Shown here piece by piece: positions 1-64,000 of a stretch of 64,000 nt of DNA. The translations under genes and the position numbers were made by a program. This DNA comes from Aldrovandia affinis (Eukaryota; Chordata; Actinopteri; Notacanthiformes; Halosauridae). A model generated the notes under the pieces. It did no database searches. It was not told the DNA's origin and saw only the letters and a list, made by a program, of their open reading frames with translations. The stretch is from positions 550,501 to 614,500 of the forward strand of contig JAINUG010000215.1 of NCBI GenBank assembly GCA_029706075.1, given 5' to 3'. Each line of letters begins with the position of its first letter. Position 1 is the first letter of the stretch.

Positions 1-497
1 CATGCACTGGGAGAGTCACGAGTGAGAGCGTTTGTTCTGGCAACAAACAATTATTTTACAGCGGAGGGTAATACAGCTAGCTCGCCCCCTTGGTGATATT
101 AATTCATTCTCTTTCCCACAATGCATCATCACCTTTGGTTCCTTGACTTTCTTTCGGCTTTCGGGGCTCATCTACAATAACTCAAACAAGGTGAGGCTCT
201 ATTGGGGCTCCTGTTAATAAGAAATGAATAATGTTTGCATTTGTCCTGTGGATTACTGTGTTGTGGGTCATTGGGAACATTGCCATCCTAAAGGAAAATC
301 AGCTCTTCAAGTTCAAACAGGATTTAAGACTGTATTTATTATTTGCTCGTTTTTTTTGTCGTTGTAGGATCACAATATGGGTACCAGTGGACCATCCAAT
401 CAGGAGCCAGTAAAATGTGTTCAAAACTCTCTGTTATGCCCTGAGTTTTTCAGGAGTTGGTGAGGCCTTTCAATGGTGTAATTTACATCACCATTTG
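1..497. other. No gene recognised (left edge)
   Basis: I see no coding homology, RNA gene or clear repeat boundary here. The segment runs directly into the CR1-like LINE fragment. Its last part may be older LINE sequence that I cannot align by eye. Confidence 0.4.
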
Positions 498-968
498 GGC
501 ACCCTATACAATGCCCTTGTTAGGCCACACTTGGAATATTGTGTGCAGTTCTGGGGACCGCATTACAAAAAAGATATAGATGCGCTGGAAAAGGTCCAAA
601 GACGGGCAACCAGACTGATTCCAGGCATAAAAGACAAGTGTTATGAGGAAAGGCTAGAGATGCTTGGACTGTTCAAGCTTAGTAAAAGGAGACTTAGGGG
701 AGATTTGATTGAGGCTTTTAAATGTATTAAAGGAATTAATAAAGTGAATTTTAGGAAATTATTCAAGTTGAGTTCGGTTAGCAGAACGAGGGGGCATAAA
801 TGGAAACTGACAAAGGGTAAATTTCACACGGACACTAGGAAATATTTTTTCACACAGAGAGTGATCAATGCGTGGAATAGCTTGCCTGGACATGTAGTAG
901 AAGCTGAGACACTAGGGGTATTCAAGGCTAGGCTCGATCTAGTGTTAGACACTCTAGCCTTTGGATAA
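498..968 (+). pseudogene. CR1-like LINE reverse transcriptase, C-terminal fragment
   Basis: This open stretch of about 157 codons encodes the end of a non-LTR retrotransposon ORF2 (thumb and C-terminal part of the reverse transcriptase). Recognisable blocks, in order, are ALVRPHLEYCVQFWGPHYKK, ALEKVQRRATRLIPG, RRLRGDLIEAFK, TRGHKWKL and FFTQRVINAWNSLPGHVVEA, matching the usual order in CR1/L2-group LINEs. The endonuclease and the catalytic FxDD core are absent, so the copy is 5'-truncated, as is normal for LINE insertions. It reads through to a stop at 966-968 with no internal stop, which suggests a fairly young insertion. It is a dead fragment and not a host gene. The LINE class is certain; the exact clade is my judgement. 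Confidence 0.85.
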
Positions 969-1062
969 ACTAAGCATGTGAGCAGACTAGTGGTAGGAAT
1001 GGACGAGCAGTGTTGGGCTGAATGGTCTGTTCTCGTCTTCCCCTTATGTTATGTTATGTTAT
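969..1062 (+). mobile_element. CR1-like LINE 3' UTR and ATGTT tail
   Basis: The short 3' UTR after the LINE stop codon contains the block GGGCTGAATGGTCTGTTCTC and ends in tandem ATGTT repeats (about 1044-1062). A short terminal microsatellite in place of a poly(A) tail is typical of CR1/L2-type LINEs and marks the 3' boundary of the insertion. Confidence 0.75.
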
Positions 1063-1144
1063 TATGATTTTTAACAGACAAAAATAGTGCACGTGCCTAT
1101 TTCAAGAAAACATTTTTTTTAAAGAATTTGTTTCTGATTTAATC

Positions 1145-1490
1145 ACATTTTCCTCCCAATTTAGTAGCCAATTACACCATCTCCTTTTCATGTCAATCCC
1201 TCCCTTGTATTGTGAGTTTTCTGCCATAGCCCTGTGACCAGCAGTGACAAAGGCGAAGTATCGTCTCCTCCGAGACGGCACTCGCCAAGCCGTCGACTGT
1301 AACTCTGGTACTCCAGAGCCACTCCAGAGCCAACTCATGTCGGCTTCTCTCCCCCCTGCCAGGGGTAGACAGCTAATTGTCGCCCCCTAGTGGCACTCCC
1401 GGCCAGAGGCGACTCTGGCGTGGTTGGTGGAATCGAACCCCGGTCGCAGTGGCCAGCGTCAAACGTTGTAACCACTAGACCACTCGGGAG
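1145..1490 (-). mobile_element. tRNA-derived SINE, GC-rich family, copy A
   Basis: Read on the minus strand, the element begins with a tRNA-like head. A box-A-like GTGGTCTAGTGGTT lies at about 1474-1487 and a box B GGTTCGATTCC at about 1430-1440. A GC-rich body follows, with a CCACTAGGGGGCG motif, and then an AT-rich 3' end (TGTAATTGGCTACTAAATTG). The same body and tail recur at 2040, 26040, 51357 and 55697. Box A and box B spacing fits a Pol III SINE promoter. It is non-coding; the short ORFs across it have no homology. Confidence 0.75.
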
Positions 1491-2039
1491 AACCTTTTTC
1501 AAGAGCAATTTTGACACTAACAATCGCAACGACTCATTGATAAATGAGTCAGAATCACCATTGAAAGCCCTCAGAACCCTCTGTGTGCTGCGTTTGGTGC
1601 CACATGGACCATTTAATGGAGTGATTGTGGTCAAATCGCGTGACATGTGAAAACTGGGGGCACGCGCCACTTCTGGGTTCTGGGTGATTTTAACAAAAAT
1701 AAAATGAGTAATCGTTTATAATTCATGATGGCAGCAAATCCCTGTAATTTTAGAAGAGGTTTTTAAAGACACTTATGCTGGGTTGTTTTCAGAAGATGAT
1801 TTTTCTGCCTTGAGTGGCGACTCAGATTACAGATATAGCAACGCTACCTGTGTTGTTATTGTTAACATGACAATCTGTTTGGATCCACCTGAGAAGCATT
1901 CTGGCTAACTGGGTTCTGGTTGAATAGATTTGTACAACAGAAATGATTTATAGTACATTCTGGATAGTTTCTGGATACTTGGATACGTTTTTGATGCAGA
2001 AACCACAACCACAACCATTTTACTACTAAATTTATAGTT
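1491..2039. other. No gene recognised
   Basis: AT-rich sequence between two same-strand SINE copies. I see no coding homology and no clear repeat. Confidence 0.4.
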
Positions 2040-2377
2040 TCCAATTTTTCCCATTTTTCTCTAAATTCACCCTCCCCCACCACGAGTCCACCGCCCATCC
2101 TCCGGGTAACGGGCCAATTTTTCCAGGCCGGTAGATCCGCCTCCTCCGAGATGGAACCCGACCACGGACGCCTTTCCTGCTCCTTGACAAACTAGTGCCG
2201 GCTCACCCTCCCCCCACCCCCTGGGGCGGACAGCCAAATGCCGCCCCCGATCGGGGCTGATGACCAGGGCTGGTCTGGTAGAGACGCAGGTTTTGAACCG
2301 CGTCCCTGACAGGCAGCGCATGCCACACCGGACAAGCCAAAGTGTGGTGCGTTAGACCGTTACGCTATCTGCTGCCC
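2040..2377 (-). mobile_element. tRNA-derived SINE, GC-rich family, copy B
   Basis: On the minus strand the head reads AGCGTAACGGTCTAACGC, then GCGGTTCAAAACC as a degraded box B (about 2293-2305). The GC-rich body (GTGAGCCGGCACTAG, CTCGGAGGAGGCGG) and the AT-rich tail match copy C at 26040 closely. The length of about 340 bp agrees with copies A and C. No coding potential. Confidence 0.75.
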
Positions 2378-3155
2378 TAACCACAACCATTTTAATCATC
2401 AATTCATTTTCATTGTCCATACCTGTACAAGAGGTGTCATTTTATAGTAAAATCATCATATTAGTAGGGCGTAAATTGTTTGGTCTTTATTTTACATTTT
2501 ATGTACTCATGAGTCTCATAGGTGACACATTTGTAGATGCTGACATTTGATTCCCAATCGTACAACTGTCTACTTCACATCAAGCCCTCAACCATATCTT
2601 TGCAAGGTGTACTTTTAGATATTAGGCTTGGTGTGGTAGTGAAAAACAGGCATAAATAGCAATTTTTAGACCTTGACACGAAGAGGTTAATATCAATGAG
2701 GAGGAACAAAAATGTGCTGGTATTCTAATATTTTAGCAATTTTCATTCAGCATCAATTGCAATGTTGAGGTTCTAGGGAATAATTCAATATTTTATTAAT
2801 TTGCTAGGCAGGGGCCCTTTTCGGGGAAACAGGATTAATTCCATAGCTTATGTTATTATATATTATCCATTTTATGCAACCAAATTTGTGCTGCAGTGAT
2901 TCTGGCAAAGTGATTTGATCAGGGGTAAACTGTACATCATCACACCAGGTTCTGTACATGCAACCTCAAAGTTAAAGTCCAGTTCTCTATCCACTATGCT
3001 GCACTCCCACCATGGAGGGGGTAGGATTGGGGGGTGGGGGGTAGGATGAGGGGACTCAAAGTGAACCAGCTTGGGCTTACTCACATCCACAGAACTGTGA
3101 GAATTAGGCATTTAAAATTATGGGGTTTTTTGCTTTTGGACACCATATCACAAAC
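2378..3155. other. No gene recognised
   Basis: AT-rich single-copy-looking DNA with no coding homology or clear element. Confidence 0.4.
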
Positions 3156-3195
3156 ACATTCACTCACTCACACACACACACTCTCACTCACTCAC

Positions 3196-3227
<32 letters not shown>

Positions 3228-3245
3228 TCACTCGCACGCATGAAC
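3156..3245. repeat. (CA)n / (CTCA)n compound microsatellite
   Basis: Alternating CACACA and CTCACTCA runs. The apparent ORF of His/Thr/Ser/Leu codons across it is only a readthrough of the repeat. Confidence 0.9.
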
Positions 3246-3609
3246 ACACATGCACACTCACACACATACACCTGAAAACACCTTAATGAATAAGCCTGTA
3301 CGCACTGCATGAATAATAGATCAAACTGTGTGTGGAAGCAGCTTAGCTGCAAGCCTCATGCTGCAGTCCATTTGAGAGGACAACAGGAACACAAGAGCGC
3401 AAGGATATAATTAGAAATAACCTATTTTTATTCTTTTTTAGGAGAGGAAAACTCAGCTGTCGCTGAGGTAAAACTGGGGATGAGTCAAGGCTCATCTGGT
3501 TTGGTGAAGTCACAGACCTCTTTTATGAGGGGAACACGAGCAACACACCACTCCCCCACATGCCCAGCACGTGCCAAACGATTCTATGATGATGCAATGT
3601 CAGTCAAAT
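3246..3609. other. No gene recognised
   Basis: Single-copy-looking sequence between the CA microsatellite and the left end of the DNA transposon at 3610. No coding homology seen. Confidence 0.4.
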
Positions 3610-3934
3610 TACCGTTTTTTACAATCACTTTGGCGCTAATCTCCCAAGTTTGTGCTCAATTTTCAAAACCTTAGACACAACAGTCAAAACGTTCAGCACT
3701 TGTAACACAGCCTGTCCTATGTTCAAAAACTTGCATTGTGCATTCATATCTTTGAAGAAATCTTCATTCATATCAACTTCAGAATCATTGGTTCAAATAG
3801 CTCATGTATCATGAAATACTGTAGGAACATTAGTTTAGATCACCCACACACAAGATACAGATAGCTTCACTGTTTAGTTGTTTTTACAATCCTTAAATAT
3901 TGCAGTAAAAAATACATGATTTGATACTTGAGAA

Positions 3935-5150
3935 GAATTCCTCAATTGGGTTGAGGAAAGGGGAGTATGGGGGCAAGTACAGGGTTGTAAACTGCGGATG
4001 GGCCTGAAACCATCTCTGCACCATTAGGTGGAACCTAACATTGTCCAATACTATCACATAAGTCACTCCATCAGCTTGACAGATCTGCTGTAGCCCATCA
4101 AGGAAATTCACAAGAAGAGCTGCATTATAGGATCCCATATGAGGTCTGCGTCCCACCACACCATCCTCCGATATTGCAGCAGGTATGGTGATGTTGCTCC
4201 CATGTTGTCCAGGTACCTGGATGGTTGCCTGCTGGCTAATGAAGTTCCGACCTCCGCCTTGTTTTCGCCAGGTTGAAGCCTGCCTTGTCCACAAAGAGGA
4301 ATTTGTGGTGGTTCTCTGAAGCATCAAGCTCCATCACCCTCTAAAAATAAATTGAAAGAAAATTACCCTACAGGATATTGTAGATCAAACTTGAATCTTT
4401 CACAACAGGAATCTTGAAACTGAACATACCTGAACATACTCAGTCTGCAGTTGCTTCACCCTATCTGCATTTCTTTCCAAAGGTACCAAGTATATCTGTT
4501 TTAAAGACACCTGGTGCCTTTTCATAATGCATGCAATAGTTGGCAGACTTATGGTCTCCACATTGTTGAACATGTTGCCATTGTCAATGATGTGCTGCTG
4601 AATTTCGATCAGGCGTATATCATTTCTAACCTGAACCAAATTGACCACAGCCAGCTCTTGTTGGTAAGTTAGAATTCGGCCTCTGCCTCCCCCATTTGGC
4701 CTTGTCTCAATTCTGCAGGGAAAACAAAGAACACATTCAGTCACAACACCTACTGTGTGGTATGCAGTGGCATGCAACATACAGTAGTTTAACAGTCGAG
4801 AGTAATGCACAGTGCATGCTGAAGACTTACCGGTTCTCATGGCGGAAAGTTCTGATGATTGAGGCCGCGGTTGATCTTCTGAGGTTTGGCTGAATCATTG
4901 TAGCTGCCTCAGTCATTGTCATGCCACGATTTATGACATGGTCCACAACTATTCCTCTTTTCTGTTGCTGTCACTGTCTTGGTCCGTAGCCTTGTGCTCT
5001 ACCACGTCCCCCCCACCTCTCAAACGAGGCCCGCGGCCACCTCTCTGAAGGGGTACTTGTCCTCTGCCATTCCCTTGATCACCTCCTCCTCCTCCTCCTC
5101 CTCCTCTCACTGATTGATCTCTATTCTGAGATCATCTGCCTGCTCCATGT
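3935..5150 (-). pseudogene. DDE transposase (DDE_3 type) pseudogene with two introns
   Basis: Minus-strand homology to the IS630/Tc1 transposase family. A possible start near 5149 opens a Gly/Arg-rich leader that is frameshifted. A helix-turn-helix region follows (GMTMTEAATMIQPNLRRSTA, then RIETRPNGGGRGRILTYQQE). The catalytic core comes next: FVDKAGFNL (first Asp), VIVLDNVRFH (second Asp) and LYLPPYSPFLNPIEEFF (Glu). Splice signals are visible. Intron 1 is 4830-4713 (GTAAGT...CTGCAG). Intron 2 is 4429-4341 (GTATGT...TTTTTAG). The exon-3 frame breaks near 4265, and the protein is truncated just after the catalytic Glu. Two residues seem to be missing after the second Asp compared with what I expect for the family. 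Dead copy; function assigned from family motifs. Confidence 0.8.
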
Positions 5151-5221
5151 TGTCACTATGTTGTTGCAGGTGGATACAAACCTTTTTATACTCTTACCAC
5201 AATGTGAAATCAATCATCAGT

Positions 5222-5555
5222 AACATTTTACATTGTACATTTTAAGCATTTAGCAGACGCTCTTATCCAGAGCGACTTACAAGATGTGCATTAATACATC
5301 GTAGGAACAATCATAGTTAGCGCACGAGATCAGTGCAGGAATACAGCAATAGACATCATTGCAGGCATCTGCGTACCATACCTGTAACACCGGGAAGGAA
5401 AAGGTTAGTGAATATTTTTTTTTTTTTTTTGGGGAGTATAGTGTTGAACAAGTAAACAGTGGTGAAGACAATTTAGCTAGATGGACAGAGTTCAGGGGTA
5501 GTGGAGTCTGAAGAGGTGGGTTTTGAGTCTCTTGCGGAAGATTGGAAGTGACCAG
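5222..5555 (-). mobile_element. L2-type LINE 3' end inserted in the IS630/Tc1 element
   Basis: On the minus strand this begins in the last codons of L2 ORF2 and its 3' UTR and ends with the stem-loop tail CGCTCTGGATAAGAGCG (5257-5273), then AATGTAAAAT repeats. The GGATA loop is the diagnostic 3' recognition structure of UnaL2-type LINEs. The sequence closely matches the L2 fragments inside the palindrome at 13030-13357 and 17041-17370, so all three derive from one L2 subfamily. A poly(T) tract at 5411-5430 differs from the other copies. Confidence 0.8.
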
Positions 5556-6144
5556 GACAGAGAACGAGTAATGAGTCATCATTATTGGAAAAGCCAAGAA
5601 AAGGGCCTGCATACATACTGTGAAATCTGAAAACATTGTCTGGAACAGAGGGTCATGGAACCGTAGGAACATTGTCTGATAAAGGACCATGATGAAATAT
5701 TACATCCAAAGATAATGTAGTAAAACTGATTCATGTTCCAAAGTAATTGGTGTCAATACATTTCTTTATCCTAAAACATTCATGATCTAAATATGGAATG
5801 GTGTTCATCTGTTTCCATAAAACTATTCATTAGGAGTAATGCTACAGTGACTTATCATTTTGAGCAGTTGGATTAATTGATAGTTAGATGCATTGAAAAG
5901 ACAGTCATATAATATGTAATGTGTGTATTGCATTTTGAAATGCTAATACTTTGATGTTAAGTTGTGTCATTGTGTCATTTGGTTCAGCAAACAAATTATT
6001 TTAGGTTTATGTGTATTGTATTCAGGCACTTGAAAAAAGTGTTTTGAAAAGAGTTTTGATTATCCGTTTTGAGTTTTATGTCTACAGTTTTGAAAAATGA
6101 CCTCAAGGTTCTGAAATTAGTGCCAAAGTGATTGTAAAAAACTA

Positions 6145-6659
6145 CATTTATTCTATTGTATTTATGAAAATGTAAGCCCAACAGATTTATTTTTTCATTA
6201 AGGAGGTGTATTTGACAGATTTTCATCCTCTTAGCATTTTATTTCCATATTGGAAACAACAAATAAAAAGATTTTGTGACTGTGGCATTCATAAAGAAAA
6301 CTCATGGGAGAGTTTGAAGTGAATACTGTGATGTGTCCTCAGATTGTGTAATGCTCACATGTGTATAATGACCCTATATTGTGACGTTACTACGACATGA
6401 TCCTGCTAGGATAAACCCTTTGTCGGAACGGTGAAGTTAAAATAAAAATGGTCTATTCCCTGAATCCAGTAGCCTTAACAGTCAAATGCCCTTGTTTAAA
6501 GTTCAGCACTCTGGATACTGAACACAAGTGGTATTACATGTTAAAACCCCTCACTTATCCTACTGTACATAGTATATTTATTTGATTTAATATAATAATT
6601 ACTACACAGGATACCAATTATCAATTAAATCACTAAATTCATTGATAGGCAGAGTAATC
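6145..6659. other. No gene recognised
   Basis: AT-rich DNA with no coding homology. I see no clear repeat ends. Confidence 0.4.
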
Positions 6660-7208
6660 TGGTGGATCAACCTTCATCAAAATATACAACTCACAATTCA
6701 ATTAAAATTAACAGCTGGTTTATTCATTTACAACAGTTAGACAAAACATTCAACGTCCAATCTACAGACGTAGGTTCAACTACCATAACCAATACTAAAT
6801 CGGAACCTCCAATATGGAGGTATCAATTATGAACCCACCACTCTCAGGAAAAAATTATCGCTACCATTTCACAAGCTTGCTCGTACCACGTCAAGCTCTG
6901 CTCTCATCTGGCCGTGACCTGAAAGACGTAAATTCTAAACTGGATAGCTCCACCAATTATCACCCACATGGAAATAAACATTCAATTGGATATTCCGGCT
7001 TAACAAATACTAAATTCTAGATATAAAATTGACATGTAACAATCACAAAAGAGATGAAATGGAAGAAAATGACACCAAACCAAGCTTGTCTCTCTCCAAA
7101 TGAAAACACACGCAGCCGAGGTGTTAGCTGGCACCAGATCTTCCAAGACAAAAAGGAAAGAGAAACTTGTAGAATTCCACCCCCAATCTAAACTTTGTGT
7201 CACCAACA
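6660..7208 (-). other. Possible degraded LTR-like segment
   Basis: The segment starts TGGTGGATC and ends GTGTCACCAACA. It has a minus-strand AATAAA at about 6719-6724, roughly 60 bp before one end, which is LTR-like in layout. No matching target duplication is seen, and no retroelement coding sequence adjoins it. It could equally be ordinary AT-rich DNA. Confidence 0.2.
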
Positions 7209-7261
7209 GGTTTACTTTAAGTGTTGGGGGGGCTCACTCCCTTCTTAGCCCATAATTTACA

Positions 7262-7478
7262 ATTTGTGGGAAGGTCCGTTAGCATAATGTGTTGTAAAGG
7301 TTGCAGGTTCGATCCCAGGTGGGGGCACTACCGTTGTACCCTTGAGCAAGGTACTTAACCTGAATTCCTTCAGTAGAATATCAAGCTGTATAAATGGATT
7401 GTATGTAAAGAAAATGTAAACTGTGTAAGTCGCTCTGGATAAGAGCGTCTGCTAAATGCCTACAATTTAAATGTAGGT
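7262..7478 (+). mobile_element. V-SINE-like element with L2 tail
   Basis: A decayed tRNA-like head ends in box B GGTTCGATCCC (7306-7316). The conserved central block CCCTTGAGCAAGGTACTTAA (7339-7358) and the tail AGTCGCTCTGGATAAGAGCG (7428-7447) follow. That order (tRNA head, conserved core, L2-type tail) is the V-SINE plan. Copies of the same family lie at 25553, 33657, 47671 and 49930. Non-coding. Confidence 0.8.
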
Positions 7479-7982
7479 CCAGGCAAGCCAGGTTCAGACT
7501 CAGGTTCAGACTTTTCAGGTTGCCGTTGATATGCTCCTCTCATTTGTTGAGAATTGTGGCAATATCAAACATCACTATAGCCTGGGGAAGCCAGCGTAGT
7601 TTATACCGAGATGTTGGTTGAGCTGATATGATATGATAGAGGCATAATACATGTATGCTCAAGACCATTGCTACCAAATGACAAGGCCAATCATACAATG
7701 TTGACCTCCGCTTTAATCTGGTGGGCCATAATTATTTTCTCCATGACCCATGATTTCCAGCTCATAGGTATAAACCTGAAGTTGTGGGGTGTGGCACTGG
7801 TTCACCATACCCAAGTGCCCTGGCTTCACACACAGAGCCATAAACCCACCAAAGACGGCCCCACTCTGTCTGCCTGCGCAGGATGACTAAAATGCACCTC
7901 CCCGACACCTTTTAGGTTTTAACTCTGGGAAACACAGGTATTGGAGCAGGACCTTTCTATTTAGATGGTTCCTGAACTATCC
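7479..7982. other. No gene recognised
   Basis: No coding homology. The 72-codon ORF here has no recognisable motif. Confidence 0.4.
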
Positions 7983-8278
7983 GAGCCAAAAAATCACAAA
8001 TTTGAGAAAAAAGAATGGTCTCACTTTGCAGAGTTAAGTCTATACACTTATGTTTTTTGGTTTTTGGTTTTGATTTCCAATTAAATTTAAGTTCATTTAT
8101 TCCAACTTATTTCCCCGTAGTACTTAATTGTAGATAATTATTCATCAGTCTGAACCAAAATATCACAAATTTGAGAAAAATTAACTTTTCCATGTTGCAG
8201 AGGTAACACTTCTGCTTTTGGTGATTTCCCATGAAATACACTTTTCCTGGTAAATATTTATGTTCATTTATTCCAACT
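7983..8278. repeat. Two-copy diverged tandem duplication (~170 bp)
   Basis: ATCACAAATTTGAGAAAAA recurs at about 7992 and 8160, and GTTCATTTATTCCAACT recurs at 8091 and 8263. Intervening parts (TTGCAGAG, TTTTGGT, GATTTCC) stay in the same order. This is an old local duplication with no coding content. Confidence 0.65.
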
Positions 8279-8450
8279 ATCAGTTCCTCTCTGCATAACT
8301 TTCCAGAACCCTGAATAGTTCCGGAGTGCTCTTTTATTGAATTTTTTGCTATTTTTATATTATATAGAAATAGAAAAATAGAAAAATACTGAGAATAGAT
8401 TTTTCTTTTAGCCTATCAAACACGAGGTACCATTGTTTCAATCAAATATA

Positions 8451-8524
8451 AATAAGGATGCGTCGAAACCCTTTGGGATAGCATGGTAAATAAGGATGAA
8501 TCTAAACCCTTTGGGATAGCATGA
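8451..8524. repeat. Two-copy 38-bp direct repeat
   Basis: AATAAGGATG followed by AAACCCTTTGGGATAGCATG occurs twice in tandem with a 38-bp step. Confidence 0.8.
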
Positions 8525-9015
8525 ACAATATGTGACTGTAACAGTAGTTCTTTATTTTTGTTTTTATGTTTTTATGTACGGGCAGAAAGGCAATGAGACT
8601 TGAATCTTTATAAAACTTTTTCATTGGAGAATAAATTAATTCCTGGCAGGCTCTCACAAGTAAGAAATAACACGATCATGTTTCAGCCTAGCTGCATTTG
8701 CTAGCAGCATACTTGGGTGGGGTTGTATATGAGGCCAATGTATGTAGGTCCATGCCTCTATCATCCAGATTAATAATGAAGACTACACATTTAATACTAT
8801 TGTAAACGTGTTTGGTCAGAATGGCACAATGTACCTGTATTTCCTGGGACTTTCTGCTTAGTACATTAGCTCGGTTCACATCTCGAAAAACACAGAAAGC
8901 ACATGCAAGTCTACATTCATCCATCAGTCCCACACTCATCAGCGCAGTGCAACCAAAATATCTCCTGACAGATGGTTTAAGAGGACCCCGCAGTGGCCTT
9001 TAGGGTCACTTCTGC
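8525..9015. other. No gene recognised
   Basis: AT-rich sequence without recognisable coding or repeat structure. Overlapping ORFs on both strands near 8690-9003 have no homology that I recognise. Confidence 0.35.
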
Positions 9016-9092
9016 TTTTTCATCCCGAATCAGTAATGAACAGGGATATCCAATTTTTCATCCCGAATCAGTAATGAAAAGGGATATCCAAA
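9016..9092. repeat. Two-copy 38-bp direct repeat
   Basis: TTTTTCATCCCGAATCAGTA followed by GGGATATCCAA is repeated once in tandem, differing at one base (AACAGG versus AAAAGG). Confidence 0.85.
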
Positions 9093-10036
9093 GACTAAAT
9101 GATGAAAACCAAGGATATCTCCATCATTAATACTATACTTTACAGTAGTATTACACTTGTCTATACTATACTATAGTATTTAGTATTGGAATGGATTTTC
9201 TGCTCTTTATCAAAATACAATTTTCAAAGACATTTTCAGTTTTCGAAACCTGCAGGTCAGATGTATTTCGCTGATATATATATATATATGCCTGGGAATA
9301 TGACTATAGTCGCCGTGAACTGATGTCAGGACAGTGAGTTTGGGACAGCAGCTCAGCTTGCATACAAAGCGAGGACCTCGAGTGTATAACAAGGACAAGA
9401 ACAAGGGCATGGCGCTTCCATCTCCGACACCGTAGGTACCGCAATTATGCATAATATCCACATTTTACCTCTTTATGACTAGAGAATTAAAAGTTGGAAA
9501 GAGTCATTTGTCCCTGAAGAGAAGCACTAGAGACCAGCTTCAGCTGTCTCTTGTATATAACGTTAGGTTGTGTCTCATTCGGGAGTGTTCTCTGCCTCGC
9601 GTGTAGGATCCCATTAACCCTGGGGTTTTGTTTTAAAAATAAGACTTTTATTGGACGCTTAATGCCGTTTCTGCACCCTTGGTGTTTGCTCTCCTTTGAT
9701 TCGACGTTGTGAAAAAAAGGCCCTGCTGTCTCCCACGGTTGTTGCATAACAAGTCAATTTTTCTACGGTCCAAAATCAAACCGTATAGCTGTCGTACGCC
9801 TACAAATGAGACGTTTGACTTAAAGTTTTGCATCGTTTCTCTCTAGAGGGAGGGGAAACGGAGTATGCCCTCTCGTCTCTGCTGCGCTGGACGGCATAAT
9901 TATTGCGCAGAGGAACCTGGTCCTGTCTTCAATGCTTTCTGCTCCAGCGGCAGAGAAATACACACCGCGCTGCAGATGAAATGACCCGTGAACAAACATG
10001 CCAGCCGAACAAAGCGGCTGTCTTTCTTTCCAGATA
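9093..10036. other. No gene recognised
   Basis: Contains a short (TA)n run at about 9274-9289. Several overlapping short ORFs on both strands lack homology. The sequence becomes more GC-rich from about 9840. Confidence 0.35.
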
Positions 10037-10059
10037 TCCCATCATGCGTGCTGTAGTTT
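10037..10059. promoter_or_regulatory. Possible ZNF143/THAP11-like promoter motif
   Basis: TCCCATCATGC (10037-10047) is followed after four bases by TGTAGTTT (10052-10059). Both half-motifs resemble the vertebrate ZNF143/Staf promoter element (CCCANNATGC with ACTACA), but their relative arrangement is not the canonical one. The surrounding 9840-10080 sequence is richer in GC than its flanks. No adjacent exon is recognised, so this is only a candidate. Confidence 0.25.
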
Positions 10060-10579
10060 GGCGGAAAAAAGACAACGGGGTCTTTTAAAATGTTACGCAT
10101 ACAGTATAGTACAGCATCGCTTGCACGTCTCTGAAACTCAAATTAATCATCTATATGTAGTGTGTTTGGAATCATTATAATGCTAGTAAAATAAATGAGC
10201 CAACTTCTGATTGTGGCGATTGAAGAATATAAGTGCAGCAGTGCTGTCGTAGTGCTCCCCCCGCCCCTATTTTGCAGAGAAATGCCCAGCAGCCGTGGCC
10301 GTATTGCCCCCCTATCAGAGAGTACATCCACAGACGGCTTTATTTTTGTAAAGCGAACAAAAGACAAACACTCAAAGCTACTAAAGTTTGGCAGAACAGA
10401 CCCACAACACACCACATATCTGTTCATGTCAAAATGGGCACACTTTTTAGGATCAGCATGCTGGTAATTTTCTTTCACATTACTTTTGTACAATAGGTTG
10501 TAGATGCTGTAATGGATGTGTGTATGTGTTCTGTGTTCTTCAGCAGTTTTTAGAAAGCTATTTATTCTTTGGGGTAGAC
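10060..10579. other. No gene recognised
   Basis: Short overlapping ORFs on both strands show no homology. Confidence 0.35.
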
Positions 10580-11065
10580 CAGGGGTCGGCAACCCATAAC
10601 ACTCAAAGAGCCATTTGGACCCGGTTTCCACGGAAAAGAAAACACTGGGAGCCGCACCATTTTCTGTCGACGGGGGTAATGAATCGGTCGCAGCGAAAAA
10701 AAGCTGGGGGCTAGACCCACCAGACCAGGGGTCGGCAACCTGGGGTAGACCCACCAGACCAGGGGTGCGGCTCTTTCAGCCTTATGTTGCGGCTCCGCGT
10801 GGCTTGGGAAAATAAATAATAAGTATCCAATTGAATCGGGCGCAAAATTGGGCGCATTTTTTTTGGCGTAGCACCCCCGTTGACAGAAAATCTGAGGGGC
10901 GCAAGAATTATTTTCGCGTTGCACCCCCCCCGGTCAGCTTTTTTCGCTGCGACCGATTCATTTGCACCCCCCCGTCGACAGAAAATGGTGCGGCTCCCAG
11001 TGTTTTCTTTTCCGTGGAAACCGGGTCCAAATGGCTCTTTGAGTGTTATGGGTTGCCGACCCCTG
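10580..11065. mobile_element. Nested hAT-type foldback MITE (family 1), copy 1
   Basis: Both ends carry the hAT-style terminus CAGGGGTCGGCAACC in inverted orientation. About 127-131 bp at each end (10580-10706 and 10935-11065) are reverse complements. Between them, a second terminus CAGGGGTCGGCAACC appears at 10726, and the 34-bp flank-plus-terminus block starting TAGACCCACCAGACCAGGGG is tandemly repeated at 10712 and 10746. The outer flanks share TAGAC but not a full 8-bp duplication. There is no transposase; ORFs across the inverted repeat are artefacts. A simpler copy is at 18851-19091. Confidence 0.75.
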
Positions 11066-11579
11066 ACCTAGACGGTGGGCACCTTGTACTAACGTGTGAT
11101 AGATTTAGAAAAAGTTGAACTAGTACAGAAAGAAAGGTATTTGTAAAAACAAACAAACAGACAAACAAACAAAAACTAGCGCTTCGCGATAATTATAATG
11201 ATATCTACATGTTTATTCAACCGAGTGAGAATGATGAAGATAATGTTTCTTGCTAATTCTTTCATTCTAGCTCCTAGCTTGCTAGGTGTGAGTTGTCAAA
11301 CATTAGCAGTGAGACATGAGTAGGGTGACCAGGCGTCCCGGTTCGGCCAGGACAGTCCCGGGTTTGAGCAGCGAGTTCCGGTGTCTCGACAAAAGGCCGA
11401 AATGTCCCGGTTTCCAGTTTACACCAAGATGTAGTAATACGACACGCGATTCTACACGACTGTGATTATATTTTGGCTGTGATTACAACAACTGGTCCAA
11501 GATCATGCCTATTGCCCCGCTTATCATTTTTAACCAATGAAGAAAACCCAATAAAACAGAGCCAGTTAATTGGAGCACA
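11066..11579. other. Intergenic, with probable hAT terminus fragment at ~11323-11460
   Basis: GTAGGGTGACCAGGCGTCCC at about 11322, and the following CCCGG-rich stretch, resemble the end of a hAT-superfamily element. No matching second end was found. The rest has no recognisable feature. Confidence 0.35.
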
Positions 11580-11587
11580 ATGTAGCC
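11580..11587. repeat. Target-site duplication ATGTAGCC, left
   Basis: An 8-bp sequence immediately outside the left end of the giant inverted-repeat element, identical in direct orientation to 18831-18838. Eight bp is the hAT target-site length. Confidence 0.8.
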
Positions 11588-11789
11588 CAGGGTGTCAAAC
11601 TCATTCCATGGAGGGCCGAGTGTGTGCAGGTTTTTGTTGCAACCAACGCCCTACACCAGGTGATTTCAATTAGTTCCCCTGCTTGGTTGAAGAAGGGAGA
11701 TAATTAGTGGAATCCCCTGGTGTAGTGCGTTGGTTGCAACAAAAACCTTCATACACTCGGCCCTCCATGGAATGAGTTTGACACCCCTG
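11588..11789. mobile_element. Terminal palindromic hAT-type MITE, left end module
   Basis: A 202-bp module that is itself an inverted repeat. It starts CAGGGTGTCAAACTCATTCC (one G short of the other ends) and finishes GAATGAGTTTGACACCCCTG. The centre contains ACTAATTATCTC-like sequence. The same module forms the other end of the large element at 18629-18830. It could once have been an independent MITE. Confidence 0.8.
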
Positions 11790-12712
11790 CTCTAAGCAGA
11801 ATCTCCATCGGGATACATGGCAAGAACAATGCACCGGTATCACACACTTCTGACGAGTTTTTGAACTATATCATAGATCATATCGTGGACTTAACATTAT
11901 TATTGATCTCTCGAAAAGTTCGAAATGTCATTCATTTCTTCGTTAAAAATCAGCAAAAGTCGTATTCGTTCCTGCCAGTAGACGGAAGATGCCCAAGCTT
12001 GCTTCAGTCAATATCTGCGTTGACCCCTTGATAAAGAAGCGGACTGCCAATACTGGTTGCTAGATTACTGCATTCTTTTATGAAAATCTCACATTTTCTA
12101 CATTCTCAGTTGACTTTCATCCATACATCCCGTGTTAATTATTTTACATAGGCTACCGTATGCACCATTGACTGCCATACATTTTTAAATGTATGTCATG
12201 GTTAAAAACAACATTGGGTTATTTTTTCCGAATTTTTCAATATGGAAACGCTGTGGGTAAAATAGGTATAGGGATGATTAGTGCCAAAACGAACGCATAT
12301 GCGTTTGACAAAGCGGCTGTATTTTTACGTACCACCACCTACGTGCACCTGCATATATGCGTTTGACGATGCGACTGGTTTTGTTCCGCACAATACGCAC
12401 AGGTTCTCTTCCTCTAAGAGGAACTCGACTCCCAAAATGAAAGTGGTAACGATAAGGTGGGTCGCTGGCTTTTGAGGACTAACGAATAATGAAAGGAATA
12501 GCCACTCTTCTGCTTCTTGTACAGGCTACAGCTATAAACACAGGTACAGCTTTAACAGCTTTAAATGTACATTATTTGATGCCTTTAAAAAAATATGCTG
12601 GTAACTTCCAAATATAGAGGAAACAATTGAGTAAATGAAGGGTTCTGGCGGCTCTTATGGTGCCTTTTCTTGCATGGTTTAGGTCCATTCTGTATTAATG
12701 TAGGCTACATAT
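11790..12712. other. Unique segment of left foldback arm
   Basis: About 920 bp matched by the reverse complement of 17700-18628. It contains the palindrome ACGCATATGCGT (about 12293-12304) and a direct repeat of ATATGCGTTTGAC (about 12298 and 12355). A 64-codon ORF (12281-12475) has a near-identical 66-codon counterpart in the other arm (18142-17942 minus). That is expected from arm duplication, and the ORF has no homology that I recognise, so I do not call it a gene. Confidence 0.6.
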
Positions 12713-12768
12713 TGTAAGTCGCTCTGGATAAGAGCGTCTGCTAAATGCTTAAAATGTAAAATGTAAAT
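12713..12768 (+). mobile_element. L2-type LINE/SINE tail in left arm
   Basis: The tail stem-loop CGCTCTGGATAAGAGCG plus GTCTGCTAAATGCTTAAAAT and ATGTAAA repeats. It ends directly at the start of a second L2 fragment. The mirror copy is at 17636-17692. Confidence 0.75.
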
Positions 12769-13357
12769 GTGATGCTTCAATCACCTTGGAAGGCTCCATA
12801 GTGTCTCCGTCCCAGTCTGCCAGAGTCTTGGGGTAACCCTGGACAACCAGCTGTACTTCTCAAGCCATATTGCAGCGATCACTCGGACCTGCCGATTCTC
12901 CTCCCACAACATCCGGAGGATCCGACCGTTCCTCACCCAAGAGACCACTCAACTCCTAGTCCAGGCCCTGGTGATCTCACGTCTGGACTCATCTCACGTG
13001 GAACGACCTTCCCCAATCGGTCAGGACCGCGGAATCACTTGCGATCTTCCGCAAGAGACTCAAAACCCACCTCTTCAGACTCCACTACCACTGAACTCTG
13101 TCCATCTAGCTAAATTGTCTTCACCGCTGTTTACTTGTTCAACACTATACTCCAAAAAAATAAAAATATAAAAATATATATATTAACTTCCCGGTGTTAT
13201 AGGTATGGTACGCAGATGCCTGCAATGATGGCTATCGCTGTATTCCTGCACTGATCTCGTGGCTAACTATGATTGTTCCTACCATGTATTAATGCACATC
13301 TTGTAAGTCGCTCTGGATAAGAGCGTCTGCTAAATGCTTAAAATGTAAAATGTAGAA
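12769..13357 (+). pseudogene. Internally deleted L2 LINE ORF2 3' end and tail, left arm
   Basis: Homology to the C-terminal end of L2 reverse transcriptase: VLGVTLDNQL, TRTCRFSSHNIRRIRPFL, TQLLVQALVISRLDSS, then a jump to WNDLPQSVRTAESLAIFRKR and LKTHLFRLHYH before the stop. About a hundred residues normally found between ISRLD and WNDLP are missing, and the reading frame shifts at the join. A 3' UTR and the GGATA stem-loop tail (13303-13357) follow. The mirror-image copy in the right arm has the same deletion join, so the deletion preceded the arm duplication. Confidence 0.85.
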
Positions 13358-13403
13358 TGTAGATAGTGGTGGCAAGCATGAATGATCTGTCTTCTTATTA
13401 TTT

Positions 13404-14506
13404 TGAGTTTACAAGGTCTCGCCTTAAATTCTCCCAGAGACAAGGAAAAAGTGCAGACGGAGGTGGCTATCATGAATTATCTCTGTCTCCCAATGCCCAG
13501 GTCAGTGGTTCAAGCCCTGGCTCCACCCTTCTTATTGTCTTGAGTTTACAAGGTCTTGCCTTAAATTCTCCCAGAGACAAGCAAAAGTGCAGATGGAGGT
13601 GGCGATCATGAATTATCTCTGTCTCCTGATGCCCAGGTCAGTGGTTCAAGCCCTGGCTCTACCCTTTTTATTCTCTTGAGTTTACAAGGTCTTGCCTTAA
13701 ATTCTCCCAGAGACAAGTAAAAAGTGCAGAAGAAGGTGGCGATCATTAATTATATCTGTCTCCCAGTGCCCAGGTCAGTGGTTCAAGCCCTGGCTCTACC
13801 CTTCTTATTCTCTTGAGTTTACAAGGTCTTGCCTTAAATTCTCCCAGAGACAAGTAAAAAAGTGCAGAAGAAGGTGGCGATCATGAATTATCTCTGTTTC
13901 CCAGTGCCCAGGTCAGTGGTTCAAGCCCTGGCTCTACCCTTCTTATTCTCTTGAGTTTACAAGGTCTTGCCTTAAATTCTCCCAGAGACAAGTAAAAAGT
14001 GCAGAAGAAGGTGGCGATCATGAATTATATCTGTCTCCCAGTGCCCAGGTCAGTGGTTCAAGCCCTGGCTCTACCCTTCTTATTCTCTTGAGTTTACAAG
14101 GTCTTGCCTTGCAGAAATTCGCCCAGAGACAAGTAAAAAGTGCAGAGACGGAGGTGGCAGAAGAAGGTCATGAATTATCTCTGTTTCCCAGTGCCCAGGT
14201 CAGTGGTTCAAGCCCTGGCTCTACCCTTTTATTCTCTTGAGTTTACAAGGTCTTGCCTTAAATTCTCCCAGAGACAAGTAAAATAGTGCAGAAGAAGGTG
14301 GTGATCATGAATTATATCTGTCTCCCAGTGCCCAGGTCAGTGGTTCAAGCCCTGGCTCTACCCTTCTTATTCTCTTGAGTTTACAAGGTCTTGCCTTAAA
14401 TTCTCCCAGAGACAAGTAAAAAAGTGCAGAAGAAGGTGGCGATCATGAATTATCTCTGTCTCCCAGTGCCCAGGTCAGGGGTTCAAGCCCCACCTCTTCT
14501 GTTTCT
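13404..14506 (+). repeat. Tandem array of ~137-bp tRNA-like units, left arm (8 units)
   Basis: Units begin GAGTTTACAAGGTCTTGCCT at 13404, 13542, 13678, 13815, 13953, 14090, 14239 and 14377. The period is 136-138 bp; one unit is 149 bp with an insertion. Each unit carries GGTCAGTGGTTCAAGCCCTG, which looks like a tRNA T-arm/box B. In the last unit, the T-stem GGGGTTCAAGCCCC at about 14476-14489 pairs perfectly. Upstream, GGTGGCGATCATGAATTAT sits where box A would lie. The units resemble a tandemly amplified tRNA-derived SINE head. No coding function; the ORFs here are readthroughs. Confidence 0.75.
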
Positions 14507-14549
14507 GTTGCGTTTACGAAGTCTCTCCTTAAGTTATCGGCAGGACAAA

Positions 14550-14640
14550 GCAATGAACCAAGGAAGCTGTGGTGCAAGTGAATGATTGTTGCCTTCTGAC
14601 GCTGAGGTTTGGGGTTCAAGCCCAGCTCTTGATCCTTTCT
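14550..14640 (+). repeat. tRNA-like unit 2, left arm
   Basis: GCTGTGGTGCAAGTGAATGA serves as a box-A region and GGGGTTCAAGCCCAGCTC (about 14611-14628) as the T-arm/box B. It aligns with the 137-bp unit (shared GTGG.G...TGAAT and TGAGGT..GGGGTTCAAGCCC), so it is a diverged relative. The mirror copy lies at about 15500-15590 on the minus strand. Confidence 0.6.
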
Positions 14641-14702
14641 CTTTGCACAGGTTTGATCCATTGTGCGGTTTAAATATACCGAAAAACAGAGGATGAGTGT
14701 GA

Positions 14703-14800
14703 GGGTGTGTCTGGCGCACTTGGTAGAGCTGCTTGGGAGATTGGCCCTGGAGATCCACGGTTCGATTCCATGCGTTGGCCCGAGCAACAGGAGGTCCCCA
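14703..14800 (+). repeat. tRNA-like unit 3, left arm
   Basis: TGGCGCACTTGGTAGAGCTG (about 14711-14730) is a strong box A, and GGTTCGATTCC (14759-14769) is a perfect box B, about 30 bp apart as in a tRNA. The anticodon arm is not convincing, so I call it a tRNA-derived repeat and not a tRNA gene. Both boxes are kept in the right-arm copy (15345-15420, minus). Confidence 0.65.
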
Positions 14801-14892
14801 GGGTGGAGGAGGGGGAATGCTGTGCCCCCCGCGATTTCAGAGTTCTAAAACTGGGGTTTTCGATACGAGGACTTGGGCCGATGGATACGAGG

Positions 14893-14995
14893 ACTTGGGC
14901 CGATGGATAGATGGATAGATGGATAGATGGATAGATGGATAGATGGATAGATGGATAGATGGATGGGATAGATGGATAGATGGATAGATGGATAA
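14893..14995. repeat. (GATGGATA)n microsatellite, left arm
   Basis: Twelve or so GATGGATA octamers near the hinge. The complementary (TATCCATC)n run is at 15157-15260. Confidence 0.9.
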
Positions 14996-15060
14996 TCAAA
15001 ACAGTTGAGTTGAGTTGAGTTGAGTTGTTTTGATGGATTGCTCAATCATCTTTTAGATAA

Positions 15061-15101
15061 CAGAACAAGATTACACACAGTCATTTTATAATCTTGTTCT
15101 G
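15061..15101. repeat. Hinge of the giant palindrome
   Basis: The perfect 13-bp stem CAGAACAAGATTA (15061-15073) and its complement (15089-15101) are separated by 15 bp. Flanking GTTGAGTTGAGTT and AACTCAACTCAAC runs continue the symmetry outwards, with small differences. Confidence 0.85.
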
Positions 15102-15156
15102 TAAAAAGATGATTGATTGAGGAACAAAACAACTCAACTCAACTGTTTTGATTATC

Positions 15157-15260
15157 CATCTATCCATCTATCCATCTATCACATCTATCCATCTATCCAT
15201 CTATCCATCGCCCATCTATCCTCGTATCCATCTATCCATCTATCCATCTATCCATCTATC
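15157..15260. repeat. (TATCCATC)n microsatellite, right arm
   Basis: Complement of the left-arm octamer run, but interrupted differently (CACATC, CGCCCATC, CTCGTATCC). It has therefore changed independently since the arms formed. Confidence 0.85.
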
Positions 15261-15344
15261 CCCCATCTTTTAGAACTCCTGAAATCGCGGGTCCTCGACA
15301 CAGCATTCCCCACTCCCCCTCCACCCTGGGGACCTCCTGTTGCT

Positions 15345-15596
15345 CGGGGCCAACGCATGGAATCGAACCGTGGATCTCCAGGGGCCAATCTCCCGAAGCA
15401 GCTCTACCAAGTGCGCCAGACACACCCTCACACTCATCCTCTGTTTTTCGGTATATTTAAACCGCACAATGGATCAAACCTGTGCAAAGAGAAAGGATCA
15501 AGAGCTGGGCTTGAACCCCAAACCTCAGCGTCAGAAGGCAGCAATCATTCACTTGCACCACAGCTTCCTTGGTTCATTGCTTTGTCCTGCCGATAA
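15345..15596 (-). repeat. tRNA-like units 3 and 2, right arm
   Basis: Minus-strand mirror of 14550-14800. GGAATCGAACCG (plus strand, about 15359-15370) is the box B of unit 3, and GGGCTTGAACCCC (about 15506-15518) the T-arm of unit 2. Orientation again points towards the hinge. Confidence 0.6.
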
Positions 15597-15644
15597 CTTA
15601 AGGAGAGACTTCGTAAACGCAACAGAAACAGAAGAGCTGGGGCT

Positions 15645-17000
15645 TGAACCCCTGACCTGGGCACTGGGAGACAGAGATAATTCATGATCGCCACCTCCGT
15701 CTGCACTTTTTACTTGTCTCTGGGCAAATTTAAGGCAAGACCTTGTAAACTCAAGAGAATAAGAAGGGTAGAGCCAGGGCTTGAACCACTGACCTGGGCA
15801 TTGGGAGACAGAGATAATTCATGATCGCCACCTCCGTCTGCACTTTTTACTTGTCTCTGGGCGAATTTAAGGCAAGACCTTGTAAACTCAAGAGAATAAG
15901 AAGGGTAGAGCCAGGGCTTGAACCACTGACCTGGGCACTGGGAGACAGATATAATTCATGATCGCCACCTTCTTCTGCACTTTTTTACTTGTCTCTGGGA
16001 GAATTTAAGGCAAGACCTTGTAAACTCAAGAGAATAAGAAGGGTAGAGCCAGGGCTTGAACCACTGACCTGGGCACTGGGAGACAGATATAATTCATGAT
16101 CGCCACCTTCTTCTGCACTATTTTACTTGTCTCTGGGAGAATTTAAGGCAAGACCTTGTAAACTCAAGAGAATAAAAAGGGTAGAGCCAGGGCTTGAACC
16201 ACTGACCTGGGCACTGGGAGACAGAGATAATTCATGATCGCCACCTCCGTCTGCACTTTTTACTTGTCTCTGGGCGAATTTAAGGCAAGACCTTGTAAAC
16301 TCAAGAGAATAAGAAGGGTAGAGCCAGGGCTTGAACCACTGACCTGGGCACTGGGAGACAGATATAATTCATGATCGCCACCTTCTTCTGCACTTTTTTA
16401 CTTGTCTCTGGGAGAATTTAAGGCAAGACCTTGTAAACTCAAGAGAATAAGAAGGGTAGAGCCAGGGCTTGAACCACTGACCTGGGCACTGGGAGACAGA
16501 TATAATTCATGATCGCCACCTTCTTCTGCACTTTTTTTTTTACTTGTCTCTGGGAGAATTTAAGGCAAGACCTTGTAAACTCAAGAGAATAAGAAGGGTA
16601 GAGCCAGGGCTTGAACCACTGACCTGGGCACTGGGAGACAGATATAATTCATGATCGCCACCTTCTTCTGCACTTTTTTACTTGTCTCTGGGAGAATTTA
16701 AGGCAAGACCTTGTAAACTCAAGAGAATAAAAAGGGTAGAGCCAGGGCTTGAACCACTGACCTGGGCATCAGGAGACAGAGATAATTCATGATCGCCACC
16801 TCCATCTGCACTTTTTGCTTGTCTCTGGGAGAATTTAAGGCAAGACCTTGTAAACTCAAGACAATAAGAAGGGTGGAGCCAGGGCTTGAACCACTGACCT
16901 GGGCATTGGGAGACAGAGATAATTCATGATAGCCACCTCCGTCTGCACTTTTTCCTTGTCTCTGGGAGAATTTAAGGCGAGACCTTGTAAACTCAAAATA
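15645..17000 (-). repeat. Tandem array of ~137-bp tRNA-like units, right arm (10 units)
   Basis: Minus-strand units whose starts (GAGTTTACAAGG complement) fall at 15753, 15890, 16028, 16165, 16303, 16440, 16583, 16720, 16858 and 16995. Period is 137-138 bp; one is 143 with a longer T run. Each holds GGGCTTGAACCACTGACCTG, the complement of the T-arm/box B. There are two more units than in the left arm. Two unit types alternate (CACCTCCGTCTGCAC and CACCTTCTTCTGCAC), indicating multi-unit expansions within the arm. Confidence 0.75.
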
Positions 17001-17040
17001 ATAAGAAGACAGATCATTCATGCTTGCCACCACTATCTAC

Positions 17041-17635
17041 ATTCTACATTTTACATTTTAAGCATTTAGCAGACGCTCTTATCCAGAGCGACTTACAAGA
17101 TGTGCATTAATACATGGTAGGAACAATCATAGTTAGCCACGAGATCAGTGCAGGAATACAGCGATAGCCATCATTGCAGGCATCTGCGTACCATACCTAT
17201 AACACCGGGAAGTTAATATATATATTTTTTATATTTTTTATTTTTTTGGAGTATAGTGTTGAACAAGTAAACAGCGGTGAAGACAATTTAGCTAGATGGA
17301 CAGAGTTCAGTGGTAGTGGAGTCTGAAGAGGTGGGTTTTGAGTCTCTTGCGGAAGATCGCAAGTGATTCCGCGGTCCTGACCGATTGGGGAAGGTCGTTC
17401 CCACGTGAGATGAGTCCAGACGTGAGATCACCAGGGCCTGGACTAGGAGTTGAGTGGTCTCTTGGGTGAGGAACGGCCGGATCCTCCGGATGTTGTGGAG
17501 GGAGAATCGGCAGGTCCGAGTGATCGCTGCAATATGGCTTGAGAAGTAGCTGGTTGTCCAGGGTTACCCCAAGACTCCTGGCAGACTGGGACGGAGACAC
17601 TATGGAGCCTTCCAAGGTGATTGAAGCATCACATT
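17041..17635 (-). pseudogene. Internally deleted L2 LINE ORF2 3' end and tail, right arm
   Basis: Mirror copy of 12769-13357. Minus-strand reading gives SPSQSARSLGVTLDNQLL, then the deletion join, then GNDLPQSVRTAESLAIFRKR, LKTHLFRLHYH and a stop. The 102-codon ORF is open only because indels have shifted the frame. The tail stem-loop is at about 17078-17094. The same deletion join as the left arm shows common descent. Confidence 0.85.
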
Positions 17636-17692
17636 TACATTTTACATTTTAAGCATTTAGCAGACGCTCTTATCCAGAGCGACTTACAATAT
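17636..17692 (-). mobile_element. L2-type tail, right arm
   Basis: Mirror of 12713-12768, with ATTTAGCAGACGCTCTTATC and the stem-loop complement. Confidence 0.75.
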
Positions 17693-18628
17693 GTAGCCTA
17701 CATTAATACAGAATGGACCTAAACCATGCAAGAAAAGGCACCATAAGAGCCGCCAGAACCCTTCATTTACTCAATTGTTTCCTCTATATTTGGAAGTTAC
17801 CAGCATATTTTTATCGTAAAGGCATCAACATAATGTACATTTGCGTCAAGCGTATAAATAGTTAAAGCTGTACCTGTGTTTATAGCTGTAGCCTGTACAA
17901 GAAGCAGAAGAGTGGCTATTCCTTTCATTATTCGTTAGTCCTCAAAAGCCAGCGACCCACCTTATCGTTACCACTTTCATTTTGGGAGTCGAGTTCCTCT
18001 TAGAGGAAGAGAACCTGTGCGTATTGTACGGAACAAAACCAGTCGCATCGTCAAACGCATATATGCAGGTGCACGTAGGTGGTGGTACGTAAAAATACAG
18101 CCGCTTTGTCAAACGATATGCGTTCGTTTTGGCACTAATCATCCCCTATACCTATTTTACCCACAGCGTTTCCATATTGAAAAATTCGGAAAAAATAACC
18201 CAATGTTGTTTTTAACCATGACATACATTTAAAAATGTATGGCAGTCAATGGTGCATACGGTAGCCTATGTAAAATAATTAACACGGGATGTATGGATGA
18301 AAGTCAACTGAGAATGTAGAAAATGTGAGATTTTCATAAAAGAATGCAGTAATCTAGCAACCAGTATTGGCAGTCCGCTTCTTTATCAAGGGGTCAACGC
18401 AGATATTGACTGAAGCAAGCTTGGGCATCTTCCGTCTACTGGCAGGAACGAATACGACTTTTGCTGATTTTTAACGAAGAAATGAATGACATTTCGAACT
18501 TTTTCGAGAGATCAATAATAATGTTAAGTCCACGATATGATCTATGATATAGTTCAAAAACTCGTCAGAAGTGTGTGATACCGGTGCATTGTTCTTGCCA
18601 TGTATCCCGATGGAGATTCTGCTTAGAG
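17693..18628. other. Unique segment of right foldback arm
   Basis: Reverse complement of 11790-12712 with scattered substitutions and small indels. It has an extra TATTTATACGCTTGACG-like stretch near 17840, and the ACGCATATGCGT palindrome of the left arm is broken here by one missing base. No gene recognised. Confidence 0.6.
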
Positions 18629-18830
18629 CAGGGGTGTCAAACTCATTCCATGGAGGGCCGAGTGTATGAAGGTTTTTGTTGCAACCAACGCACTACACCA
18701 GGGGATTCCACTAATTATCTCTCTTCTTCAACCAAGCAGGGGAACTAATTGAAATCACCTGGTGTAGGGCGTTGGTTGCAACAAAACCTGCACACACTCG
18801 GCCCTCCATGGAATGAGTTTGACACCCCTG
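18629..18830. mobile_element. Terminal palindromic hAT-type MITE, right end module
   Basis: A 202-bp module with intact termini CAGGGGTGTCAAACTCATTC and its complement GAATGAGTTTGACACCCCTG. It mirrors 11588-11789 and forms the right end of the large element. Confidence 0.8.
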
Positions 18831-18838
18831 ATGTAGCC
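18831..18838. repeat. Target-site duplication ATGTAGCC, right
   Basis: Identical in direct orientation to 11580-11587. The inner junctions of the two MITE modules have no such match (CTCTAAGC versus ATGTAGCC), which is why I assign the duplication to the whole 7.2-kb unit. Confidence 0.8.
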
Positions 18839-18850
18839 TATAACCTAACC

Positions 18851-19091
18851 CAGGGGTCGGCAACCTGCGGCTCCGGAGCCGCATGCGGCTCTTTCAGCCT
18901 TATGTTGCGGCTCCGCCTGGCTTGGGAAAATAAATAATAAGTATTAAATTGAATCGGACGCAAAATTGGGCGCATTTTTTTTGGCGTAGTACGCCCCCCG
19001 TCGACAGAAAATGGTGCGGCTCCCAGTGTTTTCTTTTCCGTGGAAACCGGGTCCAAATGGCTCTTTGAGTGTTATGGGTTGCCGACCCCTG
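18851..19091. mobile_element. hAT-type MITE (family 1), copy 2
   Basis: 241 bp with termini CAGGGGTCGGCAACC and GGTTGCCGACCCCTG. It shares GCGGCTCTTTCAGCCTTATG, GGCGCATTTTTTTTGGCGTA and TTTTCTTTTCCGTGGAAACC with the element at 10580-11065, but is not extended into a long foldback. It starts 12 bp beyond the right target duplication of the giant palindrome. I see no clean 8-bp flanking duplication. Confidence 0.75.
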
Positions 19092-22000
19092 CACCAGACA
19101 AAGAATGGGTTTATCCATTGTACACAGCTATAATACTTTTGTGTCTTGTTTTCTGGGGGATGGGAGGAGGTGCAGTGCATTTATTATATAATGAAGTTGA
19201 CTATGCTGCATTATAAAGCTGCATGATGTATTCTGAAGTATTGTATTTATAGTGCTATAAATTGGCCACTTGTACAGTTCCTTTCACCATGAGGGAAATA
19301 TGTATGTGCTGTCAACCCTTCACAAAATCCTTCTAAACTCTTGGTAAAAATCTGCACAAAGCTGTGAACTGCACTGAAAGAACAGCTCTACGTACTTGCT
19401 AGCTTGTGAGTAACAGAATGCAGATTGTGTTTACAACAGTGCTGTTAGCTAAACGCTATCTTTGCAGTCTGCAATCTGTCACTGTATTGAATGAAGAAGA
19501 CAGATCTGAAATCCTGCCGAGGACTTGTTTCCTTGCTACTGTTATTTTTGTAGTACCGTGGTGCTTAGTGGTGTTAATTCATCGTCATCTTTTAAAATGT
19601 GCCAATTTGACAAAAAAAACTGTCTGGCCACAGAGGCCAAATTAAATTATTTAAAAAAAGCTCATACATTTTCTTTATAGAGTCTTTATATACTCTATAA
19701 CCATGGTTACCTCACACAAACGCTTCACCTTTTCATTATTCATACCTTCTGTCATGCCAAATCCTTACTGAAAGAAAAGTTGGAGACACAGACTGTATGA
19801 AAGAAGAGAGAACAATGCAAAGCTGAGGGTGATTAGCTGGGAATTCAGAGAGTGGTTGAGATGAATAAATATGTAGGGCAATTAGTATTGAGGCGTTATA
19901 GCCACTATGTGGCATTCAATCTTATCTCCCAGTTATTACACACTAATGCACTTCTGTCAGCACTCTACGTTTGTATTGTTTACAACGTTTCAAAAGCAAG
20001 GGCATTTTTGAGACATTGTAAACATTTTGTGTTAAAACTATTTGTTTGAAATTAATTCATGACAATAGGCTTCTTTTTTTGTTGTTGCTTTGAACCTTGG
20101 CTCATAGCTTTGGTGTAACTGGGTGAGCCCCTGGCTAAAACAACCTCGGGAAGCGTTTTCAGTTTTCTGAATTTATTTCGATTTCCCTGGGCCTTTCATC
20201 CTTTGTTTTCACAGGAAATACCATCGTGACAGTTCTGCATGTGATTAAAATGACTAATGTGCCCTGTGATGACGATGTATATGTTTAAATTCAGTAAACC
20301 TTTGGGTTAATAGGGATTGCGATGTTCGATCTCTGCATAGGCTTTGTGAGATGAACAAGATTATTAGAGTCTTCTCAGACCTTGTAGATCATGTATCTAG
20401 GAGATATTTTGAAAATGTAAGCCTGTCAAATCTAGTCCAAAAAGTCCTTTAGTACCGCAGGAGACCCATTCCATGTTTTACAGGATGGTTAATCTGGAGA
20501 CTCTTCCACATTTTACAGGATGGTTAATCTGGAGACCCATGTCTTGTTATATTTCCAGCAGCGTGTGTCACAATCCACGGATGCTTCTGAAGCCTGCTGG
20601 ACAGGCAAGTGTATTACAGGGGGAATGAGTCACTGAAAGCCATGTTGTGTAAGACACCAGGCCCAATGTCCATTATTTCGATGAAATTACTGCTGAGGAT
20701 CACATCAAAAGCGACAAAAGTAATGAGGGACAACAATGGTGTTGTCCAGCATAGTGGGCAGCTGGACACATTTGGTTTTGTGTCAAAGCTCGGGTACAAT
20801 ATTTGGGGGACAGCTCCTTAATTTGTAACAGAGGGAAAATAAACAGGGCTGTATAGTGCCACAGATTTTGTTACATATGCAACCCCAAATTCTTCAGTGC
20901 CAACAGGAAGAAAGTGCATGCACATTAAATTACATAAATAATTGCTGTTGTGCAATGTTACTCTAAAAGTCTATGTGTACATGTACTCTCATTCTAACCT
21001 CAAGGGCAACGTGAAAATCATTCCTCATAAGGTCATCAGTTAAGCATAAAAATGATATGGTTTCACTGATTGATGCTTATATTTAAATTGGAGGAATTCT
21101 GTGTTTTTGACTCTTCCTCTCCATTTCCAAGGAGCTTGGAGTTCAGTGATTTCTTCCTTCTAGACCATTTCAGAAATCTAAAATTCTCATCTACATGTTC
21201 AAGCAGGCAAAGTACAAATGTTAGCCTGAAGAGTTGGTCTGTATTGTTTGAAAATGGTACAATTTCGTTGCATTACATTGCAAGCACGTGGGCCCAGGTA
21301 GATCATTGGTGAGCACTGGCGTTGTACAAATATTAAAAAGACAGTTATGGAATTAACACGCTACATTTTGCTTCATTTCACTATCGCAAACTTTTTTCTA
21401 AGTTCCAAATGGGTGGGTCCGGGAGTCAACCCGTCAGATTTATCCTACTGGCAGGCTGCACTGCTGCACAAACGACTGCAAGTAGGCCAAAGCAAAATGT
21501 CACATCTTTAAACCTCTAGAATCAACAGTGTCTAATGAGGTGCAGAACATTACATCTGCTTGAAAAGCGGAAGGCACCGGGACTTATATTCAGTGCTGTG
21601 TGGCTGTTAGACTATTATTTCGCTTACATTAACAGAGCCAGGGACTGTAATAAATAACTGGAAGCTTATAGTGTCCAAACCCCCCCTCCCCCAGCGCTTT
21701 CATCATTGGCTACCACTGAGGGACATCTCTTCCTCGGTCTTCTCCTGCCCCAAGAGAAAGACGGAAGCCGGTTTTATCGTGTTTTCATCTTTTTTTCCCG
21801 CTCGCTACGTACACGCGAATACTACAGCGATCCACGGTGTTAGCTTCAAGGTCATCTCAAATCTAGTTTAAATTTCATTGTAATGTATTTATTCATTTAT
21901 GAATCTTACCTCCGAAAGTCAATGTTGCGATTTGCAGGGGAAAAGAATTGCCTCTCGGATTACAGGGAACACACAGTATGTCTGGCTCCCCAGACAGCAT

Positions 22001-22620
22001 CATGAAATTATAATGTAGGGGTGGGGTGTGGGGGGGGGGGGAGGCTGGGTGATGAAAAATACAATCATTCCGTTGATCTTTTCTTTCCCAAGGGTGACCA
22101 GAGCGTGGATCACTTTTCTTGACTGCACGTTAAGAAAAAAGAAAAGAAAAAACAAACACTTTTTTTTCTGATTGACGTCAAAGGAACTTTGGGATTATAT
22201 TCCTGTAATCACTACTCTTTGAGTACATACAGGCTATGTAATAAAATCTTACAACGCTCTGACTCTTCCCTTTTGTTGTTATTTATGCATTTCGCGTAAT
22301 TAAATGTAATTTGTGAATTATGTTGGAAAAGTGCTGCGCTCACTGTTAATTGTGAAAGCTCTGGAGTGTACTGCAAGCTCAAACACTAATAGTGCAATAT
22401 CGATATCCATTTGTTTATTTAATCAGATAAACGAGACAATAACAGCATTGCAGGATTCATCATATAGATAAACTGTTTTTGAATTCTTTGAATTGAATAA
22501 TTATTTGGCTTGGATTCAATCAAAATTGGTCTGTAGCTTTGCTTTACAAATACATGGCAGTGGTCTGTGTTACCAAAGTGAACTTGCGAAATGCTGTATT
22601 ATAACTCAAAAGTATATTTG
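19092..22620. other. 3.5 kb without recognised gene
   Basis: AT-rich single-copy-looking DNA. A 26-bp direct repeat (TTTTACAGGATGGTTAATCT and on) occurs at 20476 and 20511. A G-run lies at 22018-22042. A TGACGTCA-like CRE (TTGACGTCAAAG, about 22173) precedes a homeodomain-site-rich AT stretch at 22190-22340 that could be a conserved non-coding element. No coding homology. Confidence 0.4.
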
Positions 22621-22627
22621 CATATAT

Positions 22628-23168
22628 TGTGGTAGGATCAGGGGTGTTGGGGTTCAACGTGGCCAATCAATAAAGATCAATAATAAAATAATCAATAATA
22701 AAATCACCATACACCGTCAAAATAGGAAATAAGAGGAATTTATTTGGGGAATTGTTACACAAAAGGGAAAATGGGGGAAGCAAACACATACAGTCCGTAA
22801 TCCGTTCTCGTTGTCTTTATCCGTAATCCAAAGTCAAAAATCCGATCCAGGTCCTCAAACAAACAACGGTCGATGCACAAACAGGGTTTTCAAAACAATC
22901 AGAGTCAAATCCAGTCAGCAGTCCAAAAACAATTCTCTAGCTCCCACTCTCACTCGCACTCTCACTCTCCAACGCGTTTCCATTCTGGTTCTTTGCGACT
23001 TACCTGTGGAAAAGGTGCCTATTTTATTTCCTGTTCATTACTTGGTTAAAGCACGTCAAGTGTGCCCCTTTAGCCCCAGACTTCCCATTAAGGTATGAGA
23101 GTGGAGCCAGCGGGCTAATATGTACCGCCCCTCAACCACCCTTCTGGTGCCTCTGGGCGGCTGCCACA
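22628..23168 (-). mobile_element. Solo LTR candidate (541 bp)
   Basis: On the minus strand it begins TGTGGCAGCCGCCC and ends CCTACCACA, the TG...CA ends of an LTR. ATATAT flanks both sides (22622-22627 and 23169-23174) as a possible 4-6 bp target duplication. An AATAAA lies on the minus strand at about 22739-22744, about 110 bp before the end. No gag/pol sequence adjoins, so recombination to a solo LTR is likely. The AT-palindromic flank weakens the duplication evidence. Superfamily unknown. Confidence 0.55.
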
Positions 23169-23174
23169 ATATAT

Positions 23175-24162
23175 GTATATGTTTTGTTTTTGGGGGCGGG
23201 GAGAAAAAAATCTAAAGGTTTTTGTTTGTTAAAAACGTGAACCGAGGCCTGATGAGGGGGTGTCCTCCACGGTGTCCGTTGCCGTGGAGTCGTGAGCACA
23301 CAGGTTGTGGGGGCTCGTTTTTGGGAAAAGTGTACTACAATCAGAAGGAAGCTCGGTGTAACGGTAGGCTGCCAAAATTCCTACCGGGCTGTTTATGCTT
23401 CTCATCAGCCGGAGAAAGCAGTGCAGCTGGGAGGTTGAAATGCTCTCGCAAGTGCACTCCTCTTCAGACTGTGAGTATGAAATCAGCCTCCTGCCAACCT
23501 CTGCCGCAACCAATCAATACAGTCCCCGACGCTCAAAAGGACACCTCATACTCCCCTGTGTATGTGTTGATCCTTTAACTGCACTTAAGGAAAAAAAGGC
23601 TTTAAAGACATCTTAAGTAGGTGAGCCCTCTGCGGTCCGTGCATCGGCCCTTTGCATCGCGACCTCCCCCCCACTGCGTTTAATCGCCAAAACCGCCGGG
23701 TAGATCGCTCAGCACCCTCGCAGTAGAACTCTGGAACTTAACTAAACGTGTTATTGGTTTAAAAAATGGTCTTGGTTTTCTGAAGAAGGAAAGCAGTAGA
23801 AACTGTTGAGCAGGGTGATGTATCGGTGTGCGTTGCCAGACTAAACCTGACTCATTTCACTATCCCCCCCCTCGCCCCACCACACCAATTCCACCTCAGA
23901 TACTGGCCTGGAGCCATCCACTGATCTAATCTGCAGAGCTCAACTAAATCATGCCAAATGGATTTCATATTCGTTTGCTGCCCCCCCCACCCATACCGAG
24001 AGCTTTAGCTGTTTCCACACGCCCTATTCTATTCTTACGGGGTCAAGTTAGGGTTACAATACTTTATTCTGGCTGAAGCTGGATGCTAATTTCCATGTGC
24101 TGTGCCTGTGGCTGTTCACTGTACGATTTGAGGCAACAGGACTATTGCTAGGGCCCCCGAGG
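23175..24162. other. No gene recognised
   Basis: Moderately GC-rich around 23230-23600. A 118-codon ORF (23222-23578) contains nothing I recognise and is overlapped by an ORF on the other strand. I cannot exclude a host exon but have no support for one. Confidence 0.35.
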
Positions 24163-24170
24163 TACTAGTG

Positions 24171-24630
24171 CAGGGGTGGCCAACCCGCGGCTCCCGAGCC
24201 GCATGCGGCTCTTTGCCTGGTTTCATGCGGCTCTTACGTTCATATCGAAGTTTGTGTTTTTTTTTTTTTATGTGTGTGTTCGCTTCGCTTGAGTTCAATA
24301 CGGTATTTTCGTCAAACGCGCACCGCTCGCAAAATTTCAGAAGACGAAAAAAAACACAGTTAGGGCAGCGGTCCCCAACCTTTTTTGCACCACGGACTGG
24401 TTTCATGCACCGGGTTTAAAATTAGGAGGGGCGCAATTTTTTTTATTCCTCTTACCACCCCGAACTGGTGTCCGGTTTTATTTTGCGTGTATCACCCCCC
24501 CCCCCTCCCCGGTCCGCGAAATAAATGAACAGGTTTTATTTCGCGTGTAGCAACCCCCCGGTGATGTGGCTCTTTGCGGTAACACAGTAAAGAATTTGGC
24601 TCTTAGTCTCTGACTGGTTGGCCACCCCTG
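24171..24630. mobile_element. hAT-type MITE with perfect 8-bp target duplication
   Basis: 460 bp. Termini are CAGGGGTGGCCAACC and GGTTGGCCACCCCTG. Flanking direct repeats TACTAGTG (24163-24170 and 24631-24638) match perfectly, confirming hAT-type insertion. An internal segment beginning CAGCGGTCCCCAACCTTTTT at 24366 resembles the terminus of a different hAT family, suggesting a nested insertion or chimeric MITE. No transposase. Confidence 0.9.
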
Positions 24631-24679
24631 TACTAGTGGGTAGAATAAGAGGAAATTATCTTATATGTGCATTCACTAC

Positions 24680-24757
24680 TGTTGTGGATTTCGAGGGACC
24701 ACATATACTGAAAAATGATTGCATTCACTACTGATAAAAAAGTGTCTGATCAATATA
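24680..24757 (+). mobile_element. Fragment of tRNA-derived SINE
   Basis: GGGACCACATATACTGAAAA and TGCATTCACTACTG match the region between box B and tail of the SINE at 61498-61620. Head and tail are lost. Confidence 0.5.
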
Positions 24758-25552
24758 CATATATATCTTGTAAACAGAAGGTTACATGCTTGAATTACAT
24801 GGTGAAACACTGTTGTACTTTTAAGGCAAGTACTTCACCGGAATAACTTCAGTCATTTGAAAGGGTGGTGGGAACACCCTGACTGGGAAACCAGCGGAGG
24901 TTCAGGCAACACTCATTGCAGGATTGCAGGAGCGAAAATTCCAACCATGGTTTGCCACACATATGCCTGGATGCAGATAAGTAGATTTACCTCTGTCTTT
25001 AACACTCAGTAGGCAACCCATACTTTTTTTGCCACCAATAATCAACTTGAGCTCAAAACGTTGTTATCACTCCTTCTGCTGATGACACAGAAGATTCACA
25101 GACAGGTTTTATTCTTGGAGGTCAACGAGGCCCCTTCCACAGGTCGTCTCCCCAGTCCCCACTCATGCTGGCCTTGATGACAGCAGGCAATGGAAACACC
25201 CTTCATCCCTTAAGGCCGTTAAGCCCTCACCTCACCTCATGCCAATCAATAGCCAGGCAGAAGCCAGGACCGCTAAGAAACGCATACTAAAAGGTGTCAA
25301 AAGGAGTGTCTGGAAATGATCTCTAAATCGAAAGAGCCATTCTAATGGAAATGGATCAGAATGACTGTCTGACTCATGCACTACATGTAAATAACTATCC
25401 TTTTATCTTCAAACAAGACACTTGCCAGGTTATTTTGGCACACCTGGCTTTCTGTACAACCAATGAGAAGGACATTTCCGATCATGTATGACCAAGCAGC
25501 CTACATGTCATTGGTTTGCCAAACTCAGACAACTTCTCTTTCACCGATAGGA
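24758..25552. other. No gene recognised
   Basis: Single-copy-looking DNA with no coding homology and no clear repeat. Confidence 0.4.
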
Positions 25553-25730
25553 GGCAGTTTGGTTAGGAAACTGGGTTTGTAACACAAAGGATTGCAGGTT
25601 CAATTCTCAGGTGAGGCACTGCTATTGTACCCAAGAGCAAGGTGCTTAACCTGAACGGCTTCAGTAAAGCTGTATAAGTTGATTATATGTAAAGAAATGT
25701 AAACTGTGTGTAAGTCATTCTGGATAAGAA
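25553..25730 (+). mobile_element. V-SINE-like element, L2 tail (diverged)
   Basis: Head GGTTAGGAAACTGGGTTTGT, box B GGTTCAATTCTC (about 25588-25599), core GTACCCAAGAGCAAGGTGCT, and a decayed tail AGTCATTCTGGATAAGA. Same family as 7262 and 33657, more diverged. Confidence 0.75.
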
Positions 25731-26039
25731 GACCAGTGTAGGGTAGTGGTTTTATCACATCGCAGTCATCCTGACATTAGTAAGCGAGCTGGGTCTGATC
25801 CTGGGTGACTCCGATCAACAGCTTGACGTATAAATCCTTCTCTGGACAGGAAGTCTGTCGCCACCTCTGGATAGGAAGTCTGTGGCAGGGCCATTATCCC
25901 AAACACAAGGGAGGGGATTGGTACGATTTTTAAACAGTTTGAGCGAGTCCATAACTTTCCAGGCTCAAGGCTGGACACTCTACCCACACGACGTTGTGAA
26001 AATGACCCTGCTCTCTTTCTTAAATTAAATTAATTTAAA
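25731..26039. other. No gene recognised
   Basis: About 300 bp between two SINEs. CAGTGTAGGGTAGTGGTT with GGTCTGATCCTGGG could be a worn tRNA-like head, but this is weak. Confidence 0.3.
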
Positions 26040-26396
26040 AATGTTCCCTGTTTTTCTCCTAATTTGGTTGCCAATTATACCCTCTATTTATCTCAATTCA
26101 CCCTCCCCCACGAGTCTGCCGCCTGTCCTCCGGGTCGAGACACTATTTCCGGGCCGATTTTATCCGCCTCTTCCGAGACGGAATTCTACCACGGACGCCT
26201 CCTCAACGGACTCGTGCCGGCTCACCCTCCCCCCTTCCCCGGAGGCGGACAGCCAAACGCCGCCTCCGATTGGGGCTGACAACCAGGGCCGGTCTGGTAG
26301 AGACGCGGGTTTCGAACCGCGTCCCTTACAGGCAGCACACACCACACCGGACCAGCCAAAGTGTGGTGCGTTAGACCGCTACGCTATCCGCCAGCC
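26040..26396 (-). mobile_element. tRNA-derived SINE, GC-rich family, copy C
   Basis: Best-preserved copy of the family. The minus-strand head GATAGCGTAGCGGTCTAACG is followed by GCGGTTCGAAACCCGCGTCT, an intact box B within a pairing stem (about 26308-26321). The GC-rich body and AT-rich tail (GTATAATTGGCAACCAAATT) match copies A, B, D and E. Confidence 0.8.
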
Positions 26397-28464
26397 CTCC
26401 CTGCTCTCTTTCTGATACGCTGCAACAATGCCTATTCCCTTTGTGTTGTTTCAGGTCAGCTTTTTATCCTGCCTTTAATCATCATCTACCTCCCTTTTTT
26501 AGATTCCTCTGTATGTGCCCCTGTTCTGATAATAAGCCTGAGTCTGAAGTCAGTTAGGTGTTGGAAGGGGGGGGTTGAGGGGTGTTCTTTGATGTTGTTT
26601 TCCTCATCCTCTTTTTTCATTTTACACATGTACTTGAAGGACAGGTGGATCTTTAAAATGTATCTCAGTAGTTTACCTCTGCACTCATCATATGCACACA
26701 CACACACACACACACATACACACAAACACAGTTGCACATACACTACACATACAAATACGCTCATACATGCATACACATATGCGTGGGCACACAGGCACGG
26801 GAAAACACACATTTGTAACAGATTTTGAGTCATTTAAGGGACTAAGCCATCTGACCCTGGTGTCCACACCGTGGCTCACCTTGAATGCCCGGACTGTTTT
26901 AGGCATCAGCAACCACAGCATGAAGTACATCAGAAAATGATTGGGGCGGGGGGAGGGGGTGTTGATGCAAAAAATACCTGACTCATTGCCCAGAGTGTCA
27001 CTTTAAATGGTGTACAAACTCATCTACAAATATCTCTGTTACACTGATCTGAGATCAGTCACCATCCTGCGAGTCCCATTACTTCATGATTTAGTGGTAA
27101 ATAGTGCTGTATTGAGGGCTTCATTATAAACGCTATTCTATTTATTATTTTTGTTTTGCAATAATGACAGAATGAGGGAGGCCCAAAGTAGCAGAACTAT
27201 TGAAGCTGCCTGGGATCTGCTGAGCTCCTCGAGATATTCGGAAGCTTCAGTTTTACCTGGCCTAAACTTATTCAAACAATCATTGCCATTATTGAACACT
27301 CAACTAAATCTATTGTTTCTCAATATGCAGAAATAGTTTAGCCAAAACTTCTGGTGTGAAAAGCATATTGCAATTATTTCAGCCTTTGTCCTCCTTCATA
27401 ACGCGTTAAATATTAAAATTGAGGAAGTAAACTCAGATGGAGGAATTTTCTGTTTATATATTTCATTTGGATTGTGGGTGTGTTTGTGAAAACAAAATCG
27501 CAGTAAAAGAGCTGTCCTGCCTTTACAGTGAAGCAATATGCCGCACTGCTAAACCAATGGTGAGTTCAGCTCCTGTCTAGCCCCCGTGATAGTATTAGAA
27601 TTAGAGATTAAAAATGCATGTTCTGCAAATCATTTTTGCCTCAGCAAGATACAGAAACAATTAGACACAGAAAGCCAACTATTAAAATAAGACATTGCAA
27701 GCTTTATCAGCTCCTCCAGAGCCACCACACCAGCACATTTTTATAAAGATGATGTCCTCTTCTATTCTGAAATATATCCGCATGCACGCATCATATGAAA
27801 CTGACTGACTTTTCATTTTTGTGCTGAGCGCCGTCAGCTCCTGCACAAGCGGGTGAAACCTCCCCATCTCTCTCTCCTCCCCTACCTCTATGTCTCTCTC
27901 TCGCCTTCTCTCTATGAGCTATGACACACTACTCTGGGCCAGAATGGAGTGCAAATGACAACATGATTGCAAATGTCCAAGTACAACATTATAAAAGTGC
28001 ACAGTCAGAGACTCCCTGGAGATCATGAGAAATAGCCTGGTGAATATTGTATGACACATTGTTTCCTGAGTATGATGAACCATACATCTTACCGTAATAT
28101 GACATGACTGTTCTCACAGTGTATTGCAGGGTATAGTGTAATAACCACACAAAAAAGGAAATCTTAAAAAAATATGAATTGTGTGTGTATGTATGTTGTG
28201 ACAATGTTTGGAAAACACTAAACGTTTTCTGATTGTCAGGTTGTAATTCAACCTTAATAGCTACAACATAGCATGACTGTGTTGTTGTTGTTGTTGTTGT
28301 TGTTGTGAAAGTCTCATCAAAAGGGTTGCTTAACCACACTGAGACAGTGGAATGAAAAATGCCAGCTCAAACCAGAAGGTTCCATCCATTACGCTCCTTC
28401 CTTTGATCTTGGCTTTGAGAAATCAAATCTTTCAGAGATTGGAATATATAGTGTATATATATAT
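26397..28464. other. No gene recognised; microsatellites
   Basis: Contains (CA)n at about 26693-26740 and (GTT)n at 28283-28307. Several ORFs overlapping these are repeat readthroughs. No coding homology. Confidence 0.4.
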
Positions 28465-29275
28465 CACTGATTCTTGAGAGTCGGGACAAAACATGTCCTA
28501 CAGGGAAAAGTCATCTTTATGTTAAAAATCAAGGAAATTTAAACAAAAGACATACCTAAAAAGTTTAATCTAAAGGAACTGTGAATACCCACAACATTAT
28601 TTTCATATCTCTTTGAATAATTTCAATTAAATTAGTCTATATGTCTGCTCTGTACCTGTAAACCATCTTGTCCTCAGCAGGAACTGACCAAAATGTGTTA
28701 AAAATTCTTAAAATGTGTAAATATAACTATCATTTAAAAGGAAACGATATGTATTATATGAAATAAGGCATAGCATGAAGTTTAACGCATATTTTCTGTA
28801 AATATTTGCCTATCAAAATTGTGTCCTCAATTTCTGTCACCTCCATCATATTTTTCTATAATCCTGAATAAATCATGAAATTACATGGGCAGCTATATCC
28901 CTGAGGACCCCTTTTCTACTTCCTGCTCATGGTGAATGCAACAATACCATATATGTTCTGGTAAGTTTTCAGTTTTTTGATATTTTAAATAAACAATATT
29001 GATATTACTGCGGTCACAGCTTTAACGTGTCAACACCGTCTCTCCATTATGGCAAGAATTGCTAAGAATTATGGAATAAATATGTCCATTTTAGTTAGAG
29101 TTTACAGACAGCTAGAAACTGAGAAAAAACAAAATAGCTCAAGTGTAGAGCATATGGTTGAGATGGAAAAACATGGCATTTTGTCAACACCTTCAGACAT
29201 CACCACTGTCAGGTTTGACGGTGGTGATGTGCAAGCTGACGGAGTTGACAATTGATCCCACAATTTCCGTGTGTA

Positions 29276-29354
29276 TACATGCACACACACACATGCACGC
29301 ATGGACACCCACCCACACACACACACACACACAAACAAACACACACACACACAC
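29276..29354. repeat. (CA)n microsatellite inside the CACTG element
   Basis: Imperfect CACACA run with ACAAACAAAC interruptions. Confidence 0.9.
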
Positions 29355-29623
29355 CTTAAAGGGATAGTTTGTACATTTTTGATGTTGTGTCTCTTAAAGA
29401 GTCAGTAGAGTTACCACTACCCTATACTCAGTTTATCAAATGAGTCTGCATGCCAGTGTTTTCTGGTTATTGATAAAACGACAGTAGCCTTTTGGTAGCA
29501 TTAAGCATAGCCTATTAGCAATGCTTAGTGCAAGTCAATGGGATCCAAAAACATTACAAAATCATATGCACATCCTTCCAAATGGTTTCTTAAGTAATAT
29601 CATAATCTGCGTCTTCGGAAAGC

Positions 29624-30582
29624 ATGGCTAGCGAGAATCTGTCAGTTGAGGAGCAAAGAAGAAGGAATAGAAATTACCAGAGAAACTGAAGAGAGAACAT
29701 TTTTTGCATCATGAAAGAGATGAAAGAGGATATGCTAGAGAAGGAAAGTCAAAGGTGGAAGAAGCGTTCTGGATGGCAAAAGACATAAGACATAAGACAT
29801 GTAGGAGAACTGAATGAAAAGGAGAAAAGACATCAGAGAAAGGCTTGAGAAGGAGGAAGGATAGTCCATTGGACCAGAGCATAGAGGAGCCAAGCAGCAG
29901 CGGACGATCACTTGCAAGTGAAAGGCAAAGGAGAAAAATAGGAAAAGGCATTCAAGAGAAGTGAAAGTTTTGAAAGAGAAACTTAAAAAGGTAAAACAAG
30001 TGTGGGACAAACTGAGAAAGCAAATATGGCGAAGAGAGCATGCTCAAAATAAAACCCAAATAGACTCTCCACAGACAGAGACCAACAGAATGATACAAGG
30101 AAGCACAGCGGCAACAGTGGAGCAGCAGAGGTACAGCACAGATAACAGCTCTGATGTTCAGTGCACTGCTTCAGAGCCCAGGAGATTAAGTCCTCTGGCC
30201 ATATTGATGGAAGAGATGGAGCAGAAGCCCCTGAGAGGTCCTGAGGGCACCACCACTGAGATAACCATTGATACTATAGAAAATGGCGACTGGCTAGTGG
30301 TGGTGTATGATGAACACTGGTGGCTGGTGAAGGCCATTGCTGTAACACTGAGCATCAAGATGTCAACGTGGAGTTCCTCAACGTGGTCATACAGCCCATT
30401 TTCATCCAAAACCTGGCAGTACGGATGTTTGCTTCTTACCAATTGCAGATATTCTTGTAAAGCTCCATGGAAAGGCATCCCCTCTACAGTCAAGCCGCAC
30501 AAGGCAACTCTTCAACATGGCCCCTGATGCTACAGACTTCATAGAGGGCAAGCATGTCCATTGCCTCTTGCCCATTGTCTAA
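29624..30582 (+). pseudogene. Basic coiled ORF plus GDW..VVYDEHWWL domain, decayed
   Basis: The ORF starts at MASENLSVEEQRRRNRNYQR and is broken by stops and frameshifts. The N-terminal part is Lys/Arg/Glu-rich, predicted coiled-coil (ERLEKERRR-type blocks, then KVLKEKLKKVKQVWDKLRKQ at about 29961-30020). An acidic linker follows, then GDWLVVVYDEHWWLVKAI (30286-30340), which resembles a small SH3/Tudor-like fold. After a frameshift, ADILVKLHGKASPLQSSRTR leads to a stop at 30580-30582. The longest intact piece is 188 codons (29961-30527). This looks like an accessory protein of a transposon; I cannot name the family. It lies wholly between the CACTG repeats. Confidence 0.55.
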
Positions 30583-31605
30583 GTTATGCAGGTCAGAGAG
30601 AGCACTAGACTTTTTATTGATCAGACTCACTTTTGATTAGATTAAACAGGGTATGATTTCTTGTTTGGAAATGTCATGCAAATTTTTCAAATGACATTCC
30701 TCTTTTTTAATAGAGAATGACATTAAAGCCCATTAGACGCACTAAGTAATAACACAGTAACAGTATCTACCAATTACAGTTTTTTATGTTTTTCAGTGAG
30801 CCCATGGAGGTGACTGAGGGTGCCACGGTTGCTGAGGGAGGCCATTTGGCTCAGGAAGCTTAGTGAGCTTCTCACTAAACAGAATGATGTTCCATGTTAG
30901 ATTTGCTGCACTGTTTATTAAGCCATCATCTTTTGTTCATTAATAATTATTTGTTCAATTTCATTTAGTCGTAAATAAAAGAGTTCCACAGCCAGGTGAA
31001 ACTAAACTTAAGTGATAAAAATGTAGGCTAGAACTGGGCTGTTTTCATCATTTTTGTCACCTCTGTCAGATTCTTGTCACCACGGTCAGATGGACTTTTT
31101 TGTTCATTTTCAAAAAAAATATGTTTGGTCAGTTAGTACTGTTGATCAATTAAATTACTGAATTATATATGTCTAATGATGTTTTCTTTCCCTAAGAATA
31201 TTACTTTTATATCCTTAATTTTAAAAACGAAGTTAGATAATGAAGTAATTTTGAAATTGGGGTTTTCAGAAGTGTGAAATCAGAACAAAAATGTATTAAA
31301 TGCATTTAAATTACATATCTTAGTAACTGAACACCATTATTGGATACTTGAGGACTTAAAAGCTTTGTTGGACTGAACAAATTAATATAAAATCATTTTT
31401 ATTGTGTCTGACGGAGTGGACATGAATTAAGTTATGAAGAGAATAATGTTTAATTTCTGAAAAAGTGTATGAATAAGAAACCTGTTCTTTTACATGGTTT
31501 TATAGCTGAGACCTATGTCGACAAACTTATCAATTTCAAGTTCATGAAGTATTTATATTATTTGGGATTTAAAACATGTTTTGTTCTGACTCTCAAGAAT
31601 CAGTG

Positions 31606-32597
31606 ATATATATATATATATACACACAAAAATGTACAGCTGAAGAATTGTGACACAAAGGTATTTCACAGGAAGAACGTTCATAGGAAAGGAAGTATCA
31701 AAATAAAATGTAAAAAAATTGTAATTGTAATTGTAAATAATAGTGTAATAAATAAAGGATGAGAACAGATGACGATCAGCCTCCTGAAAAATTTGGCCGA
31801 AATTGTGTCTTTTTTATCAAGCGAATAACATGCTCTTTCAAATTGAATAACATTGTGAATGATTTATTTGTGTCTTTTTGGAGCATACGTTCAAGACATC
31901 CTCTGAAGAATTGTCATTTTCAGTGGACTTCATGTTTCATAGTCGATTGTTGCTTTTTATTTTATTGCATTATTTTCATTTGTCATTCTTGAGAGGAACC
32001 AGACATGAACGGTACCCACGGTCGTTTTAAGGGGTAAATTCTGGCCACAGATTTTCTCTCGCAGCAAGTGGCAGTGACTCATTATCACAGTCAGAAATCT
32101 AAAATGGACGAGACGAGCTCGTCATGCTGATTACACACTTAATGAGTTAGCCCATCAAACCAAACTTATTTTAAAGCTGCTCTGTGGAGCATTTTTCTCT
32201 CTCTGTCTGTAATGTGTATATTGTAATCCATCAAGATCAACCGTGACCTGTTGAAGTGATAAGAGCTGTTGATTGTTCGCTATGACACTCTCTGGTAGTT
32301 GTTTTGGAAATGGCACTTTGTGAACGATGCTACTGTTGACGGGAGCTCAATGACGCCACTGCACATTTCCAATCGCAAATCATCGGTCAGGAAGGAGGTA
32401 GTTTGGAGGCAAAGTCATAATTGTGCACTCACTGTCAAATGTGAGTGTTTGTGGAATGGGGAATGGATGTGGTTGGGTGGCATATAATGCCCCCTCCCAT
32501 GTTGTCACTGGGAAAACGTGTGGTACTCGTATTAAAATCATTGCAGGGCACTAACTCCCTGAAGGCAGGGTTCATGGCAAAACGTACTCCTTGTACA
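31606..32597. other. No gene recognised
   Basis: Begins with (TA)n next to the transposon end. The remainder is AT-rich with no homology; a 77-codon Cys/Phe-rich ORF at 31759 has no recognisable motif. Confidence 0.4.
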
Positions 32598-33060
32598 TAC
32601 AGGTAACTGCCTGAATAAAGGAAATGCCAACATAAAATGTGTTAATAGAGTATCGGGCCATTACAAGTCACCATAACAGCTTCATTGTGCCTTTGCATAA
32701 ATGCTACAAGTGTCTGGAACTCTATTGGAGTGATGCAACACCATTCTTCCATGAGAAATTCCATAATTTGGGGTTTTGTTGATGGTGGTGGAAAATGCTG
32801 GTCTCAGGCATTGCTCCAGAATCCCCCATAAGTGTTCAGTTGGGTTGAGATCTGGTGACTGAGACAGCCATGGCATATGGTTTACATCGTCTTCATGCTC
32901 ATCAAACTATTCAGTTATCACTTGTGCCCTGTGGATGGAGCATTGTCATCCTGGAAGAGACCACTCCCATCAGGACAGAAATGCTTCACCATAGGATGAA
33001 GGTGATAACTCAGAATGGCTTTGTATTTATTGTCAGTTATCTTGCCTTATAAGGGGTCTG
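32598..33060 (-). mobile_element. Tc1 transposon, 3' part only
   Basis: Starts with the Tc1-type terminus TACAGGTAACTGCC (32598-32611). On the minus strand the C-terminal transposase end follows. Similarity stops near 33060 without a second terminus, so the element is truncated. Confidence 0.8.
32676..33050 (-). pseudogene. Tc1-like transposase, C-terminal fragment
   Basis: The minus-strand frame contains MPWLSQSPDLNPTEHLWGIL and EQCLRPAF, i.e. the SPDLNPxE block with the last catalytic acidic residue of DD34E Tc1 transposases. Upstream sequence (towards 33050) preserves the matching nucleotide context of the DDE core but with frameshifts. Inactive. Confidence 0.85.
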
Positions 33061-33656
33061 CTTTTAAATGTAACCTGCTCACACATTTTTTATCTTAATT
33101 TGAAGAAACATTATCGTCATAACTAGCTCGCCCCATACAAAATGTATTCCTGCCATACTAGCTATACCAATAAAATAATGATTTTGTTATTTTTATGAAA
33201 ACAACAGGAGATTATGAAGATAAGTAACTAGTTATTAGGCAACGCTGGTTAGAGCCACTAAGTTAGCTAGGAGTTAAACAAACATCGCTGCCTCAAGGAA
33301 CTATTTTTTGTAGTGTAGTAAGTTATTTTGATTTGTAGATTTTTTTATAAAATAATGACAAGATATTATGAATATTGGCTAAAATACAGTGTAACCATTC
33401 TGTAAGCGCATTAATTGACTCCAGTGTGTGGGTTATCTGGGAATAACTGCACATCTCCAGGTTGTGATAAGCCATGAGGTCATAGGCCTGATAACCCACA
33501 GGCTGAAGTCCATTAATGCCAGCTTATTTACTGTACAAGGCTTTGTTCAGGTTCAATAACTTCTATACTTATGGTACAGAAGATAAGGATGCATTCAAAA
33601 AAGGAATAAAATATCGTTGCCCGCAGTCCAGTTGTCACCTTGACTACCCTTGTACC
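33061..33656. other. No gene recognised
   Basis: AT-rich sequence, nothing identified. Confidence 0.4.
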
Positions 33657-33935
33657 CATTTTACATTTACATTTACATTTTAGGCATTTAGCAGACACTC
33701 TTATCCAGAGCGACTTACACAGTTTACATTTCTTTACATACAGCTGGATATTTATATCTATATTTATATTTATATTATTTATCCATTTATACAGCTGGAT
33801 ATTTTACTGAAGCAATTCAGGTTAAGTACCTTGCTCAAGTCTACAATGGCAGTGCTCCACCTGGGAATTGAACCTGCAACCTCTGAGTTAGAAGTCCAGT
33901 TTCCTAACCATTACACTACCCCTGAGCTGCCATTG
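33657..33935 (-). mobile_element. V-SINE-like element with L2 tail and internal duplication
   Basis: Minus-strand order: head AGTGTAATGGTTAGGAAACT, box B GGTTCAATTCCC (about 33863-33874), core GAGCAAGGTACTTAACCTGA, tail CGCTCTGGATAAGAG. The TATACAGCTGGATAT segment is duplicated (33740 and 33790) with a TATATT-rich spacer, making this copy about 50 bp longer than the one at 47671. Confidence 0.85.
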
Positions 33936-36900
33936 ACTGAGCACAAAGAGGAAGGTAAGGTGACCTTGTCTGGCTTCCGCTTGTTAACCGAACACATTGT
34001 ATGTGATGCTGTTCATTTCCTATTCCATTTTATTTCCCATTCCTTTTATTATCAACAACTATTAAACTTGTTACGTTTCGTCAATATTGCCATTGGATAG
34101 AGACCTGAAATGGGCTTTCCAAAAATAAGTAGGCCTACCGGTGTAGTAATCTAATCAATATCATTATTAATTAATTTTGTGGCTTTTACATTAGTTAACC
34201 CCCTTATTGTAGTACTATTCTCATTGTTCGGTGGACATCTGAGACTCATATAGCGCTTGATCAATGCTACTCAAAAATGTTAATGCGGTATGCATTGTAC
34301 ATGCAAGTGTACAGCAGTGTTGTGGTGAGTTCAGACGGCACAAGTCATTATCTACCTACTAACACTGAAAGATGTAGTGGCCCATTCCTTACCTATTAAC
34401 TAATGAACACTTTACACATTCCTTTTCCAAACCAACAAACTTTGCCTGTGTACGTTTTTTCACCCCTCTTTGGTTTCCACATTGATTTTATCATAGCCGT
34501 GCATTGACTTACAGTAATTCGATCTGTGAAGCTCTCTTTGGCTTAATGGTAATAACACTATATTAAGTCAATTTGATTTGATTCGATTTGATGGAAAGAT
34601 GTGGTTTTTCCCTTAGGCTAAACAGGGGGGGGTGCTTAAGAGAGCCTGCTCATCGTAGCAGAGGACATATAGGATCCACACATTACTGTTTGGTCTACCA
34701 TCCAACAAGAACGGCACTCATGAAAACATACTGTGTGTATGCTTGAGCGTCCCCTACACTATAAATGAGACAAAGTAAAGTAGATTATTGATGCTTGGCA
34801 AAACCTACAGGATCAGCATGTGTAATCCTGTACCAATTCAGATTAAGAGCGCTAAGACATTCTTACCTGACTTTTGTTGTGACAGTATTTCCAGTACACA
34901 CTGCTTTTCACAGTATCACACATGTCTCCGTTTCCGACAAAATGTGGTCACCACTCGGCAGGTCAGAGTACGTGGGTTTCTGAGGATTCAAAGTTAATGG
35001 GCCAGATTGTTTTTGTATTTTAGAAAGTAACCCTTTGCATTTAATGTTAAGGAAGATTTTGATGGACTCCAGGCCCTAAACTCCTTTTAGGCATGTCACA
35101 GAAGCATGTCATGTAAGGGACACCTTAAGGTGTGGCACAGGGCATTCTGCTATGGCTGCCGTTTAGGGACAATTTTTTCCTTCACTTACCTTAAAGCCTC
35201 GGTGGAAAATAAGCCATCTGCCCTTTAAGACAAGAAAATGCACACCTGTTAACCAATGAAGTGGTAGAATGTTCACAATGGCCACTGCACTCAGACCTTC
35301 CATCCAACCATTACATAACATTGCATCACATGACATTACATTTCAGTCATTTAGTAGATGTTCTTATCCAGAGATATGTATAACACCCTTACAACACAAT
35401 AGAACACGCAAGTGCATAACCCTTGAGGTACAGTATACCCATGACCCACTGTCCTAGGTGTTTACATCCCCCCCCCTGTGCTCTACACCTCTTCCCTCCC
35501 TCCCTCCCTAGCCCACTCCCTCACACTGACATCCCCCAAAAAGCTTTGAAATGCGTATGTCAAGGGCTTTTCAACCAGAGTTAAAAGCGCTGAGCTACAG
35601 AGCTACCCTCGTACCCAAGTTAACCTGGCAGCAATTACAACATAATCATTGCATTCAGTATTCATGGCTTCCTCCTCATTTCCACATTGGTCAGAACTGG
35701 TGAGATGATATTAATAGAACAACAAAGGTCTTGTTTTTTTCAGTGCCAGTGTAATCTGAATTTGGGTTCTGTCGACGGTACAGCTTTTTAGATCAGTGGT
35801 TCAAATAATTAGAATAATGCTGTTTATTTTGCGCAGCCACCACTTTGTATGACAGGACCCATGAGTACTATGTTATGCACCAAGAGTGAACTTAGTTGCA
35901 AAAATAGTGTTGAAAATGTCTCAGTAATTCATTCTGACTGTTTTTTTTGGAAGTGGGCCAGGGAGGGCGAGGAGAAAATCAATTCCTCAAGTAAATGGGC
36001 CATTTTTAAAATTTGAGAATCCACAGCATAACTTATGATTGGACTATTATTTTAAAGCAACCTGTCTGCAACAGCATGGTTTGTAATTCGAAAACTGGGA
36101 AGACAATAGCTCGAGTAAATTATGATTCTATATGGTTATTTAAAAGCAGTCCATCACCAACAAGTTTTTAATTGTATGTTTGATGCCAGATTGTTGCTGA
36201 AACAGTGAACAGACAAAAAAATTACAGCAGAAGAATGTTTGCAGAAATTTTGCAACAACAGGTTATGTTATTGGTTGAAGTAGTTATCGACCAATGGGGA
36301 GCTTTAATAATTTGGGGCATGGAGCCTTTTTGATGATGTAATCGGCAATACAGAGGGTACAGAAGTTAATGTTTGTAAGGACTGAGAGTCTGTGGCCATT
36401 GTATTTAATTCTATGTTAAACTCTCGGTGCTGTATAGGTGTGGCGCATGCCCTACCAACCCGTAACATGGGGGATGGCATGCCTGCATATGTAAGCACTC
36501 TCAATCAATTCAGTAAATCAATTTACATTTTTTATAGTGTACTTCACACCAAGGTGTGCTAATGGTTATAAATAAGGTCCAATAAGGTACAAATCCAAAG
36601 GCACAATTCTGCTAGTTACATACGGTTAGATAAAACCATGCTTAATTATGTCAGGAATTATATTTATGTTTAATTACACTATATATATTTTTTTTTTTGA
36701 GTATAAATGAAGTCTGATACTTTTGTACTTTTATGCAAAGTTTTTCTGTACATAAAAATTGTTATTAATGTACATTTGTGCACATTATTTAAGTTTATTT
36801 ATATATAACTTAAAATAAACATATATATATATGTGTTCTGTGGTTAGTAAGTAATATTGCACAACGGCATGCAAAAAATATATGGAAATATAATTATTTT

Positions 36901-37060
36901 AGTTTTTTTATATGTCTCTTTTTATTTGGAATTAGTTCTGTAATATCAAACATTTCAGGATCCAGAAAAGCTTATTAAAGCTTAGTAAAGAAGTAGTCAG
37001 GAAACAGCATGTGGCTTTTTATTATATATATATATAACAAAAATAGCCTGACGTTTTTAT
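33936..37060. other. 3.1 kb without recognised gene
   Basis: AT-rich. A worn L2-type tail (minus) lies at about 35337-35375 (CATTTAGTAGATGTTCTTAT). Poly-AT tracts occur at 36670-36830. No coding homology on either strand. Confidence 0.4.
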
Positions 37061-37330
37061 GCATTCATTCCTGTGATTGTTACAATATGCAATTTCTTTG
37101 AGTCGACCCCGCTTGATATTTGCCATTTGGGTTCAGCCTCATTTAGAAGCTTTGTGGGAAGCCATGGGGCCTTGACTTTCGCGAACGGACAAAAGCCCAA
37201 ATCGGGACCCTTCACGAGTCCTCGGTGGACCTCAATTAATTTTTTTATCCTCTGTTATGCGAGGGTGGAACGAACTCACTTAATCAAACAATTAATAGCT
37301 GTTTTGTAGCTGCCCATGATTCGTCCCCCA
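37060..37330. other. Candidate conserved non-coding segment
   Basis: A non-repetitive stretch of mixed composition with several homeodomain-type sites (AATTAATTTT, CAATTAATAG) and balanced GC, set in AT-rich DNA. The impression of conservation is my judgement from texture only; I have no alignment. No ORF of note. Confidence 0.2.
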
Positions 37331-40300
37331 GCAGCCTGGCCTTTTATCCCCATTCTATTCTTGGATCTTGGAACATGAAAAGATTAGTGTTTGCATTATT
37401 CATGTATACAGGCCTTTAATGTGCATCCTGCTCGTGGCTTCACACAGCAGCTGCTTTCACGCGACTGCCCGGGATTACCGCCTGACCCTGATATACTTGT
37501 AAATGACGTTAACGCGTGAACACCTTTGATAAGGTCCCGGCGCTGCTTGCGCAGTTCCCTATAGGAATTTTTCCGTGTCGTTGAAACAATTTTTTGACTT
37601 GCACGAACAAACATTTTGTGAGACAGAACGAATAATGCATTGTATATTGGAATATTATAGAAGCACATTCGTGTAATAGAGGTACGGTAATAGAACTGTA
37701 AACTGAAAGGTAATTTCAGATACAAAACGCACGTGTTTCAACAACACTGTTACTAGTTAACTGTTCATTAACAGTGAAAAACCTATTAGCATTAGTGGTA
37801 TCTGTAAACACAGTAAACGTAGTAGTTTCATATACCTGTATTTTACTCTCCTTCAGGACTTCCCTTTGAAGTGTATTGTGGGAATCTCCTCAACCATGAT
37901 AAAAACGAGTGGGCTGGGACTAATCAGTTTGCCCTCTAGTGGTGAGACGTTGTTAGTGCCGTGCTGTCAGTCGGTCAGCCACTGTCCGAAGGACAGGACG
38001 TTTCTAGTGCTTCTTCCTCCGATCACTTCACTCAAATCAGTGAAAATTGGCAACATTAGGAATGATATGATGAAGTTTGGAAAATGGCCAGACTTCCGTG
38101 GGAAGCTTATTAGAATGACCACAAGAAGAAAAAAAATAAAAATTGAACTTCTGTACCCTTTAAATATCAATTATAAAATAGTTCTTATGTGGGTTTTGGA
38201 TTTTTTAATCAGCCTTAAGCTACTCTTGCTGCTTGCTGGAATAACATGTACTCAGGCTGCTCAGCCTTTGGGTGATGACTCAATTTGTTATTGGCATTTG
38301 CATGCCTGATAAACTTTTATTGTCTAATGAGGATAGTGTTGTGTTGCCCGCAAGGCCATTTTATTGTGATCTATTGCAGGGGATATAAGAAAATTGCACT
38401 GTGTTGCAGAAAGATGAGGGGGTGGAGACAGTGCATGGAGGGTCAGAGGGAATCAGATGATGAACACCACACAAGGTGATGCATGAAGAATGTAAGGATG
38501 TAAAAACTGATGCTAAATGGCTGTAAGATTGTCACGCATATTATTACATTCACCATACATGTAATAATAAGCGGTGGAAAAGTGAAGTGTTTAATCAACT
38601 CCGATAGATGATATTTTATCCCTGGTGGACTCATAACTGTTACAGTTGAATGAACGCGGTTAGAGTTGATTTAACAATGAGCATTTTGTCGTGTGTAGCG
38701 TATATGGGTCTGTGTAATGAGTGGAGAAGAGGTAGCTGCTGGCCTTTCTGTCTGCATGGCACAACAAGATCTAAGACCGTTCCCCTAGCTCTGGAGAGCT
38801 CTCATTTTCTCTCTCCTGCGGTACTCTTCTCTGCTGCTGTGGCATCAATTTGTTCAAACCTCCCAAACCTGAAATTTTTTCATTGCCAAAAAACATTAGG
38901 AAAAGTCATTTTGTTTACAAAGTGCACTTTCAAAGATAAAATAAAAACATGTTCCGAGTACCACTGGCGCTCAGTGATTCATTAGTTTGTCTCTCCCACC
39001 CGCAAAACAGTCAGCCAGAAGACTTAACCTCACATCCTTGAAATGGAAAGTAAAAACGCCTTTCCTTTCACCGTTTCATTTCGATGTGACTTTCGGTCCG
39101 TTCCGAGCTGCGCGTGACACCTCGTGACAGTGATGTCATTGGCACTAACCTCTGTGTGTTTGTGACAATGGAAATGTGTGCTGCAAGCTCGATTGTAAGC
39201 ACGCCACTGGAAAGCCTGCATCAAACTGCGGACCCGTGACGTCTTCGCCTTGGCTTCAGCTGCCTCGCTCTCTCCAGATGGAACGGATTCCAGAATCGTT
39301 CTGGAATCGTTTCCAGATTAAATCATTCAGAATTTAGCGTCTTCCACCAGAGCATTCTCTTTCTATTGTAATTAGTTGGTGAAAGCACCATGTAACATGG
39401 GATAACATGGGATAACAGCAGAGGCCCCTACTAGCCCACCGATACCACCAACACCAGGAGCAGGGCACATGGTGGTGTAGCTACAATTATCACCGCAGCG
39501 CACAACACTGCAACAGCTGCCAAGCCGAGAGAGAGGAAGCATGGCCAAGAATGCTGATGAGTTAAATTCGTAAGGTTCTCAACCTAATACAGTTGTTTTT
39601 GACAAGTCTAATTTAATATTGCATATTTGTAGGTATTGAGAGACTGGATGTTTGCTGCACAAAAATCATTTATTTCATCATACTTTGACCTTATTGTTTT
39701 TGACAGCATTGAATTGTATGCTATGATGTATGCACGCATCACCTACAGAGATGTGCCACTAGTTAAAAAGCCCAACCCTGCGCACAGGGTCCGTGAGCCA
39801 CTCTCAAAGCACGGCTGCACCATGTGGCATGGGCACGGTGCGGCTCCAGTAGATTTCGAAGGTAAATTATTCCTGGCAGGACCGACCAAATCTGTATTGT
39901 CGAACAAAGTCGTCTGAATGACTTGAAGGATCTTGACAATCTCTCAAAACTTCCTGACGGGTTTTCAGATTGCTTTTTTTAATTGCATCTATAAATTCAT
40001 ACAGAAAATACAAACAGGACAAAAAAAATCACATTGAAGCCAGGGGGGTACAACATTTCTGAATTTACATAAATATATTGAAAGCAGTACATAGGGGGGG
40101 TTTTCAGGAGTTTTCAAAGTTTTTTTGTCTTGGGAGCATCTGAAAGTATTGCTGTACTTCATAATACAAAATCTGAAAGAGCTGTTTTGTCTTCATAAAT
40201 GAATGATATTTAGCAAGTATTACAATTGTTAATTCAGTATCATGATTGCTCCTTGGTCGATGGGGTCTCCCAAGAAGGGTGCCGCCATTGTAGATATATA

Positions 40301-41330
40301 TAAACTCAAAAACCAGTGGTATATCATGTAATTTTAAAAACTTTTTCTCTTTTTTGTCAAAATTAACAACGACTTCAAATTCGCAGAGAGGTCCTGATGC
40401 TGTTGCTAATTGTGCTGTTTGCCATGAAATGTTTCACCAGATTGAACCAATAAAATAACTAAAATATACAATTCTATGATTCAACGAATGTTGTAGAAGT
40501 GTAAGTAATACACATAAATGAAAACATCAGAATGTCTACAAGATTTAACTTTAGCTCACAATGAGATATTATGCCCTGTTCATGGATGTTGTCAACTGCA
40601 CATATAGCTAGCTAGCTTGCTAAATGTTACATTAAACAGACATGGTTTCCTGCTGTATAGAAATTTAAGGGGAAAAAATAATGTATGTTTTGTGCCAGGG
40701 TTGAGGGAGGTGGGTGTTTAGTAAGCACACATAATTTTGTTTGTGCTTTGGATGCTGTCTGCAACCAGTTGTGCTGTCCACTTTCAGTGTCAGGGCAAGG
40801 TAACATGCCCTGACAGCAAAATAGTCAGCACATCCTCCGTGAGTGGTGTTGTTGTTGTTCCGTTTTTCCCCTCCTCTCTTGGTGGTGAAGTGTTCTGTGA
40901 TTGATGGGGAGATGATTGGAGATTGATTGGCAGATATGTGTGAGCTCCACCCAAAGCAAAAATTACAGTGATAATACAAAAAGCCAGATGATCTTTTCCA
41001 GGAGCAGTAGAGCATTCTGGCGAATAAAAAAAAAAATGGATTCAGTAATTAGGCCTAATTCCATTGTGAGATTGTTTTGCTGTTGTTGTTGTCGTTGGTG
41101 TTGTGTTAGTTTTTGTTAATTTTCCACAAAAATTATTTTGCTCTGCACATTCAACAGCACATCCTGCTTCACGCATAATTAGGCAGTGTACTTTATCGAG
41201 CAATAAAGATAAACATTTTCTGAGAGGATATGTAATCAGCAGTAATGCCCCAGTGCTTGTTTCCTACTTTAAGGAGTTTCAGTGGTTCATTAGGCCATGT
41301 TTTCATCCATATCAACATTTTTTATTTACG
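37331..41330. other. 4 kb without recognised gene
   Basis: Single-copy-looking DNA. A 147-codon ORF at 37866-38309 and a 111-codon ORF at 38650-38985 lack recognisable motifs and look like chance. I see no transposon termini. Confidence 0.35.
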
Positions 41331-41386
41331 CACACACACAAACACACACACGCAGGCATGCCAGCATGCACGCACGCACTCAAAGG

Positions 41387-41470
<84 letters not shown>

Positions 41471-41528
41471 TACTCATTCACTCATACACTCTCACACACA
41501 CAGATACACATACTCACACACTCACACA

Positions 41529-41570
<42 letters not shown>

Positions 41571-41580
41571 GACATGCACA
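41331..41580. repeat. Long compound (CA)n microsatellite
   Basis: About 250 bp of CA repeats with CATA, CTCA, CAGA and CACG interruptions. His/Thr ORFs in all three plus-strand frames are readthroughs of the repeat. Confidence 0.95.
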
Positions 41581-41764
41581 TGTATGTATATACAGCATAT
41601 ATATGTACACACTTAAAGGGGGAAGATAAAATAATGGCACCAAAGGAAAAATGACTCGTATTGTAAAGAAACTAAATTACCATTGTGTTATGTTTAGGCT
41701 ATAAAAGGTGTTTTAAAATGTAGTATTACATGTAACACTTTAATATGTGAGTTTCTAAAGCAAC

Positions 41765-42550
41765 ATGAGAAATCTAACAGATTTTGAAAGAGGTCAAATA
41801 GTTAATGCTCGAATTGCAGGTGAAAAAAAACAACAGAAACTGCTCAATTATTTAATGTGTCAAGGGGAACAGTGTTGAAAATCATGACGGCATACTGCAA
41901 ACAAGGAAAAACTGCATCAGGAAAGAGGAACAGTGGCTCCAAGTCAAAGCTCACTGACAGGGATAGGTGGACACTTAACAGGACAGGTGCTAAAAAAACA
42001 CAAAACAACAGCCTCAGAAATAACCACAGAACTGAAACTACACCTCCATATCAGCTTCACAAATCTGATATTTATGGTAGGTCTGCCATTCGGAAACTGA
42101 TTATAACCAAGGCCAATGGGCAACAATGCATAACCTAGTATAATGAGCACAAAACCCGGACTTCTGAAAGTAATATGGTCTGAGTCATATTTTACTCTTT
42201 TTCCTACACATGGATGGGTTTATGTCTGGAGAAAGCCAAAGGAAGCCTTCAACCAATATTGCCTGTTCTCAACTGTTAAACACGCTGATGGATCTGTTAT
42301 GGTAGGGGAAGCCATCTCGTTCTGGAACATAGAGTGTGGAGTAGATTTCCACCACCTTCAATCTTTCAAAGAACTGGAGGCTTTCCTTCTTGAAGAATTG
42401 TCCGATATTCCACTAGAAACAGTTCAAAACTTGTATAACAGCATTCCAAGATTGAAGTTGTTCTGAAGGTAAAGAACAGCCCAACTCCTTATTAGTTAAT
42501 ACAATTAATATATTGTTTGGGATTTCCATTATTTTGTCTACCCACTGTGT
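41765..42550 (+). pseudogene. Tc1-like transposase pseudogene, internally deleted
   Basis: The N-terminus begins near 41765 (MRNLTDFERGQIVNARIAG) with the paired helix-turn-helix region, then SRGTVLKIMTAYCKQGKTAS, GSKSKLTDRDRWTLNR and HKSDIYGRSAIRKLIITKAN. A second piece has KVIWSESYFTLFPTHGWVYV and WRKPKEAFN, then ADGSVMVGEAISFWN, where the family normally reads WAAIS. The central DDE region, including the second Asp and SPDLN block, is missing. The copy resumes at EELSDIPLETVQNLYNSIPR before a stop at about 42464. Frameshifts join the pieces. The right terminus appears near 42520-42550 (TTATTTTGTCTACCCACTGT). Confidence 0.85.
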
Positions 42551-43496
42551 ATGTGTGTATGTTTGTGTGTGTGTATAGTGTAGCATTTAGTCATGCTAAT
42601 TTGCAAAAATGTTAATTATACCTTTTTATCTTTTTTAGTTGGATGCTAAACATGACACTACAATCTAATTAATATTAAGATTTACCTTGTTTTTGTCACA
42701 TGTCCTAGCATGCATCAAAACACAGATTTAAAAAACATTATCTAAACCACCTCTGGAGGGAATGACATTTACGAGACATTTGTGTTAAAAGCCTAGTCTC
42801 TTCTCGACGAGTTTCAGCATGACACATCCAGTAGGGATTGAACCCTGGGGTTTGAAATGCAACCTTTGACCTCTAGTGGCTCATTTGACTGCATTGACTG
42901 GAAGGCAGCTAGCTTGCTAAGTAAGCCATAACATTACCTTAATAAATATAATATGTAATATTTTTAACTAAAAAAAAGAGATAAAATTGCCTTGGTGCTT
43001 AGAGCTGTGACCCAGTCCACTTTGAACCAAAAAAATGTTTTTTTTAGCTGACTACCATTGACTTTGAAACAAATTCTATCGGTTCTCATTTTTTTGTCAT
43101 TTAAATTAAATGTATAAAATGTAAGTGAGAATTTGTAAAAGAGGGCATTGGCATTGTTAATTATCACCTATCATATATTCCATGGCCAATCATAGGTTTT
43201 CCACCAGTTCTGTAACAAAGAATTTGGCTGTATAGTTTTTTAAAAACATGATGTATTAACCTCCCTTGAAAGAATGACTTCTGGCCTTTTCCAGGCTGTA
43301 CAGATTGCAGTTTAGCTTAGCTGGGGAACAAGGTCACCATCTCAAAGGAATTACTGCTGTCATTCTACAGTATGTACCCACCAGATCCTGTTAAAAAAAT
43401 AAAATAAACACTTCACACCACAGGCAATGTCAGATCGAGTTACTAAGTTGCTAAAACAGCTTGGGACTGACAAAATTGTTTATGGCGCAATGTTGT
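42551..43496. other. No gene recognised
   Basis: AT-rich. CAGGGTTCAATCCCT on the minus strand near 42833-42847 is box-B-like, but without a head or tail I do not call a SINE. Confidence 0.35.
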
Positions 43497-43500
43497 TTGT

Positions 43501-43598
<98 letters not shown>
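43497..43598. repeat. (GT)n microsatellite
   Basis: About 100 bp of nearly pure GT. The Val/Cys and His/Thr ORFs on the two strands are readthroughs. Confidence 0.95.
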
Positions 43599-44450
43599 CG
43601 GCTCTACACATTTTGGTGCCCTAGGCGAGATTGGCATTTGGGTGCCCCCCAACAAACATCAATCAGACATCACCATGGAAGCTAGCCACATTATTATCAC
43701 TGATATAATGTTGTAGTCTACTAATTTTGGTAGCCTAATAATAAAGCTTGAGACTCAAGGCAAGCATGGGTACTAATAAGCTTCAAGCCAAAACGTGAGG
43801 TTGGGTAACTCAGCATCAGCATGCATTCATCCTTCAATCTGTATGAGCCTAGCAGTAGCTCTTAGCATCGCATTATCTAGCTAGCATTAGCTTGTTTATT
43901 ACTTAGCTTGTTAGCTCCCTAGCCTCATACAATAACACAGAAACACAACCAAACGGCATTTTGATGACATAGCCTACCTCTTAATTGGGCTCTCTTTTCC
44001 TCCTCCTCCTTCCTCTGTTTTCTCCCCTGTGCACCTGAAGGCTTGTGCCTTTTCAAAATCATTGTGCAAATATAAAATCTGTCATCGATCTGATATCTAT
44101 CTTGCGTCACGCTGATGTTGGATCTCTGCCTGACTGCATCAGTAGTGCGTGCCTCTCTGACCCCGTCACCTGCGCTTGACCCGACAGGCGACAGCATGTC
44201 TCTTGGGTTGCCTGTGATGCGCACACGTAATCCCCACTTTCAGCAAGCAGCCAGGCATCGTATCCCCCACCTCAGTAACAGCATCTCTGTCAAAGTTAGT
44301 GGCGTAACGGAACGCAGTTGATCCATGATCCATACGGATCACCCCCCACGGTTCAGCATGCATATGAACCGCGGATTTATTGCTTCATAGAGGAATACAG
44401 TTTTTCTGCCGCTTTTAAGTTTTAAAGTAACAATTCCCTAAATCTCGATG
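43599..44450. other. Possible degraded DNA-transposon sequence
   Basis: CCGGCTCTACACATTTTGGT followed by GCCCTAGGCGAGATT, directly after the GT repeat, resembles the end of a fish DNA transposon. I find no second end. GATCCATACGGATC (about 44328-44341), a 14-bp inverted repeat, sits further right. No transposase motif seen; low certainty. Confidence 0.3.
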
Positions 44451-45660
44451 CAGAGTTACAGTGAAGAGATAGACAAGACTGGTGCATGCTGTGTTTTGCT
44501 CTGAAGCGCAACGATTGGTTAATTATGCACAAAAAAACCCATTGTGTGTTTACGTCATGTTGAATCCCAACGAATCAATCAGAGATTATCGCGTTGCAAA
44601 AAGCAGACAAGTCATGGCCAGTGGAGGAGCGGGGGAACTTGAAAAGCCTCCCGCATCATTTAAATCGCATGTATGGGAGCACTTTGGCTTCCCTGTAAAT
44701 TATATTGGCTGGTTACCTGTAGCCTAATCTATCCAACATTAGATACATTTAAAACACTCTAGACATTCGTAGTCAGCTGTTCAAAAAAGTTGTAACGTTA
44801 GGCATTTGCATGCAGTGACCCTAGCCAACTCTTAGGGGTGCAGTGAACTTGTTAGCTAATTTAGTTGAATAATCTCTTAGTATACAGTATATGCGCAATG
44901 TTAGTTCGCCAGTGATTTCTACTTTGGCTGCCTCGCTACAAAACATTTAGCAGCCTTGCTTGCTGGTTGTTGATTGTTGTTAAACGCCTGAGCAATTGAA
45001 GAATGGTTACGTTAAGTTAGTTGTCACACAGATCAGTGACACTTGACAGTTGTTATTAACTAGCTCGCAATTGTTAGCTATCTTAGGAAACCAAGATTGG
45101 ATGTCTACCCCTAACATTATTGTGTAAGCAGCAGCGGTTCTCGAGGTTAACTAGCTGGCTAAACAAAAACCTAGAAGAAAACATACGAGGTCAGAGTTAG
45201 CTATGCTGAACGATTAGCTAGATGGTTAATGTTAGTTAACCAGGTTCGCTAATGTGTTTCCAAGCTGTTTGCAGAGGGAAGATAAGTGAAGTGTTTCAAA
45301 CGAGCTATCGAGCCAGCTCATGGTGTCAACCAACTAAATATTTCTACAGTTTGTAGAACAGATTATGGCAGTTTTCAAGTTCAATAGCTAGCTCAATTGA
45401 GCAATAGATAACATGAACGTTTTCTGAATTGGCTAGCTACATACCAAAGCGGATACACGCTAGCTAGCTAGCCAAGACGCTACCGTTAGCTAACTCCATA
45501 TAAGAAATGTTAGCGATAGCTAGCGAGCTTACTAACCGCTAGCTTATTTACCCTACAACTCAGACTCTGGAAAACATCAGTTAGCCAACTAGCTAGTACT
45601 TGGCTACTTTAGGACTAAGATAACTCCATAGACGCTAGTTAGCTAACGGTAGCTTACTAA
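44451..45660. other. GCTAGC/TTAGCTA-rich AT-rich tract
   Basis: Many scattered TAGCTAGC, TTAGCTAA and GCTAGCTAGCTAGC motifs, densest at 45060-45660. No coding homology. An 81-codon ORF at 44482 has no recognised motif. Confidence 0.5.
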
Positions 45661-46499
45661 CCTAACGTTTTAAAATGCGGTAAATGGGCAAAAATGTTCA
45701 CTGCTTTAAGTGTTTTACCCAATAAATGGAAATCAGAGTTATATTTGTCTCCCTTTTTTGGGCTGATCCGAAAAATGATCCGAGTGCGTGCGTGCGGGTG
45801 CGAGTGTGTGTGCATGTGTGTCTCTCTCTCTTTGTATGTGTGTGTGAGTGTGTACGTGAGGGAATATGACACTGTACAGTGGCTGTGAGTAGTCTAGTTG
45901 TTCATGCGACTCTGCAATGTTCGAGTGGGAGACTGTTGTGCTGTCGGTTATCTTGGTGAGCGGTATTGGCAGAGGGCGGTCATGTTCCTGCTGCGTTGAT
46001 TGCACGTCCAGGTGGGCAGGATAGCGGAATCCATCGATGAAAGCTACAAAAGGGCCCCTGTGCTGTGATCATTGAGCATCTACCTCCTGCGGGTTTTCTC
46101 TGTTTCTGCTGGAGTCATCCCCTGCTCTTGACCTTGTTAAAATAAGAAGGTGTGTTGGAGGGGGTTCTGCGGATATGATTACGTAAATAATTAGTGACGC
46201 AATTAAGAGTTCCGGGGACACTCTGAGCTCCCTGAAGGACTTGCGCCAACACCCCCTGGCAGAGAGACAGGAGAACCCGCTGTGACGATGCAGAGGAAGG
46301 AGACGCACTGGCCTGCTCATTTCTGTGCTACAGAAACACAGCCTCTTCCTCCTCATTAGAACCAGACTCGTGTTCCTGTGAGGGTAGCGATGATAGCAGG
46401 GTCTAGCACAGAAGGTTGTTTATTTGAAGGTGACCAGAGCCTTAAAATTGGAACAGTCCGCAAGAGGCGGGTTCGCTCTCGACACCTGTCTGTGTTATT
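45661..46499. other. No gene recognised
   Basis: Includes a short GT/CT-rich run at about 45790-45860. No homology found. Confidence 0.35.
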
Positions 46500-46970
46500 T
46501 TAGAGCGACGTGCGGCCTTCCAGTCCCGCTGGGACGAAAAGGTCAGGCGTGCCGTTGGTGGAAGCTGCGCTCCTGCGTGCATCCGTTTGCGCACATCGCT
46601 GTGTTTCCTCCCCCTTGCTCTGGGCTGAGGTCCCACGCGCACCACCGAGTTCATTCCGGCGCATCCATCTCTCCGATTCGGTGATGGAGACATCAGCGGC
46701 CCGCCCGCGCACGTCTCCTACAGCTAGTGAAAAGCGCCGCATCTGCCAGCCCCATAGAATCGGGGTCTTTTTGTGTCGCACTTCGGTACGGAAGGTTCAC
46801 AGAAGGTTCCCCGCCATTCCGCGTGAAAAGAGCTCCGTTAATTTCCCTTCTCTTTTCATCTTCATCCGCCGCACTCTTAAATAACCCTCAGAGGAGCAGG
46901 CGTAGACTCCAAAGAGGCACAGCGTGGCGCATCTCCTGTCACCCGCTCACTGCCGTCGCCACACATTAAT
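46500..46970. other. CpG-dense patch, possible promoter
   Basis: The densest CpG run in the window outside repeats (for example GAGCGACGTGCGGCC, CCCGCCCGCGCACGTCTCC, AAAAGCGCCGCATC). Overlapping ORFs up to 124 codons on both strands are typical of GC-rich non-coding DNA. It could be a CpG-island promoter or first exon, but I see no splice-bounded coding exon or defined motif set. Confidence 0.3.
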
Positions 46971-47670
46971 GGCCAATGAGGCGTCGTTCGATTATCCCAG
47001 GCCCGGATTTGACATTTCATAAACAGCGCATGAAGAACACTGACTCACGTTCTCACATTTGGGAGTGTGGGTGGGGGAGGATTAAAATACGCGTGTGAGG
47101 ATGGGGCTTTTATAGCTTTCTAATAGGACAAATGTAGAATTGTGACAGGGGAATTAAATTGGAAACTGCATGCTGTTTTCCAACCCTGTTTCGCTTGCCT
47201 CAGTCAATGCAAGGCATGCGGTACAGTGTAGCATTGGCTCCTGCGTTTGCATGTTAATGTAGATGTTAATAGTGCCCATTTTTTGTAAAGGGGTTATTTT
47301 TGTCCCCAAATCCATCCTGGAAATAATGACTGTGGTTCACTCTCCTCTGGGGGAAAGCGCTTGAAAGAGTGCACACCTGTCAGCTCTCCTGCGCTCCTCC
47401 GAAAGACCATCTGCGCTCGGGGGTCGCGACCATGCGGGCGAGGACGTATGCAAACCTGTCATGTCGGAAAGCTGTGGCGTGTTTGCTTCCGCTGAACCAC
47501 GAAGCCGCCCGTGTTCACGCGTGTGCTCCCTGGGAGCGCTGCCTGATGAGGCTTGCCAAAGGAAAACACACCCTGCTTAACGAGGCAAACCTATGACCGT
47601 GTTGTGTTTTACTTGCACAATGTGAAAAAAAAGGGATATGTTTTGTTCAGTTTTTAACAACCTCAACCAT
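46971..47670. other. No gene recognised
   Basis: Mixed composition, CpG content falling away from the patch at 46500-46970. No homology found. Confidence 0.35.
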
Positions 47671-47893
47671 ATTACATTACATTACATTACAGGCATTTAG
47701 CAGACGCTCTTATCCAGAGCGACTTACAGTTTACATTTCTTTACAATCCATTTATACAGCTGGATATTAACTGAAGCAATTCAGGTTAAGTACCTTGCTC
47801 AAGGGTACAACGGCAGTGTCCCACCTGGGGATTGAACCTGCAACCTTAACGTTACAAGCCCAGCTCCTAACCATTATACCACACTGCCTGCCG
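47671..47893 (-). mobile_element. V-SINE-like element, near-complete
   Basis: Best-preserved V-SINE-like copy. Minus-strand head GTGGTATAATGGTTAGGAGC, box B GGTTCAATCCCC (about 47828-47839), core CCCTTGAGCAAGGTACTTAA, then GCTGTATAAATGGATTG, stem-loop CGCTCTGGATAAGAGCG and an (ATGTA)n tail (47671-47690). That terminal repeat is the UnaL2-type end, implying LINE-dependent retrotransposition. Confidence 0.9.
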
Positions 47894-49087
47894 CCTATAA
47901 GTGCGACCATATAGTCATAACGCCTGCAATAGTCCAGGTATCTGTTCTCACTATAGTCAGTGCGCAATGGTGTCGGATTGTTGTCAGCATGGAAAATTAC
48001 TGTCATTTTGAAATTATCACCATTAATCATGGCCACAACATGCCACAAACAAACATGTACCTCAGACACAACAATGCGCTCGATGTGAAATGGTTAGACA
48101 ATTTAATACCTGTGGTTGTGTACTCATTATTTGTACTCAGGGCCATGTATTTATACATAGTGAGTGTTCCTTTGAAAAAATAACATCAAAACATTCAGTG
48201 AAAAAACATTCTGATGTACCCACTCTTGAATTATGTGGTTGGACTTGGCATTCAATGTATCAATATATCAAGCACGCATGGGACTGGCCCTGCTGCCGTT
48301 CTTCCTGCTCAATAGATATTTGACAACCCTGATGTGGAATAATACATTACCAGGGAAAAATCACAATGCCTGTGACCAGGGACTTTATCAATTTTCGATT
48401 TCGTTCTCATTTAGAAACGTCTGGGCAGCCTCAGCTTAGTGGAGCCACCGTAAGGAGTTGGAGGGAAAAGCCAGCTCAGAATATTAATGGGGGGCAGGGG
48501 GCGTAGCGGAAGGCCCATGACGGGGGCTCGGCCATTAGGGTACGCCCCCAGCGCCTGTACCTGCCTCTCCGTTGTCACGGTAAGACGGCAGATGCTGCTT
48601 GCTGAGCACACGTTCACTCCTGATGGCTCCACACTTCCTGGCAGGGTCCCGGGGATCACACTAGGACAGGTGACCTTGGGGAAAGGGCAAAGGGCACAGC
48701 CAAGCGCCACTGGCTGCCGGGATGAACATTTAGGCGGTGTTGTTGACGGAGGAAAGGAGGGTGATCTGGTCGTTCATGCACGTGCGCAGCGCTGTCAGCG
48801 GGCGATCTGTGATGTGACTGTGGCTCATCCACTCACACAGAGAGGTTGGGCTCATCCACCCACACAAAATGCAGTTTCCTGCATCAGGGCATTTCGTTCT
48901 CCACCTCAGAGGGCCAAAGAGCGCATCACTGAGGTATTAGTGATGAATTCAGTATTTCTTTGTGTTTAATAAATGAAAGCATCACACACACAGCACAACA
49001 CACTCGAGGTAAACGTGACTCCAGGGAGATTTCCAGGGGGGGCACTGCTGTAAGTGAATGGATAGTCTGTGAAAATGTCTGCAAATG
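47894..49087. other. No gene recognised
   Basis: GC-richer between 48485 and 48900, with overlapping ORFs on both strands (160 codons at 48487-48969) but no motif that I recognise. Possibly non-coding; I have no support for an exon. Confidence 0.3.
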
Positions 49088-49330
49088 TACAGTGGGTATA
49101 AAAAGTATTCACCCCCTTTGGCATTTTTTCACATTATTTTCTTACTTCCTGGAAATGTTTGTGTTTTTATCTGTAATTAATTAAGAGTTGTTTTCTTTAT
49201 TTGACATTATAGAGTATTTTGTGTTGATCAGTGGCAAGAAATCCCAATGAAATCCATTTTGATTACATGAGGTAAGAAAATAAAATGTGAAACATGCCAA
49301 AGGGGGTGAATGCTTTTTGTACCCACTGTA
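49088..49330. mobile_element. Tc1/mariner-type MITE (243 bp)
   Basis: Ends TACAGTGGGTATAAAAAGTA and its near complement TTTTTGTACCCACTGTA. The inverted repeats extend about 35 bp (CACCCCCTTTGGCAT / ATGCCAAAGGGGGTG). TA at 49088-49089 and 49329-49330 marks a TA target duplication. No coding capacity; mobilised in trans by a related transposase if at all. Confidence 0.9.
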
Positions 49331-49929
49331 TGTCACCCTGGATACCAAGCAAATACATCATTTAAAAATAATAAGCATAATTATTTCCCGCCAGGTCCTT
49401 TAGTAGCGCACTGAGCCAGGATTGTTTCCCACAATGTGTCCCCGTACTAAACAAATACACGGACACAATATTTTCAAGCCTATTGAATGAAAGCAAGTTT
49501 AGGGGTTTAGTCAAAGATAAATCTAGAATATGCATCCCATGTTTTTCTTTTGTTCCAATGAGAAACAAATGAGAATGGGCCGTTGGCAGACCCCCATCCT
49601 TTGAGTGTGATGGGACAATGTAGGAGGCGGAGGACTGATTAGGGGCCAGTCAATATAATGACAACAGAATGTGCTGAGGTGATGGAAGCACAAACCCTCC
49701 TGGAGGTGATTCACAGGCAGTCCAGCGCTGTAATTCAAATGTTCTTAGGGCTAAAATGACATCAATCTGGGTGAGGTAGTTTAGCTGTGACACAGACTTG
49801 GCAGGTGGACATTGTCTGATGCAAATACCCAAACAACAACCAGATACAAAAAAATTAAAATAGTGGTAAGATGGCTCACGTTTCATAGCTTCTGTTGGGA
49901 TAGAAGAGGAACCTGACCTTCTGTGCTTG
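49331..49929. other. No gene recognised
   Basis: No homology or repeat identified. Confidence 0.4.
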
Positions 49930-50137
49930 GCTTAGTAGACACTCTTATCCATGGCACCTTACATGTATTTGTTTAAAATATTATCCATGTACATGGCTGG
50001 ATCATTTATTGAAGAAATTATAGTTGAGTATCTTTCTCAGGAGTGCAACTGCTCTGCCCATCCCCAGGATTCAAACCTGCAATCCTTTGTTTAGAGGCTC
50101 AGCTCCTTGATCTCTACACAATACTGCCATCCGCCTC
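49930..50137 (-). mobile_element. V-SINE-like element, degraded
   Basis: Minus-strand remnants of head, box B (GGTTTGAATCC, about 50069-50079) and the core region, with a worn L2-type tail GATAAGAGTGTCTACTAAG. An old copy of the family. Confidence 0.65.
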
Positions 50138-51356
50138 AGAGGACTGCAGTGTCCAAACAAACATATTTCCCTCACTGTACTTGATGCACACGATTATTTC
50201 TATCACAAGGCCACAAAAATTCGAAAATTCTTCTTTTTAATACTCCCATAAAGAAAGGCTTTTTTAAAGATGTTTGCTATTGTACAACTGGGCTTGGTCT
50301 ATTAAACTCACCTGGAAGACAGAATGACAGTGGTGTTTCTGAGACATATGGACAAAAGACCACTTAAAGATTTTTGTTGTTTTTGCTTTGGACTGGCCAA
50401 CTAATGTTTTAAACTACTGTATGGTCTTTTGTTTCCCTGATCGAATTTGGACTAGAGTATTTTTTAGACTTTAGAAAGTAACTTTTAGAATTTGTAGACT
50501 GAATATCGCATGGTGTTCTGTGCATTTTGTTTTTAATCATTAGTAGTTCACATACACTTCCTCCTTAACACCAACCTTTAACCCTTTAAACCCTAATTAA
50601 ATGCCGCTTCTCTCTTCAAATCTCCTCAGCTCTCCTCCGATTCTGTGAGCTCCGTGCTTTTATTTTTTTGGTGAACTAACATAATAACCCTAAATGGTTA
50701 GACAGAGCAGCTTCTCTGCTTTCAGGAACTGTTGGATTTTGTTCTATTGCGCATATAACTCAAGAATTACGGCAATGAAAATGACGCATGTAAAATCATG
50801 TCAGCGGCAACATGACCGTTTTAGAAGGGTTAAAGAGGTTCACTTATGCAGCTGTCAGGTGAACTCAATTAATGATATTATGTAATTACAAAATTCTGAA
50901 TTTGAAAACATCCAGGCAAGAGTTAAGCAATATTTACTTCATATGGGTCTTGCTTTTAATGGGTGTCAAGCGGTTGTTCTGAATTTTTTTCTGATAGGCT
51001 AGGCATTACAAATATTATTTTTAAGGACTTATATAACGGTTTTAAACAAACAGCCGGTATTCACTATTCTAAAGTATAGCTCATGACATCCTCATTAGTG
51101 AGAATCATGCCTTACGTCTGGTTCATGGATGTTGATAATATGGTTTGATAATGCACTCTTATTAGAGGTAATGTCTGCAGTGATAGTATGTGTGTAGTAT
51201 TATATATAGTGTTACTTTGTGCTGTAATGTAACTAATTAGATCACAAACTGTCTTGCACACATTTTTGGCAACCTCCACCATTAAAGTGGATTAACCCAG
51301 ATTTGTACAAACCCAGCCTGTGTGGGGGAAAACCAATTCAAATCGAACATTTCCAT
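50138..51356. other. No gene recognised
   Basis: AT-rich, no homology. Confidence 0.4.
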
Positions 51357-51645
51357 GTTTTTTTTCTACATTTTTCAACCAATTTAATGCCCAATTATAT
51401 TAGAATATTTTTCGATTTGAACCCTCAATGTTCCTCCCCTCATGAACTCGCTGTCCGCCCCCATGGCACAAGCTAATACCTCGAGGCAATGATCCAATGA
51501 GACTGGACTCGCCCAACTACTTTTACCAGGTCACCCTACCGCTCCTCAGCTTGTGCCGGCTCTCCCTCCCCGAGACAACAGCTGCCTCCGATCGGGCTCC
51601 CAGAATTCCCGGGCAGAATGCTTTAGACCACTACGCCACCCGAGG
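51357..51645 (-). mobile_element. tRNA-derived SINE, GC-rich family, copy D (degraded)
   Basis: Minus-strand GGTGGCGTAGTGGTCTAAAG head (about 51621-51640). The body has GAGCCGGCACAAGC and a CGATCGGAGGCAGC block. The AT-rich tail has ATAATTGGGCATTAAATTGG. Shorter and more diverged than copies B and C. Confidence 0.65.
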
Positions 51646-52140
51646 CCCCTGCATTTCCATGTTTGGTACCACGTTGACATTTAACCCCGGAGATGGTACA
51701 AACAGACCTTCAGTGCCGCTTGAAGCAGCATCTTGCCTCAAGCAAATTTTATATAAATATTGGCCCCGTTTGAACAGATAGTGAACTGTAATGACAGATC
51801 AATTCAAGGTGCCTCGCCATACACTGTGTACAGAGCTCCCAGCTATTCACATGGGTGTTTTTAAATAAACTTCCCTTAATTCTGTTTTTTCTCAGTGACA
51901 TCATTGCACTCTGATTGCCTATATATGGCTGCTAGAACACAAGGTTGTTTTGTTTTTTAAAATATTGTTGCATGTCAACATAAAGGGAAAAAACACAAAA
52001 AAACACCCAAAATCCTGTAGCCAAAGCCTTGTAGATATGCAAAATATCCAATTATTTTATTTATGTTTTATTTCATATTGAATCCAGCAACATCAATCTT
52101 CTCTTTAAACAAAATAAAACAAAAATCTGAATCTTGCTTA
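51646..52140. other. No gene recognised
   Basis: AT-rich, nothing identified. Confidence 0.4.

Positions 52141-52191
<51 letters not shown>
52141..52191. repeat. (ATT)n microsatellite
   Basis: Seventeen or so uninterrupted TAT/ATT triplets. Confidence 0.95.
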
Positions 52192-54346
52192 AAACGTTCA
52201 ATTTAAAACAGTATCATCATGATTGATTTGTCATACCAGATTATTTAATTAATTAATTTTTTAATTGACAGTAACAAAATGGCAGTTTTCCTACATAGCA
52301 GAACAGACAATAACAGTAGTTTTTACAGCAAAGAAAGTGTCATGTATGATATAACAGCAGTATCTCTTTGCTTGCCAGTTGTGTTTGTTTGAGTGCAGCT
52401 AGTTAATTACTACCTAGGTATAGCTTGAAGACACGGCCAATAGTTGTTGCTCGACTGGCATCATTTACATTGAGAAACGTGTCATTATCTTGGATGGCTG
52501 AGTTCCGAACGTCCCTCAAATGGACGATAATGTAGGCAGTATCAATTTAGAGTCTGATGAAAAGCTATAGGACAGGAATTAAAGTAGAACAAGACCAGGG
52601 AGCAATGCAGAAATAGGGGTCCACTCTACAGAGCTACGTCCGACTCCCATCATGATTGGCCCAGCTCATTGTTTGGCCGAATTGTCTCCAACTTTCCGGA
52701 CGACCGCATGCACACGTTCTGGTGCATTTGTAGAACATGAATTTACCCATCTGGTATAACTTGATTATCCTTTCAACAGAGGATGACATGCTAGAAGAGC
52801 AGACCATTGAAATTATCAAAATGCACAGGCCACACATCGACACACTCGCAATTAGTTTTTCTGCATGATACTTGAGGTTTTTAAAGTGATCAGAGGGCTG
52901 TCTGTGGAGAAGCAGCTTTTTAGAAAGCTTTTTTTATGGCTTTTTTAAAAAATTTAAACCCTGCCTGGCTGGTTGTAAGGCCGACATTCATCATGTCCTG
53001 GAGGTGGAGGGTTGGGCTTTAAGCTTACAGAACATGGTTCACAATGTTCAGTCTTGCGTCTTAGTGCAGTAGTTCATGCATGTCATAAAACAAATGTCAT
53101 TTATGTCATATGCCAAGAGTTATGACTCTTCTGCATATATATTATATGAACCTAATTATATTAATGAAGCAGGTTTGTCCCTGTTTCATTCCTGCAATTA
53201 CAAAACTACAGCACTATAGCTGGTTTTATATCCTGTTGCTATTCTGTACTGCTATTAGTTCACCGTTTTGCCATAATGTACTGTAATTTCCCCTCCCCAT
53301 TTGAACCACTCAATTCTCATTGAATTGTTAGTAATATGTTCTGATATTTTCACACTGAGGAGGCTATTTATGAACCGTGGCTGCAGGTAAAATCATGTAG
53401 ATTGAAGATTAAAGATATTTAACCGTACTTAGAAGAACAGTGTGCAGCGGGCAAAAAAAAAACTAGATTTTGAACTAAAAGAAAGAAATTTGATTCTAAG
53501 ATGATGTTTTAGCATACAGCAAAACATAGTTTAATTGAACCTTCTTAGAAATAACTTGACGGGCTCTGCATATAATCTTTAAAAAAATACACAATTAAAT
53601 GGGTGTTTCTCTCTCATTCGAGTGCATCTTACATGTGCAAAACACATTTTGCAAAGTGCAAAATGCTTTAAACCGCTTAGTTGAATATGGATTGTATTTC
53701 AAACAATCGTTTATTGAACGGTTTGCCTCAGAGTGACCATCGTCTTGTGTGATAGGGCATATATGAAATAAATACTCCTTTATGTATATATTATATCCTT
53801 TATGTGCCCATTAATAATGTCACCAAACTAGCACATAACACCCTGCGTTTGAAGTGGTCTGGGTGGACAAATTATCACACACCAAACTTGCACATCTCCT
53901 AATGTTTTTATTGAACCCCCCCACCCCAATGCGCTGCCCAACCCATGTTGGCGCATATGCCACGAAACTAACAAACTGGGCGGAGGCGAGAAATATTCTG
54001 TTCGCAACGGCCAAAACCAGCAACCACAATACCAGGTGCGTTTTCGCTACCGTCCTCCCCAATCTAGAGCCCGGTGTGTGTCAGGCATACAGTAGTCAGC
54101 GTGAGACTTTTGAAGGCGATCCAATATTTCGAGGCCTTCCTGAATACTGATTCTCTTTCTACTCCCTGACTGATGGCAAAGAGCAGTCTCGAGTCTGCCA
54201 AGGGAGAACTTGTATTGTACTGCCAGATTTTCAATTTGAAGTTGTGAGACTATTCAAAGCAGCTGAGAACAAAATACTGCATGATACGATCCAACAAGTT
54301 ATATTTTGCAAGTTGCCAGTCACACTTTGTGTCTTTCATGTGAATG
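52192..54346. other. 2.1 kb without recognised gene
   Basis: AT-rich. Opposed ORFs at 53820-54150 on both strands lack homology. Confidence 0.4.
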
Positions 54347-54368
54347 CGTGTGTGTGTGTGTGTGTGTG

Positions 54369-54402
<34 letters not shown>
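54347..54402. repeat. (GT)n microsatellite
   Basis: GT run with one TT interruption. Confidence 0.95.
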
Positions 54403-54404
<2 letters not shown>

Positions 54405-54963
54405 CTGTTGGTGGGGGAGGTGGGGTTGGTCTCACTCAAACTTCTGTAAGTGGAGTTCACAAAACTGTGGCAGAGTCCAGGAAAGCTTCCAGTGGCAGGA
54501 GATGGCTGCCAGTGGCAGGAGGAACAGGACTGAACTAGACTTCACTTAAAAGAGCGTGGACATGAAACTCTGCACAGTTCAACCCGGTTCGGTTCCTTTG
54601 TGATAAACCAGGAACTAAACAGAACAATGAAATTCTAAAGTTTCTCCTTCATATATTATCAAAATGAGATTCTCTCTATGAGGTACTCTGTCATATAACC
54701 CCAGGAAGTGGGGGCCTACGGCAGCATCGAGCGCTAACCCGCTGCTGCAGGAGTCGGCGTCATTCCCCTTCTTCCTCATGATGCTGGAGACACCGGCGGT
54801 GACACGGTACAGCTGAGCTCCTCACACCTGCAGCTCGTCACTGGGAAGAGGTTACTGTGACAAATGGGCCAGGTGACGGCACGGTCACTCACGCTCAGCG
54901 GAAGACGGGAATGTATTGATTAATGTGGAGCCGTCAGCGTGGCGGTTGGGCAAAACCTGTACC
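54403..54963. other. No gene recognised
   Basis: Short imperfect repeat GGCAGGAG near 54495-54520; otherwise nothing. Confidence 0.35.
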
Positions 54964-55087
54964 GTGATCATCCCCTCGGCAGTCCTGTCTGAACGTGATC
55001 ATCCCCTCAGCATTCCTATCTGAACGTGATCATCCCCTCAGCAGTCCTATCTGAACGTGATCATCCCCTCAACATTCCTATCTGAAC
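54964..55087. repeat. 31-bp minisatellite, 4 copies
   Basis: Unit starts GTGATCATCCCCTCAGCAGT; four tandem copies. Copies 1 and 3 have GCAGTCC and copies 2 and 4 CATTCC, suggesting duplication of a two-unit block. Each unit contains the palindrome TGATCA. Confidence 0.9.
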
Positions 55088-55530
55088 GAATGTCTGAAAA
55101 GAGATGAGAGGTCTGCAAAGAGACTGCAAAGGGATGACGGATGGTGAAATGAGCAGTTTAAATCTAAAGTAAAACAATGTAAACGAGGAGATCAATGTAT
55201 TAGTTAGGTGATGGGAAACATACAGGGAAAGGGACAATATTTTGGCTGAGATGGTATCACAGGTGAAGCCCCCCCCCTTTATTCAGTATTCAGTAGTAGC
55301 ACAGCAATAATTATTTGATTTCATAGCACACATGGCCAAAATATTGCAGTCATGTTTTTTAACAGTTCATTAAACACAGTGCATAACACAGTGCTGTAAG
55401 CATACATGTACATCCCTTCAGACTACAGGGTGGTGAGTTATTTCAGCCTTATATTGTCTAAATGTTAAATATTTTATGATACCTTATTTCATAGTGTTTA
55501 CTGCACTGGGATTTTACATTCCTGTATGAT
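55088..55530. other. No gene recognised
   Basis: No homology. Confidence 0.4.
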
Positions 55531-55696
55531 TAGTCAGGTCCAGAATTATTGGCACCCTTGATGAAAATGAGCAAATATGTGGAAAATATTTGACTAATTT
55601 ACTAACTTTATTAATGACTCAATGGAATCAGCCAAAATAACACATTTTTCAAATTATACATTTCTCTCCCAAACAAATGTCAGTTATTTTTTTTCT

Positions 55697-56016
55697 CTAC
55701 TTTCTCTTTGCTGTTTTTCTCCTCATTTTTTTCTCCCCATTTTTTTAGTATCCAATTATACCCTAATTTTTTAATTATCCCACTCCCTCATATATCTTAC
55801 GAGTTTGCTGCCATAGTCCTGATACTGGCAGTGACATGCGGCTGGGCATTGCCTCCTCCGAGCCGGAACCCGCCAAGCTGTCACCGTAACTCCAGTATGA
55901 CCGCACAGGGCCACTCCTATACGCAGCAAACTCGCATGGGCTTCCCTCCCCCCACCCTGGGGCAGACAGCCAATTTCCGCCCCCTAGTGGCACTCCCGGC
56001 CACAGCCGAAACTGCG
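55697..56016 (-). mobile_element. tRNA-derived SINE, GC-rich family, copy E, headless
   Basis: Body (CCACTAGGGGGCGG, CTCGGAGGAGGCAATG) and AT-rich tail match copy A, but the tRNA-like head is absent. It sits inside the Tc1 element and is therefore younger than that insertion. Confidence 0.75.
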
Positions 56017-56059
56017 GTGGCACCCCTGTTTTGACTACCTGATGAAATACAGGATACCA

Positions 56060-56508
56060 TAGTTGTACTCCCTAGGCAAGGATAACAGCCCTGAGCCTGT
56101 TTCTATGTTTAATAAGGTTGGAGAACACATTTGGAGGGATCTTGGACCATTCCTCCATACAGAACCTTTCAAGATCCTTGATATCCTTAGATTTGTGCTT
56201 ATGGACAGCCCTCTTCAATTCAGACCATGTTCACGTTGAACATATTTTTTATAGGGTTTAAGTCTGGAGACTGAGATGGCCATTGCAAAACATAGATTTT
56301 GTTTTCACAGAACCATTTCTGTGTTGATTTTGAGGCATGTTTGGGGTCATTGTCTTGTTGGAAGGTCCACCTATGGCCAAGTCTCAGTTTCCTGGCAGAG
56401 GCAACCAAGCTTTTGGCTAAAATGTCCTGGTACTTGGTGCAATTAATTATTCCATTGATCTTATCAAGAGCCCCTGGACCACTGGCAGAAAAACAGCCTC
56501 AAACCTTT
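56060..56508 (-). pseudogene. Tc1-like transposase, C-terminal half
   Basis: Minus-strand reading has RKLRLGHRWTFQQDNDPKHA (second catalytic Asp in DNDPKH) and WPSQSPDLNPIKNMFN. The last catalytic position of SPDLNPIE is Lys here, so the DD34E triad is lost. Further 3' sequence (towards 56060) keeps nucleotide similarity but is frameshifted. Inactive. Confidence 0.85.
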
Positions 56509-57029
56509 TTGCTTTCGAATATATGCCCCTTTTTTCAATAAACACAATTCATAATACATGAATACACATTCCTGTTTGGCTCCTGAAATTGGAATTCCTC
56601 TCCTCTCTGCAGATATGCATGAATATGTTTGTGTTTACTCAATCTCCTTATACAAACCCTCAATTCCCTCACAATGCGGTTACCCAGCTCTGGCCCACAT
56701 CTCTCTTTGTTCATTCTCATCACACAGGAAATATATGTCAATTGCATCCTTTATTTAAGAATCTCAAATGGCTTTTCAGTGAGAATGTCTGCTCTCTCCA
56801 TCCACCCCGCAGTTTCTTGAGATATCCCATTGCTTCTTCAAATAATCATTTAATCTGTTGCCATCCACTATGTACCCAGACAAGCGTGGGCAATTCCAGT
56901 TTTGAGTCCTGTTTAAACTATAAAATGAACAGGTTCAGCTAAATAGCAAAGAAATATTTAATTGTATTTACATTTCTAGCCACCAATTTATAATTGCCAG
57001 AAGGGTATGTCCCTCTGAATTCACTGCTA
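56509..57029. other. No gene recognised
   Basis: Overlapping ORFs up to 117 codons (56589-56942) have no recognisable motif. Confidence 0.35.
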
Positions 57030-57583
57030 CATCTCCCATACCTCTGAGCAGTGCATTTACCCCCTCCAGTACCCTAACCCTAACCCTCTCCTGTACCTCT
57101 GAGCAGTGCATTTACCCCCTCCAGTACCCTAACCCTAACCCTCTCCCATACCTGTGAGCAGTGCGTTTACCTCCTCCAGTACCCTAACCCTAACCCTCTC
57201 CCATACCTCTGAGCAGTGCGTTTACCCCCTCCAGTACCCTAACCCTAACCCTCTCCCATACCTCTGAGCAGTCCCGTTTACCCCCCTCCAGTACCCTAAC
57301 CCTAACCCTCTCCCATACCTGTGAGCAGTGCGTTTACCTCCTCCAGTACCCTAACCCTAACCCTCTCCCGTATCTGTGAGCAGTGCGTTTACCCCCTCCA
57401 GTACCCTAACCCTAACCCTCTCCCGTACCTCTGAGCAGTGCGTTTACCCCCTCCAGTACCCTAACCCTAACCCTCTCCCATACCTCTGAGCAGTGCGTTT
57501 ACCTCCTCCAATACCCTAACCCTAACCCTCTCCCATACCTCTGAGCAGTGCGTTTACCTCCTCCAATACCCTAACCCTAACCA
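57030..57583. repeat. 55-bp minisatellite with telomere-like core, 10 copies
   Basis: Unit of about 55 bp: CTCTGAGCAGTGCGTTTACC, then CCCTCCAGT, then ACCCTAACCCTAACCCTCTC. The telomere-like block starts at 57071, 57126, 57181, 57236, 57293, 57348, 57403, 57458, 57513 and 57568. Steps are 55 bp except two of 55-57. Each unit has about two and a half CCCTAA hexamers. Units vary slightly (CTGTGAGC, CTCCTCCAAT). Confidence 0.95.
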
Positions 57584-59171
57584 TGCCCTGTGACACACTG
57601 TAGGCCTCACGGTGTAGCCTACTAAAGGTGACCTAACATAGATTGTGGAACTGGCACAACTCTCGGCGCCAGGCTGCTAGGAGGTGTTAATGCAGTGGTG
57701 GCCCACAGGTGGTGGCTGGCTGAAGCCCACCCGTCCTGGGGAGGTCAAATCCAAACGCACTGCCTTCCTATGGAGTTGGCTCATGACGTAGCCCAGACTA
57801 ATACTTGCGATCGATTTTTTGGGGGGGTATACGGCTCAGCCTAAGCGATGGCTTATTCCCACTGGATTGGAATTGCCATTCTCTGAATTACATTTTCATA
57901 ATATATTTTGCACTGCATTTACATTATTATCTAATTTGATAGAACCTCTTGTCCTGAGGTAGTGGCAAGGCCATCACGGCACAGCGGTAACTCGGAGAGG
58001 CGAAATTGGAGACTCTAAATTGAGAATAATTTATTATTTATTTGGATTTTTTTCGATTGCATGCAATTTATAACAACGTAATTTTATCTGACTCCTTAAA
58101 CATAATTCTGCACAATGAGCTGCCTTCGGTGTTCTGGTTCTTTTTTCAGACAGACAATGGTTCGGGATTTTCCAGTTGATCCCGCAATGCAACATTCTGT
58201 GCCAGAGGAGAATGAGTGCGGTCGGCTCAGGCACTAAAGCGAAGCTGACATTTACAGCTGGGTCGTTATTGTTTTCCCCACTTCATTCAGTTCAATTAAA
58301 TATTTCAGATCGTGCCCTTTTGACATTAAATAAGTGTCATTAAGAGCGTTTATTTGATATGTAATACCCATTTTACCTCCACATGTCCCCATCTAGCTGA
58401 TTAAGATGGAAATCCTCATGCAATAAAGCTCGCCCGCCATGGGCCAGCAGAAGGATTTTGAACGCATGTTCTGACGTACCCCAAATTTAACTGCACTTAC
58501 ATTTAGTGCTGCAACCAAGTTCATATTCAGAAGCACTTGATACTGTATCATCCAACCAAGCACTCTCCCTGGGTTTAATGTTCATACACAGCCCTTCCTT
58601 GGCGCCCATTAATAAAAAAGCCAAGACAGCATTCTGCACTTTCTGGCACTTTCTCCCTGGCCTCACGTTTAGTGCTGCCGCTGTTAATGAACACTTTGAA
58701 TGGGGCTCTACATTCTCCACGTTCTAAATTCCCCCGAACGTTGCGTCGGGCGGCGCAGTGCAGAATCCGTGGGCAGATTTAGCCGTCGCTCGTGGAGGGG
58801 AAACGGAGAAGCTTTATGTCCCACCGATTCCCCGTTCAGACGTAAATCTATGGCTATCCTCGTTTATTTTATCGGCTCGCATCCGCATCGCTGTTTAGCA
58901 CCACTTGCATACAGAGAGTTCCACTTGTCGGTCATTTAAACACCTGGATTTTTAATAAACCCACTCAGGTGAAGTAGGCTTCAAGAGCAATTCCCTGGAC
59001 GCAGAACCTGAAGCATAAACAGGATTACAGTTCCTCAAAAGCAACACCATTGCACAGCCCACAGTTTCTCCCACGTGTGCACACGCCCATTCCCCTCCGC
59101 ATTGTGTTCAGTAACGGTTGTGTTTATATATATATAAAAAAAAGCTTTTCTTTCCTTTATAGAGTCACTTT

Positions 59172-59173
<2 letters not shown>
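57584..59173. other. No gene recognised; possible conserved segment ~58230-58480
   Basis: 58230-58480 is non-repetitive with many ATTA/TAAT sites and balanced composition, like known vertebrate conserved non-coding elements in texture, but I have no alignment. GGAGACTCTAAATTG near 58008 may be a worn SINE piece. No coding homology. Confidence 0.3.

Positions 59174-59202
<29 letters not shown>
59174..59202. repeat. (CT)n microsatellite
   Basis: Short pure CT run. Confidence 0.95.
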
Positions 59203-59204
<2 letters not shown>

Positions 59205-59915
59205 GGATGATGTATATCAGCCAATGTTGGATTAGACACGCTGCTTGGGCAGTGCTTAGCAAGGCACAGAAACACATCAAAGTAAAAATATCTCGCGCTT
59301 TTGAGCACGCTCCATCCACTCGAACAATTTTCCTGTGTTCGAGAAAGGAATCGCTCATAATTCTAGTGAAGTAATAAATCACATCTTGAGAGAGAAAGAA
59401 ACAAGCCACGGAACGAAGGATGCATGCAGCAGGCTGGCAGTCCTAACGGGAGACTGGCAATCTTTTAATTCCCATCACAACAGCAACAAGGAATAGGCAG
59501 AAGGGGCTCGTTTTAATCCCGTTCACAGGTCGGGCGTCCCAAAAGTAATCAAGCACCCTCGTTCCTCTTTCAACCCTTTGATATAATATCCAGGCTAGGA
59601 TTACTTCCTTTCCTTGGCAGTAAATTGGGGCGAGCAATAGAGATTTGTGTGGGAGGGGGGTCGGCGTCCCAGGGTCTGGTTTTCAACCATACGCGCCTCT
59701 CCTGGAGAGGCGAGCGGGGGAAATGGTTGGAGGTGGTGAGTGGGGGACAGGTGGGAAGGGGGTGGACAGATTAAATCGCAGCAGGAGTTTCCTAGCATAG
59801 CCAGATCCCAGGCCCTCTGTACACAAGCTTTTTTTTATGCCAGCATGTCAGTATGCAGAACATTGTGGTTCGACATGATTACCAAATGGGAATTTGTATT
59901 TAGGTGAATATCATT

Positions 59916-59920
<5 letters not shown>
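59203..59920. other. No gene recognised
   Basis: 59260-59400 is non-repetitive and of balanced composition. Nothing coding recognised. Confidence 0.35.

Positions 59921-59968
<48 letters not shown>
59921..59968. repeat. (CA)n microsatellite at Tc1 left end
   Basis: Pure CA run that ends in ACAGTAAGTAGTGGCC, which resembles a Tc1 terminus. The repeat may have expanded from the TACA of that end. Confidence 0.8.
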
Positions 59969-59973
<5 letters not shown>

Positions 59974-60673
59974 GTAGTGGCCAAAAAGGTGGAAGCACCA
60001 ATATGATATAACTATGGTATCCTGTTTTGTCAAGCTCTTGGTGAAGCTGCCTGCTCACACCCTAGATATTTAAATTTGCAGTCAATGAATTTTGAATTGC
60101 TTGTCTGCTTAGCCTGTTTATCACCTCGAACTAATGAAAAGATATCTAAATCTTTTAATTATGTGCTTCTGACCACACTTGTTCAATGCCAGCATCAACG
60201 TAGACACTGTTCCCCAGGCCCTGCATTTTTGTACATGACTCTGAGCATGCTGGGATGTTAATTGCTTAATTAAATCAGGGACAACACGTGAAAGCACCTG
60301 CTTTCAATAAACTTTGTGTCCTTCATTTACCGTAGTGTTTTCACCCATTTGGGTATACGAGTAGTCACTGAATGGTTCGATGAGCATGAAAACATTTAAA
60401 CCATATGTCACAGCCATCTCATTCAGATCTCAACCCAACTGAACACTTATGGGAGGTTCTGGAGCAGTGCCTGAGACAGCGTTCTCCACCACCACCAACA
60501 AAACACAATGAGGGTGACCAATTTCGCATGGTATCGCATCCCTCCAATAGAGTTCCAGACACAGTAGAATCTATGCCAAGGTGTATTGAAGCTGTTCTGG
60601 TAGCTTGTGGTACACCAACATCCTATTAATTAAGACACTGTTGGTTTTTCTCTAACTTTGGCAGTTACCTGTA
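59967..60673 (+). mobile_element. Tc1 transposon, internally deleted
   Basis: The right terminus GGCAGTTACCTGTA (60660-60673) is the inverse of the left terminus of the copy at 32598. The left end is tentative (about 59967). Only the last third of the transposase remains, so most of the element's interior is deleted. Confidence 0.75.
60370..60629 (+). pseudogene. Tc1-like transposase, C-terminal fragment
   Basis: VTEWFDEHEN, then (after a frameshift) SHSDLNPTEHLWEVLEQCLR, VPDTVESMPRCIEAVL and a stop at 60627-60629. The usual SQSPDLNPTE is altered to SHSDLNPTE; the catalytic Glu is kept. Internal indels are present (KHNEGDQF region). Related to the fragment at 32676-33050. Confidence 0.85.
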
Positions 60674-60920
60674 TATACAGTACATACCAATAAAGCCTTA
60701 TTGTCAAATCGGACATAGTTAGCATGCGAGAAAGGTACCAGTGACAGACTGTACCCCTCCACTGGTGTTAAAATTCCCTTTGCACCACAGCAGATGTGTG
60801 ATTATGTAAACAGGGAGGAACTGGCTGCCTGCTCTCTTGTTGACAGTGAATGTTGTTTTCTGAGTTGTGATGCTAAACTGGTGTGGAATGTTCTTCTGTG
60901 AAATAGTGGTTCTCTAAGGG

Positions 60921-61008
60921 CCTCTGGCAGTGTAACGGTGTAAGCATTCACCCGGAATGCAAGTTGCCTACTACAGCCGTGGTTCGAAACCAGGCTCGTG
61001 GGGGAAGA
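60921..61008 (+). mobile_element. tRNA-like SINE head fragment
   Basis: CTGGCAGTGTAACGGTGTAA (box-A-like) and GTGGTTCGAAACCAGGC (box B, about 60979-60995) at tRNA-like spacing, immediately before another SINE. Confidence 0.45.
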
Positions 61009-61016
61009 AATAGTTG

Positions 61017-61157
61017 TTCTCTGTGGCTCAATAAGTAGAGCATGGCATTGAGTTCAATTCCAATTGGGACGGCATGTACTGAAACACGTATGCATCCACT
61101 ACTGTAAGTCGCTTTGAATAAAAGCGTCTGCTAAATGGCTTCTGTTATGTTATATTA
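61017..61157 (+). mobile_element. tRNA-derived SINE with L2 tail
   Basis: TGTGGCTCAATAAGTAGAGC (box A), GAGTTCAATTCC (box B, 61050-61061), the link ATGCATCCACTACTG and the tail stem-loop CGCTTTGAATAAAAGCG (61110-61126) with TGTTATGTTA. The loop has GAATA in place of GGATA. Same family as the next SINE but opposite strand. Confidence 0.75.
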
Positions 61158-61497
61158 TGTAACGTTGATGTTTGGATAGGGCATAGACACCGCAGTTCTG
61201 TCCAGGCCAGGGGCACATACAGGGATCTGGGGTCATGGGGCTCTACAAGGTCACCCCAGCATGCTGCCCCATGTGATGTCTTCATGAGTCAGCGACCATT
61301 GATCTTTGCAGCCCAGCGATTTCCTGACCATTTCCCATTTGCACCAAGGCCATGTTCCTGTTATCCCACTGCTATGTATGTGTATGCGTTAAATAGATGT
61401 ACGAATGCCACAGACGCAGGAAGAGCTACAGCCACCCCTATGCATGAAATATATACTGTATATATATACGATATATATCCCTTCGAAATGGGAATAA
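61158..61497. other. No gene recognised
   Basis: 340 bp between two oppositely oriented SINEs of one family. A (TA)n run lies at about 61450-61476. Confidence 0.4.
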
Positions 61498-61620
61498 TGT
61501 ATGCCATTTAGCAGACGCTTATCCAAAGCAACTTTTTCAGTATATGTGGTCCCAGTGGGAAATGAACCCACAACCTAAGCGTTGCCAATGCCATGCTGTA
61601 CCTACTGAGCCACACAGAAC
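61498..61620 (-). mobile_element. tRNA-derived SINE with L2 tail
   Basis: Minus strand: TGTGGCTCAGTAGGTACAGC (box A), GGGTTCATTTCCC (box B/T-arm, about 61558-61570), GGGACCACATATACTGAAAA and the tail TTGGATAAGCGTCTGCTAAA. Compact family of about 125 bp. Confidence 0.8.
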
Positions 61621-62503
61621 CACACACACACAGAACCACTGGCTCACTGAATACGATGCATACTTTACGTTTGTACTTTTACATTTGACCCTGGCCAGCT
61701 TTCAGAGGAAGTAATGGCAAAAGTATTTTTCTCTACTTGGAGGTTGATTCCTGGGATGATAGTGTCAGCGCATTAACTTAAGAGGGAATGAGGCATTGCC
61801 TCCAGCTGAGAGAAAAAGCTGGTTAGGAATGGCAATGAAATCATGGTAAACACATGACACTTTTCGGGGAAATCAGATTGCCATTCGGCACTGTCCGGCT
61901 CACACCGCTTTCTGCTACATATGACACTTCTGCCCGGTTCCCCCCAAACGGCATCTTTGCCTTTGACCTTCCAAGTCAATAATATTCAATATTACTCATA
62001 TTCCCAAGGTTGTTGATTTAAGATGAGGTAAGAGCATCTGCGATGGTGCCATTGATGGTAAATATGGAACTCCATAAATAAGCTTGGATGGATATATCTG
62101 AAACAGGTTATTTCCCTTGGCCATTAAATGCAGTCCTAGGAAAAAAAGTTTGATCTTTGACCTCGAGAGATCTATCTCTCCATATATCTTCTTTCAAACA
62201 TTCACATTCTTCAAAACAAATTGAGTGCTGGGAGTAGCCATTTCTCTGCCCTGCCGCCGCTGGTCTGCATGTTTCCGGCGATTCCTTGCGGCTAGTAATG
62301 ATGCGGGGGTGCGGTGAACGAAGACAGAATCTGTGATTTATCTCTATGACTTCCCTGTGTCTGGGGTACTGCAGAGCACGCACACACACACACGTGCACA
62401 CACGTGCACATGCATGCACATGCACGCACACGGCATGCGTCGCAGTATGTAGCGCTCTGCAGGCACCACGAACGCTGTGTTTGCCTCACTAAGAGGCACG
62501 GTG
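61621..62503. other. No gene recognised
   Basis: Short CA/CATG run at about 62380-62430. No coding homology. Confidence 0.4.
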
Positions 62504-62707
62504 TATGCATTCATGTAATACTGTGTGTATACCACGGTCTATGCATTCATGTAATACTGTGTGTATACCACGGTCTATGCATTCATGTAATACTGTGTGT
62601 ATACCATGGTCTATGCATTCATGTAATACTGTGTGTATACCACGGTCTATGCATTCATGTAATACTGTGTGTATACCACGGTCTATGCATTCATGTAATA
62701 CTGTATG
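62504..62707. repeat. 36-bp minisatellite, 6 copies
   Basis: Unit TATGCATTCATGTAATACTG plus TGTGTATACCACGGTC. Starts are at 62504, 62540, 62576, 62612, 62648 and 62684. Because 36 is a multiple of three, it stays open as a 12-residue repeat on both strands (MHSCNTVCIPRS on plus). A seventh partial unit lies at 63001-63031. No sign that either ORF is a gene. Confidence 0.95.
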
Positions 62708-63000
62708 TGCCCCTTGCCTGGAAACGGGCACGCTTTGGCAGGAGTTTTGTCCCCTCTGCCATAACATCATTAAACAAAATACCTCGGTAAAAATCATGTA
62801 TAGATGAGTATGACTGTGTATGTTGGTAAAAATGTGGATGTACCCATGTGGGCGCATATTTAATGTATGTATGTAATAGTGGTGTGTATATTTGTATTTA
62901 TGTAATTTATGTAATTTATGTGAGGCTTTCTCTGTACAGACTGTGGCAACAAATTTCCTGAAAAGGACAATAAACAATCTATCTATCTATCTATCTATCT
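62708..63000 (+). mobile_element. Probable LINE 3' fragment with (TATC)n tail
   Basis: Ends with AATTTCCTGAAAAGGACAAT, AAACA and then (ATCT)n (62973-63000), a tail form common for fish LINE 3' ends. It lies between copies of the 36-bp minisatellite unit, as if inserted there. No coding part is left. Confidence 0.45.
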
Positions 63001-64000
63001 ATACCACGGTGTATGCATTCATGTAATACTCAAGTGCGTGGTTTAGGGTACGAGCTGTAGTATTACACGCACCATTGGAACGGCATGGATACTCCCAGCT
63101 GCTTTGAAAACGTCACATCAGCTCGGTTTGGTTGCTTACCACATGGAACAAATTCATAACTAATTCATAACAATGCATGCATAATAACAATGACTCGTTT
63201 GAACTCCAAGGACTGATTCTTATGCAATTCATGCCATTGGGTTGCAATCTGCCGGAGAGCTTTCTCTCTCTGGCGGTCTGAATCACTCTTCATTCCAGAT
63301 ACGTCCCATACAGTGATGTTGAATTGGCTATTCCCCACATGTCCCCATTCCTGCGACATGACATGCAGGAGATTCAGACGTGAGCTGGGCAGACCAGAAT
63401 GTATTGCAGAGGTTGTTCATCTAGCACCGATGTGATGACATTTGCAGTTGTTTTATAATGAATGAATGCTTTCAAAGAAAGATTTAAGCCCGATTCAAAC
63501 ACGACCCGAGGCGAACAGCACTGCACCGTAAAATCCGCACAAACACCACCTGATTTTATTATTTCGGGAATATATTTTATTTGTACTTATTCTATGTATT
63601 GTTCAGGATATAATGCTTGAGAATGATATTTAATACAAACCTTGATGTTTGTCAACTCTTCACCGTTAGCTGAGAGATAACTTTGGGCAATTTAAAGCCG
63701 CTCAGTGTATTTTATTTTATTTTGAGTCCATAATGACGACTGTACACATTTAATGGTTGAATGAGCTCTACTTCCTGCTCTGACATAGACAGGAAGCAGC
63801 ACCCTCCAAGGCCTTTCCACTTGTCTGATAATATAATGGGCGAGCAGTCTGCTTCCTCTTCTGCACGTGTCACTACTGCTCCTCACTCAGCAGGGATGAG
63901 TGCATACCTAAGATGGCTGTCTGTTTGTATAAGCTGCTTAATACGGGGGGCGGGTAATAGTGCAGTGTTCCTAAACCTGACATTACTGGAGATGTCACAG
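63001..64000. other. No gene recognised (right edge)
   Basis: Begins with one stray minisatellite unit (63001-63031), then single-copy-looking DNA without coding homology. Confidence 0.4.

Follow-up and report, generated by a model that had tools for sequence, protein, structure and literature searches.

We identified, in the window (the whole 64,000-nucleotide stretch of Aldrovandia affinis DNA analyzed here), a palindrome that very probably belongs to a young family of non-autonomous, hAT-mobilized foldback transposons, and there is strong support for its mobility as a single hAT-type unit that lacks its own transposase. Both foldback transposons and macrotransposons of the hAT type have been described before; new here are hAT transposition with two identical ends, a reconstructed origin, and double nesting.

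Structure of the palindrome

The left (11588-15073) and right (15089-18830) arms are reverse complements separated by a 15-bp hinge spacer (15074-15088), and a direct ATGTAGCC at 11580-11587 and 18831-18838 adjoins both termini exactly. Both features had been read from the sequence in the original prediction, and both were borne out, the arms by BLAST matches of 11590-14490 to 15914-18827 (97.95% identity) and across the central 13391-16734 (91.6%). An 8-bp direct match at the palindrome's spacing occurs at only 3 of 56,741 window positions. Both ends carry CAGGG(G)TGTCAAACTC as a short terminal inverted repeat (TIR), a CAGGG type that we take to be hAT-like, and the long inverted arms fill most of the element and contain tandem repeats, as in foldback elements. 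Alignment of arm against arm gave 57 substitutions and 32 gaps, with 17 of the gaps being of a single base and 1 spanning two whole 137-bp units (274 bp). A cluster of differences at 12557-12590 is private to the left arm of the window; the 16 other sequences covering it, including the window's right arm and the donor-like locus L058, agree with one another except for single substitutions or small indels.

Each arm tip is a complete 202-bp hAT MITE, here termed A, a point absent from the original prediction. The left copy (11588-11789, plus strand), itself an imperfect palindrome, uses its outer half as the terminus and is followed by CTCTAAGC (11790-11797), the old 8-bp target of A in the donor gene, which is single in an unoccupied copy (L042). 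The right copy (18629-18830, minus strand) is inverted, with the same end outermost and with CTCTAAGC on the minus strand as its inner flank (18621-18628). There are 0 substitutions between the outer half of one MITE and that of the other, vs. 9 between outer and inner halves. Inward from A lies S1 (11790-12700, plus strand; 17701-18628, minus strand), which corresponds to an MHC class I-like gene from its upstream region through the presumed leader exon into the beginning of the intron. The leader-peptide exon that we infer at 12489-12543 (plus strand) reads ATG...AACACAG and is followed by GT; a second presumed leader exon lies in the right S1. Next come 3' pieces of a UnaL2-type LINE with two tails, matching RF00436 (12701-13360, plus; 17039-17700, minus), a 137-bp tandem array of 7.9 units on the left (13391-14490, plus) and 10 units on the right (15633-17008, minus), and S4, the arm of an older dispersed foldback repeat, H (14491-14900, plus; 15261-15632, minus). 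A further ATGTAGCC is present once per arm in the LINE tail (12703, minus; 17691, plus), leaving the termini unaffected.

None of the 10 open frames scanned, from the palindrome's 23 of at least 70 aa, contained a Pfam family, in agreement with the earlier claim that the element has no transposase. A protein search with one arm ORF gave no match, and the MITE pattern had 0 matches in viral contigs and 0 in prokaryote contigs. ARAGORN detected no tRNA across the window, and Rfam gave one weak tRNA match at 61555-61612.

Copies of the palindrome and of its terminal MITE

We searched for further copies in the window's own genome (1.22 Gb) and examined 16 two-armed loci, the window included, 7 of which kept both A tips. 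Perfect direct 8-bp duplications flanked 6 of these 7, at five distinct target sites; they include the copies at C91:784.9-790.9 kb (duplication GTGTAGAG) and C1843:360.9-367.0 kb (CTCTAGAG). These additional copies with their own duplications at other sites indicate that the palindrome moves as one unit, so that this part of the original prediction stood; the place of insertion did not, since the ATGTAGCC event belongs to another contig, C824 (see below). In the seventh foldback, L011, the mirror runs past A, and the adjoining segments E and hAT-B (described below) are present on both arms; it lacks an A-level duplication because E is mirrored. At C2533 (L036/L037), a clear duplication was not recovered. 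Copies measured 3 to 8 kb in 5 of 6 cases, and the C824 copy, at 16 kb, may have grown after insertion. No substitution separates the S1 arms of the window (right), L011 (left), and L015 (left), which points to recent spread. The hinge cores are of two types (window, L011, and L013 vs. L010, L012, L016, and L058), so cores may have been exchanged with dispersed H copies, or there may have been more than one origin.

The A family comprises 1485 first-look candidates in this genome, and 10 of 10 solo copies examined had perfect TA-centered 8-bp duplications. A sites were found unoccupied at L039 to L043 and L046, and A also excises alone, leaving footprints at L022, L013, L032, and L034/L035. 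Across A-bounded, composite, and solo insertions, every duplication site scored was TA-centered except CACCAGAC (expected, 6.4%). All A-bounded and solo A sites scored match the nnnTAnnn Buster group consensus, also given for Mar, a Buster-type hAT MITE of Drosophila (PMC3517528); the likeness to Mar, described in the available part of that paper as a solo MITE only, lies in the 8-bp target consensus. From these targets, the transposase was probably Buster-type. Among 4288 candidates for the hAT dimerization domain (PF05699), 150 were scored, and genes with this domain exist in the genome.

A second hAT composite and the ancestral locus

The palindrome is nested within a second hAT composite of 8,366 bp (10726-19091), another point absent from the original prediction, with direct CACCAGAC on both sides (10718-10725 and 19092-19099); within the window, CACCAGAC occurs only at 10718, 10752, and 19092. 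The composite begins with copy 1 of a non-autonomous element, hAT-B (10726-11065, plus strand), with ends CAGGGGTCGGCAACC and damage near its 5' end, followed by its inner flank ACCTAGAC (11066-11073), which is found without hAT-B at C824 (L009). Segment E (11074-11579, plus strand), sequence of the ancestral insertion locus and part of a dispersed repeat, leads to the palindrome. To its right lie segment T (TATAACCTAACC; 18839-18850, plus strand), the right flank of the ancestral locus, ending in the 8-bp inner flank of hAT-B copy 2, and that copy itself (241 bp; 18851-19091, plus strand). In L011, T seemed to be 16 bp longer, but BLAST had extended the match by chance. At both levels, outer and inner flanks differ, as in composites: ATGTAGCC and its equivalents vs. 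CTCTAAGC for A, and CACCAGAC vs. ACCTAGAC/ACCTAACC for hAT-B. The hAT-B family has 1304 first-look candidates, and 9 of 10 fetched solo copies had perfect 8-bp duplications; for the tenth, the fetched stretch does not include a 3' end. Perfect 8-bp duplications also flanked each of the 4 composites for which the fetched stretch covered both outer ends of hAT-B (CACCAGAC, GGCTAGGC, CCATAGGT, and GTCTATCC); at L010, the left hAT-B has been lost.

The palindrome flanked by ATGTAGCC is also present on C824, at a locus designated Q, with no hAT-B on either side. This setting looks like the native context of the ATGTAGCC insertion, the duplication having been created at this ancestral locus, and in L052, L053, and L054 its two flanks follow one another directly within a single dispersed repeat. 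The right-hand ATGTAGCC junction recurs at C2034 and C80:1302k. The C824 copy indicates that the window received its palindrome as cargo of the CACCAGAC composite, and an orthologous empty site should accordingly hold one CACCAGAC, not the single ATGTAGCC originally proposed. A search for the window's empty CACCAGAC site gave 0 matches with up to 3 mismatches, and the uninterrupted ancestral site was absent among 40 scored of 151 candidates. The similarity of ACCTAGAC and ACCTAACC suggested a circular or tandem donor for the outer level, which was rejected, as L009 and L038 show both sites unoccupied in native context.

Captured MHC class I-like DNA and a donor-like locus

As in Pack-type elements, internal sequence derives from a host gene: S1 has matches in MHC class I-like paralogues, over their upstream part and presumed leader exon. 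A donor-like locus, L058, in an MHC class I-like cluster, has the arm once, in order, and without A. Its hinge is already a self-inverted repeat of about 300 bp (3935-4229/4317-4617, 92.4%), from which the palindrome probably grew outward. Its S1 differs from those of the palindromes by 1.5 to 2.8%, and the array is absent right of its hinge within the 5.2 kb fetched, so L058 is a relative and not the donor itself. One paralogue within this cluster has exons coding for PF00129 and C1-set. These MHC_I and C1-set matches come from later exons only; the presumed first exon alone had no Pfam match even at E 10 and no match among solved structures. A pattern search for the MITE-occupied gene intermediate gave 87 matches, all with 1 to 3 mismatches, and the intermediate was not among them. 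The sole match recognized at a listed S1 locus, C1843:13305, proved to be the outer tip of L015.

Alternative explanations

Double-strand breaks are left by hAT excision, and such breaks would allow ectopic gap repair to replace the inside of a single resident MITE A at each site with the palindrome, the duplication being that of the old MITE. Repair templates exist, given the abundance of A, and exchange between hinge cores and dispersed H copies seems to occur. A resident MITE, however, would place its two different halves at the outer tips, whereas both window tips are the same half, and L014 and L015 likewise have A outer-half-out at both tips; the 8/8 duplications in six copies at five sites also speak against this very improbable route, and the same-end tips rule out that one resident MITE was filled in. 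A long-TIR hAT family of the ordinary kind, in which an autonomous element lost its transposase, would have a precedent in the long tandem-bearing TIRs of gadMor-hAT-1784 of Atlantic cod (PMC12368964). It is a highly unlikely account of a MITE pair around host DNA: the arm sequence stands once, in order and without MITE, in the MHC class I-like cluster, the terminal 202 bp are a complete, solo-mobile MITE, and the scanned frames contain no Pfam family. An assembly or sequencing-hairpin artefact has the least chance of all. The single-base gaps and the one-arm cluster at 12557-12590 would fit it, yet the arms cease to mirror each other precisely at the hAT terminus, to the nucleotide, the sequence on either side beyond it is unmirrored, and further palindrome loci have other flanks and duplications, which excludes it. 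The original prediction had argued against an artefact from indels and base changes between the arms, an argument that is itself weak because more than half of the gaps (17 of 32) involve a single base and could be consensus errors.

At the outer level only, a resident solo hAT-B with CACCAGAC could have acquired the hAT-B/E/palindrome/T/hAT-B segment when hAT-B copies recombined. Copies 1 and 2 have direct orientation, so the outer ends resemble those of one hAT-B, a tandem palindrome-hAT-B-palindrome array on C80 suggests recombination between hAT-B copies, and CACCAGAC is the only scored duplication without a TA center. We consider this possible but rather unlikely, as transposition readily accounts for four composites that each have a different 8/8 duplication, and composites have been documented to excise and reinsert in the case of maize Ac (PMC9910405). 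The hAT-B composite more likely spread by en bloc transposition.

Proposed history

We propose that an MHC class I-like gene first acquired MITE A at an upstream CTCTAAGC; the genome contains paralogues of this target without the MITE. The gene's intron would have held the older foldback repeat H, and after a break near H, the strand may have folded back and been copied outward through the LINE, presumed leader exon, promoter, and MITE, as the anatomy suggests, yielding MITE-arm-hinge-arm'-MITE', whose two tips share one MITE end. Cleavage at these outer tips by a trans-acting hAT transposase (probably Buster-type, given the targets) would then have allowed the entire palindrome to insert at several sites with 8-bp duplications, as seen in the copies, one being locus Q on C824 (ATGTAGCC). 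Two copies of the second MITE-like hAT, hAT-B, presumably came to flank the palindrome of the locus Q lineage, and the enclosed segment, which carries 8-bp duplications at its several sites, would have spread to the window among others (CACCAGAC). Single A copies also leave the tips by excision, as footprints show. A selfish passenger suffices to explain persistence; a host function is not needed.

Comparison with known systems and implications

The comparisons that follow draw on the available parts of the cited papers. Tetris/DAIBAM of Drosophila virilis (PMC4079207) is, like the present element, a non-autonomous foldback with 8-10 bp duplications and with arm ends common to a MITE. Its internal arm tandem repeats are about 220 bp vs. 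137 bp here, their number varying between copies in both, and its arms reach 1.7 kb. Its superfamily is unproven, with Mutator suggested by its authors, whereas the ends and duplications here are hAT-like; and its MITE was read as a deletion derivative, whereas here the MITE is proposed to have come first and a single-copy counterpart of the arm was found. The Atlantic cod elements gadMor-hAT-1784 and 8043 (PMC12368964) are teleost hAT-derived palindromes without an ORF, with TIRs of about 600 bp built of 167-169 bp tandem units, and were reported as important at inversion breakpoints; the part of that paper available describes no captured host gene part, MITE-bounded composite, or 8-bp duplication series. 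In maize Ac macrotransposons (PMC9910405), as here, two hAT copies mobilize the DNA between them and excision leaves modified 8-bp duplications, but those composites end in Ac 5' and 3' termini, unlike the 202-bp MITEs with identical ends and the inverted duplication found here. En bloc macrotransposition of two neighbors was also proposed as a source of new elements for AgaP2-P12MITE, a P-element MITE of Anopheles (PMC1562414), which belongs to another superfamily; the proposal came from one chimeric MITE with ends from two subfamilies, and no palindrome of captured DNA is described in the available text. In the literature searched, we found no identical-end hAT foldback with captured MHC DNA.

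Most of the series is found in one genome: unoccupied gene sites, a donor relative with the seed inverted repeat, and separately duplicated mobile palindromes, together with an insertion locus close to its native state and a further level of nesting. These results suggest that 202-bp MITEs alone can mobilize several kilobases in a vertebrate with two identical ends, in contrast to Hermes, whose left and right ends are dissimilar (PMC10368747). By sequence, the palindrome has two putative MHC class I-like promoters pointing toward each other, each with a presumed leader exon. A broader reading, which we regard as doubtful, is that any MITE near an inverted repeat might become a self-contained foldback transposon with the same MITE end twice through one fold-back copying event, that palindromes would keep growing outward by flank copying, as L011 may illustrate, and that the promoters would yield hairpin RNA against MHC class I-like transcripts at each landing site. 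Copies of an immune-gene promoter region are being spread through the genome, and any effect of the captured promoter is a predicted one.

Anatomy of the window palindrome

Two mirror-image arms (11588-15073 and 15089-18830) are separated by a 15-bp spacer, and ATGTAGCC abuts both palindrome ends exactly and in direct orientation, as stated in the original prediction of a hAT-type palindrome at 11580..18838; 8-bp direct matches at this spacing occur at 3 of 56,741 window positions. The 7,243 bp between the ATGTAGCC copies begin in each arm with a complete 202-bp hAT MITE, A, an imperfect palindrome in its own right, adjoined on its inner side by CTCTAAGC and followed inward by S1 (0.9 kb, matching the upstream and presumed leader-exon region of MHC class I-like paralogues), LINE pieces ending in UnaL2 tails, a 137-bp tandem array, segment S4, and the hinge. 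The arm indels, base changes, and unequal repeat counts of the original prediction were also recovered: the arms align with 57 substitutions and 32 gaps, 17 gaps being of a single base, and the differences are densest in the array (7.9 units on the left vs 10 on the right) and near the hinge. Only the left arm has a messy cluster at 12557-12590, whereas the 16 other covering sequences (including the right arm and locus L058) agree there save for single substitutions and small indels; the cluster represents either an assembly error or a micro-rearrangement directly 3' of the presumed splice donor. No Pfam family (E 0.1) was found in the 10 frames scanned among 23 open frames of at least 70 aa overlapping the palindrome.

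The outer halves of the 2 window MITEs differ by 0 substitutions and two 1-base gaps and their inner halves by 0 substitutions, whereas outer and inner halves differ at 9 of ~90 positions, and the palindrome is therefore bordered by one and the same MITE end twice. Filling-in of a resident MITE, which would leave 2 different ends outside, was rejected on the identity of these tips.

Elsewhere in the window, we identified a hAT-like element at 24171-24630, its TIR being CAGGGGTGGCCAACC and its perfect 8-bp duplication TACTAGTG, together with another hAT-like end at 24366 flanked by AGTTAGGG, a DDE_3 transposase remnant at 3896-4327 on the minus strand (PF13358, 56.7 bits), and minisatellites at 57032-57582 (55-bp unit, 10 units, the unit ending in CCCTAACCCTAACCC-like motifs) and 62497-62708 (36-bp unit, 5.9 units, 97% matches).

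Palindrome family and target duplications

A MITE-end search of the 1.22-Gb genome, whose repeat content suggests a ray-finned fish and in which the window occupies C1280:550501-614500, gave 1485 first-look candidates, 40 of them scored, and the 20 stretches retrieved around matches comprised 10 with solo MITEs and 10 with S1 arms. The S1 search gave 806 candidates (40 scored), with extra loci represented by their ends alone. Both A outer tips were kept in 7 of the 16 two-armed loci examined (a lower bound for such loci, the window counted), and 6 of these 7 had an 8/8 direct duplication: the window, C91 (GTGTAGAG, 6,011 bp), C1843:13k (CTCTAAAC, 3,178 bp), C824:102k (ACATAGAC, 8,367 bp, with an insert splitting the right MITE and the left MITE shortened internally), C1843:361k (CTCTAGAG, 6,054 bp), and C824:1039k (ATGTAGCC, 16,253 bp, holding additional core copies internally). 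The window and C824:1039k represent one event, so the 6 copies stand for 5 target sites. The seventh copy, L011, has no direct duplication at the level of A because ATGTAGCC and E, the left flanking segment of the probable ancestral insertion locus on C824, are mirrored on both arms; its outer border is a second, nonautonomous element, hAT-B, farther out than A. In the remaining 9 loci, at least 1 A tip was lost or truncated, and no clear duplication was recovered at one of them, on C2533.

Solo copies of A had 8/8 duplications in 10 of 10 cases examined. All A-bounded palindrome sites and solo A sites have a TA centre, found in 6.4% of window 8-mers, and share the nnnTAnnn consensus reported for Buster-type hATs (PMC3517528). 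A count of hAT dimerisation domains was made in the genome, and no transposase was tied to A.

At L022 on C768, the left MITE is absent, and GTTTAGA-G-TCTAAGC stands where GTTTAGAC, A, and CTCTAAGC would be expected in succession; comparable small losses occur at one tip or both in L013, L032, and L034/L035, so single A copies are excised independently of the palindrome. The exchanged base at the L022 join resembles known hAT footprints.

Donor-like locus and proposed origin of the palindrome

In S1 relatives lacking the MITE, one copy of CTCTAAGC (L042) or of CTCTAGGC (L039-L041, L043, and L046) joins the upstream sequence to S1, so CTCTAAGC is very probably the former target of A. S1 includes ATG AAA GGA ATA GCC ... 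AAC ACA G, then GT, readable as a presumed leader peptide (MKGIATLLLLVQATAINT) and splice donor. A paralogue at C1823:6.445-6.449 Mb has predicted in-phase exons that, when joined, match Pfam MHC_I (48.3 bits) and C1-set (57.9 bits); the second exon alone matches MHC_I at 31.2 bits, and the first presumed MHC exon alone had no match in Pfam. The whole arm is present once, in order, at L058 (C1823:6450.2-6455.4 kb, minus strand), with S1 and LINE (96.8%), an insertion, array, S4, and a hinge surrounded by an inverted repeat (3935-4229/4317-4617, 92.4%). A MITE-occupied gene was not found in this one genome assembly, where absence says little.

The array-S4-hinge core is a dispersed older foldback repeat, H, with 241 candidates, including 4 mirrored pairs sited outside the scored S1 list; 2 fetched examples (L059 and L060) are symmetrical at ~93%. 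Copies of H (L058 3817-4617, L059, and L060) consist of 137-bp units, S4, and hinge over ~2 kb, are roughly 10% diverged, and contain stretches that are tRNA-like by eye only.

H seems to have seeded the palindrome. On the simplest reading, a strand would have suffered a break near H, annealed to itself through the pre-existing inverted repeat, and been extended outward across LINE, exon, promoter, and MITE. In yeast, inverted duplications primed by hairpins have been demonstrated (PMC7467729). Hinge cores are symmetrical in the window, L011, and L013, like L059 and L060, and asymmetrical in L010, L012, L016, and L058; with 2 types, it is therefore possible that cores were exchanged with dispersed H copies or that the palindrome arose more than once.

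Nesting between hAT-B copies

The window palindrome lies between two hAT-B copies that share one orientation (10726-11065 and 18851-19091). CACCAGAC, without a TA centre, abuts both outer ends and has one further window copy, at the damaged left end. Composites on C2034 (GGCTAGGC), C1789 (CCATAGGT), and C80:2626k (GTCTATCC) have their own 8/8 duplications, as do 9 of 10 solo hAT-B copies, the normal behaviour of the family. The junction of palindrome, ATGTAGCC, TATAACCTAACC, and hAT-B is common to the window, C2034 (left A tip truncated), and C80:1302k. At C824:1039-1055 kb, the ATGTAGCC junctions are those of the window but hAT-B is absent; on the left, ACCTAGAC precedes E with different sequence farther upstream, and on the right, TATAACCTAACC continues into different sequence. 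E and this right-hand sequence follow one another within a single dispersed repeat (L052, L053, and L054; in L052, E at 66-239 and right flank at 292-398), so C824 appears to lie near the original point of insertion. The window palindrome is then a descendant transported by hAT-B.

For the outer level, en bloc transposition of the hAT-B composite is our first choice, and recombination of the composite into a resident hAT-B is a serious rival. At C80:1302120-1316000 (L031-L033), 2 palindromes stand in tandem with one hAT-B common to both, the arrangement that unequal exchange between hAT-B copies would produce. In this one assembly, where absence says little, no uninterrupted ATGTAGCC site was found, and no empty counterpart of the window's CACCAGAC site. 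Both arms of L011 carry E and parts of hAT-B, so here palindrome growth has continued outward a second time. Directly left of the window composite (10580-10717), an extra inverted hAT-B 3' piece and duplicated flank bits (GGGGTAGAC, CACCAGAC) are found, with a copy of flank in place of the hAT-B 5' hairpin; this looks like a template-switch scar.

Relation to known elements and spread

Published elements include foldback transposons whose arms contain tandem repeats (Tetris), as do those of the window palindrome. Palindromes derived from hATs are described in teleosts (gadMor-hAT-1784), and macrotransposons of the hAT type in maize (Ac). Among the open-licence papers listed, we saw no account of a hAT foldback in which one MITE end, present twice, bounds captured MHC class I-like sequence, and for which both a donor-like locus and an outer composite are described.

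Eleven of the 16 examined foldback loci lie on 4 contigs (C824, 4; C80, 3; C1843, 2; C1789, 2), raw counts that may reflect local hopping. Among 18 S1 arms compared, 14 differ mutually by 0 to 0.75%, with no substitution among the window's right arm, L011 left, and L015 left. Against these low-divergence arms, the window's left arm reaches 0.9%, mainly because of the cluster that it alone has. Values are 0.7 to 2.7% for L021 right and the two L014 arms, and 1.5 to 2.8% for L058. The spread of the palindromes is recent.
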